Shown one piece after another: positions 1-64,000 of a stretch of DNA of 64,000 nt. Within the stretch, counting starts at the first letter, position 1, and the number at the start of each line of letters is the position of its first letter. Where the stretch lies: NCBI GenBank assembly GCA_026929865.2, contig CM049404.1, forward strand, positions 28,173,001-28,237,000. Direction: 5' to 3'. The notes under the pieces are model-generated. The model saw only the letters and a list, made by a program, of their open reading frames with translations. It had not been told where the DNA came from and did not search any database. The position numbers and the translations under genes are program-made. Origin of the DNA: Hyperoplus lanceolatus (Eukaryota; Chordata; Actinopteri; Uranoscopiformes; Ammodytidae).

Positions 1-1216
1 GATGGTTCCCGGAGAGGTATTTTTATTTTATGTTTTAGTATTTATCAATCTCTTCCCTAATGTTAACCAAGAACGCTCAGTGCACAAAAAAAACAATACA
101 AAGTTTAATATTACATTACTGTAGTTGCTACTAACAAATTCAGTAGGAAAAACAAAAACCAGATAGGTTGTCAGTGCACAATTTGGCATTGTGTTAAAAG
201 TAAAAGTTATCAGAACTGCAATGCGTTTCTGTCAGACATTATATATTTGCTGTTACAACTTTGGAGTACGATATTTATATTTATATAAAAACATAATTTT
301 CAAGGGACAAGTCTGCCACTGATCCAGCCCCTGTTACAAGTCTATTCAACGAATGCAAAGATACCAAACTGATACCACACCTCCATTAAACTCCCGACAA
401 GACAGAAGACAAATGTATCTCTAAACTGAAATAAATCCAATCCATTCTCCCCAGCTTCTGCCAATGCACAGTATCTTGTTTGAAGAACACTGAGCCTCTA
501 ATCTGCCTTTGCGTGCCGTTTGCGATAAACTCTTCAATAGGTATTTATTCATAGCGTTGTATTGTGTAGCAAACTGTATTGTTGTAGAGCCTATTTTCTC
601 TTTACGTCTTTAAGTCTGTTTACTTGATAAGAAAAATCAATTTTGGCTTTTGGCTCCCGAAGTAAGAGAACCCAAAAAAAATGTTCCTCGGAGACGCTTG
701 AATTGTTTTGCGAGCAAAAAATATGTTTATAAAAATGTTATTTAGGGGTGTCAGCTTTGTCCAGACATTAATTCCCCCGAGAAAAATGGCCTCATGAAAA
801 ATGTAAGTTGTTTCACTGGCTGTGGGCCTGTTTTAAATCCCCTATTAAGCCCCTAACAGCAGTCAATACACAGTGCCTCAATCGTTTGATACACTTTATG
901 GCTAGACAGTCAGGAAAACACAAAGATTCCTAACAGCTTTGGAGATTTACGAGCATACCACCGTGCTCTCGTCTGTAACACAAAACGTCAACATCCCAGA
1001 CAGTAATAGCTCTAATTTGACATTTTTATAGTGTTGTGTGAAGATTGTTCTTACGTGTAGGGTGAGACATTGCAGGGCAAGAACATTGGTTTGTCAAGCA
1101 CTGGTCATTTTTGAGATTGTTGTCCTTTCTGGCTTCCATTACATGTCTTCTCTACTATTATTAAAGGAAAAAGATATTCATGTGTTTATTTGACTACACT
1201 TTGTCTGTTTGCATTT
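1..1216. other. non-coding, AT-rich, nothing recognised
   Basis: No reading frame with a known domain and no splice-linked exons were seen on either strand. The sequence is unique-looking and AT-rich. It could hold regulatory DNA, but nothing in the bases alone shows this. Confidence 0.5.
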
Positions 1217-1258
1217 GTTAAAGATGGTCATATGTCTTCCCATATGACCATCTTTAAC
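1217..1258. repeat. perfect 18-bp inverted repeat (hairpin)
   Basis: The arms 1217-1234 and 1241-1258 are exact reverse complements, separated by a 6-base loop (TCTTCC). There is no poly-T run or gene end next to it, so it is not an obvious terminator. It may be a small fold-back element or the collapsed remnant of a MITE. Confidence 0.9.
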
Positions 1259-1841
1259 GACCATTTTTTTTCAATACTCTGAACCATTTATCTGAACTTC
1301 TAAAGCACTTACATCAACTAAACTTTCCATAATCATTCTAAGCACTATTCCGAAGGTTATTGGATATGTTAATATGTTGTTAACTGTCTGATTTATGATA
1401 CATTTTGTCCTTAAAAACACATGTTTTAGGACGTGTACATAGTATTTTTTTCTTCATAAAATTAAACAGCAAGAGCTTTGGTTGAATCCTAGAAGACACG
1501 GATAGAGATAACTGGTGTTACATTGCCACTCTACAAACGTCTGCACAGCTAACAAACACATAATGGCCGCGTTTCCCAGATTCGTTAAGAGCCTCTTTGG
1601 GCTAAGTACTTCTTTGGAGCGCTTGCAGTGTCCGGGTGCTTTACCTGAAAGTCTGGCACTGGAATGCTGTTGAACGGGCGCACAACACGCACACGTCATT
1701 AACCTACGCTTAGATACATTACAAATTGCCTGGGACTTTTTGTTGCTAGGTGTGACGCCCTCATTTCAATGCAAAATGATCCATACAATACATGGTTGAA
1801 AAGAAACCAAAATAGTTTATTGAAACCATATGGGGGAGGGG

Positions 1842-2807
1842 TTACTCCACGCTGTCTTTACTGGGCGTCTGCATCACCTGCAACGAAGGGAGATTGATTA
1901 GTGAAACCTTCTCACTCTTCCTTTTTGTTTGGTTCTGGAACTCCTGCCACTTCTTCCTCACAGCACGCCAGTCACGCAGACCACATGGGCTGGAGGGAGA
2001 CATATTTTCGGCTATGGCCTGCCTAACACGGTCCTTCACCGTGATGTTCTTTTTGCCCCTTGTTCCCCCGAATAAAACTCCCCGGTGCTGCCAGACCTCG
2101 TCCACTTAAGGCCAGGACACACCAGTCCGACTACCCGAAAATGGTGACTGCCGATTCAGGGAGCTCCAGTCTTCCCGTCGCGGCCGAAAAACTGCAAAGA
2201 ACACACCAAACCGACTGTTGCCTTTCCGTACGCTCTGCGCTTGCGCGGGACGTAATGTCTCCATAACAGCAGGCGGTGCAAATCTGTATTGTGGCCCGAA
2301 AAAATACGGAAGCCGGAAATGATGGGACTGCTCTCTAGAACATAAACATAGATAGAAATACGTATTTATATTTATGGACCATAAAGAGCACCATTTTTAG
2401 CAAAGAGTGTCGAGCATGGTGTCGAGCAGTCAACAAGGGTTGATGCATGTGAGTACTCGCTGAACGAAACAAACAAACACATTAAAACGATGGCTAACTG
2501 TTGTTAGCTGTTTGTGCTACCCGACTCACTTCCGGGCTTCACTGATTCGCTAGCCCTCCACAAATCAAATTGCTCAAACTGAAAGACTGTCCGCCGCCGA
2601 TTGAGCATGTTCAATCGGCTCAAAAGAAGCCAGACGACATCAACTACGACCGATTTCACGGCATACACCAAACAGATTCGTGTCTCCGTCCCCTCGAAAC
2701 TCTACAACGGCGATTATCAGGCCGGTGTGTCCTGGCTTTAAGACGCCCATCTCCTCCGCAGTAAACGACGGTGCCCGCTTGTTTCTTTTGCTGCCTCTTT
2801 CTTCCAT
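1842..2807 (-). pseudogene. Myb/SANT-like DNA-binding protein ORF, split by a transposon
   Basis: Read on the minus strand, an ATG at 2807-2805 opens a short frame (MEERGSKRNKRAPSFTAEEM...) that runs up to the insertion at 2741. On the other side of the insertion, from 2105 down to the stop at 1842-1844, the frame resumes with VDEVWQHRGVLFGG, then RVRQAIAEN and WRAVRKKWQEFQ. Together the halves look like the Myb/SANT-like (NAIF1/MSANTD type) DNA-binding domain, with the conserved aromatic and LFG positions and the final Trp helix. This domain is also the partner protein of PIF/Harbinger transposons. An AATAAA on the minus strand (1816-1821) lies about 20 bases past the stop, so the unit is compact and intronless. 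A TTAA-flanked element sits in the first helix region, and removing it leaves a one-base frame difference. The function is inferred from the fold only. It could be a Harbinger MYB ORF or a host-like gene copy. The gene is broken as it stands. Confidence 0.72.
2110..2737. mobile_element. 628-bp non-autonomous TIR element with TTAA target duplication
   Basis: The ends are inverted: GGCCAGGACACACC at 2110 and GGTGTGTCCTGGCT at 2724-2737, with one mismatch at the outermost base. TTAA flanks both sides (2106-2109 and 2738-2741). TTAA targeting is typical of piggyBac elements, but no transposase remains, so the superfamily is not settled. It interrupts the Myb/SANT frame. Confidence 0.8.
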
Positions 2808-2902
2808 TCTCACATCACATGTATGTGCCTATATCCACGGGGTATATATGCGCTAATGGGCTTGATTACTACTTTGATACACTTGTTGCCACACACACCC
2901 GA

Positions 2903-2914
2903 ACCCCCCCCCCC

Positions 2915-2950
<36 letters not shown>
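2903..2950. repeat. poly-C plus (CA)n microsatellite
   Basis: A run of about 14 C is followed by about 15 CA units. Confidence 0.95.
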
Positions 2951-2954
<4 letters not shown>

Positions 2955-4803
2955 ATACATGCGTAGCCTAATTCCACCTGTGTGGGGGAGACCACGGGGC
3001 GCTGTGTGTGACTTATGCGCTGATAAAGAGGTGGGTGATCGATTCGCCTGGTATCGATTTATTCAGTTTCAGCACGACCGCGGTGGACAGCTCCCACTAA
3101 AGAGCTTCTTTCGCTTCAATTTACGCGTTCTCCAAAGATGGCACTTAAGACGCCATCTGGGGAACACCCGTAGCTTAGCGCTCCTTCTTAGGCAAACCCT
3201 TCTTTCGACCCTTCTTTGGTCCCAAAGAACGATCGAATCTGGGAAACGCGGCCAATGTATGTTGATATGACAGCTGGCAATGTATGGAGTTAAACACTGT
3301 AACAGATGGCAACAAGCACTTTAGAACTGGGAGACGGCTGTGTATCTTCACATTAATTTCCTCAAGGTGAAATTGAAGTCGAAATGTGTCTATTTCTCTC
3401 GCTTGAAGCTCAAATATCATCACCCCCGGACAGAGATATTATCCATTATACTCACTTCAATACTGCAACAGACACGTGCCAGTAATCCCTACCGCAGCAC
3501 AACTTAATCCATGACTTAAAGTCTCTAGAAACCTGGTCTAAAATAGTCAAAATGCAATAAATGATCAAAGTTGGGTGTCTCAATAAGCTTTAAAAAAAAT
3601 TTGATTGAAAATAAATCTTAATACATCTTCGTTTACAAAACAGCTTTTTTACTGTGTAGACCGTTTTGACAGGACTGTGTGGCCGTGGCCGTATCAAACG
3701 GTCTCCATAGAAAGTCATTGTTTTTGTAGAATGTTTGAGCAGATAACTGCCGTGATTGGTTCAAAATACCTAACGTGTCATGAGAACCAGAGCTTACCCC
3801 GCCTCATCTAGAATGAATTTCTGTAAAGTTTATCAAACTTAAATGGCAATATCTTTAATTTGGATTGATAAATATGTCTATAACTCTTTTCAGTTGCATA
3901 CTATCATGCAACTAACTCCCCAAGTTACATAGTGAGAAGGATTTTGTGGACTTGGGTTCACAGTCGGCTTTAAGGAAGGGGCACGGTAAAGCATTGTCTC
4001 TCAACTCCAGACTTCCTCGTCCAATAATTTCAGCGGGTAATGTCCTTCCTTAGTTAATATGGAGATCAATCAAAGTAGGATTGTAATGGTTACAGGGATT
4101 ATTTTTCTCCGACACCTCTGGAAACCCGGTGATATGAAGAAATGACGCTATATATCATTTAGAAAATTAATGATTTCTTCAATATATTCGATTGTGATTT
4201 AGGCTTGTCCAATGTTGTTAGGTGGGCAGTGTGTGAACATTTTAAGTGGGTGGGAAGAGGGGATTCAAATTGAATTTCAGCCTTTTGCTTGTGAGGTTTG
4301 CTTTGTAAAACCAAACAATTAAAAAAAGCGTGTGTGCATTTTACAATAGTTAATAATACAGAATCATTTGAAGCACAGTTTACCATAAGCGGATCACACC
4401 CATAATAATCACAATTATGTATATTGCAGAATGCAGTTATTGTGGGTAATTTAGCATCGAGCCCTGAACGTGATTGTTCCATATTTCTCACTAATTACAA
4501 CATCTGTGATCAATTTTTCAGTTGTTGTTTTTCGTCCAATTACTTCCTTGACCAAATCCCCACTGTCGTCTTTCACCGGAGCTGGAAACATGCCGCGGGC
4601 TAATATTGTTTGGTACATTTATCCAGGATTTAAGATGTAGAGGTTCACTGTGCGCTGTAAACATATTTAATTTAATACAAACTAATTAGCAACCTCTAAT
4701 CCAACATGTATCTCCATAATTTGACTTACAAGCTTGAATACTAAGTAGTCTTAATTGTTCTTCTTTCTATACATGCTCCAGGGTAGTTCTGTAGGCTATC
4801 ATT
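2951..4803. other. non-coding; possible divergent repeat shared with 1562-1640
   Basis: No gene was recognised. About 20 bases near 3233-3253 (reverse strand) match 1566-1585 on the plus strand (both read GGCCGCGTTTCCCAGATTCG). Related text follows, which suggests two decayed copies of one DNA element. A lysine-rich minus-strand frame at 3175-3260 falls in this repeat and is probably not a gene. Confidence 0.45.
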
Positions 4804-5153
4804 TTAAAGGTGGAGTCAGCGATTCTGGAGAATGCTTGTTGCCCAAATCACTTTGTCAAAATCAGTGAATATCTCCTCACGATCCGCTACCTGTCTGTGA
4901 TATGTGTACGCTGAAAAAAAAAACAAGATATCAATACACAGCTTAGGCTCTGTAAACTGGTATCCAAACAAAGATTTTCTAAACAATCGGGGCCCAACGT
5001 AGCTAACAACATGACCATTTACAGAGCCTGGGCTGTGTATTAACACTGGATTTCTTTTCAGCGCACACATGGTACAGATAGGTAGCTGATGGTGAGAAGA
5101 TATTCACTGATTTTGACAACAAGCATTCTCCAGAATCACTGACTGTACTTAAA
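4804..5153. mobile_element. MITE family A, copy 1
   Basis: The left end reads TTAAAGGTGGAGTCAGCGAT. The right end is its inverted counterpart (CCAGAATCACTGACT ... CTTAAAGG). The interior carries the family signature of a direct/inverted pair reading AATATCTCCTCACGATCCGC and its complement. At least seven copies of this family occur in the window. Confidence 0.85.
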
Positions 5154-7108
5154 GGATCCTGTTAGCTCACTTCCCGCTGTTTGTCATACTTTACCTGCAA
5201 CTGTCATGGAGTGTGCACTGTAGCCTAACACTCCACTATGGAAAAACATATTTATCATTTCTTGAACCATGCAGCGAGTAATTGAGCAATTATTCAGTAA
5301 AAAAGGAAGTGCAGATTCTGCATAATGTCAGGTTCCTTAAAAATGCACTCGACTGAATTGATGGGGGAATCTATTTGTGTAAGTGCGTGGCATGCCTCTG
5401 TTCCTTGTGATTTAATGTCTAAAGTAATTGCCTGGGCACCGTCTTCTGCGGTTAAGTTTAAAAGGCATTGGCCAAGAAGTTACTTTGTGTAGTGCAACAC
5501 AGATGATGGAAATTGATTAAGCAAGGCAGTATAGTGAAGAGTATATGATGATGTATGAATCCAAACAAATGTACCTCTGGCGTTCAGACAACAACAACAA
5601 CACCACAGAGGCGAGTGGTACATCCTGACGCAATTAATCTCAATAATCTTTTCCAGTTCAATAAGAGGGCTAATGTAGAAAAAGAGGTGGACCGGTTTCT
5701 AGAAAGCGGCTGTTTGTAATGTTGATTACTTGCTTTGTTATTGCTTTGAGTGTCAGATTAATAGGAAAAAGCAAGAAATAACATATGGTGAGAAGAATGC
5801 AGGCACACGGGAATGCTCAAGATAATGAAGTATACACACACACAAACGAACAAACACAGACGCAAGCATAAGCACGCATGCAAGTGCACACGCGCAGACA
5901 CGTACACACACACAAACACACACACACAAAGACAAGCCCTAAAAACGGGGGACAAGATCTGTTTTCCAATTAAATTTCATGAGCTTCAATGACCTCGTAT
6001 GCTATCTCAATGTGGGAAGACCTCTAGACCAATAATCACAGACTTCACGTTTTGTTACCTTTCCTACTAAGAAAGAAAGAGACGTAAACAAAATAAATAC
6101 ACCTATTTATTTCTGGAAAGTCCAGAGTTAGATCTCAGTCCAGTCGTGAATTTGTGGATGCAGTTTTTTTTTACTGCAACACTCGTTTACATGCAGACTC
6201 ATAATCGGATAACTAAACGAATAAGACCTCAACAGGACTTTTAAACTGCATGTAAACACCTTTATCCGATCTACTTCGGACACAAATCGGCACAATAACG
6301 GACAAGAGAAGTCGGATAAGAACACCTAGATAATTCGTTCATTGTCGGCTTTCTCTCTGCATGTATGCAGGGATCGGATATCGCATATCGGACTTCTCGT
6401 TCTGTGCTTGTGTGCCTGCGCGTGATAGGCTACACCATGGCTTATTGACGGAAGAGAACCGGACGTGGCTCTAAAACCACTTATTGAAAGGGCTACAGCG
6501 CCCCCTAGCATAGTGGAGACAGCCATGCATCGGACATTTATCCGATTTCTGAAAGGCCATGTATACTCAGACAAGTGACACGGTCCGTTCGAGTGTCTTG
6601 TTCGATATATGTGATAATCCAATCTAGTTGTGCCATGGAAACGCACTGACTGACTTGAAAATGGTGAAAACCTATGCAAAAATGCATTCAGATCACTAGG
6701 CATTTGCGTTCAATTTGTCAAAAAACTAATAATTTTCAAATGATCGGAGCCAAAGATAAAAAAAACAAAACATTAAATGTATTTTGAGCCATACATTTGA
6801 GAATTTAAAGCACAGCTATTCTGACTTTGTCTGAGAGTACCTGCAAAGTCCTTTTCGTCTAACATATCCCCCAAAACTGGCAACTGAATCATCCGCAGAG
6901 CGTGAGTATGAGAGGAATTACAATCAAGCCGGCACTACCCTGAGGCCAGTTGTACGGCTAATTGTGAGCGGATGACAACAGGCTGCCCAGCGTTAGGGCT
7001 CATCTTCCTCTGGCTAGTTCAGCACCTGTCTGCTGGACACAAGCCTAATTCACTTCTGACAGCCTCAGCGCCAATGATTGATGCCCGAAGGTTCTCTGTT
7101 GGTGTGTC

Positions 7109-7157
<49 letters not shown>
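7109..7157. repeat. (GT)n microsatellite
   Basis: About 24 GT units, preceded by an interrupted GGTGTGTCGG. Confidence 0.95.
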
Positions 7158-7158
<1 letters not shown>

Positions 7159-7729
7159 TGTGCCAAGCTGCTCTATCTATAGAGTACTCCCTCTTGAAAA
7201 TCTTTTAGGCCACACCTTTCATGAAAGAAAAATGGCCGTTTGAAGTTTTCCTTTATATTCTTTCTTACCGTGGACACAAAATAAGCAGGTACTGTGTGGC
7301 GCTGATAATATTATGGTACTTGTAATCACATTTAGAGGCATATCGGGAGCAATGTAGGTTAAGAAATCTGTAAATGTGTGTTGTTTAGCTGATTCCGCAC
7401 AATGTTTGAGGGAGATAAAAGGTCTGTTGAGAAAATACCTTGCTGGCCACTTCATAGGGACAGTACAATGGACGGAATGTTTAAACAAAAAAAAAACGTT
7501 TTTAGCATTCTTAGTTTTGCCATTGTAAAAGAGTGATTCCCATGACCATTGCAATACTACTTAATCCACTCTTTCCACACACACATACCATAGGACCAGC
7601 AATATGGAGACACTTAAGTTTTTTCTCCATTGTTTGCTGTCGATAATCTTAGCATTGGCCTTGTGTGCGATATGACCTGAATGCACTTCGGTATACTGAA
7701 ATCTTTATCCTCTTTTTTTATGCTTGCGC

Positions 7730-7763
7730 CACACACACACGCACGCACACACACACACGCGCG

Positions 7764-7808
<45 letters not shown>
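7730..7808. repeat. (CA)n microsatellite with CGCG interruptions
   Basis: A CA tract of about 79 bases interrupted by repeated ACGCGCGC blocks, that is CA/CG alternating purine-pyrimidine sequence. Confidence 0.95.
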
Positions 7809-7810
<2 letters not shown>

Positions 7811-8519
7811 CTAGCCCCCTTTCAGCTCCGAAAGAATTTTAAACCTCCCCATGTCCTGATTCTATTGCATTTTTCATTGGTATTTTAAGCGAGGAGTTGT
7901 GAGGTCTTAGAAGTCAGCTGGCATTAATTCCACACAGGCCGAGGGATTCAACTTGATCCCTGGAAAGAGGCTAAAGAAGAAAGTTCTCCTGCTCCCAAAT
8001 GACTACAATTCTACTTTTCTCACACATAATTTTTCACATTTCTTTGACGGACAGGAGAACAATAGACAATTGAACGTGAATATAGATTGCTCTGTATGAA
8101 GACCAATTATGAATGTATTGAAAGGGTTTTCATGTTTTACTGAGATTTTCTTTTGTTATTTGTCATCATGTAAATTCTAGTTTCATTTGACTGATTGTCT
8201 CATTGTTCTCCATGGTGGTGGGCAATTGACTTAAGGTGCAGCCAGGGTATACATAATACATCAAGGCAAGAAGAAACACAAGGAAAGTCAGATCATACAT
8301 ACTACTTTGTTGGGGAAAAACATGAAATTTATTATATATTTGTTCACGTCTTTCAACCTACCATGATAGTGAGAGACCGTATATATGATAGAGCACACAG
8401 ATTGCTATTGCATTTAATGATAGAATAAGCATATATTAACCGAAATATGTCAATTTGGCTGTACAGACGAGGGTTTGTATCAGGCGTTGAGGTCTAAAAA
8501 GGTCCAAATTCTTGCGTTT

Positions 8520-10314
8520 TCAAACCAACTTCTCCATCCTCATCACGTTGATTCTGGCCAGCTTGGAGAACCAGCGGTTGGCGTGCGTGTTCTTGTGGGA
8601 CCCGGTTTGAACGAAGCCTGACTTTTGGCACAGGGACACGGCTGCTGTCTGCGGCGAGGTGATGTCCACCACCAGACGCGAGTGACCTTGCTCTTTGCAG
8701 AACTCGAGGGCCTTCTTCGTCAGCTGCGAACCCAGTTTTTGACCACGACACTGGAACTCCACAACCACGTGGGACATCTCACCGTAACCGCCGCCGTCTC
8801 CGCCATCTTGGAAATTCTCAGAGCCTCTTTCCACGGCTCCTCCTCCGTTGCAGTCGTCAAACCTATCCCCTTCCACACTACTTCCCAATCTACCCAAAAC
8901 TGCCACCATCCCCACCACTTTGGACTGGCCTCCGACGTCCGCCTCCGCCACCCAAAAGCCATTCTCCGGGTTGTCCACGTAGTTTGCGTTGATGTCGGCC
9001 ATGTCCGAGCTCAACCTCTTCTCCAGGTAGCCCTCGTAGATTTCGTGGCAGCAGTAGTATATGAGGCCGGCCCACGCGCTGCCAAACAGTAACGCTTGGA
9101 AGTAGGAGCTGCCGCCTAGCACGTAGCCGGCCATGGATATGCTGAGGGCGATGCCGATGTGGTCCGGGTGGCTCAGGGCTTTGAAGAAAGCCGGGTAAAC
9201 GTGTTCGTGTATCCCGTCGCGAAGCAGCGACATCACCGCTAGCTCGTCAGAGGGACTGTACTCCCGGATGGAGAACTGGACTGTAGGTAAGAGAGAGAGA
9301 TTTTAAAATTTGTATTACATTTATTTAATTTTCTTATAAATGTGTTACTTGTAATAATTCAAGTGTGATTTGGTATTATTTGGGACATTTTTAATATCTG
9401 TAGCGTTTTGAATTGAATTGAACCGTAGGTGAGAGAGAGAGAGAGGGAGGGAGAGAGAGAGGGAGAGGGGGAGAGAGAGAGCGAATAATAGCTTGGTGAG
9501 ACTAATCTGCCTGTTGCTGCAATAAAAAATTCCTGCAGGATTTCACAATGGGCTCAGTGCGCTCACGTAACTTGAATCAATACAGCTCATACAGAATCTT
9601 ATCCTTTTCATTTCTAGTTTAAAGGTGGAGTCAGCAAATTTGGAGAAAAGTTTTGTTTTCACTATCACTTTTTTGTCAAAACCAATATATATCACCTCAC
9701 TATATCTGCTACTTTTATGTACTGTTGTAGGCTGTTTTTTTTTAACACAGCCTAGGATCTGTAAACTGCCATGTTGCTAGATATGTTGGGCCTCCTTTGT
9801 TTACATACCGGTTTTAAGTGCACACAGTACGTACAAGTAGCAGAGCTTGAGAAGACATTTCCTGATTTAGAAAAAAAGTGATTTTAACAACAAGCGTTCC
9901 TCATAATCAGAGTGGCTTACTCCACCTTTAACTCTTATTTCACTAGAATATAAAAACCTGCCATTTGAAAAGCCTGGTTGTAAGTCACTAATACAATTAT
10001 TATGGTATTGTTTTTCTTCAAGAGTAAGAATCACACTGAGGTGAAATACAATCAGGTCTCATGTGCCAATGATGAAAAATCGAAGAATAGTGATGACCAT
10101 ATAAGGCAACAAACAAATGGTCTTTAGTTTCACTCAAAAGTGGCATGCATTATTTCGTAGCTATGTTAGTAGTGCCATTCATTTCATTCATCTAGCGTTC
10201 TCATTAGTGCACTTATTCATAACCACTTCGACTACTTGAAAATATAAATATATATATATATATAAAAGATTAACGTAATCAGATCGCAAACTTACAGTTA
10301 TTTTTCTGGGCCAT
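8520..10314 (-). CDS. NAT8/camello-family N-acetyltransferase, two exons
   Basis: The exons, complement, are 10314-10296 and 9280-8520, giving 259 residues. Exon 1 (MAQKNN) ends at a GTAAG donor. Exon 2 follows a CTACAG acceptor, and the joined frame reads FQFSIREYSPSDE, the usual start of NAT8-type proteins. Residues 50-95 hold a hydrophobic hairpin (IGIALSISMAGYVLGG, ALLFGSAWAGLIYYCC), as in the ER-membrane members, then SSDMADINANYV and FWVAEADVGG, which lead into the GNAT fold (KVVGMVAVLG, SHVVVEFQCRGQKLGSQL, RLVVDITSPQ, LCQKSGF). Two oddities are visible. A Gly/Asp-rich insert (VEGDRFDDCNGGG...) sits between the second and third GNAT strands. The acetyl-CoA loop reads RGQKLG where NAT8 relatives have RGQGIA, putting Lys in place of a conserved Gly. 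The family acetylates lysines or small amines at the ER; the substrate here is unknown. An in-frame extension upstream to 10473 exists, but the first ATG giving a family-like N-terminus was preferred. Confidence 0.85.
9281..10295. other. intron of the acetyltransferase gene
   Basis: It is bounded by GTAAG (10295-10291) and CTACAG (9286-9281) on the minus strand. It holds a GA-rich tract (9429-9482), a MITE family A copy and an (AT)n tract near 10249-10264. Confidence 0.8.
9619..9931. mobile_element. MITE family A, copy 2
   Basis: The left end is TTAAAGGTGGAGTCAGCAAA and the right end is GGCTTACTCCACCTTTAA, inverted. The copy lies inside the acetyltransferase intron. Confidence 0.85.
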
Positions 10315-10559
10315 GCCGTCTCGTTCCCCTTCGTCTTTCACTCTGAAAGACTTAGCGCCTCCGCTGCTCCCCCTGAACCTTAAGCTACAGATTGTGATAA
10401 TCAGCCATTCAAGAAAAGGGATTGAAATTAGTCTGAGCATGCTCACATATGGGTAGACGCCACGTACCCACACCTAGAAAAAACACACACGTGTAGACCT
10501 TAAATGACATTGAAGTGCTTCTGGTTGTATCAAATACACATCGAATAAGATGGTTTACG

Positions 10560-10915
10560 GTTAAAGGTGTTCTATGCTATTTCAGAAGAGAGGGGTTTGA
10601 AATTGGGAGAACCAGCAGTTAGTAAACAAAACACATTTCTCTACAAGTAATTCTTAGTATTGAATAATTCTATTATCATAAATCAAAAATATATATGAGG
10701 CACCTGGAACCAAGCTGTGGGCCCTGCTGCTTTAAACAACAACAGTGAAAAAGTAACTTTTAAGGTCGCTTCTTACTTCAAACAGAGTTCCGGGGATCCA
10801 ATTTCCCTGCGAGGAAAGTTTGTTTATTCAGCTATGAGAAAACAGTATACCAAAATGTTCACTTCTCTGACACACCCAAAGTTACGGGAATTAGAGGAGG
10901 CATGATTTAAGTTGA
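10560..10915. mobile_element. MITE family B, copy 1
   Basis: It begins TTAAAGGTGTTCTATGC and shares long blocks with 42900-43188. Examples are TATTGAATAATTCTATTATC, GTGGGCCCTGCTGCTTTAAA and CACTTCTCTGACACACCCAA. The right end is degenerate. Confidence 0.75.
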
Positions 10916-11586
10916 ATTGAAATTAATCACAACAACTTTGCTTTGATTTTTTGAAATGTAGAGGGGGATTTATTTTTTTTAACTTAATTAGCTTAGTCAA
11001 CTGTGTAAATCATTTTTTCGTTGGATTTCTCAGAGTCGGATGAGCACAGATGCAGAATATATTAAATCAGAATACTAGACTAGAATTCCACGCTTGTTCA
11101 AGCACTTCATAGATATTTTCCCTTCCGAATAAAATGTTCCTATTAAGCTTGTTTTGACTTGAGTGCTTCAGTTTTATTTTTCGTAGAGGGCTCTCAGGAA
11201 GTCTGCTGTCGATATCCACACACACACACCACTTCTTTTTTGACCGGAATATAAGGTGAAAGTAAAATTAATATTGTCCAGCCCCCCCTGACATAAAAAG
11301 TTCCCCGTGGCGTGGGTGACAGTGTCTTGTCCAATAACCCTGCAGCCCTCTTGACATGATTACATTTCCTTGGCAAGGAGACAGGCCTTTACACCTGTTT
11401 AAATCAATAGTGCTGCTGCCTCATGAATCTGTGAGCCCGCTAGAAGGTCAAGCAACTCTGGGGAACTTTCTCAAAACCATTTTTTTTACAACTGCCATGT
11501 GAATTGTGCAAGAGAGAAAAACGGTGAAATCATATTTGGTAGGTAAATGTTGTATAATGTTAACCAAAAAAAACAATACCCCTTTT
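10916..11586. other. non-coding, nothing recognised
   Basis: AT-rich sequence without domain-bearing frames. It sits between a MITE and the 5'-truncated end of a LINE. Confidence 0.5.
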
Positions 11587-13139
11587 AGAGTTCTGCTGCC
11601 AAAAATCTGGGTGTTATCTTTGATTCTCACCTTTCATTTGATAAACACATTAAAGAAACCACTAAAACAGCCTTTTTTCACCTTAGAAATATAGCTAAAA
11701 TTAAATCTAGTCTGTCCATGTCTGATGCAGAAATCTTAATACACGCATTTGTGTCCTCTAGACTGGATTACTGTAATGTATTATTTTCTGGGTTTCCTAA
11801 GGCAGCTACTAAAGGCTTACAAAAGGTTCAGAATTCTGCAGCCAGGATTTTAACGAAAACCAGAAAATTTGACCATATCACACCAATATTGGCCTCCCTT
11901 CACTGGCTCCCGGTGCATGTCAGATCGGACTTTAAAGTGCTGCTTCTGACTTTCAAAGCTGTAAATGGGCTTGGACCTTCATACTTGTCTTGTCTCATAG
12001 CAACCTATGTCCCTCCCAGGGCACATCGCTCTAGTAATACAGGGCTCCTGTGTGTCCCCAGAGTTAAAAAAAACTGCGGGACGCAGGGCCTTCTCCTATC
12101 GGACTCCTTTTTTATGGAACAATCTCCCAGCAGCCATAAGACAATCTAACTCTGTTGAGGAGTTTAAATCCAAACTTAAAACATACCTATACAGGCAAAC
12201 TTTTAAATAAATTATAGTCCTTTTCTGCAGAGGGAGGGTCTCAGTCTAGGTATTGTTTACACCGCTGGTGTTGGCGGCGGCCGTGCCTGTGGGGCCTCTG
12301 TGTGTTTTTCGGTGCTGGCGCCGGCTGTCCGTGGCCGGTTGTCTCGCGGCCTGCTCCGCGCTTGGGGTGCCGGGGGCCTTGTCTCCGCCTCTGTGGCCGT
12401 GCCGGCTCCTGTATGACTGCTCTCCGTGCCCTCTCAAGGGGTGGCCTGCAGCTTGGGTTCGGGGGTGTTTTTAACTTAGATCTAGGGGTGTTTTTAACTT
12501 AGACCTAGCGGTGTTTTTAACTTAGACCTAGGGGTGTTTTTAACTTAGATCGAGGGGAAGCCAGGGGTGGAAAGACTCAGTTTGGGTTGGTGGTGACCTG
12601 GCTTCCCCATAGGGTGAGGGTGGTGTGACAGGGATTGCTTGGCTGGCGTGGTCCCATTGGTGGTGGGTCTCCCCTTCGGCGTGGGGGGACGGGTGGGCTC
12701 CACCGCGGGGTGAGGCGCCGTGCTGCGGGCCCTATTTTTTATTTTTTCTTATCTCCCATACTTCCGAGCCATAGCTCCTCCCTCCGTCCTCTCTTCGCAT
12801 GCAGGTCTTGTGTGCTGATTGGACACCCTGGATCCTGCTCCCTCCTACTGCGGGTCCCGTTCGTCATAAACAGTTGACCGTCTATTCGCTAGGTTATATC
12901 ATAAAGAGTGATGGTGACTCGAAGGATGAGTGACGGTGTGGCCCTTTGTCTGGCAGCTTCAGAAGTCTATGGACATCTTCCTACATTGAAATCTACCTAC
13001 ATTCTCACTATGGACATTGTTATCTTTTATGGATTGCTTCACTGTGTATGTTTTTATTGTGTTTGATTGTAAAGCCCACTGAGGCAAATTGCTATTTGTG
13101 ATATTGGGCTATATAAATAAATTTGATTTGATTTGATTT
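11587..13139 (+). mobile_element. 5'-truncated L2-type non-LTR retrotransposon with 3' tail
   Basis: The frame reads AAKNLGVIFDSHLSFDKHIK, FVSSRLDYCNVLFSGFP, QKVQNSAARILTKTRKFDHI and LASLHWLPVHVRSDFK. After a frameshift near 12040-12070 it continues RRAFSYRTPFLWNNLP and FKSKLKTYLYR. This is the C-terminal part of the reverse-transcriptase ORF of L2/Rex1-like fish LINEs. A GC-rich 3'UTR follows, then the typical ending GATATTGGGCTATATAAATA with a TTTGA repeat tail (about 13118-13139). The endonuclease and catalytic RT core are missing, so the copy is dead. Confidence 0.88.
12464..12555. repeat. four 23-bp tandem repeats in the LINE 3'UTR
   Basis: The units start at 12464, 12487, 12510 and 12533, each GGTGTTTTTAACTTAGAYC plus TAGS/GAGG, with one or two changes per unit. 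Each carries a TTTTTAACTTAGA core. Confidence 0.9.
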
Positions 13140-14607
13140 AGATTGGTGACTTTAGTTACACACATGTGATTGCAATTTAAAGGTGCTACAAGGAACTTTT
13201 AAATATTTCAAATTTTTCCTGTGATGATCATGAATTACATGTAATAGCAAACGAGACCAAGAATGCAAAGAATGCTATTTGTATATAGTTTTTTCTTAAT
13301 GCCTTTGTCATGGGTCCCTCACCCTGGAACTATAGCTGGCATAGTAAAAACACTACCGCTTTTGTCCAAAGGGGCCGCTAGAATTAACACAGACTGAAAG
13401 TTCCTCGGATTTATTTCTGAGTGATTTTTACCTCAAAGTCACAGTCAGAGTAAATTTATAGTGCATGTACCCTTAAATGTTTAGAAAAGATTTATGTCCC
13501 CCTCAATATGATATGAAAGACAACTCCCACCCCAAAAGAGGTTAACAATTACAGTGCAGGGGGTCAAAGCATTTATATCCTTCTTACCTAAAACTATATT
13601 TTGCAACCATTTCAGACCCTAAAATGGACCATACCACCTTGAATGTTATCCGAAATATAGGAAAAAAATAACGTTATTGTAATACATTTCTCATATAAGT
13701 CTCATATACTCACAGCCATTAAATCAATGTATTAAACATGTGTATCTGAATTGAAGTTATCAGTCTATAAAAACCTATTTTTCCTTATGTGGCACAGCAA
13801 AACAAAGAGTTAAACAGAAAACCTTTGTACAAACAGACCAGCCGTTTCCCTCTATTTATTTTCCTTTTTCATCCAAGCCAACCGCATGGATGATTAGCCT
13901 AAGAAAATATCCGGCAAAAGTGCTTTAGACACACCAAGAAGGCTAATACGAATTTAATGACTTAAAAAAATAACTTAGTGTCTGGTCTCTCTTTGCTTAT
14001 GCTCTGTCGCACTGTATAAAGAAAGAATGAACTGATGAAAACTCAGAATCACTCGCGATCAAAATGGTCGTTAATTAAGGCTTCAAAGGCTAAATAAGTT
14101 CAAATGTTCAACTAGTGGATTGTGTAAAAACATACCTCTATTTCTGGCCATATATGTCCACATAACATCATAAGAAAAGGTTATTATGTTGTCTTTCATT
14201 TGTTAATTGTTGGGTTGAGCAGAATTCTGACTATGATGACAACATATTAGTTTATGGTGTAATTGTGCTGCTAGCTGTTGATGTTATAGAGAGATATGAA
14301 CATATAATTTAATTGTGTGAGTGTGGGTGCAGGGGAAAGAATGTGGACCTGTGTGTGCCCACCTCAACTAAACAGCAGTTACTTAGTTGCCCTGAAGACT
14401 AAATGCATTCTTACACACAACTTCATAATAAAATCATGTTATTTTATCTTTTTGGCAAGACGGGAGAGGGGCATGATATGGGGTTGCTAATTAAAGGGTA
14501 TTGGTAAGACTAGTGGGGCTAAATAAACAGTGATGGTAGACCACTTAATGGACCATAGCATTCAGATGAAAAGGCCAATGGAGGTTAGCTTTGCTTAGGC
14601 GAGAGTA
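13140..14607. other. non-coding, nothing recognised
   Basis: No coding signal was found. Part of it (13180-13450) starts TTAAAGGTGCTACAAGGAAC, like a MITE end, but no matching right end was found. Confidence 0.45.
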
Positions 14608-14879
14608 ACCCTGCATTCCAATACCCATACTTTCATACTATTTAGTATGCCACAAAAAAATGTAGGACGTCAATTGCAGTATGCCAAAAATACCTAGATG
14701 CCCCACTAACTCCAATAGTATTGTGCAGTATTTGTCTTTATTCTCGTCATTTCTCGACATTATGAAAATAAATCTGCCTTATCTGATGTTTTTTTCTCTC
14801 CCGTGGCCGTAAAACTCTTCTGTACTTTAGTATGTAGTGTAGTAAAAAGAAAAAGTATGTGAATTGGAAAGTAGGGTAA
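14608..14879. mobile_element. 272-bp MITE
   Basis: The inverted ends are ACCCTGCATTCCAATACCCA on the left and, reading the reverse strand, ACCCTACTTTCCAATTCACA on the right. Both are followed by CATACTTT and TAGTATG words. The copy is imperfect and old. Confidence 0.65.
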
Positions 14880-14911
14880 GATTCAAAGGCAGTCTAAAAG
14901 TGACGTTAAAG

Positions 14912-15910
14912 CAGTGCTTCTCAAATAGTGGGGCGCGACCCCCTGGGGGGTCGATGTGGGGTCTCAGGGGGGGTGCGAGCGGCAGGGGGGACTTAGTGTT
15001 TTTTTTTTTTCTTAAATAAACATTATACCAAGGGTCAGAAGTGTAACAGAATTTAGATCTTACAAAGAAAGGGAGTATCCACTCATTGGACAGAAGGCTG
15101 TCAACATCTTACTACCCTTTGCCACATCCTATCTGTGTGAGATGGGCTTTTCCACTGTTGCTGCACTCAAGACAAAGTACAGGTCCCAGCTTAACATTGA
15201 GCAAGAGTTAAGAGTAGCAGTATCAAGTTTGAAGCCCAGATTTGGAATGATGTGCACTGCAAAGAGGGCTCACTGCAGCCACTAAAATACAGAGCAAATT
15301 GTATTTTTGTGTATTATAAGCAGAATGTGTTCATATAAAACAGACAAATAGGGAAATAAGTTCAAAATAATTGTGAAGGTGAATTTAGTTATATTAAAAA
15401 AGCTCAAACTGATGTAGCTGCCAGTTTCAAATAGTTCAGGGTTCAAGGCTTTTTTAATGTCTTGTGTTATGTTCAGGGAAAGTATGCAAATTGTACATTA
15501 AATATTGTTGCAAATGTTGCACACAAAGAGTAATGTTTATTTTTAAGTCATATATTTTTGAAAGGGAATAAGCTGATGAAGCTGACTGACAAGTGACCAA
15601 TGTTTACTGTTTGAAAATGTTATTAATTAAATGAAAACCCCAGTGAATCATTTGCTCTTGTTTCTGTGTTTTGAGATTCACACAGACTGAACGGTCTTGT
15701 TTAAATGTTACAAAATTTTATTAATCTATTTTAATAATAAGGTGATTGTATGCAGAATGCTGGTGCTAGCAACTCAAACTCATATATAACTCTTATACAG
15801 ATAAATAAATAAATATTAGCAGGTTCTCAATAGTATTTCAATTTAGGGGGGTCGCGAAAAAATTTCAGTCTCCTAGGGGGGGCATGACAGAAAATAATTG
15901 AGAAGCACTG
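14912..15910 (+). mobile_element. hAT element (ZBED/Charlie-like), internally deleted, perfect 8-bp TSD
   Basis: The terminal inverted repeats are CAGTGCTTCTCAA (14912) and TTGAGAAGCACTG (ends 15910). The 8-bp duplication CGTTAAAG stands at 14904-14911 and 15911-15918 without change. Inside, around 15060-15290, disrupted coding text remains: CEMGFSTVAALKTKYRSQLN and LKPRFGMMCTAK. This is the C-terminal dimerisation region of hAT transposases, as in ZBED5-like proteins. The rest of the transposase is gone, so the copy cannot move itself. Confidence 0.93.
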
Positions 15911-15918
15911 CGTTAAAG

Positions 15919-16309
15919 GATGGGTATCGATAATGACAACAATTCTGATATTGCTTATCGATACCAAATACATTTTGATACTCTTATTGATAATACTCAC
16001 CATAATTTGGTACAACAAAAATTAGATAGAAGAAAAACTTTGGTCGATCACTCCTTTTTCACATGACCTTTGAATTGTAAAAACGGTCCTGAAAGACTCA
16101 AGGAGGATTATAATGGAGAGGTTTAATGATGATGACTGACACATTTATGACAGTTTTCCAGGACTTACGGCCACAATCAACTGATAAGAGTTGAAATTCC
16201 AACAGCTCATGATGGTTCTTGAAATCTATCAATCACTCGATTGAATGAGCAAAAGAAAGTTGTGAAATAAGTTTAGCCTTTAACAAGTAAGCCAGAATTC
16301 GTTTACGTT
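15919..16309. other. non-coding, nothing recognised
   Basis: AT-rich sequence with a GATATTGCTTATCGATA-type palindromic stretch near 15940-15965, which may be a decayed DNA element. Confidence 0.4.
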
Positions 16310-16476
16310 TTTTTTTGGCATTGTTATGCTTTATTGATAATGTAGAGACAGAGTTGAAATGGGGCAGAGAGGGGAGTGACACGCAGAGAACGACCGCGGG
16401 CTGGAATCGAACCCGGGTCCGCTGCTGGCCGAGGCCCATGGGGGTGACGCCCTACCAACTGAGGTAAGGGCGCCCC
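16310..16476 (-). mobile_element. tRNA-derived SINE
   Basis: On the minus strand it reads GGGGCGCCCTTACCTCAGTT, GGTAGGGCGTCACC and then GGGTTCGATTCCAGC. These are pol III A-box and B-box motifs in tRNA-like spacing. A tail region follows (TTATCAATAAAGCATAAC and poly-T complement). The anticodon arm is too disturbed for a working tRNA. Confidence 0.82.
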
Positions 16477-17762
16477 AAATGTTACGTTTTTAACAATGTT
16501 AGAAATGCATAGAGCGTTGTGTTAACGGGTCAATTTTATCCATGAAACATAATCTGAACATGAACTATGTTGACGAAATCTATTTCCTATGATTGTATAA
16601 CATTTTAATGCTAAACATTCTGTTCACCTCACATTGAACTCTGGTGGACAACACTGTTTAACTCTTAGCCTTGAAAGAGTAAAACTGCCTACTAAGATTT
16701 TGGCTCTACACAGATGTATGCATGTTCACGATGGTTAAAAGTTCATGGAGGAGAAACTCCCTAAATCTACAAATGCATTGCTTAATTATAATCTATGAAT
16801 TATTACACCTGTATCCTGTGAGACACAAGATGAAAGAAGGGGGGGAACTTATGTTCTGCAAGTTTCAACTAAAGTCTCTGCGGATGATGAAATCTGACTC
16901 CTAACTCTTTGTGCATTATTTCAAAGAAAGTATACTTCTATTGAAATTAGAAAAGTTACTGCAACAAACTGTTTATGCCAATACACTGGCCCTGTGTTTA
17001 CTTTGTTTGGTCCTGTTTGTTTTGGAGCTCAAAACAGAATACAAGTCACTGTTTATAACCTTTGAATTGGTCTGCTGATGAAAAAACAAATGACATTTCC
17101 ATTGGGCTAACACAGGGAATCCTCATCTGTATTCTCATGTGGTTTGATAAATAATAGCTTAAATAGGCCAGCAGTGTTACCTATCCCATGTCTGAAATGC
17201 TATAATGTTGCCCTGGACTGATTTCTGCTCACTTCAAGAATAGACAGTTTGAGCATGTACTTCTTGTGTCATCTCATGAAGTTAAAGCTGCTAATCCACT
17301 CCTACCTCTACATCAGACAATCAAAACTGAGAAAAAAAAATCATTGTTGCCATCCTAATCCTCCATATAGGACTTACTGTATAAATCTCAAAACTCTGCA
17401 GACCCGTCACACCCAGGAAGCAACTTGTTCAGACATTTTCCCATATGGCAGGTAGACGGTCAGAACACTGTACACCAAAATAACCAGACACAAGAACAAT
17501 GTCTTTCCATGGGCCATCACTCCGACGAGCAGTTAAATATCTCATATAGTGTCAGTTTTTACAATTTACAGAAATACTTGACATGTTCATATACATTGCA
17601 CGTTGTTGATCTCACACTATGTGTGCATACACACACACATACACACACACGTCACTTCAAAAAGTCATAGTAAAGTCATTTAACAGATTACTTTTAATAT
17701 CTGGACATTCTAAAAGGGGTTCGGTCACTCATCAATATCACTTAAACAAGTTGTTAAAACGT
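16477..17762. other. non-coding, nothing recognised
   Basis: No domain-bearing frame was found. A short (CA)n tract lies at 17632-17651. Confidence 0.45.
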
Positions 17763-18530
17763 ACTAATGCTGGGCTTACACTACAAGACCTTTCACACGA
17801 TTTGACAGTCGCAGAAAATCTTCTAATGTCGGGCTGAAATCACAGAAGTCGTGCTGGAGTTGTGGCGCGCACACGTAATCTCAGTCGTTTGGTGTATGGT
17901 GGTCTTCCGACCCGATTTCTTCCCGTCTTGACGTTCCGACATTATCGAACATGTTTGATATTATCGTTAGTCTTAAGGGGTTGGCACAAGCGAAATGACG
18001 TAAACACTGTTGTTGTAGATTTGAATAGCCTCTATTTCAGAGTTGCTGAGCAGATAGACTCTAAAGGTTAAGGTCAGATCCCTAGATGGACGTGTGTTTG
18101 ACTTGATGTTGCACAAGTAATGAAACGATATGTCTATTTGCAGATATTAAGACACATGATATACCCCACACACACAGATATAAACGGGTCCTGTAACTAG
18201 CAACTAGAGTGCCATTGCGGCCTCCAGCCCGCTGCTTCGATGCTCCATGAAATCCTCTGTAAATGTCCTGATGAATCTCTTGTAATAAACCTCTTTGAAA
18301 TACAATGATGCTGTCCAGGCCTCACCCTTTGTCTTGGTCGCCATGGGGGATTCGGCTACCACACTGTCACACTCTCGCATGCACCAAGCACGACGCATGA
18401 GGAGCGGCATTAGTCGCAACCTGTATCCGCCTGTGCAGGAACTTATTTCGGACACTTTTTCCTTGAGGCCTCGGCGGGAGAACCAGGCTGACAGCCGCGC
18501 AACCTTAACACTTTACTCTCAAAAACAGGG
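17763..18530. mobile_element. unclassified DNA element, long copy (arm A of an inverted pair)
   Basis: It starts ACTAATGCTGGGCTTACACT. Two blocks, 17763-18012 and 18355-18510, match the reverse complement of 18895-19243. The roughly 340 bases between these blocks are absent from the other copy. That extra stretch includes a 46-codon minus-strand frame (18340-18204, starting MATKTKGEAWTASL). No transposase was recognised. The right end is not clear. Confidence 0.65.
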
Positions 18531-18837
18531 TTAGGAGTTAAAGTTATTGGGGGACGAGATCAGCAAATAAAGATGGTCAAATAACTAAAGGAAGTCCCCC
18601 GCTCGGAATATTGAATTAACCTTTTTTTAATTGAATAATCACTATCGCGTTTGCGGAAATAATATTAATCTCAAAAGGAATCTAGTTGTAGTCTTGCAAT
18701 ATGAGACCCCTGTTTTTTTCAAAATCTCACTCTGTGACTGAAAACTAATGACTAGTTGTCTTCAGGTGTTAGTTGATTGTCTTTAGATGTAAGAGGGTTT
18801 CAGTCTTCAGTCTTTTCAAAGTCTTTTAAAAGCATTA

Positions 18838-19243
18838 TGCTGGGCTTACACTAGAGGACTTTTAAAAGACTTGTATTTGACGGTAGTGTTCAGGTTGTGC
18901 GGCTGTCAGCCTGGTTCTCCACCGAGGCTTCTATGAAAAAGTATCCGAAATAAGTGCCTCACCAGGCGGACACAGGTCGCGACTAATGCCGCTCCTCCTG
19001 TGTCGTGCTTGGTGCATGCGAGAGTGTGACAGTGTTTACGTAATTTCGCTTGAGCCAACCCCTTAAGACTAACGATAATATCAAACATGTTTGATAATGT
19101 CGGAACGTCAAGACGGGAAGAAGACTGGCTGAAATCGGGTCAGAAGACCACCTTACACCAAACGACTGAGATTCCGACATTGGAAGATTGTCTGCGACTG
19201 TCAAATCGCGTGAAAAGTCGTGTAGTGTAAGCCCAGCATTAGT
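18838..19243. mobile_element. unclassified DNA element, short copy (arm B of an inverted pair)
   Basis: The left end is TGCTGGGCTTACACTAGAGG at 18838 and the right end is GTAGTGTAAGCCCAGCATTA ending by 19243, in inverted orientation. So this copy has both termini in about 406 bp. Its right half is the reverse complement of much of 17763-18510. Confidence 0.7.
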
Positions 19244-19627
19244 TGCAAAAAAAACTAAAGTACTTGACAATTACTTGTAAGTTAAGCAAGGCACATTTGA
19301 ACCCGTTGAAAGTGTCACTGTATGAATTGCTACATAATACTCTTCTACTATTCATAAATGGCAAAATATTAACTCAGCTTGAACACAATTAGCTTGGAGT
19401 GGTTAAGAGTTGATTGCATATTGTCTTGTAACAAAAAGCCACAGAAAAAAGGTTGAGGTTGCCCTGGAAACTAAGACCAACATGCTCCACTGCTAAAGGG
19501 AAGTAAAGTATATGCTTGAGATGAGAACCCAGTGAAAGGCTACTTTATGAATAGACATGTACTTGCATAGAAAGCCTGTCTGGCATGCTGGTCTTATAGG
19601 GCTATGACAATCAGGGATAAAACTATA
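19244..19627. other. non-coding spacer between two DNA elements
   Basis: Nothing was recognised. Confidence 0.45.
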
Positions 19628-20741
19628 TAGGGGAAGGTGGGGTGATTTGTGCAACTTTTTACTCAAAGTGATTTTAAAGTGAGGCCTTGACAGTTATGTC
19701 TCCAACTCAAATATGTACATATATTTCAGGATGTTGTGCATCCCTGGCAATAAAAACTTTGGATCTGGAATAAACAGCTTTCGGAAAAAAAGTTGTCTTG
19801 TCGCACAAATCACCCCACGTAGTGGGGTGATTTGTGCGTCATTGTGTCACAATGACAAAGTCACCATCATCATCTTTCTGGCCATCTGAACTCTCATCAG
19901 TGGTGTCGTTAAGTGGAATTGAGATGTCACTCTCTCCTGAGCTACTGTAGACTATCACTTTCTTTTGGTGACCAGCGTATACAGCCATGCCACTGGCACA
20001 ACTCTCAGAAATGTACTTTGCACTAGTTGCTCCGTGCTTGTGGAACCAACTGCCACCTGACAAATGTGATTCCCCCTACATTTCTGCCTTTAAATCAAGG
20101 CTCAAAACCCATATGTACACCCTGGTGTTTCCTCCCCATTAACCTCTGCACTACTTACTTACCTCTGCACTACTATCTGTGTTTATGTGGATGTATGGGC
20201 TTTACGTCTTTTATTTTGGTTATTGTTATTTTACCTTCATTGTTTACCTACTGAATGCACTATGTACAGCACTTTGGACAGTGCAAACTGTCATAAATGT
20301 GCTTTTATAAATACATTTTACTTACTTACTTACTTATAACTCACCCAGGCCCTTGCGCACAAATCACCCCATCCCCAGAATTTTGGATAATAGGCATGAT
20401 GCAGCAATTTAGGGTTGACATTGTGCTAACTATATAGACTCAAAGTGTAGCATACCAAAGCACTAAAACATGTGTCAAATGTTTTCAAACGTGTCTATAA
20501 TTGTTCAGACACAATAATCAAAAAACCTTGATCATGGAAATTTTACTTTGAAAGGCAAAACACAGTTTTTTGAGCTTAAATGTGCTTATATCTTATTCCT
20601 TGTGTCTCCCTTCTTTACAGGATGAGTCAAATGGATGGCTCTTCTTAAATATGTGGTCACATTTCCAATTTCTTCCACGGTTTTCTAGAAACAAGGGGTT
20701 TTGCAACTTCCAAAATGCACAAATCACCCCACCTTCCCCTA
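19628..20741 (-). mobile_element. TIR element with coding remnant, carrying a nested LINE tail
   Basis: The left end is TAGGGGAAGGTGGGGTGATT and the right end is the inverted AATCACCCCACCTTCCCCTA. The same word recurs inside as a palindrome (19803-19838, CACAAATCACCCCACGTAGT...). A minus-strand frame ending at 19839 reads YISESCASGMAVYAGHQKKV, IVYSSSGESDIS and DGQKDDDGDFVIVTQ. It resembles an acidic C-terminal tail of a transposase, but I cannot name the superfamily. A LINE fragment interrupts this frame at about 20027. Confidence 0.75.
20027..20338 (+). mobile_element. LINE 3' end with (TTAC)n tail, nested in the TIR element
   Basis: The frame LWNQLPPDKCD...FKSRLKTHMYTLVF is the end of an L2/Rex1-like RT ORF. 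It is followed by TGCTTTTATAAATACATTTT and five ACTT units. The same tail type occurs at 48070-48112. Confidence 0.82.
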
Positions 20742-21145
20742 CTATGAGTTTTTTCCCCTTAAAGCTGGGGTATATGATTTCTGATTTGTCAAAGTTAACA
20801 TGAGCTGACACTTTGACCAATCAAAGCGAGGCTCCGATTCTCTGTTCTTATTGGCTGTTGGGACTTTCCATTCACTTTGGCAAGACTTTGTTGGCATAGA
20901 GCATGTCAGGGAGGGACCATAGGGGAGGGACCAAAGAGAACAAATGGAGCGGTTGAGGTATTTGGATTTGAATCTCTATCCCAACTGCCATTTTCTCCCC
21001 AAATCCTCCACCCCAGCTTTAATATCGAGTGTTTAGCCATCATTAAAACATCCTTATACAAGCTTATTTCAAAACCACTGCCTCTCTGGAAACTGAACTA
21101 AATGTGTGGCGTATTGTGCTTCAAATGTGCCTATATAGCAGGTAC
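20742..21145. other. non-coding, probable repeat fragment
   Basis: It begins AAAGCTGGGGTATATGATTT and at 21002-21021 has CCTCCACCCCAGCTTTAAT, inverted relative to the start. So 20760-21022 may be another small MITE. Confidence 0.5.
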
Positions 21146-21319
21146 AGTAAACAAAGGGGACCCACAGTGGCTAGCAACATACCCGTTAACAGAGCCTGGG
21201 CTGTGTATTAACACCAGATTTTTTTTTCAGCGCACACACAGTACAGACAGGTAACGGATCGTGAGGAGTTATTCACAGATTTTGACAACAAGCGTTCTCA
21301 AGAATTGCTGACTTTTAAA
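21146..21319. mobile_element. MITE family A, copy 3 (right half only)
   Basis: It matches the right half of the other copies: GAGCCTGGGCTGTGTATTAA, GCGCACACACAGTACAGACA, GACAACAAGCGTTCTCAAGA and GCTGAC TTTTAAAG. The left end is missing. Confidence 0.75.
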
Positions 21320-22357
21320 GAGGCCCGTAACTCTTTGTTGAAGGAAAAGTTTAACATTCACTTTCTTAGATGAGAAGATCTCCTCTCTCGAGTGCTCACC
21401 AGAAGCCTAACTTGGATAAGGGTAAAGTCTAGAAAAAGAAGGAGAGGGCAAGGTGCTTTAGAGGTAGCTGGTAGGCAGATTTGGTTAGCTCTGGCTAGAC
21501 TTGAGAACAAAGACGTTGGGAACCTTAACTTTTTATGTTTCCAGAATGCAATTCTCACGGATTACGTTTCGTCTTTTAACCGCGGATTGTAGAGTTATTG
21601 TTTGGAGAATTCGAGCAGAATCACACTATGGTTTGGTTATCAAATCATAACGTTACGATACTATATACTGTTAAATTAATCCCCTGACAGTTACAATAAA
21701 TGAAAAAAACATATGAACAAAACAATAAGGCACCAACTGTACCAATCACAATAAAATGTATCATAGAGTATTGCACACATCCCGTGGCAAAAATATATAT
21801 TCCACGTAACATATAAATCCCCTCACCCCACAGAAAAACAGCATGGAACTATGAAAATCTCTACAGCCTCAAGCAGCATTGTATAAAAGTTGCACAGAGG
21901 TGGAAACAAAAAAAATTTAAACGGGTAAGTATACAATGAGGGACTCTGAAATCACAACAAACCCCCAAAAGCAGTGTACAAAGTAGTCTTTTTTGTTTCA
22001 AACGTTATTTTCTGGTAATCCTACTTGATCCCAATTGGAGTCATGCCTCCATCTTCGTGACAGCTCACCCACAGAGAGCATTAATAAGTGATAGTCTCAC
22101 CTCCAAGTGAGAATCCCAGGTCATTTACATACAGGAAATAACTGGCTGATGTTATAGACATGCACAGAACTCCTAAAAGATGCTGCCGTGTACAGGGGTT
22201 TGAAGTTCTACTGAATAACAACAGACAGCTGTCGAGATGTTGTGTGGGAGAGTGATGATAGGGTCAGGTGAAAAATAATGCACAAAAGAAGGAGCGGAGA
22301 AGAGTTTTGGATATGTGTGGAACGTAACATTGGTTCTGGTATAACATCCTGAGACTA

Positions 22358-22392
<35 letters not shown>

Positions 22393-23103
22393 CATCCATC
22401 CATCCATCCATCCATCCATCCATCCATCCATCCATCCATCCATCCATCCATCCATCCATCCATCCATCCATATTCCTATCTATCACTTTAAGATGCAAGA
22501 GCAACACACAGAAAAATATAAACATTCAACTGATCCTCACTGATATTGGATTTCTTGGCCCTTTCTTTCTTTACCAACCGTTTCTAAGCCAATCTAAATA
22601 AACTCTGCAAGGCCGACACAAATCACTGAGCAAAAAAAAGTTGGTCTGTTTGCTCCCCTGTCTGAATACAGATTGAACGACAACAAAAAGGGTTCTTTTC
22701 AGCACACAACCATATTGTGTGGAGGCTCCGGCTCATCCCGGGACTCTCTCTAGGGAACAGCTATAGGTCTGCAGCACCAGCAGACTGAAACTAAACTCCA
22801 TCCATCACACTTAATAGGAAGCTGCCCACCTCCACCTTGCCACCAATATGCCAGGAGGTGTAGGGGGGATTAGAGAGGGGATTTTCCGCTAGCGAGAAGA
22901 AAAAAATAATCTGTGAATAACCCGTTGCCGTGTTTTTCATTAGGAGAAGCTGGAATTGTTTAAGGTTAATTACTGACTGGGGGGAAAAAGGGGGGCGGGG
23001 GGGGGGCAGCTCAAAAGAATATATAAGTCCCTGTATGGTTGTAGGTTAGATTATTAAACAACTGATTGGACTAAGACGAGGCACATTTTGAAAGAGCAGC
23101 TTC
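21320..23103. other. non-coding
   Basis: No gene was recognised. It contains the compound tetranucleotide repeat at 22357-22472 and a G-rich stretch at 22978-23008. Confidence 0.45.
22357..22472. repeat. compound tetranucleotide microsatellite (TCTA)n(TCCA)n
   Basis: About eight TCTA units change abruptly to about twenty TCCA units. There is no spacer structure, so it is not a CRISPR. Confidence 0.97.
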
Positions 23104-23377
23104 GTAAAGGTGGAGTCAGTGATTCTGGAGGATGCTTGTTGTTATAAATGACTTTTTCTCAAAAATCTGTGAATATTTCCTCACAATCTTCTACGTGTGT
23201 GCAAAGGGGGCCACGGTAGCAAGAAACATGCCCGTTTACAGAGCCTAGGCTGTGTGTTAACACTGGATTTTTTTTTTAGCGCACAGTATGGACAAGTAGC
23301 GGATCATGAGGAGATATTCACTGATTTTTACAAAAACGTATTTTGACAACATGCATTCTCCAGAGTTGCTGACTACA
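23104..23377. mobile_element. MITE family A, copy 4
   Basis: The left end is GTAAAGGTGGAGTCAGTGAT and the right end is ATTCTCCAGAGTTGCTGACT, inverted. The interior shares GAGCCTAGGCTGTGTGTTAA with the family. Confidence 0.82.
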
Positions 23378-23817
23378 CTACACAAGGATACAATACTAAG
23401 TACAAAATAGACCACAATAAGCAGAGAAACACATATTTCATCCTTTTCACTCTTTAGCAGTTCTGGGAGAATGCACACAGAAAAGGGCAGCAGCACGACT
23501 ATATGGCCTTGCCAATTCAAAAATACTAAACCGTTTCAATTACTTGAAAATGAAAAAGTGGCGAAAGGTAAGAGCCAGAGATTTAAATTCTTATCAACAT
23601 CTAAACTTTTTCTTTCTCTCGTTCAACACATCTTCACGCTTAAATGAGCAATGTATTTCTCTAGGCAGATGAGTTTATAGAGAGCATATCACAGAAATTA
23701 TAATTATGGCAGCACGACTCTAGCTGTGAATATCATACACTTTTTATATTTAAATGGAAGTGCTGTGTGAAAATCACAGCAAATAATTTTTTAACATACT
23801 TTAACCTTAGTGCGTTG

Positions 23818-23818
23818 C

Positions 23819-23848
<30 letters not shown>
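23818..23848. repeat. (GT)n microsatellite
   Basis: About 14 GT units. Confidence 0.95.
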
Positions 23849-23849
<1 letters not shown>

Positions 23850-23967
23850 CTTAACTTTGTTTCACCTGCACAACCAGCTCTCCTCTCTGACTTTCTACCC
23901 TCAGTTCTTGGCTGAGATCCTCCATTCTGTTTGTGAAAGTTCTAACCATTTGTTTGAACCGTGTTCA

Positions 23968-24297
23968 AAGTTGGAGTCAGTGATTCTGGAGAATGCTTGT
24001 TTTTTTGTTGTTGTCAAAATCAGGTAATATCAGGATCCACTACCTCTCTGTACTGTATGTGCGCTGAAAAACATTTCCACTGTAAATACTTTATACACAG
24101 GCTCTGTAAACGGGTATGTTGCTAGCTACGGTGGGCTGCCTTTGTTAACATACCCTTTGTCTACATGCCTATTTACAGAGGCCTATGGACTGTGTATTAA
24201 CGCCATATATTTTTTCCCGCATAGACACGGTACGGAAAGGTAGCGGATCGTGAGGAGATATTATCTAATTTTTAAAATCACTGACTCCTCCTTTAAA
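23968..24297. mobile_element. MITE family A, copy 5
   Basis: The left end is AAAGTTGGAGTCAGTGATTC and the right end is AAATCACTGACTCCTCCTTT, inverted. It lies less than 600 bp from copy 4. Confidence 0.82.
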
Positions 24298-24476
24298 TGT
24301 TGTCACTCTAATTTCTCCTCCACGTCTGATGTAAATTCATGGCAATCTGACGGGATGACCTGTTTAATGTAGATCTTCATTTTTACAGAGCCGCGCCAGA
24401 AGAGAAGTGGAGACTGTTTATTGGCACTTTCAGTTACTTATTTTTTCCATGATTTTTCCAAGCGCTCGGAGTTCAT

Positions 24477-25088
24477 TTAAAGAGGACCTATGATGCTTTT
24501 TGACTTTTATGACCTATAAACGTTGTTATGATGATTCATAGTCATGCTTAACCATACTAAATTATCAAATAATGACTTACATGCATTTCGACATATTCCC
24601 TGCTGACCGTCTGGGGTGTCTGTGCAGAGCACTAAACACTATTCTAGCCAGTCGAGAAGTCACGTCTTCAAAGCGGTCTACCCTTTCATAATTTGTGACG
24701 TCGCATAAAACTTTGTGACATCTCCACGCGGATGTTTCTATGTATGGTAATGCTGTCACTTCCCTGTTTGCGTCTGCCTCGCGCCCTTATAGGTCCATGC
24801 TCGCGCTTCCCGCCACTGAAAGTGTTCCGGAAGGAAGGTAACCAATCACAACCGAGTGGGGTTTGCAGGAGGGGGGGGAGGGGAGCAGAGATGGCCGAAG
24901 CACAGGCGGAGGGAGCCGAAGCACACACGCTCAAGTGTTGACAGGATGTGCTGGATCGCCAAAATAAGAGAAAGAGCTTCCCGAAAATCTACATAGTTTT
25001 TTGTGATGTGATTCGTGTCAGGTTGCTCTATAGCAGTGTAAAACAAGAAATTAAGACCAGAAAAGTAGCATAATAGGTCCTCTTTAAA
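24477..25088. mobile_element. 612-bp TIR element (AGAGGACCTATTATGC type)
   Basis: The left end is TTTAAAGAGGACCTATGATG and the right end is CATAATAGGTCCTCTTTAAA, inverted with one or two differences. It has an AT-rich interior with GC-rich islands and no transposase domain. Flanking TTTAAA may be part of the target site. Confidence 0.8.
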
Positions 25089-26705
25089 GGTAAAACGCCT
25101 CCTGAATGACTGAGCACATTTAAAAAAAAAAAAAACAATAATAATAATGTATTCTGCCGAAGTGAATCCCAAGATTGAATTAGATGTAGAGCACATTCAG
25201 GCGTAAAATGTTTCTTTGCATCAAATTAGATAAAAATTCTGATATAACATTACAAATGCAGATCAATAAAGCACTATGCATAAAAGCCAGACTGTGTTTT
25301 GACAAGGTGAAATGAGAATACAAATCAAACTGTGGGATTGAGAGAAAAAAAAAAGCTTTTTACTTCATCAATTTGCTGTATTTCTTGAGAATATTATTAA
25401 TCATTGCTGTTTTGGTTGAGGCGCCAGTAACAAGGGGCTATTTTAAAAAGTAAACACAACTAAATAAGACATATTCACACTGGCATTCTGCTACATATCA
25501 CCACTATACACAAAATATTATGCAAGTGACCACTGCTCCAAACAATTTCAACACTGTACCTCCAGCTCTGCGTGGAATTATAATTAGTGAGACAAATGCA
25601 ACAGCGCCTGTATTAGTACGTTGTCAGAGCGTTTGCATCATTGGGGTCATGTGGTCATAGTTGCTTTTATATCATACAATTCAATTAAGATTCTCTAATA
25701 AACACAATGTAAAAAAAGGTGCCATTATAAGTAAAAGTCCTCCAATAACAAGAGAAAACTCATTAAAATGAAATAAACTGAAAAAGTCCTCTGTTTAGAA
25801 TGCTGTCATACTATATATAAACAAGAAATACGACATACATATTGCCATGTGATGAAATGCATGTGCAACATGCAAACTAAATATAAAAATGTTACTCACA
25901 CTGACTGATTATATATTGGGTAACCAAAGTATGTTGCAGACCTAAACTAGGAGATTTGAAAGGCAGAATCCACTAATAACGATCAGATAACAGGTTGGCA
26001 AGATTTTACAACAGATAGAGAGGCTTAAAAAACTTCCCTTTTCATCTTAACTTCCCTCTTCATTGTTGTCAATGCATGGCTGGTTGCTAAACAGGACGCC
26101 TTCTAATCGGCTTTCACAGAAATTGTAGAGGAGGAAATAAAGGCTGTGTCTCTTTAAAAAGAAAAAACATTTCACTTGAAAAATACCCAGAAAGAGACAT
26201 GCCCAGTGAAAGCAAATGAGTTTCACAGACACCTCGCCACCTAAGCAGCAGTGAGAAGAACTCATATGGAAAAACACTGATTTGGTACACCAATATTGTA
26301 ACAGAATCAGGTACAATTTAATATGTCTTCATGCATGTTGTTACACACCTGCCCAGGCTGTGAAAAAACATGATTAGAAAGTTTAGAATGTTAGAATGTT
26401 TTTTTCTTTCTTACAGCCATGTCGTACAGTCAGTGTAATCAACACTTGTTTGACACACAGCAGCTTCACAGTGATGGATCGCTGATGTTTGAATATTCAT
26501 CACGTCTTTCAGTTTTTCTTCCAACCATCTATTCTACTTTGGAGAGGGAAACAATTATTTTCTTTTTCCAAAAACTGGTTTGATTTTTTCTCCAAGGATG
26601 TAAGCATTTATTCAAATATGATGGCGTTTTTTTTTTTTTTTTTTTTTCAACTCGTCACTGTTGTACAGTATGATTTTAAGATCTTTCTAACCTTCTTTTA
26701 TACAG
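25089..26705. other. non-coding, nothing recognised
   Basis: AT-rich sequence with a poly-T tract at 26629-26647. Confidence 0.45.
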
Positions 26706-26937
26706 GTAAATCCCATTGAGACCGGAGACTCTTTTGCAAAGGGAGACCTGTTCCCATTTACACGTTACCATTCACACACACACATAGCAGGATAACTATC
26801 GACATTCATACAAGGCAAGGTGGGTGAGGTGTCTTGCCCAAGGACACAACAACCATGAAACAGGTGGCAGGGCAGGAAACTGCCAACCCTTCGATCATTG
26901 GCCGACCCACTCTACCACCTGAGCCACAGTCGCCCCT
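26706..26937 (-). mobile_element. tRNA-derived SINE
   Basis: The minus strand reads GGGCGACTGTGGCTCAGGTG, GTAGAGTGGGTCGGCC and GAAGGGTTGGCAGTTTCC. This gives an A-box followed by a degenerate B-box. Then comes the conserved body GTGTCCTTGGGCAAGACACC, as found in several fish SINEs. The B-box is decayed, so the copy is old. Confidence 0.78.
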
Positions 26938-28379
26938 TTCCTTTAATGACTGACTATTTTAGTGCTTTTAAATAATTATCGATTTAGTTGATCTTTAAAA
27001 CGAAAAAAAATAAACGCTCCACTGTATTTTATCTATTTTTTTCTATTATTATCGCGTGTCTTTGATAATTGTATGTTTCTTTAAATATGAAACTCGCAAG
27101 GCATGTCATTGTGACAGCTGCATTTCTTGTACGAAAGGTGCTATACGAATTTTCATTATTATTTCTATTAACCAAATCAGTATTATTATGAATCTATAGT
27201 CATCATACTGCAATTCCTTTCATGCAATGTCCAATCTGCCCCACACAGAATCAGTCTGTCACTTCATATAGATTTACACACAGCAGGGGTTTCACAATTG
27301 CACCATTGGTAGATAAGGATATACGTCTTGCTGAAAGAGGGTTGAATTCCCAGGATTAGGTATACACTCTCAAATCCTTCAGAAGAGCCTCCGTGGGCAG
27401 GAGGGGCTCCGACACACATCCTAAAAATCAGGTCAGTCCGTAAATAATGCGTGAATGTTGGCTTGGTATATGTGCATCTGGACAACCTCCCTCAAATATT
27501 TTTTTTCTAAGGGTGGGACGTCTGTAAAACAAACAAAAAAAAACTAACAATTAAATCTTAAGATGCTTTATTAATCTTACTATTATGCCCCTAAGTGAAG
27601 TCAACTCCATTATTATTACTATTATTATAATTGATTCATATTTCTGACCTCTTTCCTAACAGTCTCTAGAAGTTTAACTTTGCAATGCTCTACTCGGAAG
27701 CCCTCACTCTCGATTTAATATCACATTCAAATCTTGCACTTGCTCATTTTAAAAGCCCATGAAAGAGCATGTGCTTAACTTTTCCAGCCTCAAACAACCT
27801 CATGAAGCTAATAGTGTTATATACATGGCCATGGTCTCTCTCTCTCTCTCTCTCTCTCATTGGAACAGGGTAGAAGGTTTGTAAATGTTATCCTGTATTA
27901 CATCTCCAACCGAGGAAGCCTGTTCAATCCTCAATATTGATTTTTTTTGTTGTTGCATTCAACAGTATTTAACTTGATGGTCTAGCAAAAACTTACAAAC
28001 GTTACATTTCAAAGGAACAATGCCTCAATTGATTTGTAAAATCTCCTCATGGCAAAAAAACAGTTAAAGAGTTGAATGATTGTGGACCATAAAAGAGCCT
28101 TTTAATCTTACTCCATATTCTTTTCATGAAAGTGCTCGTAACCACATCTTTACCACGCAATTAAGAAAGTCACATATAAAGTTTAATACAGACAGCTGCT
28201 ATATAAAACCGGCCAGAAAGAATAACATAAATGTTTTATTTGTCAGCTACAATGTAATAAGACAAAAATAACTAAGTAAACAGATAATTATTTATTTTTT
28301 GTTGTCGTTTGTCTTGACAATTTCATTAAAACAAACGAAGCAGAAAAGCCTTCAGATTCAAAAAACCTGATATTCAGGT
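26938..28379. other. non-coding; possible LINE tail near 27125-27165
   Basis: No gene was recognised. GAAAGGTGCTATACGAATTT followed by ATT repeats resembles the TGCTATATAAATAAA tails of fish LINEs. A (CT)n tract lies at 27834-27858. Confidence 0.45.
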
Positions 28380-28387
28380 GCTTTAAA

Positions 28388-29490
28388 CAGTGTTGGGAAC
28401 GTTACTTTAAAAAAGTAATTAGTTATAGTTACTCACTACTTGTTCCAAAAAGTAACTGAGTTAGTAACTGAATTACTTTATAATAGAAGTAATTAGTTAC
28501 CAGGGAAAGTAACTATTTGCGTTAGCCTACTGTAAAAAAAAAGTTGCTATATGTCAAAAAAATTGATTTTTCTGAGCAGTTTTCACAAGTCAGTTGAAAT
28601 GAGTAGAACAAACAGGCAGGCCTACTTGTAGGCTACATAACCTTCAATGTGTATTGCACATCAATAGACAGCAAGAGGTTTATCCTGCACTTCAAGTATT
28701 TTGTTCTCAACAAAAGTAGTAGAGGAAACTGCTGAATGTACCGTGCTGATCTGCTATATCACTGGATTCACTTCAGGGGTGTCGGCTAAAACCACTATAG
28801 TAGCCTAAATAATAAAACACTACTTAAGGCCAAAAACGTCAGACTATGAAGCATGAGACGATGAGAGGAGGAGTAAGGATTTATCCTATGTTTATTTCCT
28901 TCTTTAACATGCACAGCAGCATACAGATCCCAGGAAAAGAACAGTAGCAATATTCGGCTTGTGATGACACGCTAAACAGCTGTTTCAACCGGCGGCGCGC
29001 GGCCGTTTATTACCGTGCATTAATTAGAAACTTATCAGAATGGGAAAACTCCATGCCTTCACTTCCCACAAGGGCGATGCAAACAAACTCAGGGAGGGCA
29101 CGTTTCGACCGTGGATTGATAGGTAATTACTGCGGCAAAGTGCAGGCTCATACAACAGAGAGAAAAAGAAAAAGAAACTTCACTAAACAGGGCGCCCCCG
29201 GCGACTGGCGTGACGGCGCTAACTGACAGTTATAATGTCATCCACACTGAATAAAACACAACTTAAAACACACCGGTCTCCTCACTAGCAGTATGGAGCC
29301 AGGGCTCGGTGTTACGGATTACACAGTTTATTCAATCAATTCATAGTAACCACCGCATTTAACGTTCACTTTCTTTCGGTTGTAACGATAGCTGCGGTGT
29401 AAAAAAGTAATTAATTAGATTACCCCGTTACTGAAAAAAGAACGGCGTTACCTAACGCCGTTATTTTAAACGGCGTTATTCCCAACACTG
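28388..29490. mobile_element. 1.1-kb non-autonomous hAT element, perfect 8-bp TSD
   Basis: The ends are CAGTGTTGGGAACGTTACTT (28388) and its inverted partner CGTTATTCCCAACACTG (to 29490). GCTTTAAA is duplicated exactly at 28380-28387 and 29491-29498. The subterminal regions are dense in GTAATTAGTTA/GTTACTG motifs. No transposase frame was seen. Confidence 0.93.
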
Positions 29491-29545
29491 GCTTTAAAAC
29501 ATTCATTCTCATTTTAATATGATTCCATATATTGTCTATAGTGTT

Positions 29546-29888
29546 TAGAGCTGCAACGATTAATCAATTATTAAAATAATCGCCAACTATTTTGATAATC
29601 GATTAATCGTTTCGAGTCATTTTTTAATAAAAAATTTCCAAATTCTCTGATTTCAGCTACTCAAATGTGAATATTTTCTGGTTTCTTTAATCCTATTGTG
29701 ACAGTAAACTGAAATATCTGTGTGTTTTGGACATAAAAATACATTTGAGGACATCAACATGGGCTTTGGAAAATTGAACGTCATTTTTCATTTTACGGAC
29801 CAAAACACTAATCGATTAATAATCGATTAATCGAGAAAATAATCGACAGATTAATCGATTATCAAAATAATCGTTAGTTGCAGCCCTA
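29546..29888. mobile_element. 343-bp hAT MITE rich in ATCGATTAAT
   Basis: It has inverted ends TAGAGCTGCAACGATTAATC and, on the right, GTTAGTTGCAGCCCTA. Flanking octamers are ATAGTGTT (29538-29545) and ATAGTGAT (29889-29896), with one mismatch. Both arms carry repeated ATCGATTAAT palindromes, so a long hairpin would form in single-stranded form. Confidence 0.88.
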
Positions 29889-29896
29889 ATAGTGAT

Positions 29897-30118
29897 ACAT
29901 TATTTCCTTGTTGTTAATCTCAATGCCAATGCCCCGGACAATCTTACACCACTGATCAGGGGTGTAGCATAAAACCCTGGCCCCCTATTCATAAGCTTTC
30001 TCTATGTGGGCCCCGTTCCTCTCAGAACAAATTAACACACTGCCATCTAGCTCACTATCTGATACAAGGACAGACCTATCCAAAAGAATGAAGCGCTCTA
30101 GACTTAACCTGCTTATAA
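29897..30118. other. spacer between two hAT elements
   Basis: Nothing was recognised. Confidence 0.4.
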
Positions 30119-30126
30119 CCAAACAC

Positions 30127-31760
30127 CAGAGGTGGAAAGAGTACAAAAATATTCTACTCAAGTAAAAGTATGATTACTTGGATGAAATTTTACTTAAGTA
30201 AAAGTAAAAGTACTGGTCTAAAAATCTACTGAAGTAAAAGTAAAAAAGCAGCTGATTTAAAATGTACTTAAAGTACAAGTTACTAGTTACTTTTTAACAG
30301 CGGGAGGGGGCAGGGGTCTCTTCAGTGTAGGGCATTATATATATAGAGAAACTAGTTTTGTTTAATTAATGCAACACTTTTACAAATTAAAGTGCACAAA
30401 TTAAACAAATCATGTCACCACACATGTATGGATGTATACTGTGTCATTATACTTTAGATAAGCAAATATGGAGCAAATAGTCTGTTAATGTGGGAATTTA
30501 ACCGGTCTACAGACCTAAACAGACTGCAGCTGCAGTTCTAATAATGTAATTGTGTATAATTGATCTAAACCATGGACATTGCAAGGTTAGGCTGCTCGAT
30601 TTTGACAAATCATAATCATGATTGACATTGTGTAATCACAATTATTATAGACAATTATTCATTGATTTAAGAACTGCAAAATGCACTTATTTAACATTTG
30701 AAACCATGACTTTAGACATAGCCTATCCTAATTGAACTGAAAACAAGGAAAATGCAAATAGCCTAAGAAAAACATATTTTTAACAATTAAATTAAATAAG
30801 TGTCAAAATAAAAATAAACCGATGCAAATGTTGTTGATAGGGCACGTCTTTTGCTAGCAGGAATGTGAGGGCATATTTTATTTATATCTCATGGAGCTGG
30901 CTGGATAAGCAAGTTGCATTGTAGGCTACAGTGTTCTTAATTGATGACTGTTGTGGTGGCAAGAGTCAAGGAGCTTTAAACTTCCTGTGTTTTTATTCCT
31001 TTATTGCTTGGTCATAGACCACTAATATTCAACTTAAAGTGAGTAAACTAATTGGTCGTGATGTTTTGAGGTGCAGCTGGGTCGAATATGACTTTTTTCT
31101 CTCTCTCTCTCTCTCTCTCTCTCACGGTCGCGTATGCCATCTCACTCGCGTGTCCGCGCGTAACATATCTTGCACATTATTTTAGTCTAGTTTTACCTTT
31201 CTTCTCGACCAAAGGCTGCCTTTCTGCCGTCTTCTGGAAGTTTTTCAAAGCTCCCGGCAACACGCACCGTCTCCATCCTACTCTGCACTGTTAAACTGAA
31301 AGCTAAACTATCAGGTGAGCGAGGGGCCGATCGCACGGCTGGATGAAAGGTTTGCTGCATTTAAAAGCCTTCACGTGCGGTACAATGATAGTTTAACTAG
31401 GATTATTTTGTTTGAAAGATAAAGGGAAACAATGTTTGTTGTTATCATGTAGTCGCAATGTGTTCTTTATATATCCATGGTTCTCTCCTCCTGTCGATCA
31501 TTCACTGTGTTAGTTTCCGGTATTGTGCCGTAAAAATAAAAGCCCCCCGCGATATTTCTTTTCTTTTCTCTCCTTTCCCTATCTATTTTTTTACTCAGTA
31601 ACGCAGGTGATATAAAATGTAGCGAAGTACAATACTTCAAAATAAACATACTCAAAGTAAAAGTAAAAGTATAGGTTTTAAAAATCAAATTACAAGTACA
31701 CGAAAAAACTACTCAATTACAGGAACGCGAGTAAATGTAATTCGCTACTTTACACCCCTG
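30127..31760. mobile_element. 1.6-kb non-autonomous hAT element, perfect 8-bp TSD
   Basis: The ends are CAGAGGTGGAAAGAGTACAA (30127) and GCTACTTTACACCCCTG (to 31760). The duplication CCAAACAC is exact at 30119-30126 and 31761-31768. The subterminal arms carry many AAGTAAAAGTA repeats in inverted orientation, typical of transposase-binding arrays. The interior contains a (CT)n tract (31099-31122) and no transposase. Confidence 0.93.
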
Positions 31761-32723
31761 CCAAACACATAATAAAAACAGGCTATTCATGAGCTCACAT
31801 CATCTCTATTTGGCTGTCTTTGAAACTAAGGGCCATGTGTTTCATTACGGTAAGCATTGCCAGGTCATTTTGATATATTTTTTGAATTACATTTAAGTTA
31901 TGATGCTGAATCATTTATTATACTTATTAACTCATGGTCTACGATGCAAACATGCTTTTAGCTAGATTCCCGGTGGACTGTTATAAAATTTGCTTTCGAA
32001 AGAAATTATTTAGCAGTTGTTTATTTAGCTGCACAGCGGAAGTCAAGATGCAATGTTATGACAAAATAGTGTGTCTCGAATGAATGCATACTAGATGCAA
32101 TGCAAGCTACATACTTTTAAAAGGGAGCTGCAGTTTGTAGAATAGTATGTTTTGCCTTGAGTAAGAAGTGAGCCGCCACCATTTATTTATTTTTTACACT
32201 GCAGTCACTCATCCTATTTGTTCAGCCAATTAAAATGTAGTTATGACACTAATTGACTAGAAATTAAAAAGTGCAAAGAAAAACAAAGTTAATTCCAGGC
32301 TACAGGGCCCTCCCATCGGGGGAGCGGAAAGTCAGTCCTGTTTAAGAAGTTTCTGAAGCGATTCAACACGACCTTGAAGAGGGCTAGAGAGACTAGGACG
32401 TTTTAAGTAGAAATATTTATTTAAGCTCTGAAAATATTTCGCACTCAGCACTCAAAAAAACCCTTACGACATACAAGGTTTACAGTACAACCAAATAAGA
32501 TTATTATAAGCATTTGTGAACATTATATTAAATATGTAATAATATAAAGGTTACTATGGTTAGCTAAATCATCATTATTGTATCATATCATTTTGCAAAA
32601 CAATGAGCTTCTTCCAATTATTGAACAAAGACCAACTTGGCTGTGTTTTAAATAACAATTAAGAACCTTAAAACATAATTATTACATCCACTGATCCTGC
32701 TTTGCTGCCATGTTGTATAAACA

Positions 32724-32839
<116 letters not shown>

Positions 32840-33141
32840 GGTGACAAGTGTGTGGTTAGATACCAAAACCCGGATTATTTTTTTGTTTTCAACGATAGAG
32901 CTTCATCCAATTAAAGCATTCAGACTAGACTCCATTGTGCTGCAGTATTATATATTCCACTGCTTGTCTTTTTGATGCTATTCTCCTCTGAGTTGCTGGA
33001 GTGGCCTACTTGAAAGTATTCAATAGACAATTTATTGGCAGAGTGACATTTACTTACTGGCAAACATCAAAGCTACCTTTGCCAGTTGGAGCCGACTGAT
33101 GTGTTGAAACCAAAAACTGAAGTGCAAACACACACACAGAA

Positions 33142-33142
<1 letters not shown>

Positions 33143-33222
<80 letters not shown>
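33143..33222. repeat. (CA)n microsatellite, about 80 bp
   Basis: An uninterrupted CA tract of about 40 units. Confidence 0.97.
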
Positions 33223-33224
<2 letters not shown>

Positions 33225-35307
33225 CCTAGCACCCACTGAGGTGTGAATAAAAAGGAGATTCAGCTACGGGATCAAGGTGAACAACACCCACACGGATCAG
33301 AGTGTCGGATTATTATAATGGAATTCAGAAAAAATTAGCATGAAGGAGGATGTATAATGGAAATCGGTAACAGAGATGAATGCAATAATAATACTATGAT
33401 TCTAGGAACCTTTTACCGCGCAGATGCTGATACTGTTGTTGTGCTTAAATATATGCTGTTGTGTTGACCAATTAAGATTTAATTGGGTGAAAAACAGTGG
33501 AGTCATAATTCACTGTCTTATTTCTCCCCCTTCTAAAATGACCCATTAATTAAGCTTATGTGCATGATTTTTTTTTATAAATGACACGAACACAAGAGCG
33601 ATTAGAAAAAAAAAAAAAAATCACACAAAAATGTCACCCTAAAGGACGACCATCTTTTGTGCTGTTATTTGCAGTTGTTGGACCATAACTTGAGGCTAAT
33701 TGGGCGACAGTAGAGCTGAGTCGGTGCAACACTAATATGACTATACGGGATCTCTGGTCTAAATCTGTGCTTGGGGGGAAATCCTATATGCTCCGTGAAT
33801 GTGCGCGATTTATCCTTCTACAGTAAACGCCATTAGAGTGTTGCAATACACAGAAGAACTTTGGATCGGTCCGCTGGAAAAGGCCCTGCGGTCATCAGTT
33901 GAGTATTTGTAGTAAGATTGGACCCCCTAGACTGTTGTGCTCTATGGTATGTGTGTGTGTTAAAAATAACACTCCCTTGGTGGGCACATTAAATTATGAC
34001 TACAGCAACACCTTATTAGCAAGAGTAACAGTCTGCTAGCAGTTCTGTGAGGCTATACTTATTCAAAAGGCACACAAATGTGGTTTGAGCAACATGCTAA
34101 CGTAAGCATTTTGATTTTTGGAACATATTGTGCTCAATATTGCCCACATCTTAGTTTAGTTTAGTTTAGCTTAGCATGCTAACAATGGTTGATTGTCACT
34201 AAATACAAGGAATGGCTGATGGGAATGGCATTAGTTTTGACAGTATTTAGCAATAAACCAAAGTATAGGACAGATTTTAAAATGTTGACTAGTCGATACT
34301 GGTAGATAAAATAGTCAAGAGATTAACATTATTTAGAGCTATAACCTCAAGAGGGATATTGATTTCTGTACTGAATGTCATGGCAACTTGAGCAAATTCA
34401 CTCAAGGACAGAAAAGTTTTTGTCATGGTGGCGTCAAAAGGAAAATTCAAGGGTTCACCAACGTCAGTGTACATCGACGGGACAATGGAAGTCCGCATCA
34501 AATTTCTTTCCAACCCATCACATAGGCCTATTCCTAAGACTCTACAGGAAACATTTTGAACTTTGATTGGCGGGATCACTAACGTCCTTGGGCTTAATCT
34601 TCTTGGGAAAATGAATATTTGTACTTAATGTACAGCGATCCATAGTTACCGTTACATATTTGACTCTGGACAAAAAAAAATGGGGGAATGACATTTGCCA
34701 TCCCCTTATAACCACACCACTAGCATGGCTAAAAATTCGACATAATTAAAACGATTAATAATCCAAGTCGAAATTCAAATGTCAAGGTTACATAAAATCC
34801 TCAAAAGATCACAAATCCACACAGCTAATATTTGGAGAAGCCTAAGGTTATCCATCACTTCTTAGGAGCAATTCAAACTGTCTCCCAACAACTCGCATGT
34901 GTCAAGTTCCTTCAAGGTCTTTGCAATGTATCTGTCATAAACTCAGGCTTTTTGGTAATGATATTCATTGAAATGTTTGGAGGCATACTGCCACTTCCTT
35001 ATGGTTAGTTATTTGGTCCATTGTTCCATGGTAGAGTATGGAAATACATTCCTCAAGTAATATTCTGTGCCGCTAAGGTGCCACTGATCAAAGTAGATAA
35101 CTGATGGAGGAAGCGTATACAATCTTACTTCCGCAATACACTTTCAGGCATTCTAGACACAAGACTTGCTGATACACACAAAGTGAAAGTTTTAATTTCC
35201 AATTCAGCGATTTCATAAATAAACACATCGTTTAAATAAACCACCAGCTCTGGGACAGCAATTTGTTTTCAAAGCACATATACTTCTTGATTGCCGCATT
35301 GATGACA

Positions 35308-35308
<1 letters not shown>

Positions 35309-35378
<70 letters not shown>
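35309..35378. repeat. (CA)n microsatellite, about 70 bp
   Basis: An uninterrupted CA tract of about 35 units. Confidence 0.97.
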
Positions 35379-35381
<3 letters not shown>

Positions 35382-35515
35382 CATATCAGTCCACACAAAG
35401 ACTTGTCTTCATCACTCATATGATTCATTCGCTGCCACAGTGGAATTGTTTGTTTATTGTGTTGGATGAACAACTTGACAGACAGTAATGAAATGAATGA
35501 CAGAAAATATCCCTG

Positions 35516-35690
35516 CATAATACCTTATTACTCAGCCTCCATAGGAAGAGAAGCAACTGAATACATTATTAACATACTCATTTGTCTGGAAAGTCTCACA
35601 CACACACACAAAACTTCTTAGGCCTTTTGGTCCATCTGCACTTTGAACTATGTGCCATTTCATTGTCTGCGTCCTAAATGAGCCTTAGTA
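35516..35690 (+). repeat. local duplication, copy 1
   Basis: It shares about 170 bases with 36100-36266, including GCTCAGCCTCCA/ACTCAGCCTCCA, GGAAAGTCTCACACACA, AAAACTTCTTAGGCC and TGTGCCATTTCATTG. It has no inverted ends, so it looks like a direct duplication about 585 bp apart rather than a MITE. Confidence 0.75.
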
Positions 35691-36099
35691 TTTGTTAACC
35701 CAGGTAACTAAATACGTTAATTCATTGAGTCAACTATTGATTTGAGTTAGGTTGTTATGATTCAAAAAAGCTTTTATTGCTTATGGTGCAAAAACTGTTC
35801 GCTATGGTCAGAACCTCCTCCATAGCAATGGTTACTATGTCAATCTGTGGCCAAACTTAACTTACTAACTATAAGCAAGGTCCATTCTCTCCAGATACAG
35901 AGTAATGCTGAGTATTCCATTGTTCAGACTGTTTGTAGACGTCTGTCAGCGGAGTGATATGGCAGGAAGTGATTGATCAGAACAATGTCCATAATAACGG
36001 TGAATTACCCTTAACAGCCGGCATTATCGAGAAATAATAGCCCTAAGAATGCCATGTTTGACTAATCAGAACACAGCATGTGTCAGTGCCATTCAATAA

Positions 36100-36266
36100 C
36101 AACGCATAGTGCTCAGCCTCCACTTAGAAGTAAAGGAACTGAATTCATTATTGAACAAATTAATATGTCTTGAAAGTCTCTCACACACAAAACTTCTTAA
36201 GCCTTTTTGTCCATCTGTACTTTGAGCCATGTGCCCTTTTCACTGCATCCTAAATGATCCTTGAGC
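36100..36266 (+). repeat. local duplication, copy 2
   Basis: Diverged partner of 35516-35690, in the same orientation. It carries small indels, for example a shorter CA run after AAAGTCTC. Confidence 0.75.
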
Positions 36267-37527
36267 AGCATTTATGGCCCAGGTGCATGGCTGCATTGTG
36301 CCTCCCATAGCCCCAGACACGTGGACTCTATATATTCGCTGCTATTCAATCTTGCTTTGTGCTTTTTTTAAAGCTTTTTTTCTCTTTCTTAAACCCCACG
36401 GTGCGGCTTATACTTGACATTCTCTCATAATGTGGTGCACTGCAGCTGTCGAGGCGAAAAGGACCCTCATCTCCCAAATCCAATCACTCAGAAAATCACT
36501 GGGTTTAGAAGTCTACAGTTGAGATATTGGTCATGTAGTTGGCCCGGTGGTCAACAACAGGGACTGCAAAGAAGGATTATTAAATGTATTGTCATTTATT
36601 AATCAGTGGATTGTAAAATCATCATTTTTTTTGATTAATAAAATGTCAGAAAATTCTATACAAAATTGACCATTACAATTTTTCTTAGTCACAAAGCAAT
36701 CGTCAAATATCTTGTTTGGTCGGATCAAAAGTCAAAAATGATATAGAATAGAGAAAATAAGCTTTGGAGAAAGGTACAACAGACTTGGGAAAAATGGAAT
36801 ATAATATTCATATATATGTTTTTATTATAACCTTAGAATTAACCTTTTATATCTACATAGGAGCAGGTCACCCTCCATTGAGGCCGCCACAGTGCGGCTG
36901 CCATGTTTAGACAGTGGCACAGAACGGACAAACCTAATGGCCTTATGTGGGGAAATGCACCTGATGGAAGAAGTACTATAGAATAAATAACTAAATAAAT
37001 CTTCACCTCATCACTTGATATTGTGGAAAGACTTGAGGCAGTGGTGGATGATGCCATCTTTAGTAACTCGCTTCTAGTCTATCCAAAAGAACAAGATGCT
37101 GTCTGCAAGGTATTTTATTTTCCAAATACAAGTATTAATGTCCACAGTATGAATTGCATGTCCTTTGACTGGTGGCATGTTGCATTGTGCTTTTTGAGGA
37201 GCGGTTGAGATTGCTCCTCACTAGTTTGTGATGAATCAAAGCCGTACAGCTGTGTAAGCCATGACGAATGGCTGGAGCAGCTATGGGATTTTTTCAACCC
37301 GTCTTGGTTGATTCTCCTGACATTTAGACTAACATAGAGAGACAGTGAGCAAACACAATTCTTCACTGTAGCACCAGTGTGGAGAAAATGATGAAGTGTG
37401 CACAAACTCTCTATGGAGAAGACAGGCCACAGGCACAACCTGCAGTGTACTACTAAATCATTCGTTATTGAGAAGAAAGAGATGTATATACAGTATGTGA
37501 TGGAGAGATGGAGTTGGCATATCACAC
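36267..37527. other. non-coding, nothing recognised
   Basis: AT-rich sequence without supported exons. Confidence 0.45.
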
Positions 37528-38004
37528 TTTACAGGGATAGTTCAGTATTTTTGAAGTGTGGTTGGGTTGTAGGAGGTTCATATGCATACTAGTGTGAGTG
37601 TTACCTTGTGGAGATGGTGATAATTGCCGTCACTATAAGGAGTTAAAGGGAGATGTCGCTGTAGCAGAAGTCAGCCTTGTACTGTTGCAGAGGAGGCGTG
37701 CAAAGAATAGGTTTTCTCCATATATAAAAATGCTAACCTAAAACATAAATGTCCAATCAATTAATAATATATGATATTTCTATAGCGCTTTTGTCAGTGC
37801 TTAAAGTCGCTTGTTCGCTAAATGTATAAATGTGGCGAACAACGATTTTTCTTCAGGCCCCCTCTGCAAAACTACAATGTTGACATCGCCCCAATCTAGT
37901 TAAAATGACTGCTCTTATACCACCATCTCCATAAGGTGACAGACTAACTAACTAGCAGTACCTCATACAACCCCACTTCAAAAATACCGAACTATCCCTT
38001 TAAA
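37528..38004. mobile_element. 477-bp MITE
   Basis: The left end is TTTACAGGGATAGTTCAGTA and the right end is inverted (TACCGAACTATCCCTTTAAA). The match continues inward through TTTTTGAAGTGTGGTTG and GTAGGAG... for about 40 bases. The interior includes an inverted TCACCTTATGGAGATGGTG-like pair. Confidence 0.85.
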
Positions 38005-38766
38005 CGTGAAGCCCTTGTTCACTTAGGAATCCCCATGTATTTGCCTTTGCTTTCCTTTACATCTCATTCACAATTCTTCCATTGTGCAAACATGTTTGAC
38101 GGAGTTCTCCAATATTTACAATGCGCAGCCCTGTCCAATACACTCCAAAGAGCTTGTGTCTTGATCCTTGTTAAAGCTTGTTTGACTTGAAAGGGAAATG
38201 ATTGGGGAGACAGAGACACCCTATGGCCAGCTTGTGATGTTACTGCACTGAAGCTTGATCTTAAATGTGAAACACTGCAGGCAAACGTGTTGATTTTAAG
38301 TTTTGATTTAAATGCAAATAAATCAGATATTGTCAAATTTGCACATTTATTTAAACAATTCTGAAAAAATTGTAGAGAAAATGTATTGTTTTAATGTAAG
38401 TAATCAACTGTCTGGCAAAGTGTCATGATATCGTTAAGTTAAACATTGTACCCTATTCACCTGCTGTCTCACCTTAAAAGGAACCATTTACTATCACACA
38501 CACAGACTTGATTTTGCTGATATAAATGCAGATTGTGTTCCTCCGATACATCACGTCTTAGCCTTAAGTCGTTCCATTTTAACTGCTGTTATTTAGGAAG
38601 AGACACAGATCAATGACTCATCAGGTTCTGGCAAAGACCGCATGCCGCCCTTTGTGACCATTTTGAGACCGTGGTCGCTTCAGAAGGGAATCGCACTCAT
38701 TTCAAAAGCTGTCAAAATGTTCTTAATGTTCGCTACAACGGCACTGGTTATAAACAACATCTGTGT

Positions 38767-38767
<1 letters not shown>

Positions 38768-38823
<56 letters not shown>
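38768..38823. repeat. (GA)n microsatellite
   Basis: About 27 GA units directly abutting a LINE tail on the minus strand. Confidence 0.96.
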
Positions 38824-38826
<3 letters not shown>

Positions 38827-38895
38827 AAGGCAAGGCAATTTTATTTATATCACCCATTTCATACACAAGGCAGACTCAAAGTACTTTATACACAT
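38824..38895 (-). mobile_element. LINE 3'-tail fragment
   Basis: On the minus strand it reads AGTACTTTGAGTCTGCCTTG, then GTGATATAAATAAAATTGCC TTGCCTT. This is the ending of a fish L2-like LINE with its short pentamer tail. Confidence 0.7.
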
Positions 38896-39048
38896 GACAC
38901 ATTTCATTCAATGAAATTAAATAACAAATGAAAACAATAAAGTGTGTAATTGTTATGATTAAGCAGGAAGCTAAAGTAAACACTAAATCCTGTATGTCCA
39001 TGTTTAGTATGTACTCTGGGAACTATTAACAGATTGGTCTAGAAGATA

Positions 39049-39052
<4 letters not shown>

Positions 39053-39086
<34 letters not shown>
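39053..39086. repeat. (GA)n microsatellite
   Basis: About 17 GA units followed by GT-rich sequence and a G9-10 run at 39131-39140. Confidence 0.95.
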
Positions 39087-39088
<2 letters not shown>

Positions 39089-40309
39089 TGTGTATGTGTG
39101 TGTAATGTGTGTATATGCATGTATATAAATGGGGGGGGGGGTTCATTGCTTGTTCATTTGCTATTATGTAATGCTATGGGAATACCGTTTTTTGTGTAAT
39201 AGTCATCCTCATAGAGCTTTTTTAATGAGAGAGCGAGAGAGACACACAGAGAGAGACAGAGAATGAATGAACAAGGCCATATGGGAAATAAGTCCAGTCA
39301 TTTCCATGCATTTTCCTCTGAGCCTGAGCATAAGACAAGCCTGTGTGGGTGGGTGTCCCCTTAATCACATAGCTATGGATGTTCCACCAGGAAACTTCTT
39401 AATTGAGATATTGATCCTTCCGAGGTGTACTGCGCCGCTATAACTTTAAGCTCTCTATTCCTTTTTCTTCTTTAATTTTTACATATTTTATGAGCTCACA
39501 GAGGCCACACTTTAATGAGGTGTTCGCACTCTGGGTATATGCAGGGAGCGACCAGCCGCCTTGCATACAGAGAGAGTTATCTGAGAAAAATGGTGCAAAG
39601 ATAATCAGAATCAGAAAAACAAAATCCACTTCAGATTTCACCTGAATCCAGCATTCTTTTAAAAGGTGGTTAGTACTTTAGGGACACTTGTTTTGATTAA
39701 TGGATAGACTAGTAGATATTGCCATAACAGTAATTATGCTGATACATTCTACATCATAGTATATCTGGTACCAGTGACATTTTTGCAGCAGTCCACACAT
39801 ATCAGATGTGAAAATCATTTGCATCTTCCAAGATGTCATTTCTGTATCAGATACAAGTTTTTAAATTATTATCAGGTCCTGCAGTAAGTTAATTCACACC
39901 GCCTAAATGCCTACACAAACATATAGATACATGAAATATTGTGCATGCACTGTGATTAAAATTAGTTTTTTTAAGTCAAATATTTCAATTTATTTTATTT
40001 TATTAAGTTTGAAAAAAAAGATGATGAATGATTCTAATCTAAAATCTGAATAAAAGTCAGACAAATGTAATACTTTTAGATTTTCACTTTTTAGTCATTA
40101 ACACAGACATATAGTGATGTGTCAAAACAAGAACATTTGTTGGTTTCATCCTTTTGCTATGGCCATCAAACAAATTCAGTTCACAAAATAAATCGTGCGC
40201 ACAGCTATTTCTTTCTCATTTTTACTTCAGTTTGATCAACAGAGTACAACGGAAACACTTTCATTAAATACTGGACCAACCAATTAAAATGTGTTAGTAA
40301 CAATTTGCA

Positions 40310-40315
40310 TTTATT
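40310..40315 (-). promoter_or_regulatory. candidate pfdn4 polyadenylation signal
   Basis: TTTATT on the plus strand is AATAAA on the minus strand, about 250 bases past the stop. Other TTTATT words lie further on (near 39991), so the choice is tentative. Confidence 0.4.
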
Positions 40316-40500
40316 TAATCTTCAAAACTCTACCTTTGTTGTCCTTGTGAATTTGCCAAAACTAAAAATGGAGACACCAACTGTGAAAACAAAAAAGGCA
40401 GAAGCTACAATTTTACGCCGTTCGTTCGTTCACGCCCAGTTCTACTAGATGTTGTGTTGGTTTTGGAAAACGCTCTGTGGATGTGACATAAGAGCTGTGA

Positions 40501-40502
<2 letters not shown>

Positions 40503-40533
<31 letters not shown>
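40503..40533. repeat. (AT)n microsatellite in the pfdn4 3' flank
   Basis: About 15 AT units, 29 bases beyond the pfdn4 stop codon, so probably in its 3'UTR. Confidence 0.95.
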
Positions 40534-40535
<2 letters not shown>

Positions 40536-40561
40536 CAGCTGTGAATGTCCGTTTGACCCGC

Positions 40562-45466
<4,905 letters not shown>

Positions 45467-47760
45467 CTTTGCTTCCTCGACTGCACAGAGACAGCGCGAC
45501 ACAACGGACAGATAAAACTACACCGCCACCTAGCGGGATCAATGGTATTACATCAAAAATAAAATAAAATAAAAAACAATATCATACAGAGAATGCTTTA
45601 ACGTTTCCAGAAGTGGTCAAAAGAAAGATAGATAGCAAAACATATTAAATAAAAATATTAAAAATAAAGATTATAGAGGGATACAAAAGTAATCTAAAAT
45701 GTAATCAAAAACTAAAATACAAAATGTCAGTAGGCTATATCTCTTGTGTCTCATTGTTTTGATTTGTGCACCTTTCCTTGTATAAGGGTCTTTGCTCCTC
45801 CTCAATTTAGTTTTTGTCATGGGATTGAGGAACTCCTGCAAAATTTATATTAAATTTTTTATGATGCTTGTGTGGTTTTTCACAGCACCTATATAGATGT
45901 GTAGATATGTTTCCTGTGATTACTGTATATGCTTCTTGATGTGTGTCTATTACAGCTATTAACAGTCAATCATTTAATACAATTTTTATTAATTTCACCA
46001 AAAGTGATAAGTCAGCCATTTTTTTTTTTTTTTATTGTAGTAATTTTTCATTTTGAGAACTTGCTGACAGTATGCCAAACTTGTTATCATATCAACCGGA
46101 ACTGCTGTTCTGTAAATATTCCTACGGCAAACAGCACTACACCCAAGATCAAATATTTACTTAAACACATCTGCAAAGCTGCAGCGCTCTTAACCCAATT
46201 TAGACGAGCCACAACAAAGATAAATGAGGACAAGTATCCTGAGAAATCTGAATGTTAACAAAATGCTATCACCAAAAAAATCTGAATTTGACCTACATTG
46301 GATAACTCTTGATAGGCCATTTCTACCAGCTAGACACAAACTAACTCAGTGTTTTGTAAGCGGCCTTGCCACTAGTATAAACCAGTGGGCTGCCATGCGT
46401 TGGTACATCATGAAGAGTTTGCTTGAGGTCTCTGGGCTGCAGGCCTTCGCATGAAGTCAGAGGTTCACGTTCCAAACAGGGGGGAATCCGACTCCCACCT
46501 CAATGTGCAGGCTATAGGCTACAATTGATGCATTGTGTTGCATGGATTCCAAGCCTTTTCATAATAAATACAATACATACTGCACTGCACATTTATAGTC
46601 TTTAAACACAATTTTAGTTTGCACTTTTTTTCATCGTAAAACACATTCAAGATACTTTGAGATTATAGTTGATTTGCATGACGAGGGTTCACTTTTTTTT
46701 TAGTTTTGAGGAAAGACAATCGAAAATTAGCTTTTGTAAGCACAGATCACAGCACAATTACTCACAAATGCATCAAACAACACATACAGATGAGAATAAC
46801 AAAAGAGGGAAGAATAATTTGATGAGCTAAAGTCTGTTTGTCATTGATCCCTGCACGGCTCTCAGATAGGCCTGTGTGTATTGATGCATTGACAAAGCCC
46901 TCAAAGACATTTAAACATGACTATGTGGAACTCTCTTAAGACAGTGATTGCAATACAGAGCTCTTTGTATTGTCTTGATTAAGGGTGACAGTAAAGCAAC
47001 TACTTGCTCTTTGCAAATCAAAAAGATTTTTCAATCAAATAATATCTAAGCGTTACAATTAGGTCATTTGATGCAGTGTCAGTTTGATTTATTGTTGTTA
47101 CATTTTCTAATGATCAACGAACACTCATTCTTAATCTATACACATTTCTAACACAAATAGTTTGTGGTCACGCAATACAACTGTCGCCATTGTAAATAAG
47201 AACTTGTTCTTAATGATTTGCCTGTATGAATAAAGTTGAAAAAAGAAGAAAATAAATGGTAACAATCTTTAAAAGTTTATTCTTCCAACTAAAAAATAAC
47301 CAGGTTAAAACTACAAGGTTGCAAGTGCAAACATGTTTATTTTTGTTTTGGGTAGTGTGGAAGCATGCCAAATCAACATCCTTAAGACACATCCTGTTAA
47401 TTGTCAGGTACACTTGTCAAACAAAAGAACACTGTAGTATCCTTTGTCATAGTGGGATTGATTAGATTGTGACTCGTCCAGGTATTTTCAGTGAATTCAA
47501 AGAGAATTTATCTTGAGCTAATCATGTGACTTTGCTAAAAAAAACATCAACAATCTGAAAAGGGTAAATTAAGGGCTCTTCCCAGGCGGAAACCCATTGA
47601 TCACGTTTAAACAGAGTCCCACCCATTTTTTTAAAACACACATAAAATAACCTGTTAACAAAACCCTGTACACACAGTTGAACAGGAGCAGTGACTCCCA
47701 TCACTCTGACAGAGTGACAAACACTTTCTGTATTTGAATTTTTTTCTTAAGGAGGATTTC
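45467..47760. other. pfdn4 - bcas1 intergenic region, no CYP24A1
   Basis: This is the shared upstream region of two divergent genes. No cytochrome P450 signature (such as a haem-binding FxxGxxxC stretch) or exon-like frame was seen on either strand. Near 47185-47235 the text TAAATAAGAACTTGTTCTTA followed by ATGAATAAAG resembles the tail of a common fish repeat. A poly-T tract is at 46019-46034. Confidence 0.6.
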
Positions 47761-47787
47761 CCTTGCTACTTGAGGGAGTTAAACAAG
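47761..47787 (+). other. bcas1: candidate non-coding first exon end of bcas1
   Basis: GTTAAACAAG followed by GTAAGA (donor at 47788) is a good splice donor upstream of the ATG exon, whose own acceptor (TTTTTTCAG) is at 48157. The start of this exon is unknown. Inferred only from splice signals. Confidence 0.35.
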
Positions 47788-47904
47788 GTAAGATATTTGA
47801 ATGGAGTTAAGGCTGAATGCCATGCTTTGAATAGATGGACACATTTGTAATCTCTTAGAATATGTTGTTTGCAGCATATTATTTTGCTTCCATTTAGACT
47901 GACA

Positions 47905-48112
47905 TTTTGTTCCATTGGCCTTTAACGCAGGTTCAGCTTTTGGGTAGCTTCTGTCTTTTATATGTTGCTAATTTTATCTTTTGTGTTTTTTATTCATTTT
48001 TTCTTAGACGTATTTTTTTTACTATGCTTTTATTTTCTATGCACTTTGTGACCCTGTCTGTGAAAAGAGTTATATAAATACATTTTACTAACTTACTTAC
48101 TTACTTGTCAAT
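47905..48112 (+). mobile_element. LINE 3'-tail fragment just upstream of the bcas1 ATG exon
   Basis: It ends ATAAATACATTTTACTAAC followed by TTAC/ACTT repeats, the same tail as at 20295-20338. It lies 45 bases before the acceptor of the first coding exon. Confidence 0.65.
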
Positions 48113-48212
48113 GCAACTTAATATAACTTTTTATTTTTCAATTTCAGCTTTTTTCAGTTGAATCTGAGATAAAAGCCTGTATTGAAAACATTAGGTCTCG
48201 CCTGAGGAAAGT

Positions 48213-51200
48213 ATGGGAAACGAGCACTCCAAGACCAAATCGTCCAACACGGTAAAATTCATCACACAACAAACTTGTAATACTTACGTTCATAATCTGT
48301 CACCTTGCTGCCTTTGAATTAGTTCTAAGATGCAAATGATGAAATATTAGCGGCTACTTGGACCAAAAGTTTTAGCTCCCAAGTTTTCTTTGCTTTTGTT
48401 TTACAATAGCTGGATTGTTTGCAGTCAGAACCAGTGTTTGTGTTGAAATGTAACTCACTGTAGAGCATGTATTGTGAAAGAACATGGACTAACATTTCTT
48501 TATTATGCTTTATAGAGTAACAAAAGTATAGAGCAAAATGGAAAAATTACATCGAATGGATTGGAGATTGAAGGTGAGTCAGATTTTATTCAGATGTTTA
48601 TTTCCTTTCCTTCTTTATTTTTCCTTTTTTCCTGTTTAACAGGCAAGTGATACATGTAATTACTTAACTGTAAGACAACACAGTTAGTATCCTGCTATAT
48701 ATAAATTTAGACACAAATGAATGCACACGTGATTTTCAAAAATCAAATCCTTTTCTCTAAATTTTGAGGATCTGAAGATGAAAAAAAAATAGATATAATA
48801 GCTTGATCTTTTTTATTCTGTTCATTCACTCTGTTTCACTGCATTGTGTATTATGGGAAAATGCTGTATTCTCCAACATCAGCTGACCTATGTTGGATTA
48901 GTCCTTTCAGCTTTTATAACGCTCTGTCAACACAGCGACTCCCAGATGGAATATGACTTGAGTCATCCAATGTAAACTATAGGCGTAGTCTACAGACACT
49001 GAGAGGGAGCAACTAGTTGGCCTAGTCATAGTGTGTTCTGTGTCCCCGCAGTTAAAACAATACTGTATAGGATTCCCACTAAAACCTGAGTTTGTATAAG
49101 GGCAAATGTTGACACTGGAGAGGAAGATAATGTCACTTTCTCGCACCGACCAGCCCATGTTTACTTCATTAATTTGGCATTGTACAATAAGATAGCATGC
49201 TTGGGTTTAATTATGCAACAGTTTAACATCCAAATTATCATTGGCATATTGTAGTAGAGACGCCTGAGAACTTCTTTGGGAGATCATAAGATAAAAAAAA
49301 TTATTGCAACATGGACTTTGCATGAGATAAATCAGATGTTATTAAACATAAATAACATACATGTGTAATTAATTTGACCTAAAGATGACAGAATTGTATT
49401 ATAAAAAGTCAGTTGGTGATAGCAGGTTCCTATCTTGTTTTCACATTTTGATAACATATTCTTCTTCTTGATTTTTTTTTGCAGCTAATGGTGAAGCTAT
49501 AGTCCAGGAAAATGGCTACACCTCTTTAAACTTTGTCACAGAATCAACTGAGAATGACTATGTGGCAGAGGAAACAGATACTCCCGCTGCGGTTATTTCT
49601 GAAATTGTGGAGACCATTGTCCAGAAGGAACCGGAAAGGCAAAGTAAAGAGGAAAAAGTTAGTGGGTTCGGCAAAATGTTCAAAAAGAAAACAGAACCTC
49701 CAGCGGATGTCAAGGTTGTTCAGGAAAAAGAGATATCAAATGACGATCAAACGGATGCAAGTCTTCCTGCCACCGATCCTCAGCCGGTAATTGCATTTTT
49801 ACTTTTATTTCAAGGACTGGTCTGATGATATTTTCTATTTGTTTATTGTCAGGAAATCTCTTTAACCAGAACTACTCAGTAAATAACCAAATGTGTGCCA
49901 AGCCCCCACTGTAATTAAAATAGTCTCTGATTTTTTATTTTTTTGAGTAGCATTTGTTAAAAACTGCAGTAGCCGGCTCTTTAAAGAAAATGATTTAGCC
50001 TTTTTTTCTAAATGTAACTATATATGTCAATATATTTGATTTTTTTTTACATTTTACATCAACTACTACAAACAGCAGGATGGGGAAATCAAAAAGTATT
50101 GAGAGAAGACTCATTCATTGTTTGTTTAGGTCTTCATGGGATTTGAATACCGAAAAAATCCTGTGAACTGCCAGTTTCATCGTTTACTGTTTTTGCTCTC
50201 ATCTCTAACAAAATCCTGCCTGACAAATTGCCTGAAATCAACTAGATTACATTTCTTTCGTAATTAAACTTTTAACAGTACATAGACAAATCAAAAAATA
50301 TTACATTGTTGAGAGACCGAAGAGGAGAAAGGACATTTGTAGTGCACTGCAACACATCAGCGCTGCAATAATTACAATTTTCAGTTGTTGTTAGTTAAAA
50401 AACTTTGGTCGCAAGTTTCATCAATGCATTTTAAGCTTTGGAGGTTTTGTATTGGAAAGCATTATATTTAAATGTATAATATTTTGTCAAACTCCTGGAA
50501 ACATGGAAGGAGAAAGACACAATTACACTATGTATAAAAGGGTTCACAGTCTCAACAACAATTCAAACTTTTAAACTTTTTTCAAGTAAGCATTTACTGT
50601 AGGACTGTTGTACTACATGGCATTACAATATAGCGGTCATTTTATTATACTGAAAGGTCTGTCACTGTGTGATCAAGCACATGGTTATCAAATGTTCCCC
50701 AGTGTCAAAAAACAACAGTATTTTATCTAAACATGAATGTTGATTTTCATGATAAAGGAGTCGAGCTCAACTGGAGAAGGAGTGGCCACCATGATCATCG
50801 CTGAGCCAAGAGAAGACTTTGAATATATTTGCCCTCAAGATGAATCATCAACACAAATGGACAATATAACTGCAGCGGATATTTTTGCACACTTTGCTGT
50901 CTGCACAGCCACTATAACTGAGGGCCAAGTGGACGTTACGGAGACGGCAGCGATAGAAGAAGATTCACTGACTGATTTCACTGTTGTCATTGCTGAGGAG
51001 GTTGTTGAACAGTCTGCAATTGAGGAAACCATAAACAACAAGATACCTGAGATCGTCGTTGAAGAAGTGGTCATTGAGAATGATTCATATGAGAATATAG
51101 TGTTCACAGCAGAGAGGGTGGAAGTTGCTGAATCTGTTCAGGAAGTTGGAATAATTGCGGAGGAAAATAACATTGAAGAATCTGAGCCACAGGAGATCTC

Positions 51201-54200
51201 GTACAGCCTTCCCAAAATGGTGGCAGTCTGCACAACCACTATAACTGAGGGCCCAGTGGACGTTACGGAGACGGCACCGATCGAAGAAGATTCACTGACT
51301 GATCCCACTTTTGTCATTGCTGAGGAGGTTGTTGAACAGTCTGCAATTGAGGAAACCATAAACAACAAGATACCTGAGATCATCGTTGAAGTCATGATTG
51401 AGAATGATTCGAACGAGAATATGGTGTTCACAGAACAAGTTGCTGAATCTGTTCAGGAAGTTGGAATAATTGCGGAGCAAAATAACATTGAAGAATCTGA
51501 GCCACAGGAGATCTCGTCCACCCTTCCCAAAGTGGTGGCAGATACGCTTGAGGCAGTTTTGGCTGCTGAATCCGTTGACTTTGCCGATGTAAACATGTCA
51601 ATGTCCTGTGTAAACAAAGTAATAACAGAAGACAATGACGAAGGAGCTGAAAACATATCGGCTGATGTAGTGCTGATTGAAACCACTGAACCTGAGTCTA
51701 ATGCTCTCACGCCTGAGACCGTGGAAGCAATTGACGTTTTTTCCCTAGACGATGAGCAAGCTGCTACTTTGATGGAAACAATCTCAGAGGGTGTCCCTGA
51801 GGAGCCAAATGGTGCACCAACAATCCAAGAAATTACTGTGGAAGAACTTCCTACCCTATTGGTGACAGACATTCAAGTTAACGAGGAATCTGCCCCTGAA
51901 GAGGTTACCGCTGCTGTTGATGATGCTGTTGCAATTGAGGATGCAGCCGGAATAAGTGAACAGAAACTCACCATTATGACTGACGTTGGGTCTTCAGAGA
52001 AGTGGGAAGAGTTCAACGCTATGGAGATTCTTTACAATCAGCTAATCACTATTGAGGAACTTCCTGAAGATTCTCCTGATGATGAAGTTATGCCTGAGCA
52101 TATTACGGACGTTATGACTACAGATGACAAAGCTGCGGTTTGTGAAGACGTGTTAGCTGACGTGGGACCAGAAACAGTTGGCATCACCATGGGAGAAGAG
52201 GTTATTGGGGAAACCGTTTCCATTCCCCTTTCAGAAGCAACCGAAGAAACCCTTACCATTCCAGAGGAGTCAGTAAAAGCTACAGAACACATTTTTGAGG
52301 AACCTTCAGATGTGCCACAGATGGACACCACAGAAGACCCTGAGCCATGCGTGGAAGATGTTAAAGACGTTTCTGTACCCCTTTCTGAAGAAAACCTTCC
52401 CATTCAAGAGGAGCTGTCGAAAGCTCAGAAAATCCCAGTAAAGAAGCCAGCAGTGGATTGTGGCATGAACCTGGAGGAAGAGGTAACCGTTGAAACTAGT
52501 ACCATATCCCTTTCTGAAGAAATTGAAGAAAGCCTTACCATTCCACAGAAGCTGCCGAAAGCTACAGAAAACATAGTTGAGGAACCTGACGTGGATTGTG
52601 AAGTTGCCCTGGAAGAAAGGGTCATTATTGAAACTGTAACTGTAACCCTTTCTGAAGGAATTGAAGAAAGCGTAACCATTCTAGAAGAGTCAGCAAAAGC
52701 TACTGAAAACATTGCAGATGAACCTGCAGATGTGCCAACAATGGACACCACAGTAGATCCTGAGCCATGTGTGGAAGATATTGAAACTATTACTGTAACC
52801 CTATCTAAAGAAATTAAAGAAAGCCTTACCATTCCAGAGGACCAGCCCAAAGCAACCAAAACCATCGTGGAGGAACCAGCACTGGATTGTGGCATGACCA
52901 TGGAAGAAGAGGTAATTGTAGAAACCCGTTCTGTTCCCCTTCCTGAAGAAATTGAAGAAAGCCTTACCATGCAAGAGCCATCGAATGCTGCCGAAAACAT
53001 GGTTGAGGACCTTGCACATATGCCACCAATGGATGTCACAGAAGAGCCTGAGTCATGCGTGGAATATGCTCATATGGAGAAGATTGTGAGGCTTCTTGAG
53101 CAACAATCGCAAACTGATTCGACATTGGACTCAAAGTTCAGAAATTACTGAAGCTTCCCCTGCCAGAAATACAGACATAGAAGCTTTACTCTATAAGTTG
53201 CAGTCAGTCTGTACATCAGTTGTGCAAGAATCAGTGTACAAACTTGGAGGTTTAGAGATGTCTTCACAGGGATATAGAATTGTTCTTACCATCAAGGTGG
53301 AAATAAAAAAAAGAACTGCAGTAAATGATGTTGCAATTGTCCATAGATGTTTTTCTTTAGTAGGGATCTACCGCTTTAATATCATATGTTTAATGGTAGG
53401 CAATTGCTACTGGATTGTAGAATGATCTGTGTTTTATAATGATGCAAAGTGCTTCTGTTTGTAAATATATCATCAACACAAAGTTTACATTGTAAAGACT
53501 TGACATTTTTTTCTTTGATAAAACCAAAAATGAAAACATTGAATTTTGTGGCTTGACTTATTCATTCATGATATTATTCTTGAAGTTGAATTATTTTGGT
53601 CAGTGTTAAGTGGAAAACAAAAAAACTACTTTAAATATTTTCTTGTTTAATTTTTGTCAATTTATTGAACATTGAATAATACACTAAATAAAACTTATAA
53701 TAGAACAAAAACAAATGTGATACTCAGCAACACATAAGTGAGAAATGAGCAACTAAAACAACATTGTTACTGTTCTAAAGGGGTAAGAAGAACTTTTAAA
53801 CTTGTCTGGTCCTCCTACCCCCCTTTTGTTTTGATAAATTTACATTCAATTCAATTTACAGACATTAGTGTCCATGATAATTGCATTTTTTTTAAGTCCA
53901 CACTTAATAAAGAATTAATTGTTGAGAAATTACTCTAAAATCAGGGTTATTCAGTGATATATTTTTTAATTACACACCATGAGGACAGAGCAATGTATTT
54001 GTGTTTCCTGACATTTCTCAGGGCATTACTGTCACACATTGTTGAATATCAATGAGTGAGGGGTGGGACACACACATTAATAAAAGAGTGATTGTTGACA
54101 AGGCCCCGAGTAGGCAGAGGCATGGTTGGAATTGCACTCCCATCTCAATGCTGCGATTAAGACACTCACTGCTTGCACATCAGCTCTAACGCTGCTGTAA

Positions 54201-57200
54201 CGTAAATCTAAAAGGTAAATTTTTCTGTGATGGTGAATAGGAGACAGCTAACCTAAAGCAAGAATCTGAATCATCACCGGAGCCAGAAAGTCTGACAGTG
54301 TCAGAGGAAGAAAAAGCTTCTGAAACTGACGACGGAAGCAGTCAACCTTTGGAAAAGCAAGAGGAGAGTACGCCAGAAGAGAATCCAATAATGAACTTCT
54401 TCAAAACACTTGTAAGTAGCACACTTTGAGAAAATAAGAATGTACTTACTAACTGCTTCTTTTTTGTAATATACGACTGCTTCTGGGAAATAAATATAAC
54501 AATTATTGTAATCAAAAGTGGGAGAAGGGAAAACACCTTTGTTAAGTCCAACTATTACTGAAGGCAAACAGCTGCTCAGAAAAAAAGTAATAAAGTTGTC
54601 AGAATTTGTGTTTTCCAAGATATAGGGATATAGGGTAATTTTCCCGAGAAAAGGAAGAACTGTGATAGTAAAATCCTCAGTGTATTTGGTCGTGTTAATA
54701 TTGGATTGTTGTGGGTGTGATTATTCTGTGTGAAAGTATGTGTACTTGGAGTTTTATGGCAGTTAAGGAATCCATAACTGAATCTGCCAAGATGACAGTG
54801 CCTGATGGAAAATCTACAACAAGCAGCTATTGTATTTCCTCTTCATCTTGCCGTCTTTGGGATCCATGCCGTTTTAAAGAGTTACCATTGCCCTAGCCCC
54901 ATGCTAATCAAGTCTTTGAACATGCGGGAATGTGGTGGCCTATTGTTCAGCCCATAGTGTGAGCTCACAAGGGAGGCCTGTGCGGTTGGAAGTTGAGATT
55001 TGTGAAGATAGAGCGAGGGCAGGCCTACGCCATCTCCGGAGCACAATGGCCGTCACAATGACAGCGCATGTACTGTATGTGCCTTGTCAGGGACCTCAGT
55101 GTGCACCCTGTGTGCCTCTGGGAGCTTATCATAAAGGACTATGTCTGCATTCAAGAAAGGCTTCTGTTTTATGGTTCTTGTTACATCAACTATACAGTAC
55201 AAGCTGAAGGTTTTACATTGCAGCTTCACCGCCAGCTATATTGGTGAGGTGGTAGGATGGCCTAGAGGGGCCGACCAGTAACTATGAGGTCCCTGTTTCG
55301 ATCCCCCACCAGTTACGAGAGTGTTACTTGTAAACTAATGGTGGCTGGTATTATAAAGTGCCCCCCATCTCTACCATTGTGTCTTTGAGCAAGTCACTTA
55401 ACCCCAAACTGCTCCAGGGGTGCTGTACTATGGCTGACCTTGCGGGAGGACCCCCTCTGGAGAGAGAATATGCTAGAAGACAAATTTCGATGTAGCCTTG
55501 TGTAAATTGACCAATGAAGCAACATAACTTATATTAAATTACAAAATGTGGGCACATTTTAATATTATTTAATATGTACTGTATTGTGACATAAATAGTT
55601 ACTTTTCCTTCCCTTTTTGCACAGGTGGCCCCTAAAACACCAAAAAAGGAAACAGCAGCTCCTGATGCAGCGAAGGATCAGGTGAACAGATGTTAATGAA
55701 GCACATTACGTATAAAACATATTAAATGAGTAGCAGACAGTACCACTATGGGTTTATTTAGAATAGTTTTTATATCATATCTTACTTTGGTTACTTACAA
55801 AGCTTTGTCAGTGAACTCAGTAATGTCAGAGGTTGATAATTTGATATAATGAACAGATTGGGAAAGTTGGCTGTTTTTGCATATTGCTAACTGGCATCCA
55901 TTTCTGTTGCTGCTTGAATTCAAAATGTGCCTTATTCCATAAATAGTTGAATTTGGTCCTCAATATGCAATAGAATATCCAAGGTCCACATGTATACAAG
56001 CTTTTTGCAGATATTCTTTTGCTTTCTGTTCATATCTGCTCTAACCGCTTCCTTTTTTGTTGCCAAATAGTCCCCGAAGGAGAGCCTACCATCTGAAACC
56101 ACGACTGTGAGCACATTGACCTTTAAGTGTTTTAATTTGTGTAACAAATCTTGCAGTTCAACACAAAGGATATATTCACGGGACACAGTTGGGTTCAGTT
56201 AATTTCCAGAGATGCCATTTGCTAATACATACACATTCAATTTCCAACAGTTTGTGTTGCATGAAAGCTTAGTTGCTAAAATGAATTAATTACTGCTTTG
56301 CATTTTATAATAATAATACAATATTTTATCTGTGGAAGTCTTTAAATATTTACAAATAAATAAAAGACAATAAACACGTGATAAAAAGTCACTAAGATGA
56401 TAAATTACATTATATTATGACAATAAATTACCTATCTTAAAATTAATGTGCCGTTCCTATGGTTTTCAATAACAAACCATTATTTTAACTCCTGCTCTCT
56501 GTGGAATAGGTTGCACAAGTATCTGAACCACCCGCAGCACCAAAGGGAATGAATATCCCACCACCACCTCCTCCAGAACCACCCAAACTGGAAGTCAAAG
56601 GAGATCCAGCCGCCAAACCTGCAAAAGCCACAGCAAAAGAGGAACCAAAAGCTGCAGCAAAGGAACCGGAGCCCTCAAAAGGAAAATCAGTCAAAGTTGG
56701 TTTTGGCAAATTCTTTCGTACCAAGGTAAATAAACAGCACGCTGGAGATTGCAAAAGATGATGATCATATTTAAAGCCCCTGTAAACCCAAAATCTTCTG
56801 AAAAGAATTAGGCATATTTTTCAATCCAGATTAAAGATACACATTCAAGTTTGACAAATTTAACAGAAATTGGGTTTAGATGAGACGGGCTACGCTCTGG
56901 ATTTGATTACACAATAAGTACTGTAATTTGAACAAATCACGGCAGTTATCATAATGATCTGTAAAAACAATAACTGTTGCCATGGAGATCGTTTGATACA
57001 ATGATAGGTTTTATAATATTTATGAAGAATTACTTTCTGAGACTCCCAACTTCGATATCATATACTGATTTTTACTGTTTTAGACAAGGTTTCCAGGGGC
57101 TTTAAGAATTATTATTTACGTAGATTGCATTCAGTGAGGTCATGTTTTAAAGTGTTACCACTTATAACATAACATAGTGTGAAACATACTGTACTGTATG

Positions 57201-60200
57201 TGAATTTGAGATACTGCTAGGTGCCAAGTCATCCAAAGGCAAGGGCGCTTCAGCAAGTGGAGCCAAAGCCCAGGCCAAGACTTCAGCTGTGGTATAGTAG
57301 ATTATCGCCTTCTCAAATTGACTACGGCTCATGTCATGTTGGCTACTTACTAACAAGAGCTGATTTGTCCAGAGGTGGCAGAAAATAAACAATTTGCTGT
57401 TTTCAAATTGGAGCCTGCAGCAATTGTGTTTTGAAAAAAAAAAAAGGAGAAACTTTTTGTGGTGCTTTCTCAAAAATGTGACTCCTCAGTAAAGCTGCAG
57501 TAATAAGGTGACTTTAGTCGAATGTTTGTCCTTGAAAAAGCCTAATATATTGTTTCTAGCACATTCCCATGATACATTCTATTCCGAAAATTTTAATTGG
57601 ATTATGATATTATGAAATATGACATTTTGGGAAATACACTTTTTTCGCTTACTGGCCTAGAATTAGATTCAAGTACATCAATACCACTCTCATGTCTGTG
57701 CTGCCCACTAAATTTGAAGCTGGAACACTATCATAGCTTAGAATAAAGACTGGAAACAGGACAAAACAGCTAGCCTGGCTCTGTCATAAATCATTTATGT
57801 ACAGTAGCCTATATAATATAGCACATTTAAAGCTAATTAGTAAAACAGTTTTTTTTTAGCAGCATAGCCTATAATATACACTGTAGAGGTGATGGTGCTG
57901 TAGGTATATTTGTGAACTTTGGAGAGACTCAGGCTAGCAATTTCCTCTTGCTTCCAGACTCTACTCTATGCTAAACTAAGCTAAGCTAAACTTAACTACA
58001 CTAAGCTAATCACCATGGCTTTTGATCCATGAGTGGCATTGATCATGAGAATATTTACTAAAATGTCAAAGTATTCTTTTGACCAGTTCATATGAATCAG
58101 CATTCATTGCCATGCTAACATGCTAAGCACTAAACCCTTTTCTCTGTTTGAGGGTAGGCTTTTTCCTTTCAAATGGTTTGTTTTACTAACAATAAGAATT
58201 AACTCACCGTTCTGAAGACAATCAAGGATCTACCAAAGCCAGAAATAGAAGTAGAGGTACGAACAGTTGTAGAAGTAGGCTAGCTAGGCTATATAGTCTT
58301 CCAGCAAACCTTCCACTAGCATTGTGGGCATTACTTTGAATAATCTTTTAAGAATTACTCCTAGGAAAACGCTGTATACAGTGATTTATAGCATTTTAAG
58401 ATAGGCCTATCCATCTGAATTTACATCTTGTATGAATAATAAAAAAGGAGTTTTGCTCTGCAGGAGACACCAGTGGAGGTGCCACCACCAGAGCCAGTGG
58501 TGGCAGCAGTTGAGGTAAATCAAGACAGTTCTTTGGGGTTTTTGTTTGGTGGAGGAATCTTCTGATTTATCCTATGAATTATTGCTTTTAAAAAAAAACA
58601 TTTGAATTAATGGGAGAAACTGATTGGTACTTCAATGCAGGCAGGGGAAGAGGTACCACAGCCAGTGGTAGAAGTCCAGGTAAATCAAATAGAGTTTTTG
58701 GCTGTTTTTTCATTTGGTGAAATAATCTTCTGGAAGAGTCCCCCCATGATTTATTGCATTTTAATTTTTACAATGGTTTATTTAATTTGAATGGATTGGA
58801 ATGGAGAAATATTTTTTTCAAAATCAATTTAAAAGTATAATTTTCCATCAATGCAGGCAGTGGAAGAGGTACCGCAGCCAGAAGTAGAAATTGAGGTAAA
58901 ATGACGGTGTCAGACATTTTGGGGAAATGTGCTTATTTGTGCCATTGTTGAGAAAATGTATATTGTTCTCACATATGTTCGTCAAGTTGGCTGATGCAAA
59001 CAGCCAGAATCAGTTAGCTTAGCATAGCATAAAGCTTTAAAAATAATAATAATAGGGAAACCGCTAGTCGTGCTCTATCTGAGGCTAACATAATCCGCTA
59101 GCCTTTCAATCTTCTCATCTCTTGGCAAGACAGCAAATAGGCATATTTCCCAATGTGTCAAACTATTCCTCCAAACGAGGACACTCGGAATCTTCGGTGG
59201 AAACTTAAAGCTATTTCCTCTTCTATTCTATTCTTTCTTTTTCTAAAATAATATTCTTTACTCTTGAGCATGCGGTTATGGGTTTCTTAATTCTTACAGG
59301 GTCCAGTTTCTGACTCCTTTTCTGCACTGATGCTGGATTTTCCCCCTCTTTTAGGCCTATCGTCTTTCACTCCACAGGTGGCGGGTTCTGCCCTCACTAT
59401 GCCAGCTATAATAATGCTATTTTTGTTTGTTTTAAACACCTCATGATATGTATTTTCTTCTCTGTCGTTTCGATAACAGAAGGTGGATCCCTCGAAGGCC
59501 AGCACTCTGGAGGCCACTGCAAAGCCAGAACAGCCACCGCCGGTTCAGGAAGAAAAGAAACCCGCCCCTAAATCAGCTTTCCTTTCTCTCTTCAAGCCTA
59601 AAGTAAGGACCATTTTATTTGTGGCCTTTATGGATTTTTTTTTAAATATCTGAAAATGAGTATGAATTGTGATGCATTTACTAAACAGAAAAGTAACAGA
59701 TTAATTTGAATTTGAGGTACTGTTAGACCACATGACCACAAAAGTCCAGGCAGCCTCCACAAGTGGAGTTCGGCTCCTCAGGAGAACAGCTGGCGTGGTA
59801 AATAGTAAACACTGTACAGTCAAATTAACTCTGATAGAGATGCATTATTAACCAGAGTGATGTCACTGATTACATCTGGTATTGACACCTGCTCTAAAAA
59901 CATCTGCTTCTTCTATACTTCTGCTTTTGGAAGAAATATGTTTCTCCATGTATAATTATACTTGGAAATCATAACACCAGACATCAGTGCTTGTGTGATC
60001 ATCCCTCATAATGTTTCAGTCACTAAGACATGCTGTAACCTAACAGCTGGTGTGTACTTAAAGCTTTAGTGCGTAACTTCTGTCACCCTAATGAGTACAA
60101 TCTACATCAGGTAAGCCTTCTGTGATTGCACATGGATTTTATTCTTTATGCTGTAGGTGGTCCAAGTTTTTTCTTTAACAACTAAAGTATTTCGTGGCCA

Positions 60201-61347
60201 CTTCTTGGGATTTTTCTGAGCTCCTGCGTCAGTGTCGGAGGCGACACCAGTTCGTAAGCGCTGCCATACTGAGAAATACAGAGAGAGTTTTGTGTGGTGC
60301 TTAATCAACTTTGTCAATTCGCTTTGCAATGGCTATAATGAATGTAACCAAAATTCATTCATATGAAAAAGTTACGCACTATAGCATTAATGCTAAATGG
60401 ATTACTTGCTTTGTTGTCTTCTAGGATACTATTTATTTCAATTAGTTCTAATATTGATGTTGATCAATGTGCATCGTCCCTTATTAATAAAGTAATAAAT
60501 AAATAATATTTAAAAAATTCAATTCAAATGCTTTGGGACTGCGATGATTCTGTATTTTTTTTAAATGTATTTTTCATATGCACCATAACTCTTTGAGGCT
60601 GATCCCAAGAAGGCGAGCCCGGCCCCAGCAGCAGCAGCCGAGGCCCCAGCAGCTAAAGCCAAAGAGGAACCTAAAGCAGCGGCCAAGTCGACAGAGGCGC
60701 CTGGAGGTTCAGCTTCAGTGGCCCCCCCGGCCGGAGACGATGCCGCCAATGTGCCCAAGAAACTGGAGAAGAGAAACTCCATTGGGCTGTTCTTTAAATT
60801 CAAGGTAAGGACAATGTTTATGCAGGTTAAGGTTAAGATATGTTGAGTTTGTTATGTGTCAATTAACACACGTAGATAAACACAAGGTTACACACAAACA
60901 AGGTTATTGAAATGTGTGTTCTCATTTCCCTACACTACACATGCAATTCCTCAGAGGGGGTCATCGTTTAGGATGCTTGACTATAATTGAGTGTTTAGCT
61001 TCAACTCCACTAGATGGCAGCATTGACTAGGTGTATGGGCCCTACACTTCACTGTGATTGTTATGCACAGTTTGGTTGTATTCACTTACGGCTCATAAGT
61101 CTGACTTGTATCACAGGGACACATATTCCATTAAGTGCAAATAATGCAGTTTAATGAAAACATGCAAATAAAAATTGGGGAGGTACTTTATGGGGGAAAA
61201 AAAGACCTCCGTGAGTTAATATTTGTTATGAATGACACAATTCTTTCTCCCCCTTCTGTTTTATTTCAGAGTGGGAAACGTAACTCTACAGATGCGGGGG
61301 TCCAGACAGACCAAGCCACTGCTTCAGCAGCCGAGAAGGCCAAATGA
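48213..61347 (+). CDS. bcas1: breast carcinoma amplified sequence 1 homologue, multi-exon
   Basis: Exons read: 48213-48251, 48516-48573, 49485-49786, 54241-54411, 55625-55681, 56071-56106, 56510-56725, 57211-57291, 58227-58256, 58464-58514, 58641-58679, 58857-58895, 59480-59602, 59717-59797, 60598-60804, 61270-61347. Except for the phase-1 junction after exon 2, all are phase 0. The sum is about 535 residues (human 584). It begins MGNEHSKTKSSNT, a myristoylation-type start like human MGNQMS. It contains NPIMNFFKTL followed by VAPKTPKKE (human NNSIMSFFKTLVSP), repeated basic/aromatic modules GFGKMFKKK, FGKFFRTK, FLSLFKPK and IGLFFKFK, and the conserved C-terminus TDAGVQTDQ (human LDAQVQTDP). 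BCAS1 is known from myelinating oligodendrocytes and binds dynein light chains. The protein is low-complexity and Lys/Ala/Pro/Glu-rich. The small exons at 57211, 58227 and 59717 are the least certain. A large alternative exon (50758-53151) also joins in phase. Confidence 0.88.
50758..53151 (+). CDS. bcas1: giant acidic exon inside bcas1, possible alternative terminal exon
   Basis: One frame stays open for 2,394 bases (about 797 codons) after the first usable AG acceptor (AAAG at 50757; a TGA at 50734-50736 blocks reading further upstream). Exon 3 ends at 49786 in phase 0 and this frame starts in phase 0, so it joins cleanly to the MGNEHSK N-terminus. The product is strongly acidic, Glu/Val/Thr-rich and without Cys-rich or enzymatic motifs. 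Residues 47-260 are two tandem units of about 105-110 residues. Residues 480-780 hold about five shorter units built on LSEEIEESLTIP, KATENIVEEP and MDTTEDPEPCVED. Near the end is QQSQTD, a dynein-light-chain-type motif. No strong donor is seen. ATT|GTGAGG at 53085/53086 is weak but phase 0, so use as a 776-codon internal exon is possible. I do not recognise the protein family. An AKAP- or gravin-like scaffold role is inference. Confidence 0.7.
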   Translation, partial: ESSSTGEGVATMIIAEPREDFEYICPQDESSTQMDNITAADIFAHFAVCTATITEGQVDVTETAAIEEDSLTDFTVVIAEEVVEQSAIEETINNKIPEIVVEEVVIENDSYENIVFTAERVEVAESVQEVGIIAEENNIEESEPQEISYSLPKMVAVCTTTITEGPVDVTETAPIEEDSLTDPTFVIAEEVVEQSAIEETINNKIPEIIVEVMIENDSNENMVFTEQVAESVQEVGIIAEQNNIEESEPQEISSTLPKVVADTLEAVLAAESVDFADVNMSMSCVNKVITEDNDEGAENISADVVLIETTEPESNALTPETVEAIDVFSLDDEQAATLMETISEGVPEEPNGAPTIQEITVEELPTLLVTDIQVNEESAPEEVTAAVDDAVAIEDAAGISEQKLTIMTDVGSSEKWEEFNAMEILYNQLITIEELPEDSPDDEVMPEHITDVMTTDDKAAVCEDVLADVGPETVGITMGEEVIGETVSIPLSEATEETLTIPEESVKATEHIFEEPSDVPQMDTTEDPEPCVEDVKDVSVPLSEENLPIQEELSKAQKIPVKKPAVDCGMNLEEEVTVETSTISLSEEIEESLTIPQKLPKATENIVEEPDVDCEVALEERVIIETVTVTLSEGIEESVTILEESAKATENIADEPADVPTMDTTVDPEPCVEDIETITVTLSKEIKESLTIPEDQPKATKTIVEEPALDCGMTMEEEVIVETRSVPLPEEIEESLTMQEPSNAAENMVEDLAHMPPMDVTEEPESCVEYAHMEKIVRLLEQQSQTDSTLDSKFRNY
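50893..51540 (+). repeat. two tandem coding repeats of about 320-330 bp
   Basis: The first unit runs from about 50893 to 51222 (VCTATITEGQVDVTETA to SLPKMVA). The second runs from about 51229 to 51540 (VCTTTITEGPVDVTETA to TLPKVVA). The units are very similar at DNA and protein level, including AIEETINNKIPEI and SVQEVGIIAE. This means a recent internal duplication with the frame kept. Confidence 0.92.
52170..53070 (+). repeat. degenerate coding repeats of about 180-300 bp
   Basis: About five units each contain a Glu-Glu-Val-Ile/Thr-Val-Glu-Thr strand, LSEEIEESLTIP, KATENIVEEP and sometimes MDTTEDPEPCVED. Spacing varies because the CVED block is present in some units only. Confidence 0.8.
53136..53425 (+). 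pseudogene. out-of-frame coding tail after the giant exon
   Basis: Directly across the stop at 53149-53151, the next frame (+1) reads SSEITEASPARNTDIEALLY and then KLQSVCTSVVQESVYKLGGL, and stays open to 53425. The text looks like coding sequence with the same Ser/Thr/Glu style. It contains an amphipathic helix (53177-53245) with hydrophobic residues at the spacing of PKA RII-binding helices. The switch lies in TCAAAGTTCAG (53131-53141), where a single extra A would explain it. This could be a real allele, a recent loss, an assembly error, or chance. Confidence 0.5.
53426..54240. other. bcas1 intron / 3' end of the alternative transcript
   Basis: AT-rich, with an AATAAA at about 53685-53690 (CTAAATAAAAC) that could serve a transcript ending with the giant exon. 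Nothing else was recognised. Confidence 0.45.
54412..55624. other. bcas1 intron with a SINE
   Basis: Bounded by CTT|GTAAGT and TTTTGCACAG. It carries the SINE at 55235-55505 and nothing else recognised. Confidence 0.7.
55235..55505 (+). mobile_element. tRNA-derived SINE in bcas1 intron
   Basis: An A-box-like GGTGAGGTGGTAGGATGGCC is followed by GTTTCGATCCC (B-box). The body has GAGCAAGTCACTTAACCCC and CAAACTGCTCCAGGGG, a core shared by several fish SINEs. Confidence 0.82.
56771..57105. mobile_element. 335-bp MITE in bcas1 intron
   Basis: The left end is TTTAAAGCCCCTGTAAACCC and the right end is AGGTTTCCAGGGGCTTTAA, inverted. Confidence 0.78.
57617..58140. mobile_element. repeat family C, copy 1 (TTGGGAAATACACTT type)
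   Basis: It has the fish-repeat text TTTTGGGAAATACACTTTTT, ACCACTCTCATGTCTGTGCT, AAGACTGGAAACAGG and CAGCTAGCCTGGCTCTGTC, then GCTAAGCTAA-rich sequence. The ends are not resolved. Confidence 0.7.
58227..58895 (+). repeat. bcas1: array of duplicated short phase-0 exons in bcas1
   Basis: The exons 58227-58256, 58464-58514, 58641-58679 and 58857-58895 encode variants of AVEEVPQPEVEIE (LPKPEIEVE, PVEVPPPEPVVAAVE, AGEEVPQPVVEVQ, AVEEVPQPEVEIE). The last two are both 39 bp with near-identical acceptors (TCAATGCAG) and donors (GTAAA), so they come from a recent tandem exon duplication. Splicing in or out keeps the frame. Confidence 0.82.
58905..59190. mobile_element. repeat family C, copy 2
   Basis: It has TTTTGGGGAAATGTGCTTAT, GTTAGCTTAGCATAGCATAA and the GCTAACATAATCCGCTAGC text of the same family as 57617-58140, with CAAACTATTCCTCC at its right end. 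Confidence 0.65.
59198..59479. other. bcas1 intron remainder
   Basis: Nothing was recognised except the splice acceptor CGATAACAG. Confidence 0.5.
60060..60388. mobile_element. 329-bp MITE in bcas1 intron
   Basis: The left end is AAAGCTTTAGTGCGTAACTT and the right end is AAGTTACGCACTATAGCATT, inverted. No coding content. Confidence 0.82.
60805..61269. other. last bcas1 intron
   Basis: Bounded by AAG|GTAAGG and TTATTTCAG. Nothing else was recognised. Confidence 0.75.
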
Positions 61348-62420
61348 AACCAAAGCCAACACTGAAGAGATTCCCTGTAAATAGACCCCCCCCCCCCTCT
61401 CTCTCTCTCTCTCTTTTTGGTCTTACTCAATCTTTACCTCCCTTTCAACCCTTATTGAATTACTTTAACCAAATGTTCTTCTTCTTCTTTTTTTTTTTTT
61501 TTTTACTATTTACAAGTTGCAATATGAAAGGAAAATTGACTTGGAGGCTAGAAAGCAAGTTGTGAGAAAGATGAACAATGGGAAGGACGTTGAACTGGTG
61601 GTATGATTTGAAGAAGTTTGAGGCGAGGCTGTTGAGAGATATATATATATATTTTTGGTCATATACAAATGTCTTGACAAGTATAGCAATACATGAGTGT
61701 AAAACCTTTTCTACAGGCATTCAACGTGACCGCTCTCTGTTCTTGCTACCTGACATACTGGGCTTATAATGCAATAGACAGTACCACGCTTTGCTCTTAG
61801 CTATTTAGCTCAAAAACATTTCAAAACATTTTGTCATATACGTTCTATTTTCACAATTTATACCAGATAAATCATGCAGCTGTGGCAATGCAGAGGTTAA
61901 CATGAAGGGATATTGAAAGAAGTACTTATATGACATTAAAATAAACAGCTCCTTATAGAGCCGATAACAGAAGCATGTTCGTATAACAAAATGCACTTAA
62001 ATATTGTTTTAACTTTATGTAAGCTACATGTAGACTAAAGCACATAATACATAGTATAGTATACACATAAGTACATATACTAACTGGGCCATATGGGAAA
62101 AATCACAATCTTTACTGTACTGTGGGCAAATGATTATGAGCCTTAATGTTGGCAAATGCATCTGAGGTGGCAACACTGAGGAAGTGTGCAAATGTGTCCA
62201 TGTGGTATGTTTTGCAGTGGTCATCAAATCACATTCGATCAGCTTTTTAATTTGATCGTAGCATTTTGTGTCGTGTAATTTATTGGAAGTGTTAAAGGTG
62301 TTAGTCAATTGTCTTAGACATATGTGTAACTAATATCTTGCTTTTATTTGCTTGTATATGTAAGTATGAGTGCATGTGTAACTTCAGCTATCTTGAAGAC
62401 AATAAAATATGTTCACCATT
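61348..62420 (+). other. bcas1: bcas1 3'UTR and flank
   Basis: It begins with a C-run and (CT)n (61386-61413), then a poly-T (61489-61504). Candidate AATAAA signals lie near 61939 (AAAATAAAC) and 62400 (ACAATAAAAT). Which one is used cannot be told from the sequence. Confidence 0.5.
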
Positions 62421-62525
62421 GGTTTGTTTTTTCAGCAGTGTGTCAAGTAATGTCAATGGTATTGTGAAACTTAATCAAGAAAAACTGGGTGTTGGAAAGA
62501 TAGCTGACTCAGCGAGCTTGGCATA

Positions 62526-62946
62526 AAGTAAAAGGATTATGAAGAATGCTTGTTGTGTACATCACTTTTTGTTAAAATCAGTGACTAGCCCCTTTTTACA
62601 TAGCCAGTGAAAGCCGGGAATATGCCGGAATTTCGGCCCTCCGCCCTCCTGAGGAGATAAACTATCTCCTCGCGATCTGCTACATGTTCGTACTGTGTGA
62701 GCGCTGACAAATTCACTACTAATACACAGCCTAGGCTCTGTAAACGGGCAATTTGCTAGCTACGGTTAACATACCCTCTGTTTACATACCAGTTCACAGA
62801 GCCTAGGCTGTGTATTAACAAAAAAATAGTTTTCAGCACACACACAGTATGGACAGGTAGTATATGGTAAAGAGATATTCACTGATGTTGACAAAAAGCT
62901 ATTTTGACAACAAGCAATCTCCAGTATCACTGACTCCACCTTTAAA
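62526..62946. mobile_element. MITE family A, copy 6, with internal insertion
   Basis: The left part is GAATGCTTGTTGTGTACATC and the right end is TATCACTGACTCCACCTTTA. Extra sequence near 62583-62650 (CCCCTTTTTACATAGCC...GGAATTTCGGC) interrupts the usual order. Confidence 0.78.
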
Positions 62947-63968
62947 GGCACAGCATGGTAAGGTTGTGTGCTAGTAAGGCGTGACACGTGAGTCACACTT
63001 TGTTATGTTGGGTGTAGGAGGCAAATACTGTAAGCCTTACTCATCTATAAATGTATTTGTAATTGCAAACAAAAACCAAAAGTGAAAAAAAAAACAAGAA
63101 TTGACCTCAGCCCAAGCCATCATTTGTAATGTTACAGACAGAGAGATGACTGCTGAATATCACTATTGAATACTGATTGAAAATTTCCACAAGATCAAAG
63201 ATGTAAAACAAGGACCCAAAGACATTGTACTTTTCAGGTTAACAGAGGCCTTAACATTTGCTTCCACCGTTTATGATGTAATTTATATGATGGATAGCAC
63301 ATTGTGAAGTCTTTGGAAGTGTTTTAGATAGTACCTGAGACCCACCAAATCACCCAGCATTAAGTGATGAGTCGCGGCCCCCGAAGGCATAACTCACACT
63401 GCTCCTTTGTTATCAATGAGACACACGCGCATTTTTGCATTACCATCTATAATAGGTGTGATCATTTTGAATCGCGCATCAAAGAAACTGTCGTGGCAGT
63501 GAAGGAGAAAAACTGAGGCAGTGCTATCCGTGTATTAAGACATGGGGGTTGCTGTCGGGTTTTTTTACCATTCAAATTAGGTGCAGTGTGACGTTTTTTG
63601 CCAATAGTGCTTGGCAAATAATTCATTACCAAACGTAAAATAGTGAGAAACTCGGATTAACGTTATCTTAAAATGAAAAACTTTATAGTTTTAACACTAA
63701 ACGTTGCCTCCACCAATTCATGATGTCTTCACCTTTATTCACTATCACTATCTCTTCTGTATGTGGTTTCTTGGCAAAACAATTGATAACAGCTGCATGT
63801 CCCTACATGCACTGTGGCACAATTGTGAGCTTTTCAGTGGGAAAGCTTTTTGATAGAATTTTGATAGCAATCCAATTGGATGAGGGCTGCACTATCCCTT
63901 GTGTACGATCAAAGACAGAAATGAATTGGGTGGCTTCATAAAACAGAAACTGTTATGGGTATATGGAT
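62947..63968. other. non-coding, nothing recognised
   Basis: No supported exon, RNA gene or repeat was seen. Confidence 0.45.
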
Positions 63969-63969
63969 T

Positions 63970-64000
63970 TAAAGGTGGAATCAGCGATTTGGGATAATTG
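63970..64000. mobile_element. MITE family A, copy 7, cut by the window end
   Basis: It starts TTTAAAGGTGGAATCAGCGA, the family's left terminus, and runs off the end. Confidence 0.75.

Follow-up and report, generated by a model that had tools for sequence, protein, structure and literature searches.

AKAP12, known also as gravin or SSeCKS, joins a myristoyl anchor to a giant acidic exon, and myelin basic protein (MBP) is a basic protein. The AKAP12 gene is a parallel to the present locus in how it may work, its three promoters giving isoforms of distinct localization (PMC3071728, available sections). BCAS1, also called NABC1 or AIBC1, marks oligodendrocytes beginning myelination and has a detailed function still to be described; it homodimerises and binds DYNLL1, and in human it comprises 584 amino acids (aa) encoded by 12 exons, with one variant that adds exons of 5 and 45 codons (accessible text of PMC9405932). 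In pre-oligodendrocytes the ordinary protein is plasma-membrane-associated (passages of PMC8262677), and in mouse oligodendrocytes the splicing of Bcas1 (exon 7) is QKI-dependent (passages of PMC5548867). The human sequence KRMLDAQVQTD is a verified LC8 motif (PMC3789673, Table 1).

The window, that is, the whole 64-kb stretch of DNA analysed, carries on its + strand an apparently complete fish bcas1 gene. Thirteen coding exons with AG/GT borders were assembled (48213-61347, 471 aa), and in this model every intron from intron 3 onward is phase 0. We take the locus to be bcas1 because of known BCAS1 sequence, the C-terminal KRNSTDAGVQTD, which compares with KRMLDAQVQTD in human, and the pfdn4-like gene upstream. 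The name given to the latter is putative; Pfam returned no match for its 35-residue exon. The exons that bear on the comparison are as follows.

48213..48251, + strand: bcas1 coding exon 1, MGNEHSKTKSSNT (translation and GT donor)
48516..48573, + strand: bcas1 exon 2 (AG/GT borders, open frame)
49485..49786, + strand: bcas1 exon 3, phase 0 end, contains FGKMFKKK (gene model, motif scan)
54241..54411, + strand: bcas1 exon 4, phase 0, to which exon 3 is ordinarily joined, with C-terminal end IMNFFKTL
61270..61347, + strand: last coding exon of the ordinary form, in which DAGVQTD stands 11 residues ahead of the stop

The N-terminus encoded by exon 1 (MGN) is presumably of the myristoylation type. 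A stretch near 57221-57296, left out of the 13-exon model, may be an additional bcas1 exon. The ordinary 471-aa form is mildly acidic (net charge -22) and has five F-K type motif places. It resembles MBP in matching the Pfam family Myelin_MBP at residues 164-201 (exons 4-5), a borderline match just over the curated cut-off (22.1 bits vs 22, E 2.6e-4).

The intron between exons 3 and 4 spans 4454 nt and contains the longest stop-free frame in the 64-kb window, 50737-53151 (804 codons, or 797 counted from 50758); the runner-up has 260 codons.

50758..53151, + strand: acidic repeat coding exon, 797 codons and a stop (open frame, simulations, codon models)

In order-2 Markov simulations (60 x 64 kb for each composition) no stop-free run exceeded 229 codons at the composition of the window, or 359 at that of the frame itself. 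The codon content was scored with an independent model, for which only the 13 ordinary bcas1 exons served as training set and the other bcas1 introns as background. The three sense frames scored +340, -481 and -783 bits and the three antisense frames -710, -141 and -542, the value of +340 being helped by a Glu-rich make-up common to BCAS1 and the acidic frame. Among 2391-nt segments taken every 7 nt over 14-32 kb, the top score under this model was -427. A preliminary description of the locus had reported one frame open for about 800 codons, with orderly codon content and with opposite-strand frames that look like shadows. All of this was borne out: simulated windows reach at most 229 codons, only the 50758-53151 frame scores positive, and the antisense ORFs, up to 214 codons long, look like shadows because every antisense score is negative. 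These results support 50758-53151 as a real coding frame.

Much of the frame is repetitive, in two layers.

50896..51537, + strand: recent in-frame tandem duplication, two copies (109 and 105 codons)
52180..53067, + strand: six older in-frame repeat units, R1-R6 (EEEVxVETxxxxLSEEIEESLTIPE..KATENIVEEP..; borders set by eye)

Six families of direct repeats of at least 30 nt have start-to-start spacings of 138, 291, 420, 327, 288, 315 and 324, all multiples of three, so that the frame is kept through its internal duplications as had been proposed. Selection between the copies is weak and mixed. The recent tandem pair has a dN/dS of 0.86 (105 aligned codons), and six further comparisons of the older units, which overlap and are not independent, gave 0.35 to 0.75. 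Over three non-overlapping comparisons the synonymous share was 0.315 against a neutral mean of 0.257, a value matched in 4.75% of 400 neutral simulations (4% for the older two comparisons, 52.5% for the recent pair). Random placement of the differences, scored by identical residues in seven overlapping comparisons, gave P values of 0.02 in one, 0.076 and 0.093 in two, and 0.36-0.78 in the remaining four. Four ungapped repeat pairs served as a frame control: the synonymous share was largest in the ORF frame for one pair (D2) and in frame +1 for two (D1 and D3); for D5 the ORF frame had a synonymous share of 0/4. Because this control is unclean, the case for coding is built on how long the frame is and on its codons, and not on the test of selection. 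The lack of constraint between the recent duplicates (dN/dS 0.86) is what a relic would display, a formerly coding exon now untranscribed or decaying; yet 797 codons persist with neither stop nor frameshift, even after the recent duplication, and we consider a relic highly improbable.

The protein read from 50758 has 797 aa, with 204 D+E and 29 K+R, a net charge of -175 and a pI of 4.05. The 804-codon frame matched no Pfam family at E up to 5. Pfam contains AKAP12 domains, and none was detected in the acidic frame, since the frame is without any Pfam match. No relative was found among PDB sequences, and 4 pattern matches in viral contigs and 9 in prokaryote genomes yielded 0 confirmed relatives, results that say little about fish because neither is a fish collection. 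The one match in PHROGs (E 0.022) was taken as chance. An origin from other bcas1 exons was likewise rejected, a tblastn search of the frame against the window (E up to 1) giving the self-match only. AlphaFold, run on the 797-aa frame without an alignment, returned a mean pLDDT of 31.9 with 0 residues at or above 70; such low confidence fits disorder of the acidic region but is no test of disorder. Unlike ordinary BCAS1, the acidic exon contains a single F-K/R-type match in the motif scan, KFRNY at its very C-terminus, with no FFK and no repeated FFK-type motifs. We know of no counterpart of this exon in mammalian BCAS1.

The top-scoring 8-mer of the frame lies close to its end.

53095..53118, + strand: LEQQSQTD, which resembles an LC8 (dynein light chain) motif and lies 10 residues ahead of the stop

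Its score of 11.6 is at the low end of 19 cellular LC8 training peptides (10.9-22.1); the ordinary fish tail TDAGVQTD, 11 residues ahead of its stop, scores 16.8 and the human tail 14.9. The S at -1 is outside the LC8 consensus, which has T/V/I there (abstract of PMC3078936). Mark3 RSQTS, which also has S before QT, is among the verified motifs listed in Table 1 of PMC3789673. Of 5000 shuffles, 14% had an 8-mer reaching 11.6 at any position and 0.56% had one in the final 31 residues, a region selected once the motif had been seen. Besides its position, the LC8-like tail is the main new link of the acidic frame to bcas1, and suggests kinship with that gene.

A long coding frame, kept through duplications, begins at an AG in the phase required by exon 3. 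Joining 49786 to 50758 keeps phase 0 and yields a product of 930 aa (pI 4.05) with one terminal stop. Splice sites were scored with a rough matrix. By this measure the acceptor at 50758 is weak (-2.4, 57th among the 325 intronic AG, with A at position -3); one of the 12 bcas1 acceptors scored is lower (-3.1), and that of exon 4 stands at -1.2. The first 33 nt of the exon (50758-50790) are coding-like in frame, with 9.5, -1.6 and -9.8 bits in the three frames of the codon model. None of 3270 intronic 33-mers matches 9.5 bits, nor does any of the 183 with a GC content of at least 55%, although these introns partly trained the background. The independent model gave 10.5, 4.6 and -6.7, with 0 of 1703 intronic 33-mers as high. 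The best in-frame start is exactly 50758 in the model that includes the frame's own codons, and 50755 with 50758 second in the independent model. Because 50758-50790 is coding-like in frame, read-through from an upstream exon is favoured.

According to the preliminary description the frame can be spliced in phase 0 to exon 3. The fit of phase at 50758 and the coding-like beginning support this, and the weak acceptor and the signals of an own start, set out below, count against it. The alternative acceptor that it named, 50761, is not credible (-10.2, rank 274/325). Its claim that the exon has no strong donor holds in part, because two in-frame phase-0 donors, GAG|gtaacc at 52483 (2.9) and GAG|gtaatt at 52912 (2.8), are close under the same matrix to those of exon 3 (2.3) and exon 7 (3.0); the top GT of the whole intron, at 53783 (4.5), is downstream of the stop. 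These two sites would allow a cassette exon, spliced from exon 3 to 50758 and from 52483 or 52912 to exon 4, so that an acidic insert is added to ordinary BCAS1. Both are in phase and comparable with some bcas1 donors, but the frame goes on into R6, then a distinct LC8-like tail and a stop of its own, which makes a cassette very unlikely.

Possible signals of an independent start lie within and just ahead of the frame, together with a possible 3' end for the long form.

50533..50540, + strand: TATAAAAG, TATA element, possible own promoter (consensus pattern scan)
50586..50591, + strand: donor-like CAA|gtaagc, which could link a short leader to 50758 (score 3.9, rank 2/237 GT in 49800-54300)
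50791..50793, + strand: in-frame ATG in a perfect Kozak context, gccaccATG (one of three GCCRCCATG in the window, both strands)
53687..53692, + strand: AATAAA, which may be the poly(A) signal of the long form (further copies at 53302, 53906 and 54079)

The poly(A) evidence is weak because the + strand of the window has 82 AATAAA in all. The TATA element is followed by an initiator, TCAAACT, at 50563-50569, with +1 at about 50565, 32 nt downstream. Nine TATA/initiator pairings at six initiator places were found on the + strand, and simulations (30, one strand) gave a mean of 1.9 pairs per 64 kb, so such pairs are not rare in this window. The ATG at 50791 is 18 codons past the opening of the frame at 50737. 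Both strands together are expected to have 0.73 GCCRCCATG per 64 kb (30 simulations); of the other two occurrences, the first probably begins the pfdn4-like gene and the second, at 34426 on the minus strand, opens only 45 codons.

These elements could belong to a nested transcription unit. It would have a TATA (50533) and a start codon (50791) of its own, might include a short leader spliced from 50586 to 50758, and would encode a 786-aa acidic protein without the anchor. The spacing of TATAAAAG and initiator, the perfect Kozak ATG and the second-best donor of the intron all favour it, as does an acceptor at 50703 (0.4) that could also serve the leader; with a leader spliced from 50585 to 50758, the first ATG past the junction is 50791. 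However, a leader has no need of a coding-like 50758-50790, and the LC8-like tail speaks for kinship of the frame with bcas1. If the leader from 50565 were left unspliced, it would contain six ATGs ahead of 50791, including two in frame. Of the six, the ATG at 50733 begins a 23-codon frame overlapping the 50791 start. A nested unit is thus a possible, less probable origin of the frame. Both routes may also coexist, the acceptor at 50758 being common to exon 3, for an anchored long form, and to a separate leader, for a soluble one. The two sets of signals are each present, and AKAP12 provides a precedent of three promoters and three isoforms with distinct localization (available sections of PMC3071728), but such an arrangement has extra parts where one route alone could explain the frame, and we regard it as unlikely.

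We conclude that the frame is a real coding exon, as yet unexplained, and that it most likely forms an alternative 3' end of bcas1, with a function that we infer. Specifically, 50758-53151 would be an alternative 3'-terminal coding exon that gives a membrane-anchored acidic isoform. Because the sequence by itself gives no choice, we place about even confidence in this specific reading, and correspondingly less in a nested unit and in the two routes combined. Points that stand against the alternative exon are the weak 50758 acceptor, the Kozak ATG and TATA/initiator that favour an own start, the S at -1 of SQTD and the weak selection between repeats.

As an alternative 3' end, exon 3 (49786) would be joined to 50758 in place of exon 4 (54241), and the long mRNA would end inside the intron, with its stop at 53151 and perhaps poly(A) addition at 53687. 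The 930-aa product would retain the MGN N-terminus and the FGKMFKKK of exon 3. It would lose the later four of the five Phe-Lys places, among them the borderline Pfam MBP match, and would gain approximately 800 acidic, probably disordered residues with a net charge of -175. Its end would carry a putative LC8-type motif of its own where ordinary BCAS1 has one. The two proteins would have in common the locus, exons 1-3 if so spliced, and, as a candidate in the long form, an LC8-type motif close before the C-terminus. The long form would differ from MBP in skipping the MBP-matching stretch and in being acidic where MBP is basic. Since mild acidity is already present in the ordinary form (net -22), the contrast between the two forms is one of motifs and of the size of the charge. 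The long form may serve as an acidic spacer or scaffold that is anchored in the membrane and paired through LC8, in opposition to the membrane-binding motifs that the ordinary isoform carries.

If true, a long acidic isoform sharing the N-terminal anchor would be a testable counterpart to the membrane-binding form; if the frame is instead a nested gene, the myelin locus would encode a new LC8-type protein of acidic composition. The age of the acidic exon, which may already be annotated in some fish genomes, would follow from its discovery in other fish. Such a bcas1 exon was not found in titles and abstract openings among the matches listed from the literature outside subscription journals. 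Zwilling, the bicistronic myelin proteins of teleosts, was considered and no link was found, bcas1 being absent from the main text, as far as available, of the zebrafish myelin proteome paper (PMC8060510).

A more far-reaching and unlikely proposal is that bcas1 of this fish makes two opposed myelin proteins by choice of its 3' end. The MBP-like form with five Phe-Lys places would hold membranes, and an anchored, LC8-paired polyanionic brush (net -187) would space them, for example in cytoplasmic channels, the choice being one that a QKI-type ACTAAC at 54448 could set. ACTAAY is a QKI site, and this ACTAAC, 37 nt past exon 4, is the sole + strand occurrence in 49.8-55.3 kb; it is a lead only, because the motif is no commoner in the window than by chance (74 vs 88.5 expected).

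The ordinary bcas1 protein shows a borderline match to Myelin_MBP in a Pfam search, located at residues 164–201 around IMNFFKTLVAPKTPK, and this stretch may represent a membrane-binding motif common to both. The motif ACTAAC close to exon 4 is a QKI-type site. Further downstream, two micro-exons of the gene share 87% likeness across 53 nt, splice sites included, and look like tandem duplicates.

54366–55660, borderline Myelin_MBP-matching stretch of bcas1 (from the last part of exon 4 into the first part of exon 5)
54448–54453, ACTAAC, 37 nt 3′ of bcas1 exon 4
58641–58679, bcas1 micro-exon AGEEVPQPVVEVQ (39 nt, phase 0)
58857–58895, bcas1 micro-exon AVEEVPQPEVEIE (39 nt, phase 0)

A third stretch resembling the 39-nt micro-exons (60% alike) lies at 58209–58261.

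Two further frames lie elsewhere in the window. The first, for which a Pfam search returned no match, resembles a LINE-type reverse transcriptase fragment; the second is a GNAT acetyltransferase frame.

11589–12149, reverse transcriptase-like frame of 186 codons
8523–9302, minus strand, GNAT acetyltransferase frame (single exon, 260 codons; Pfam PF00583)
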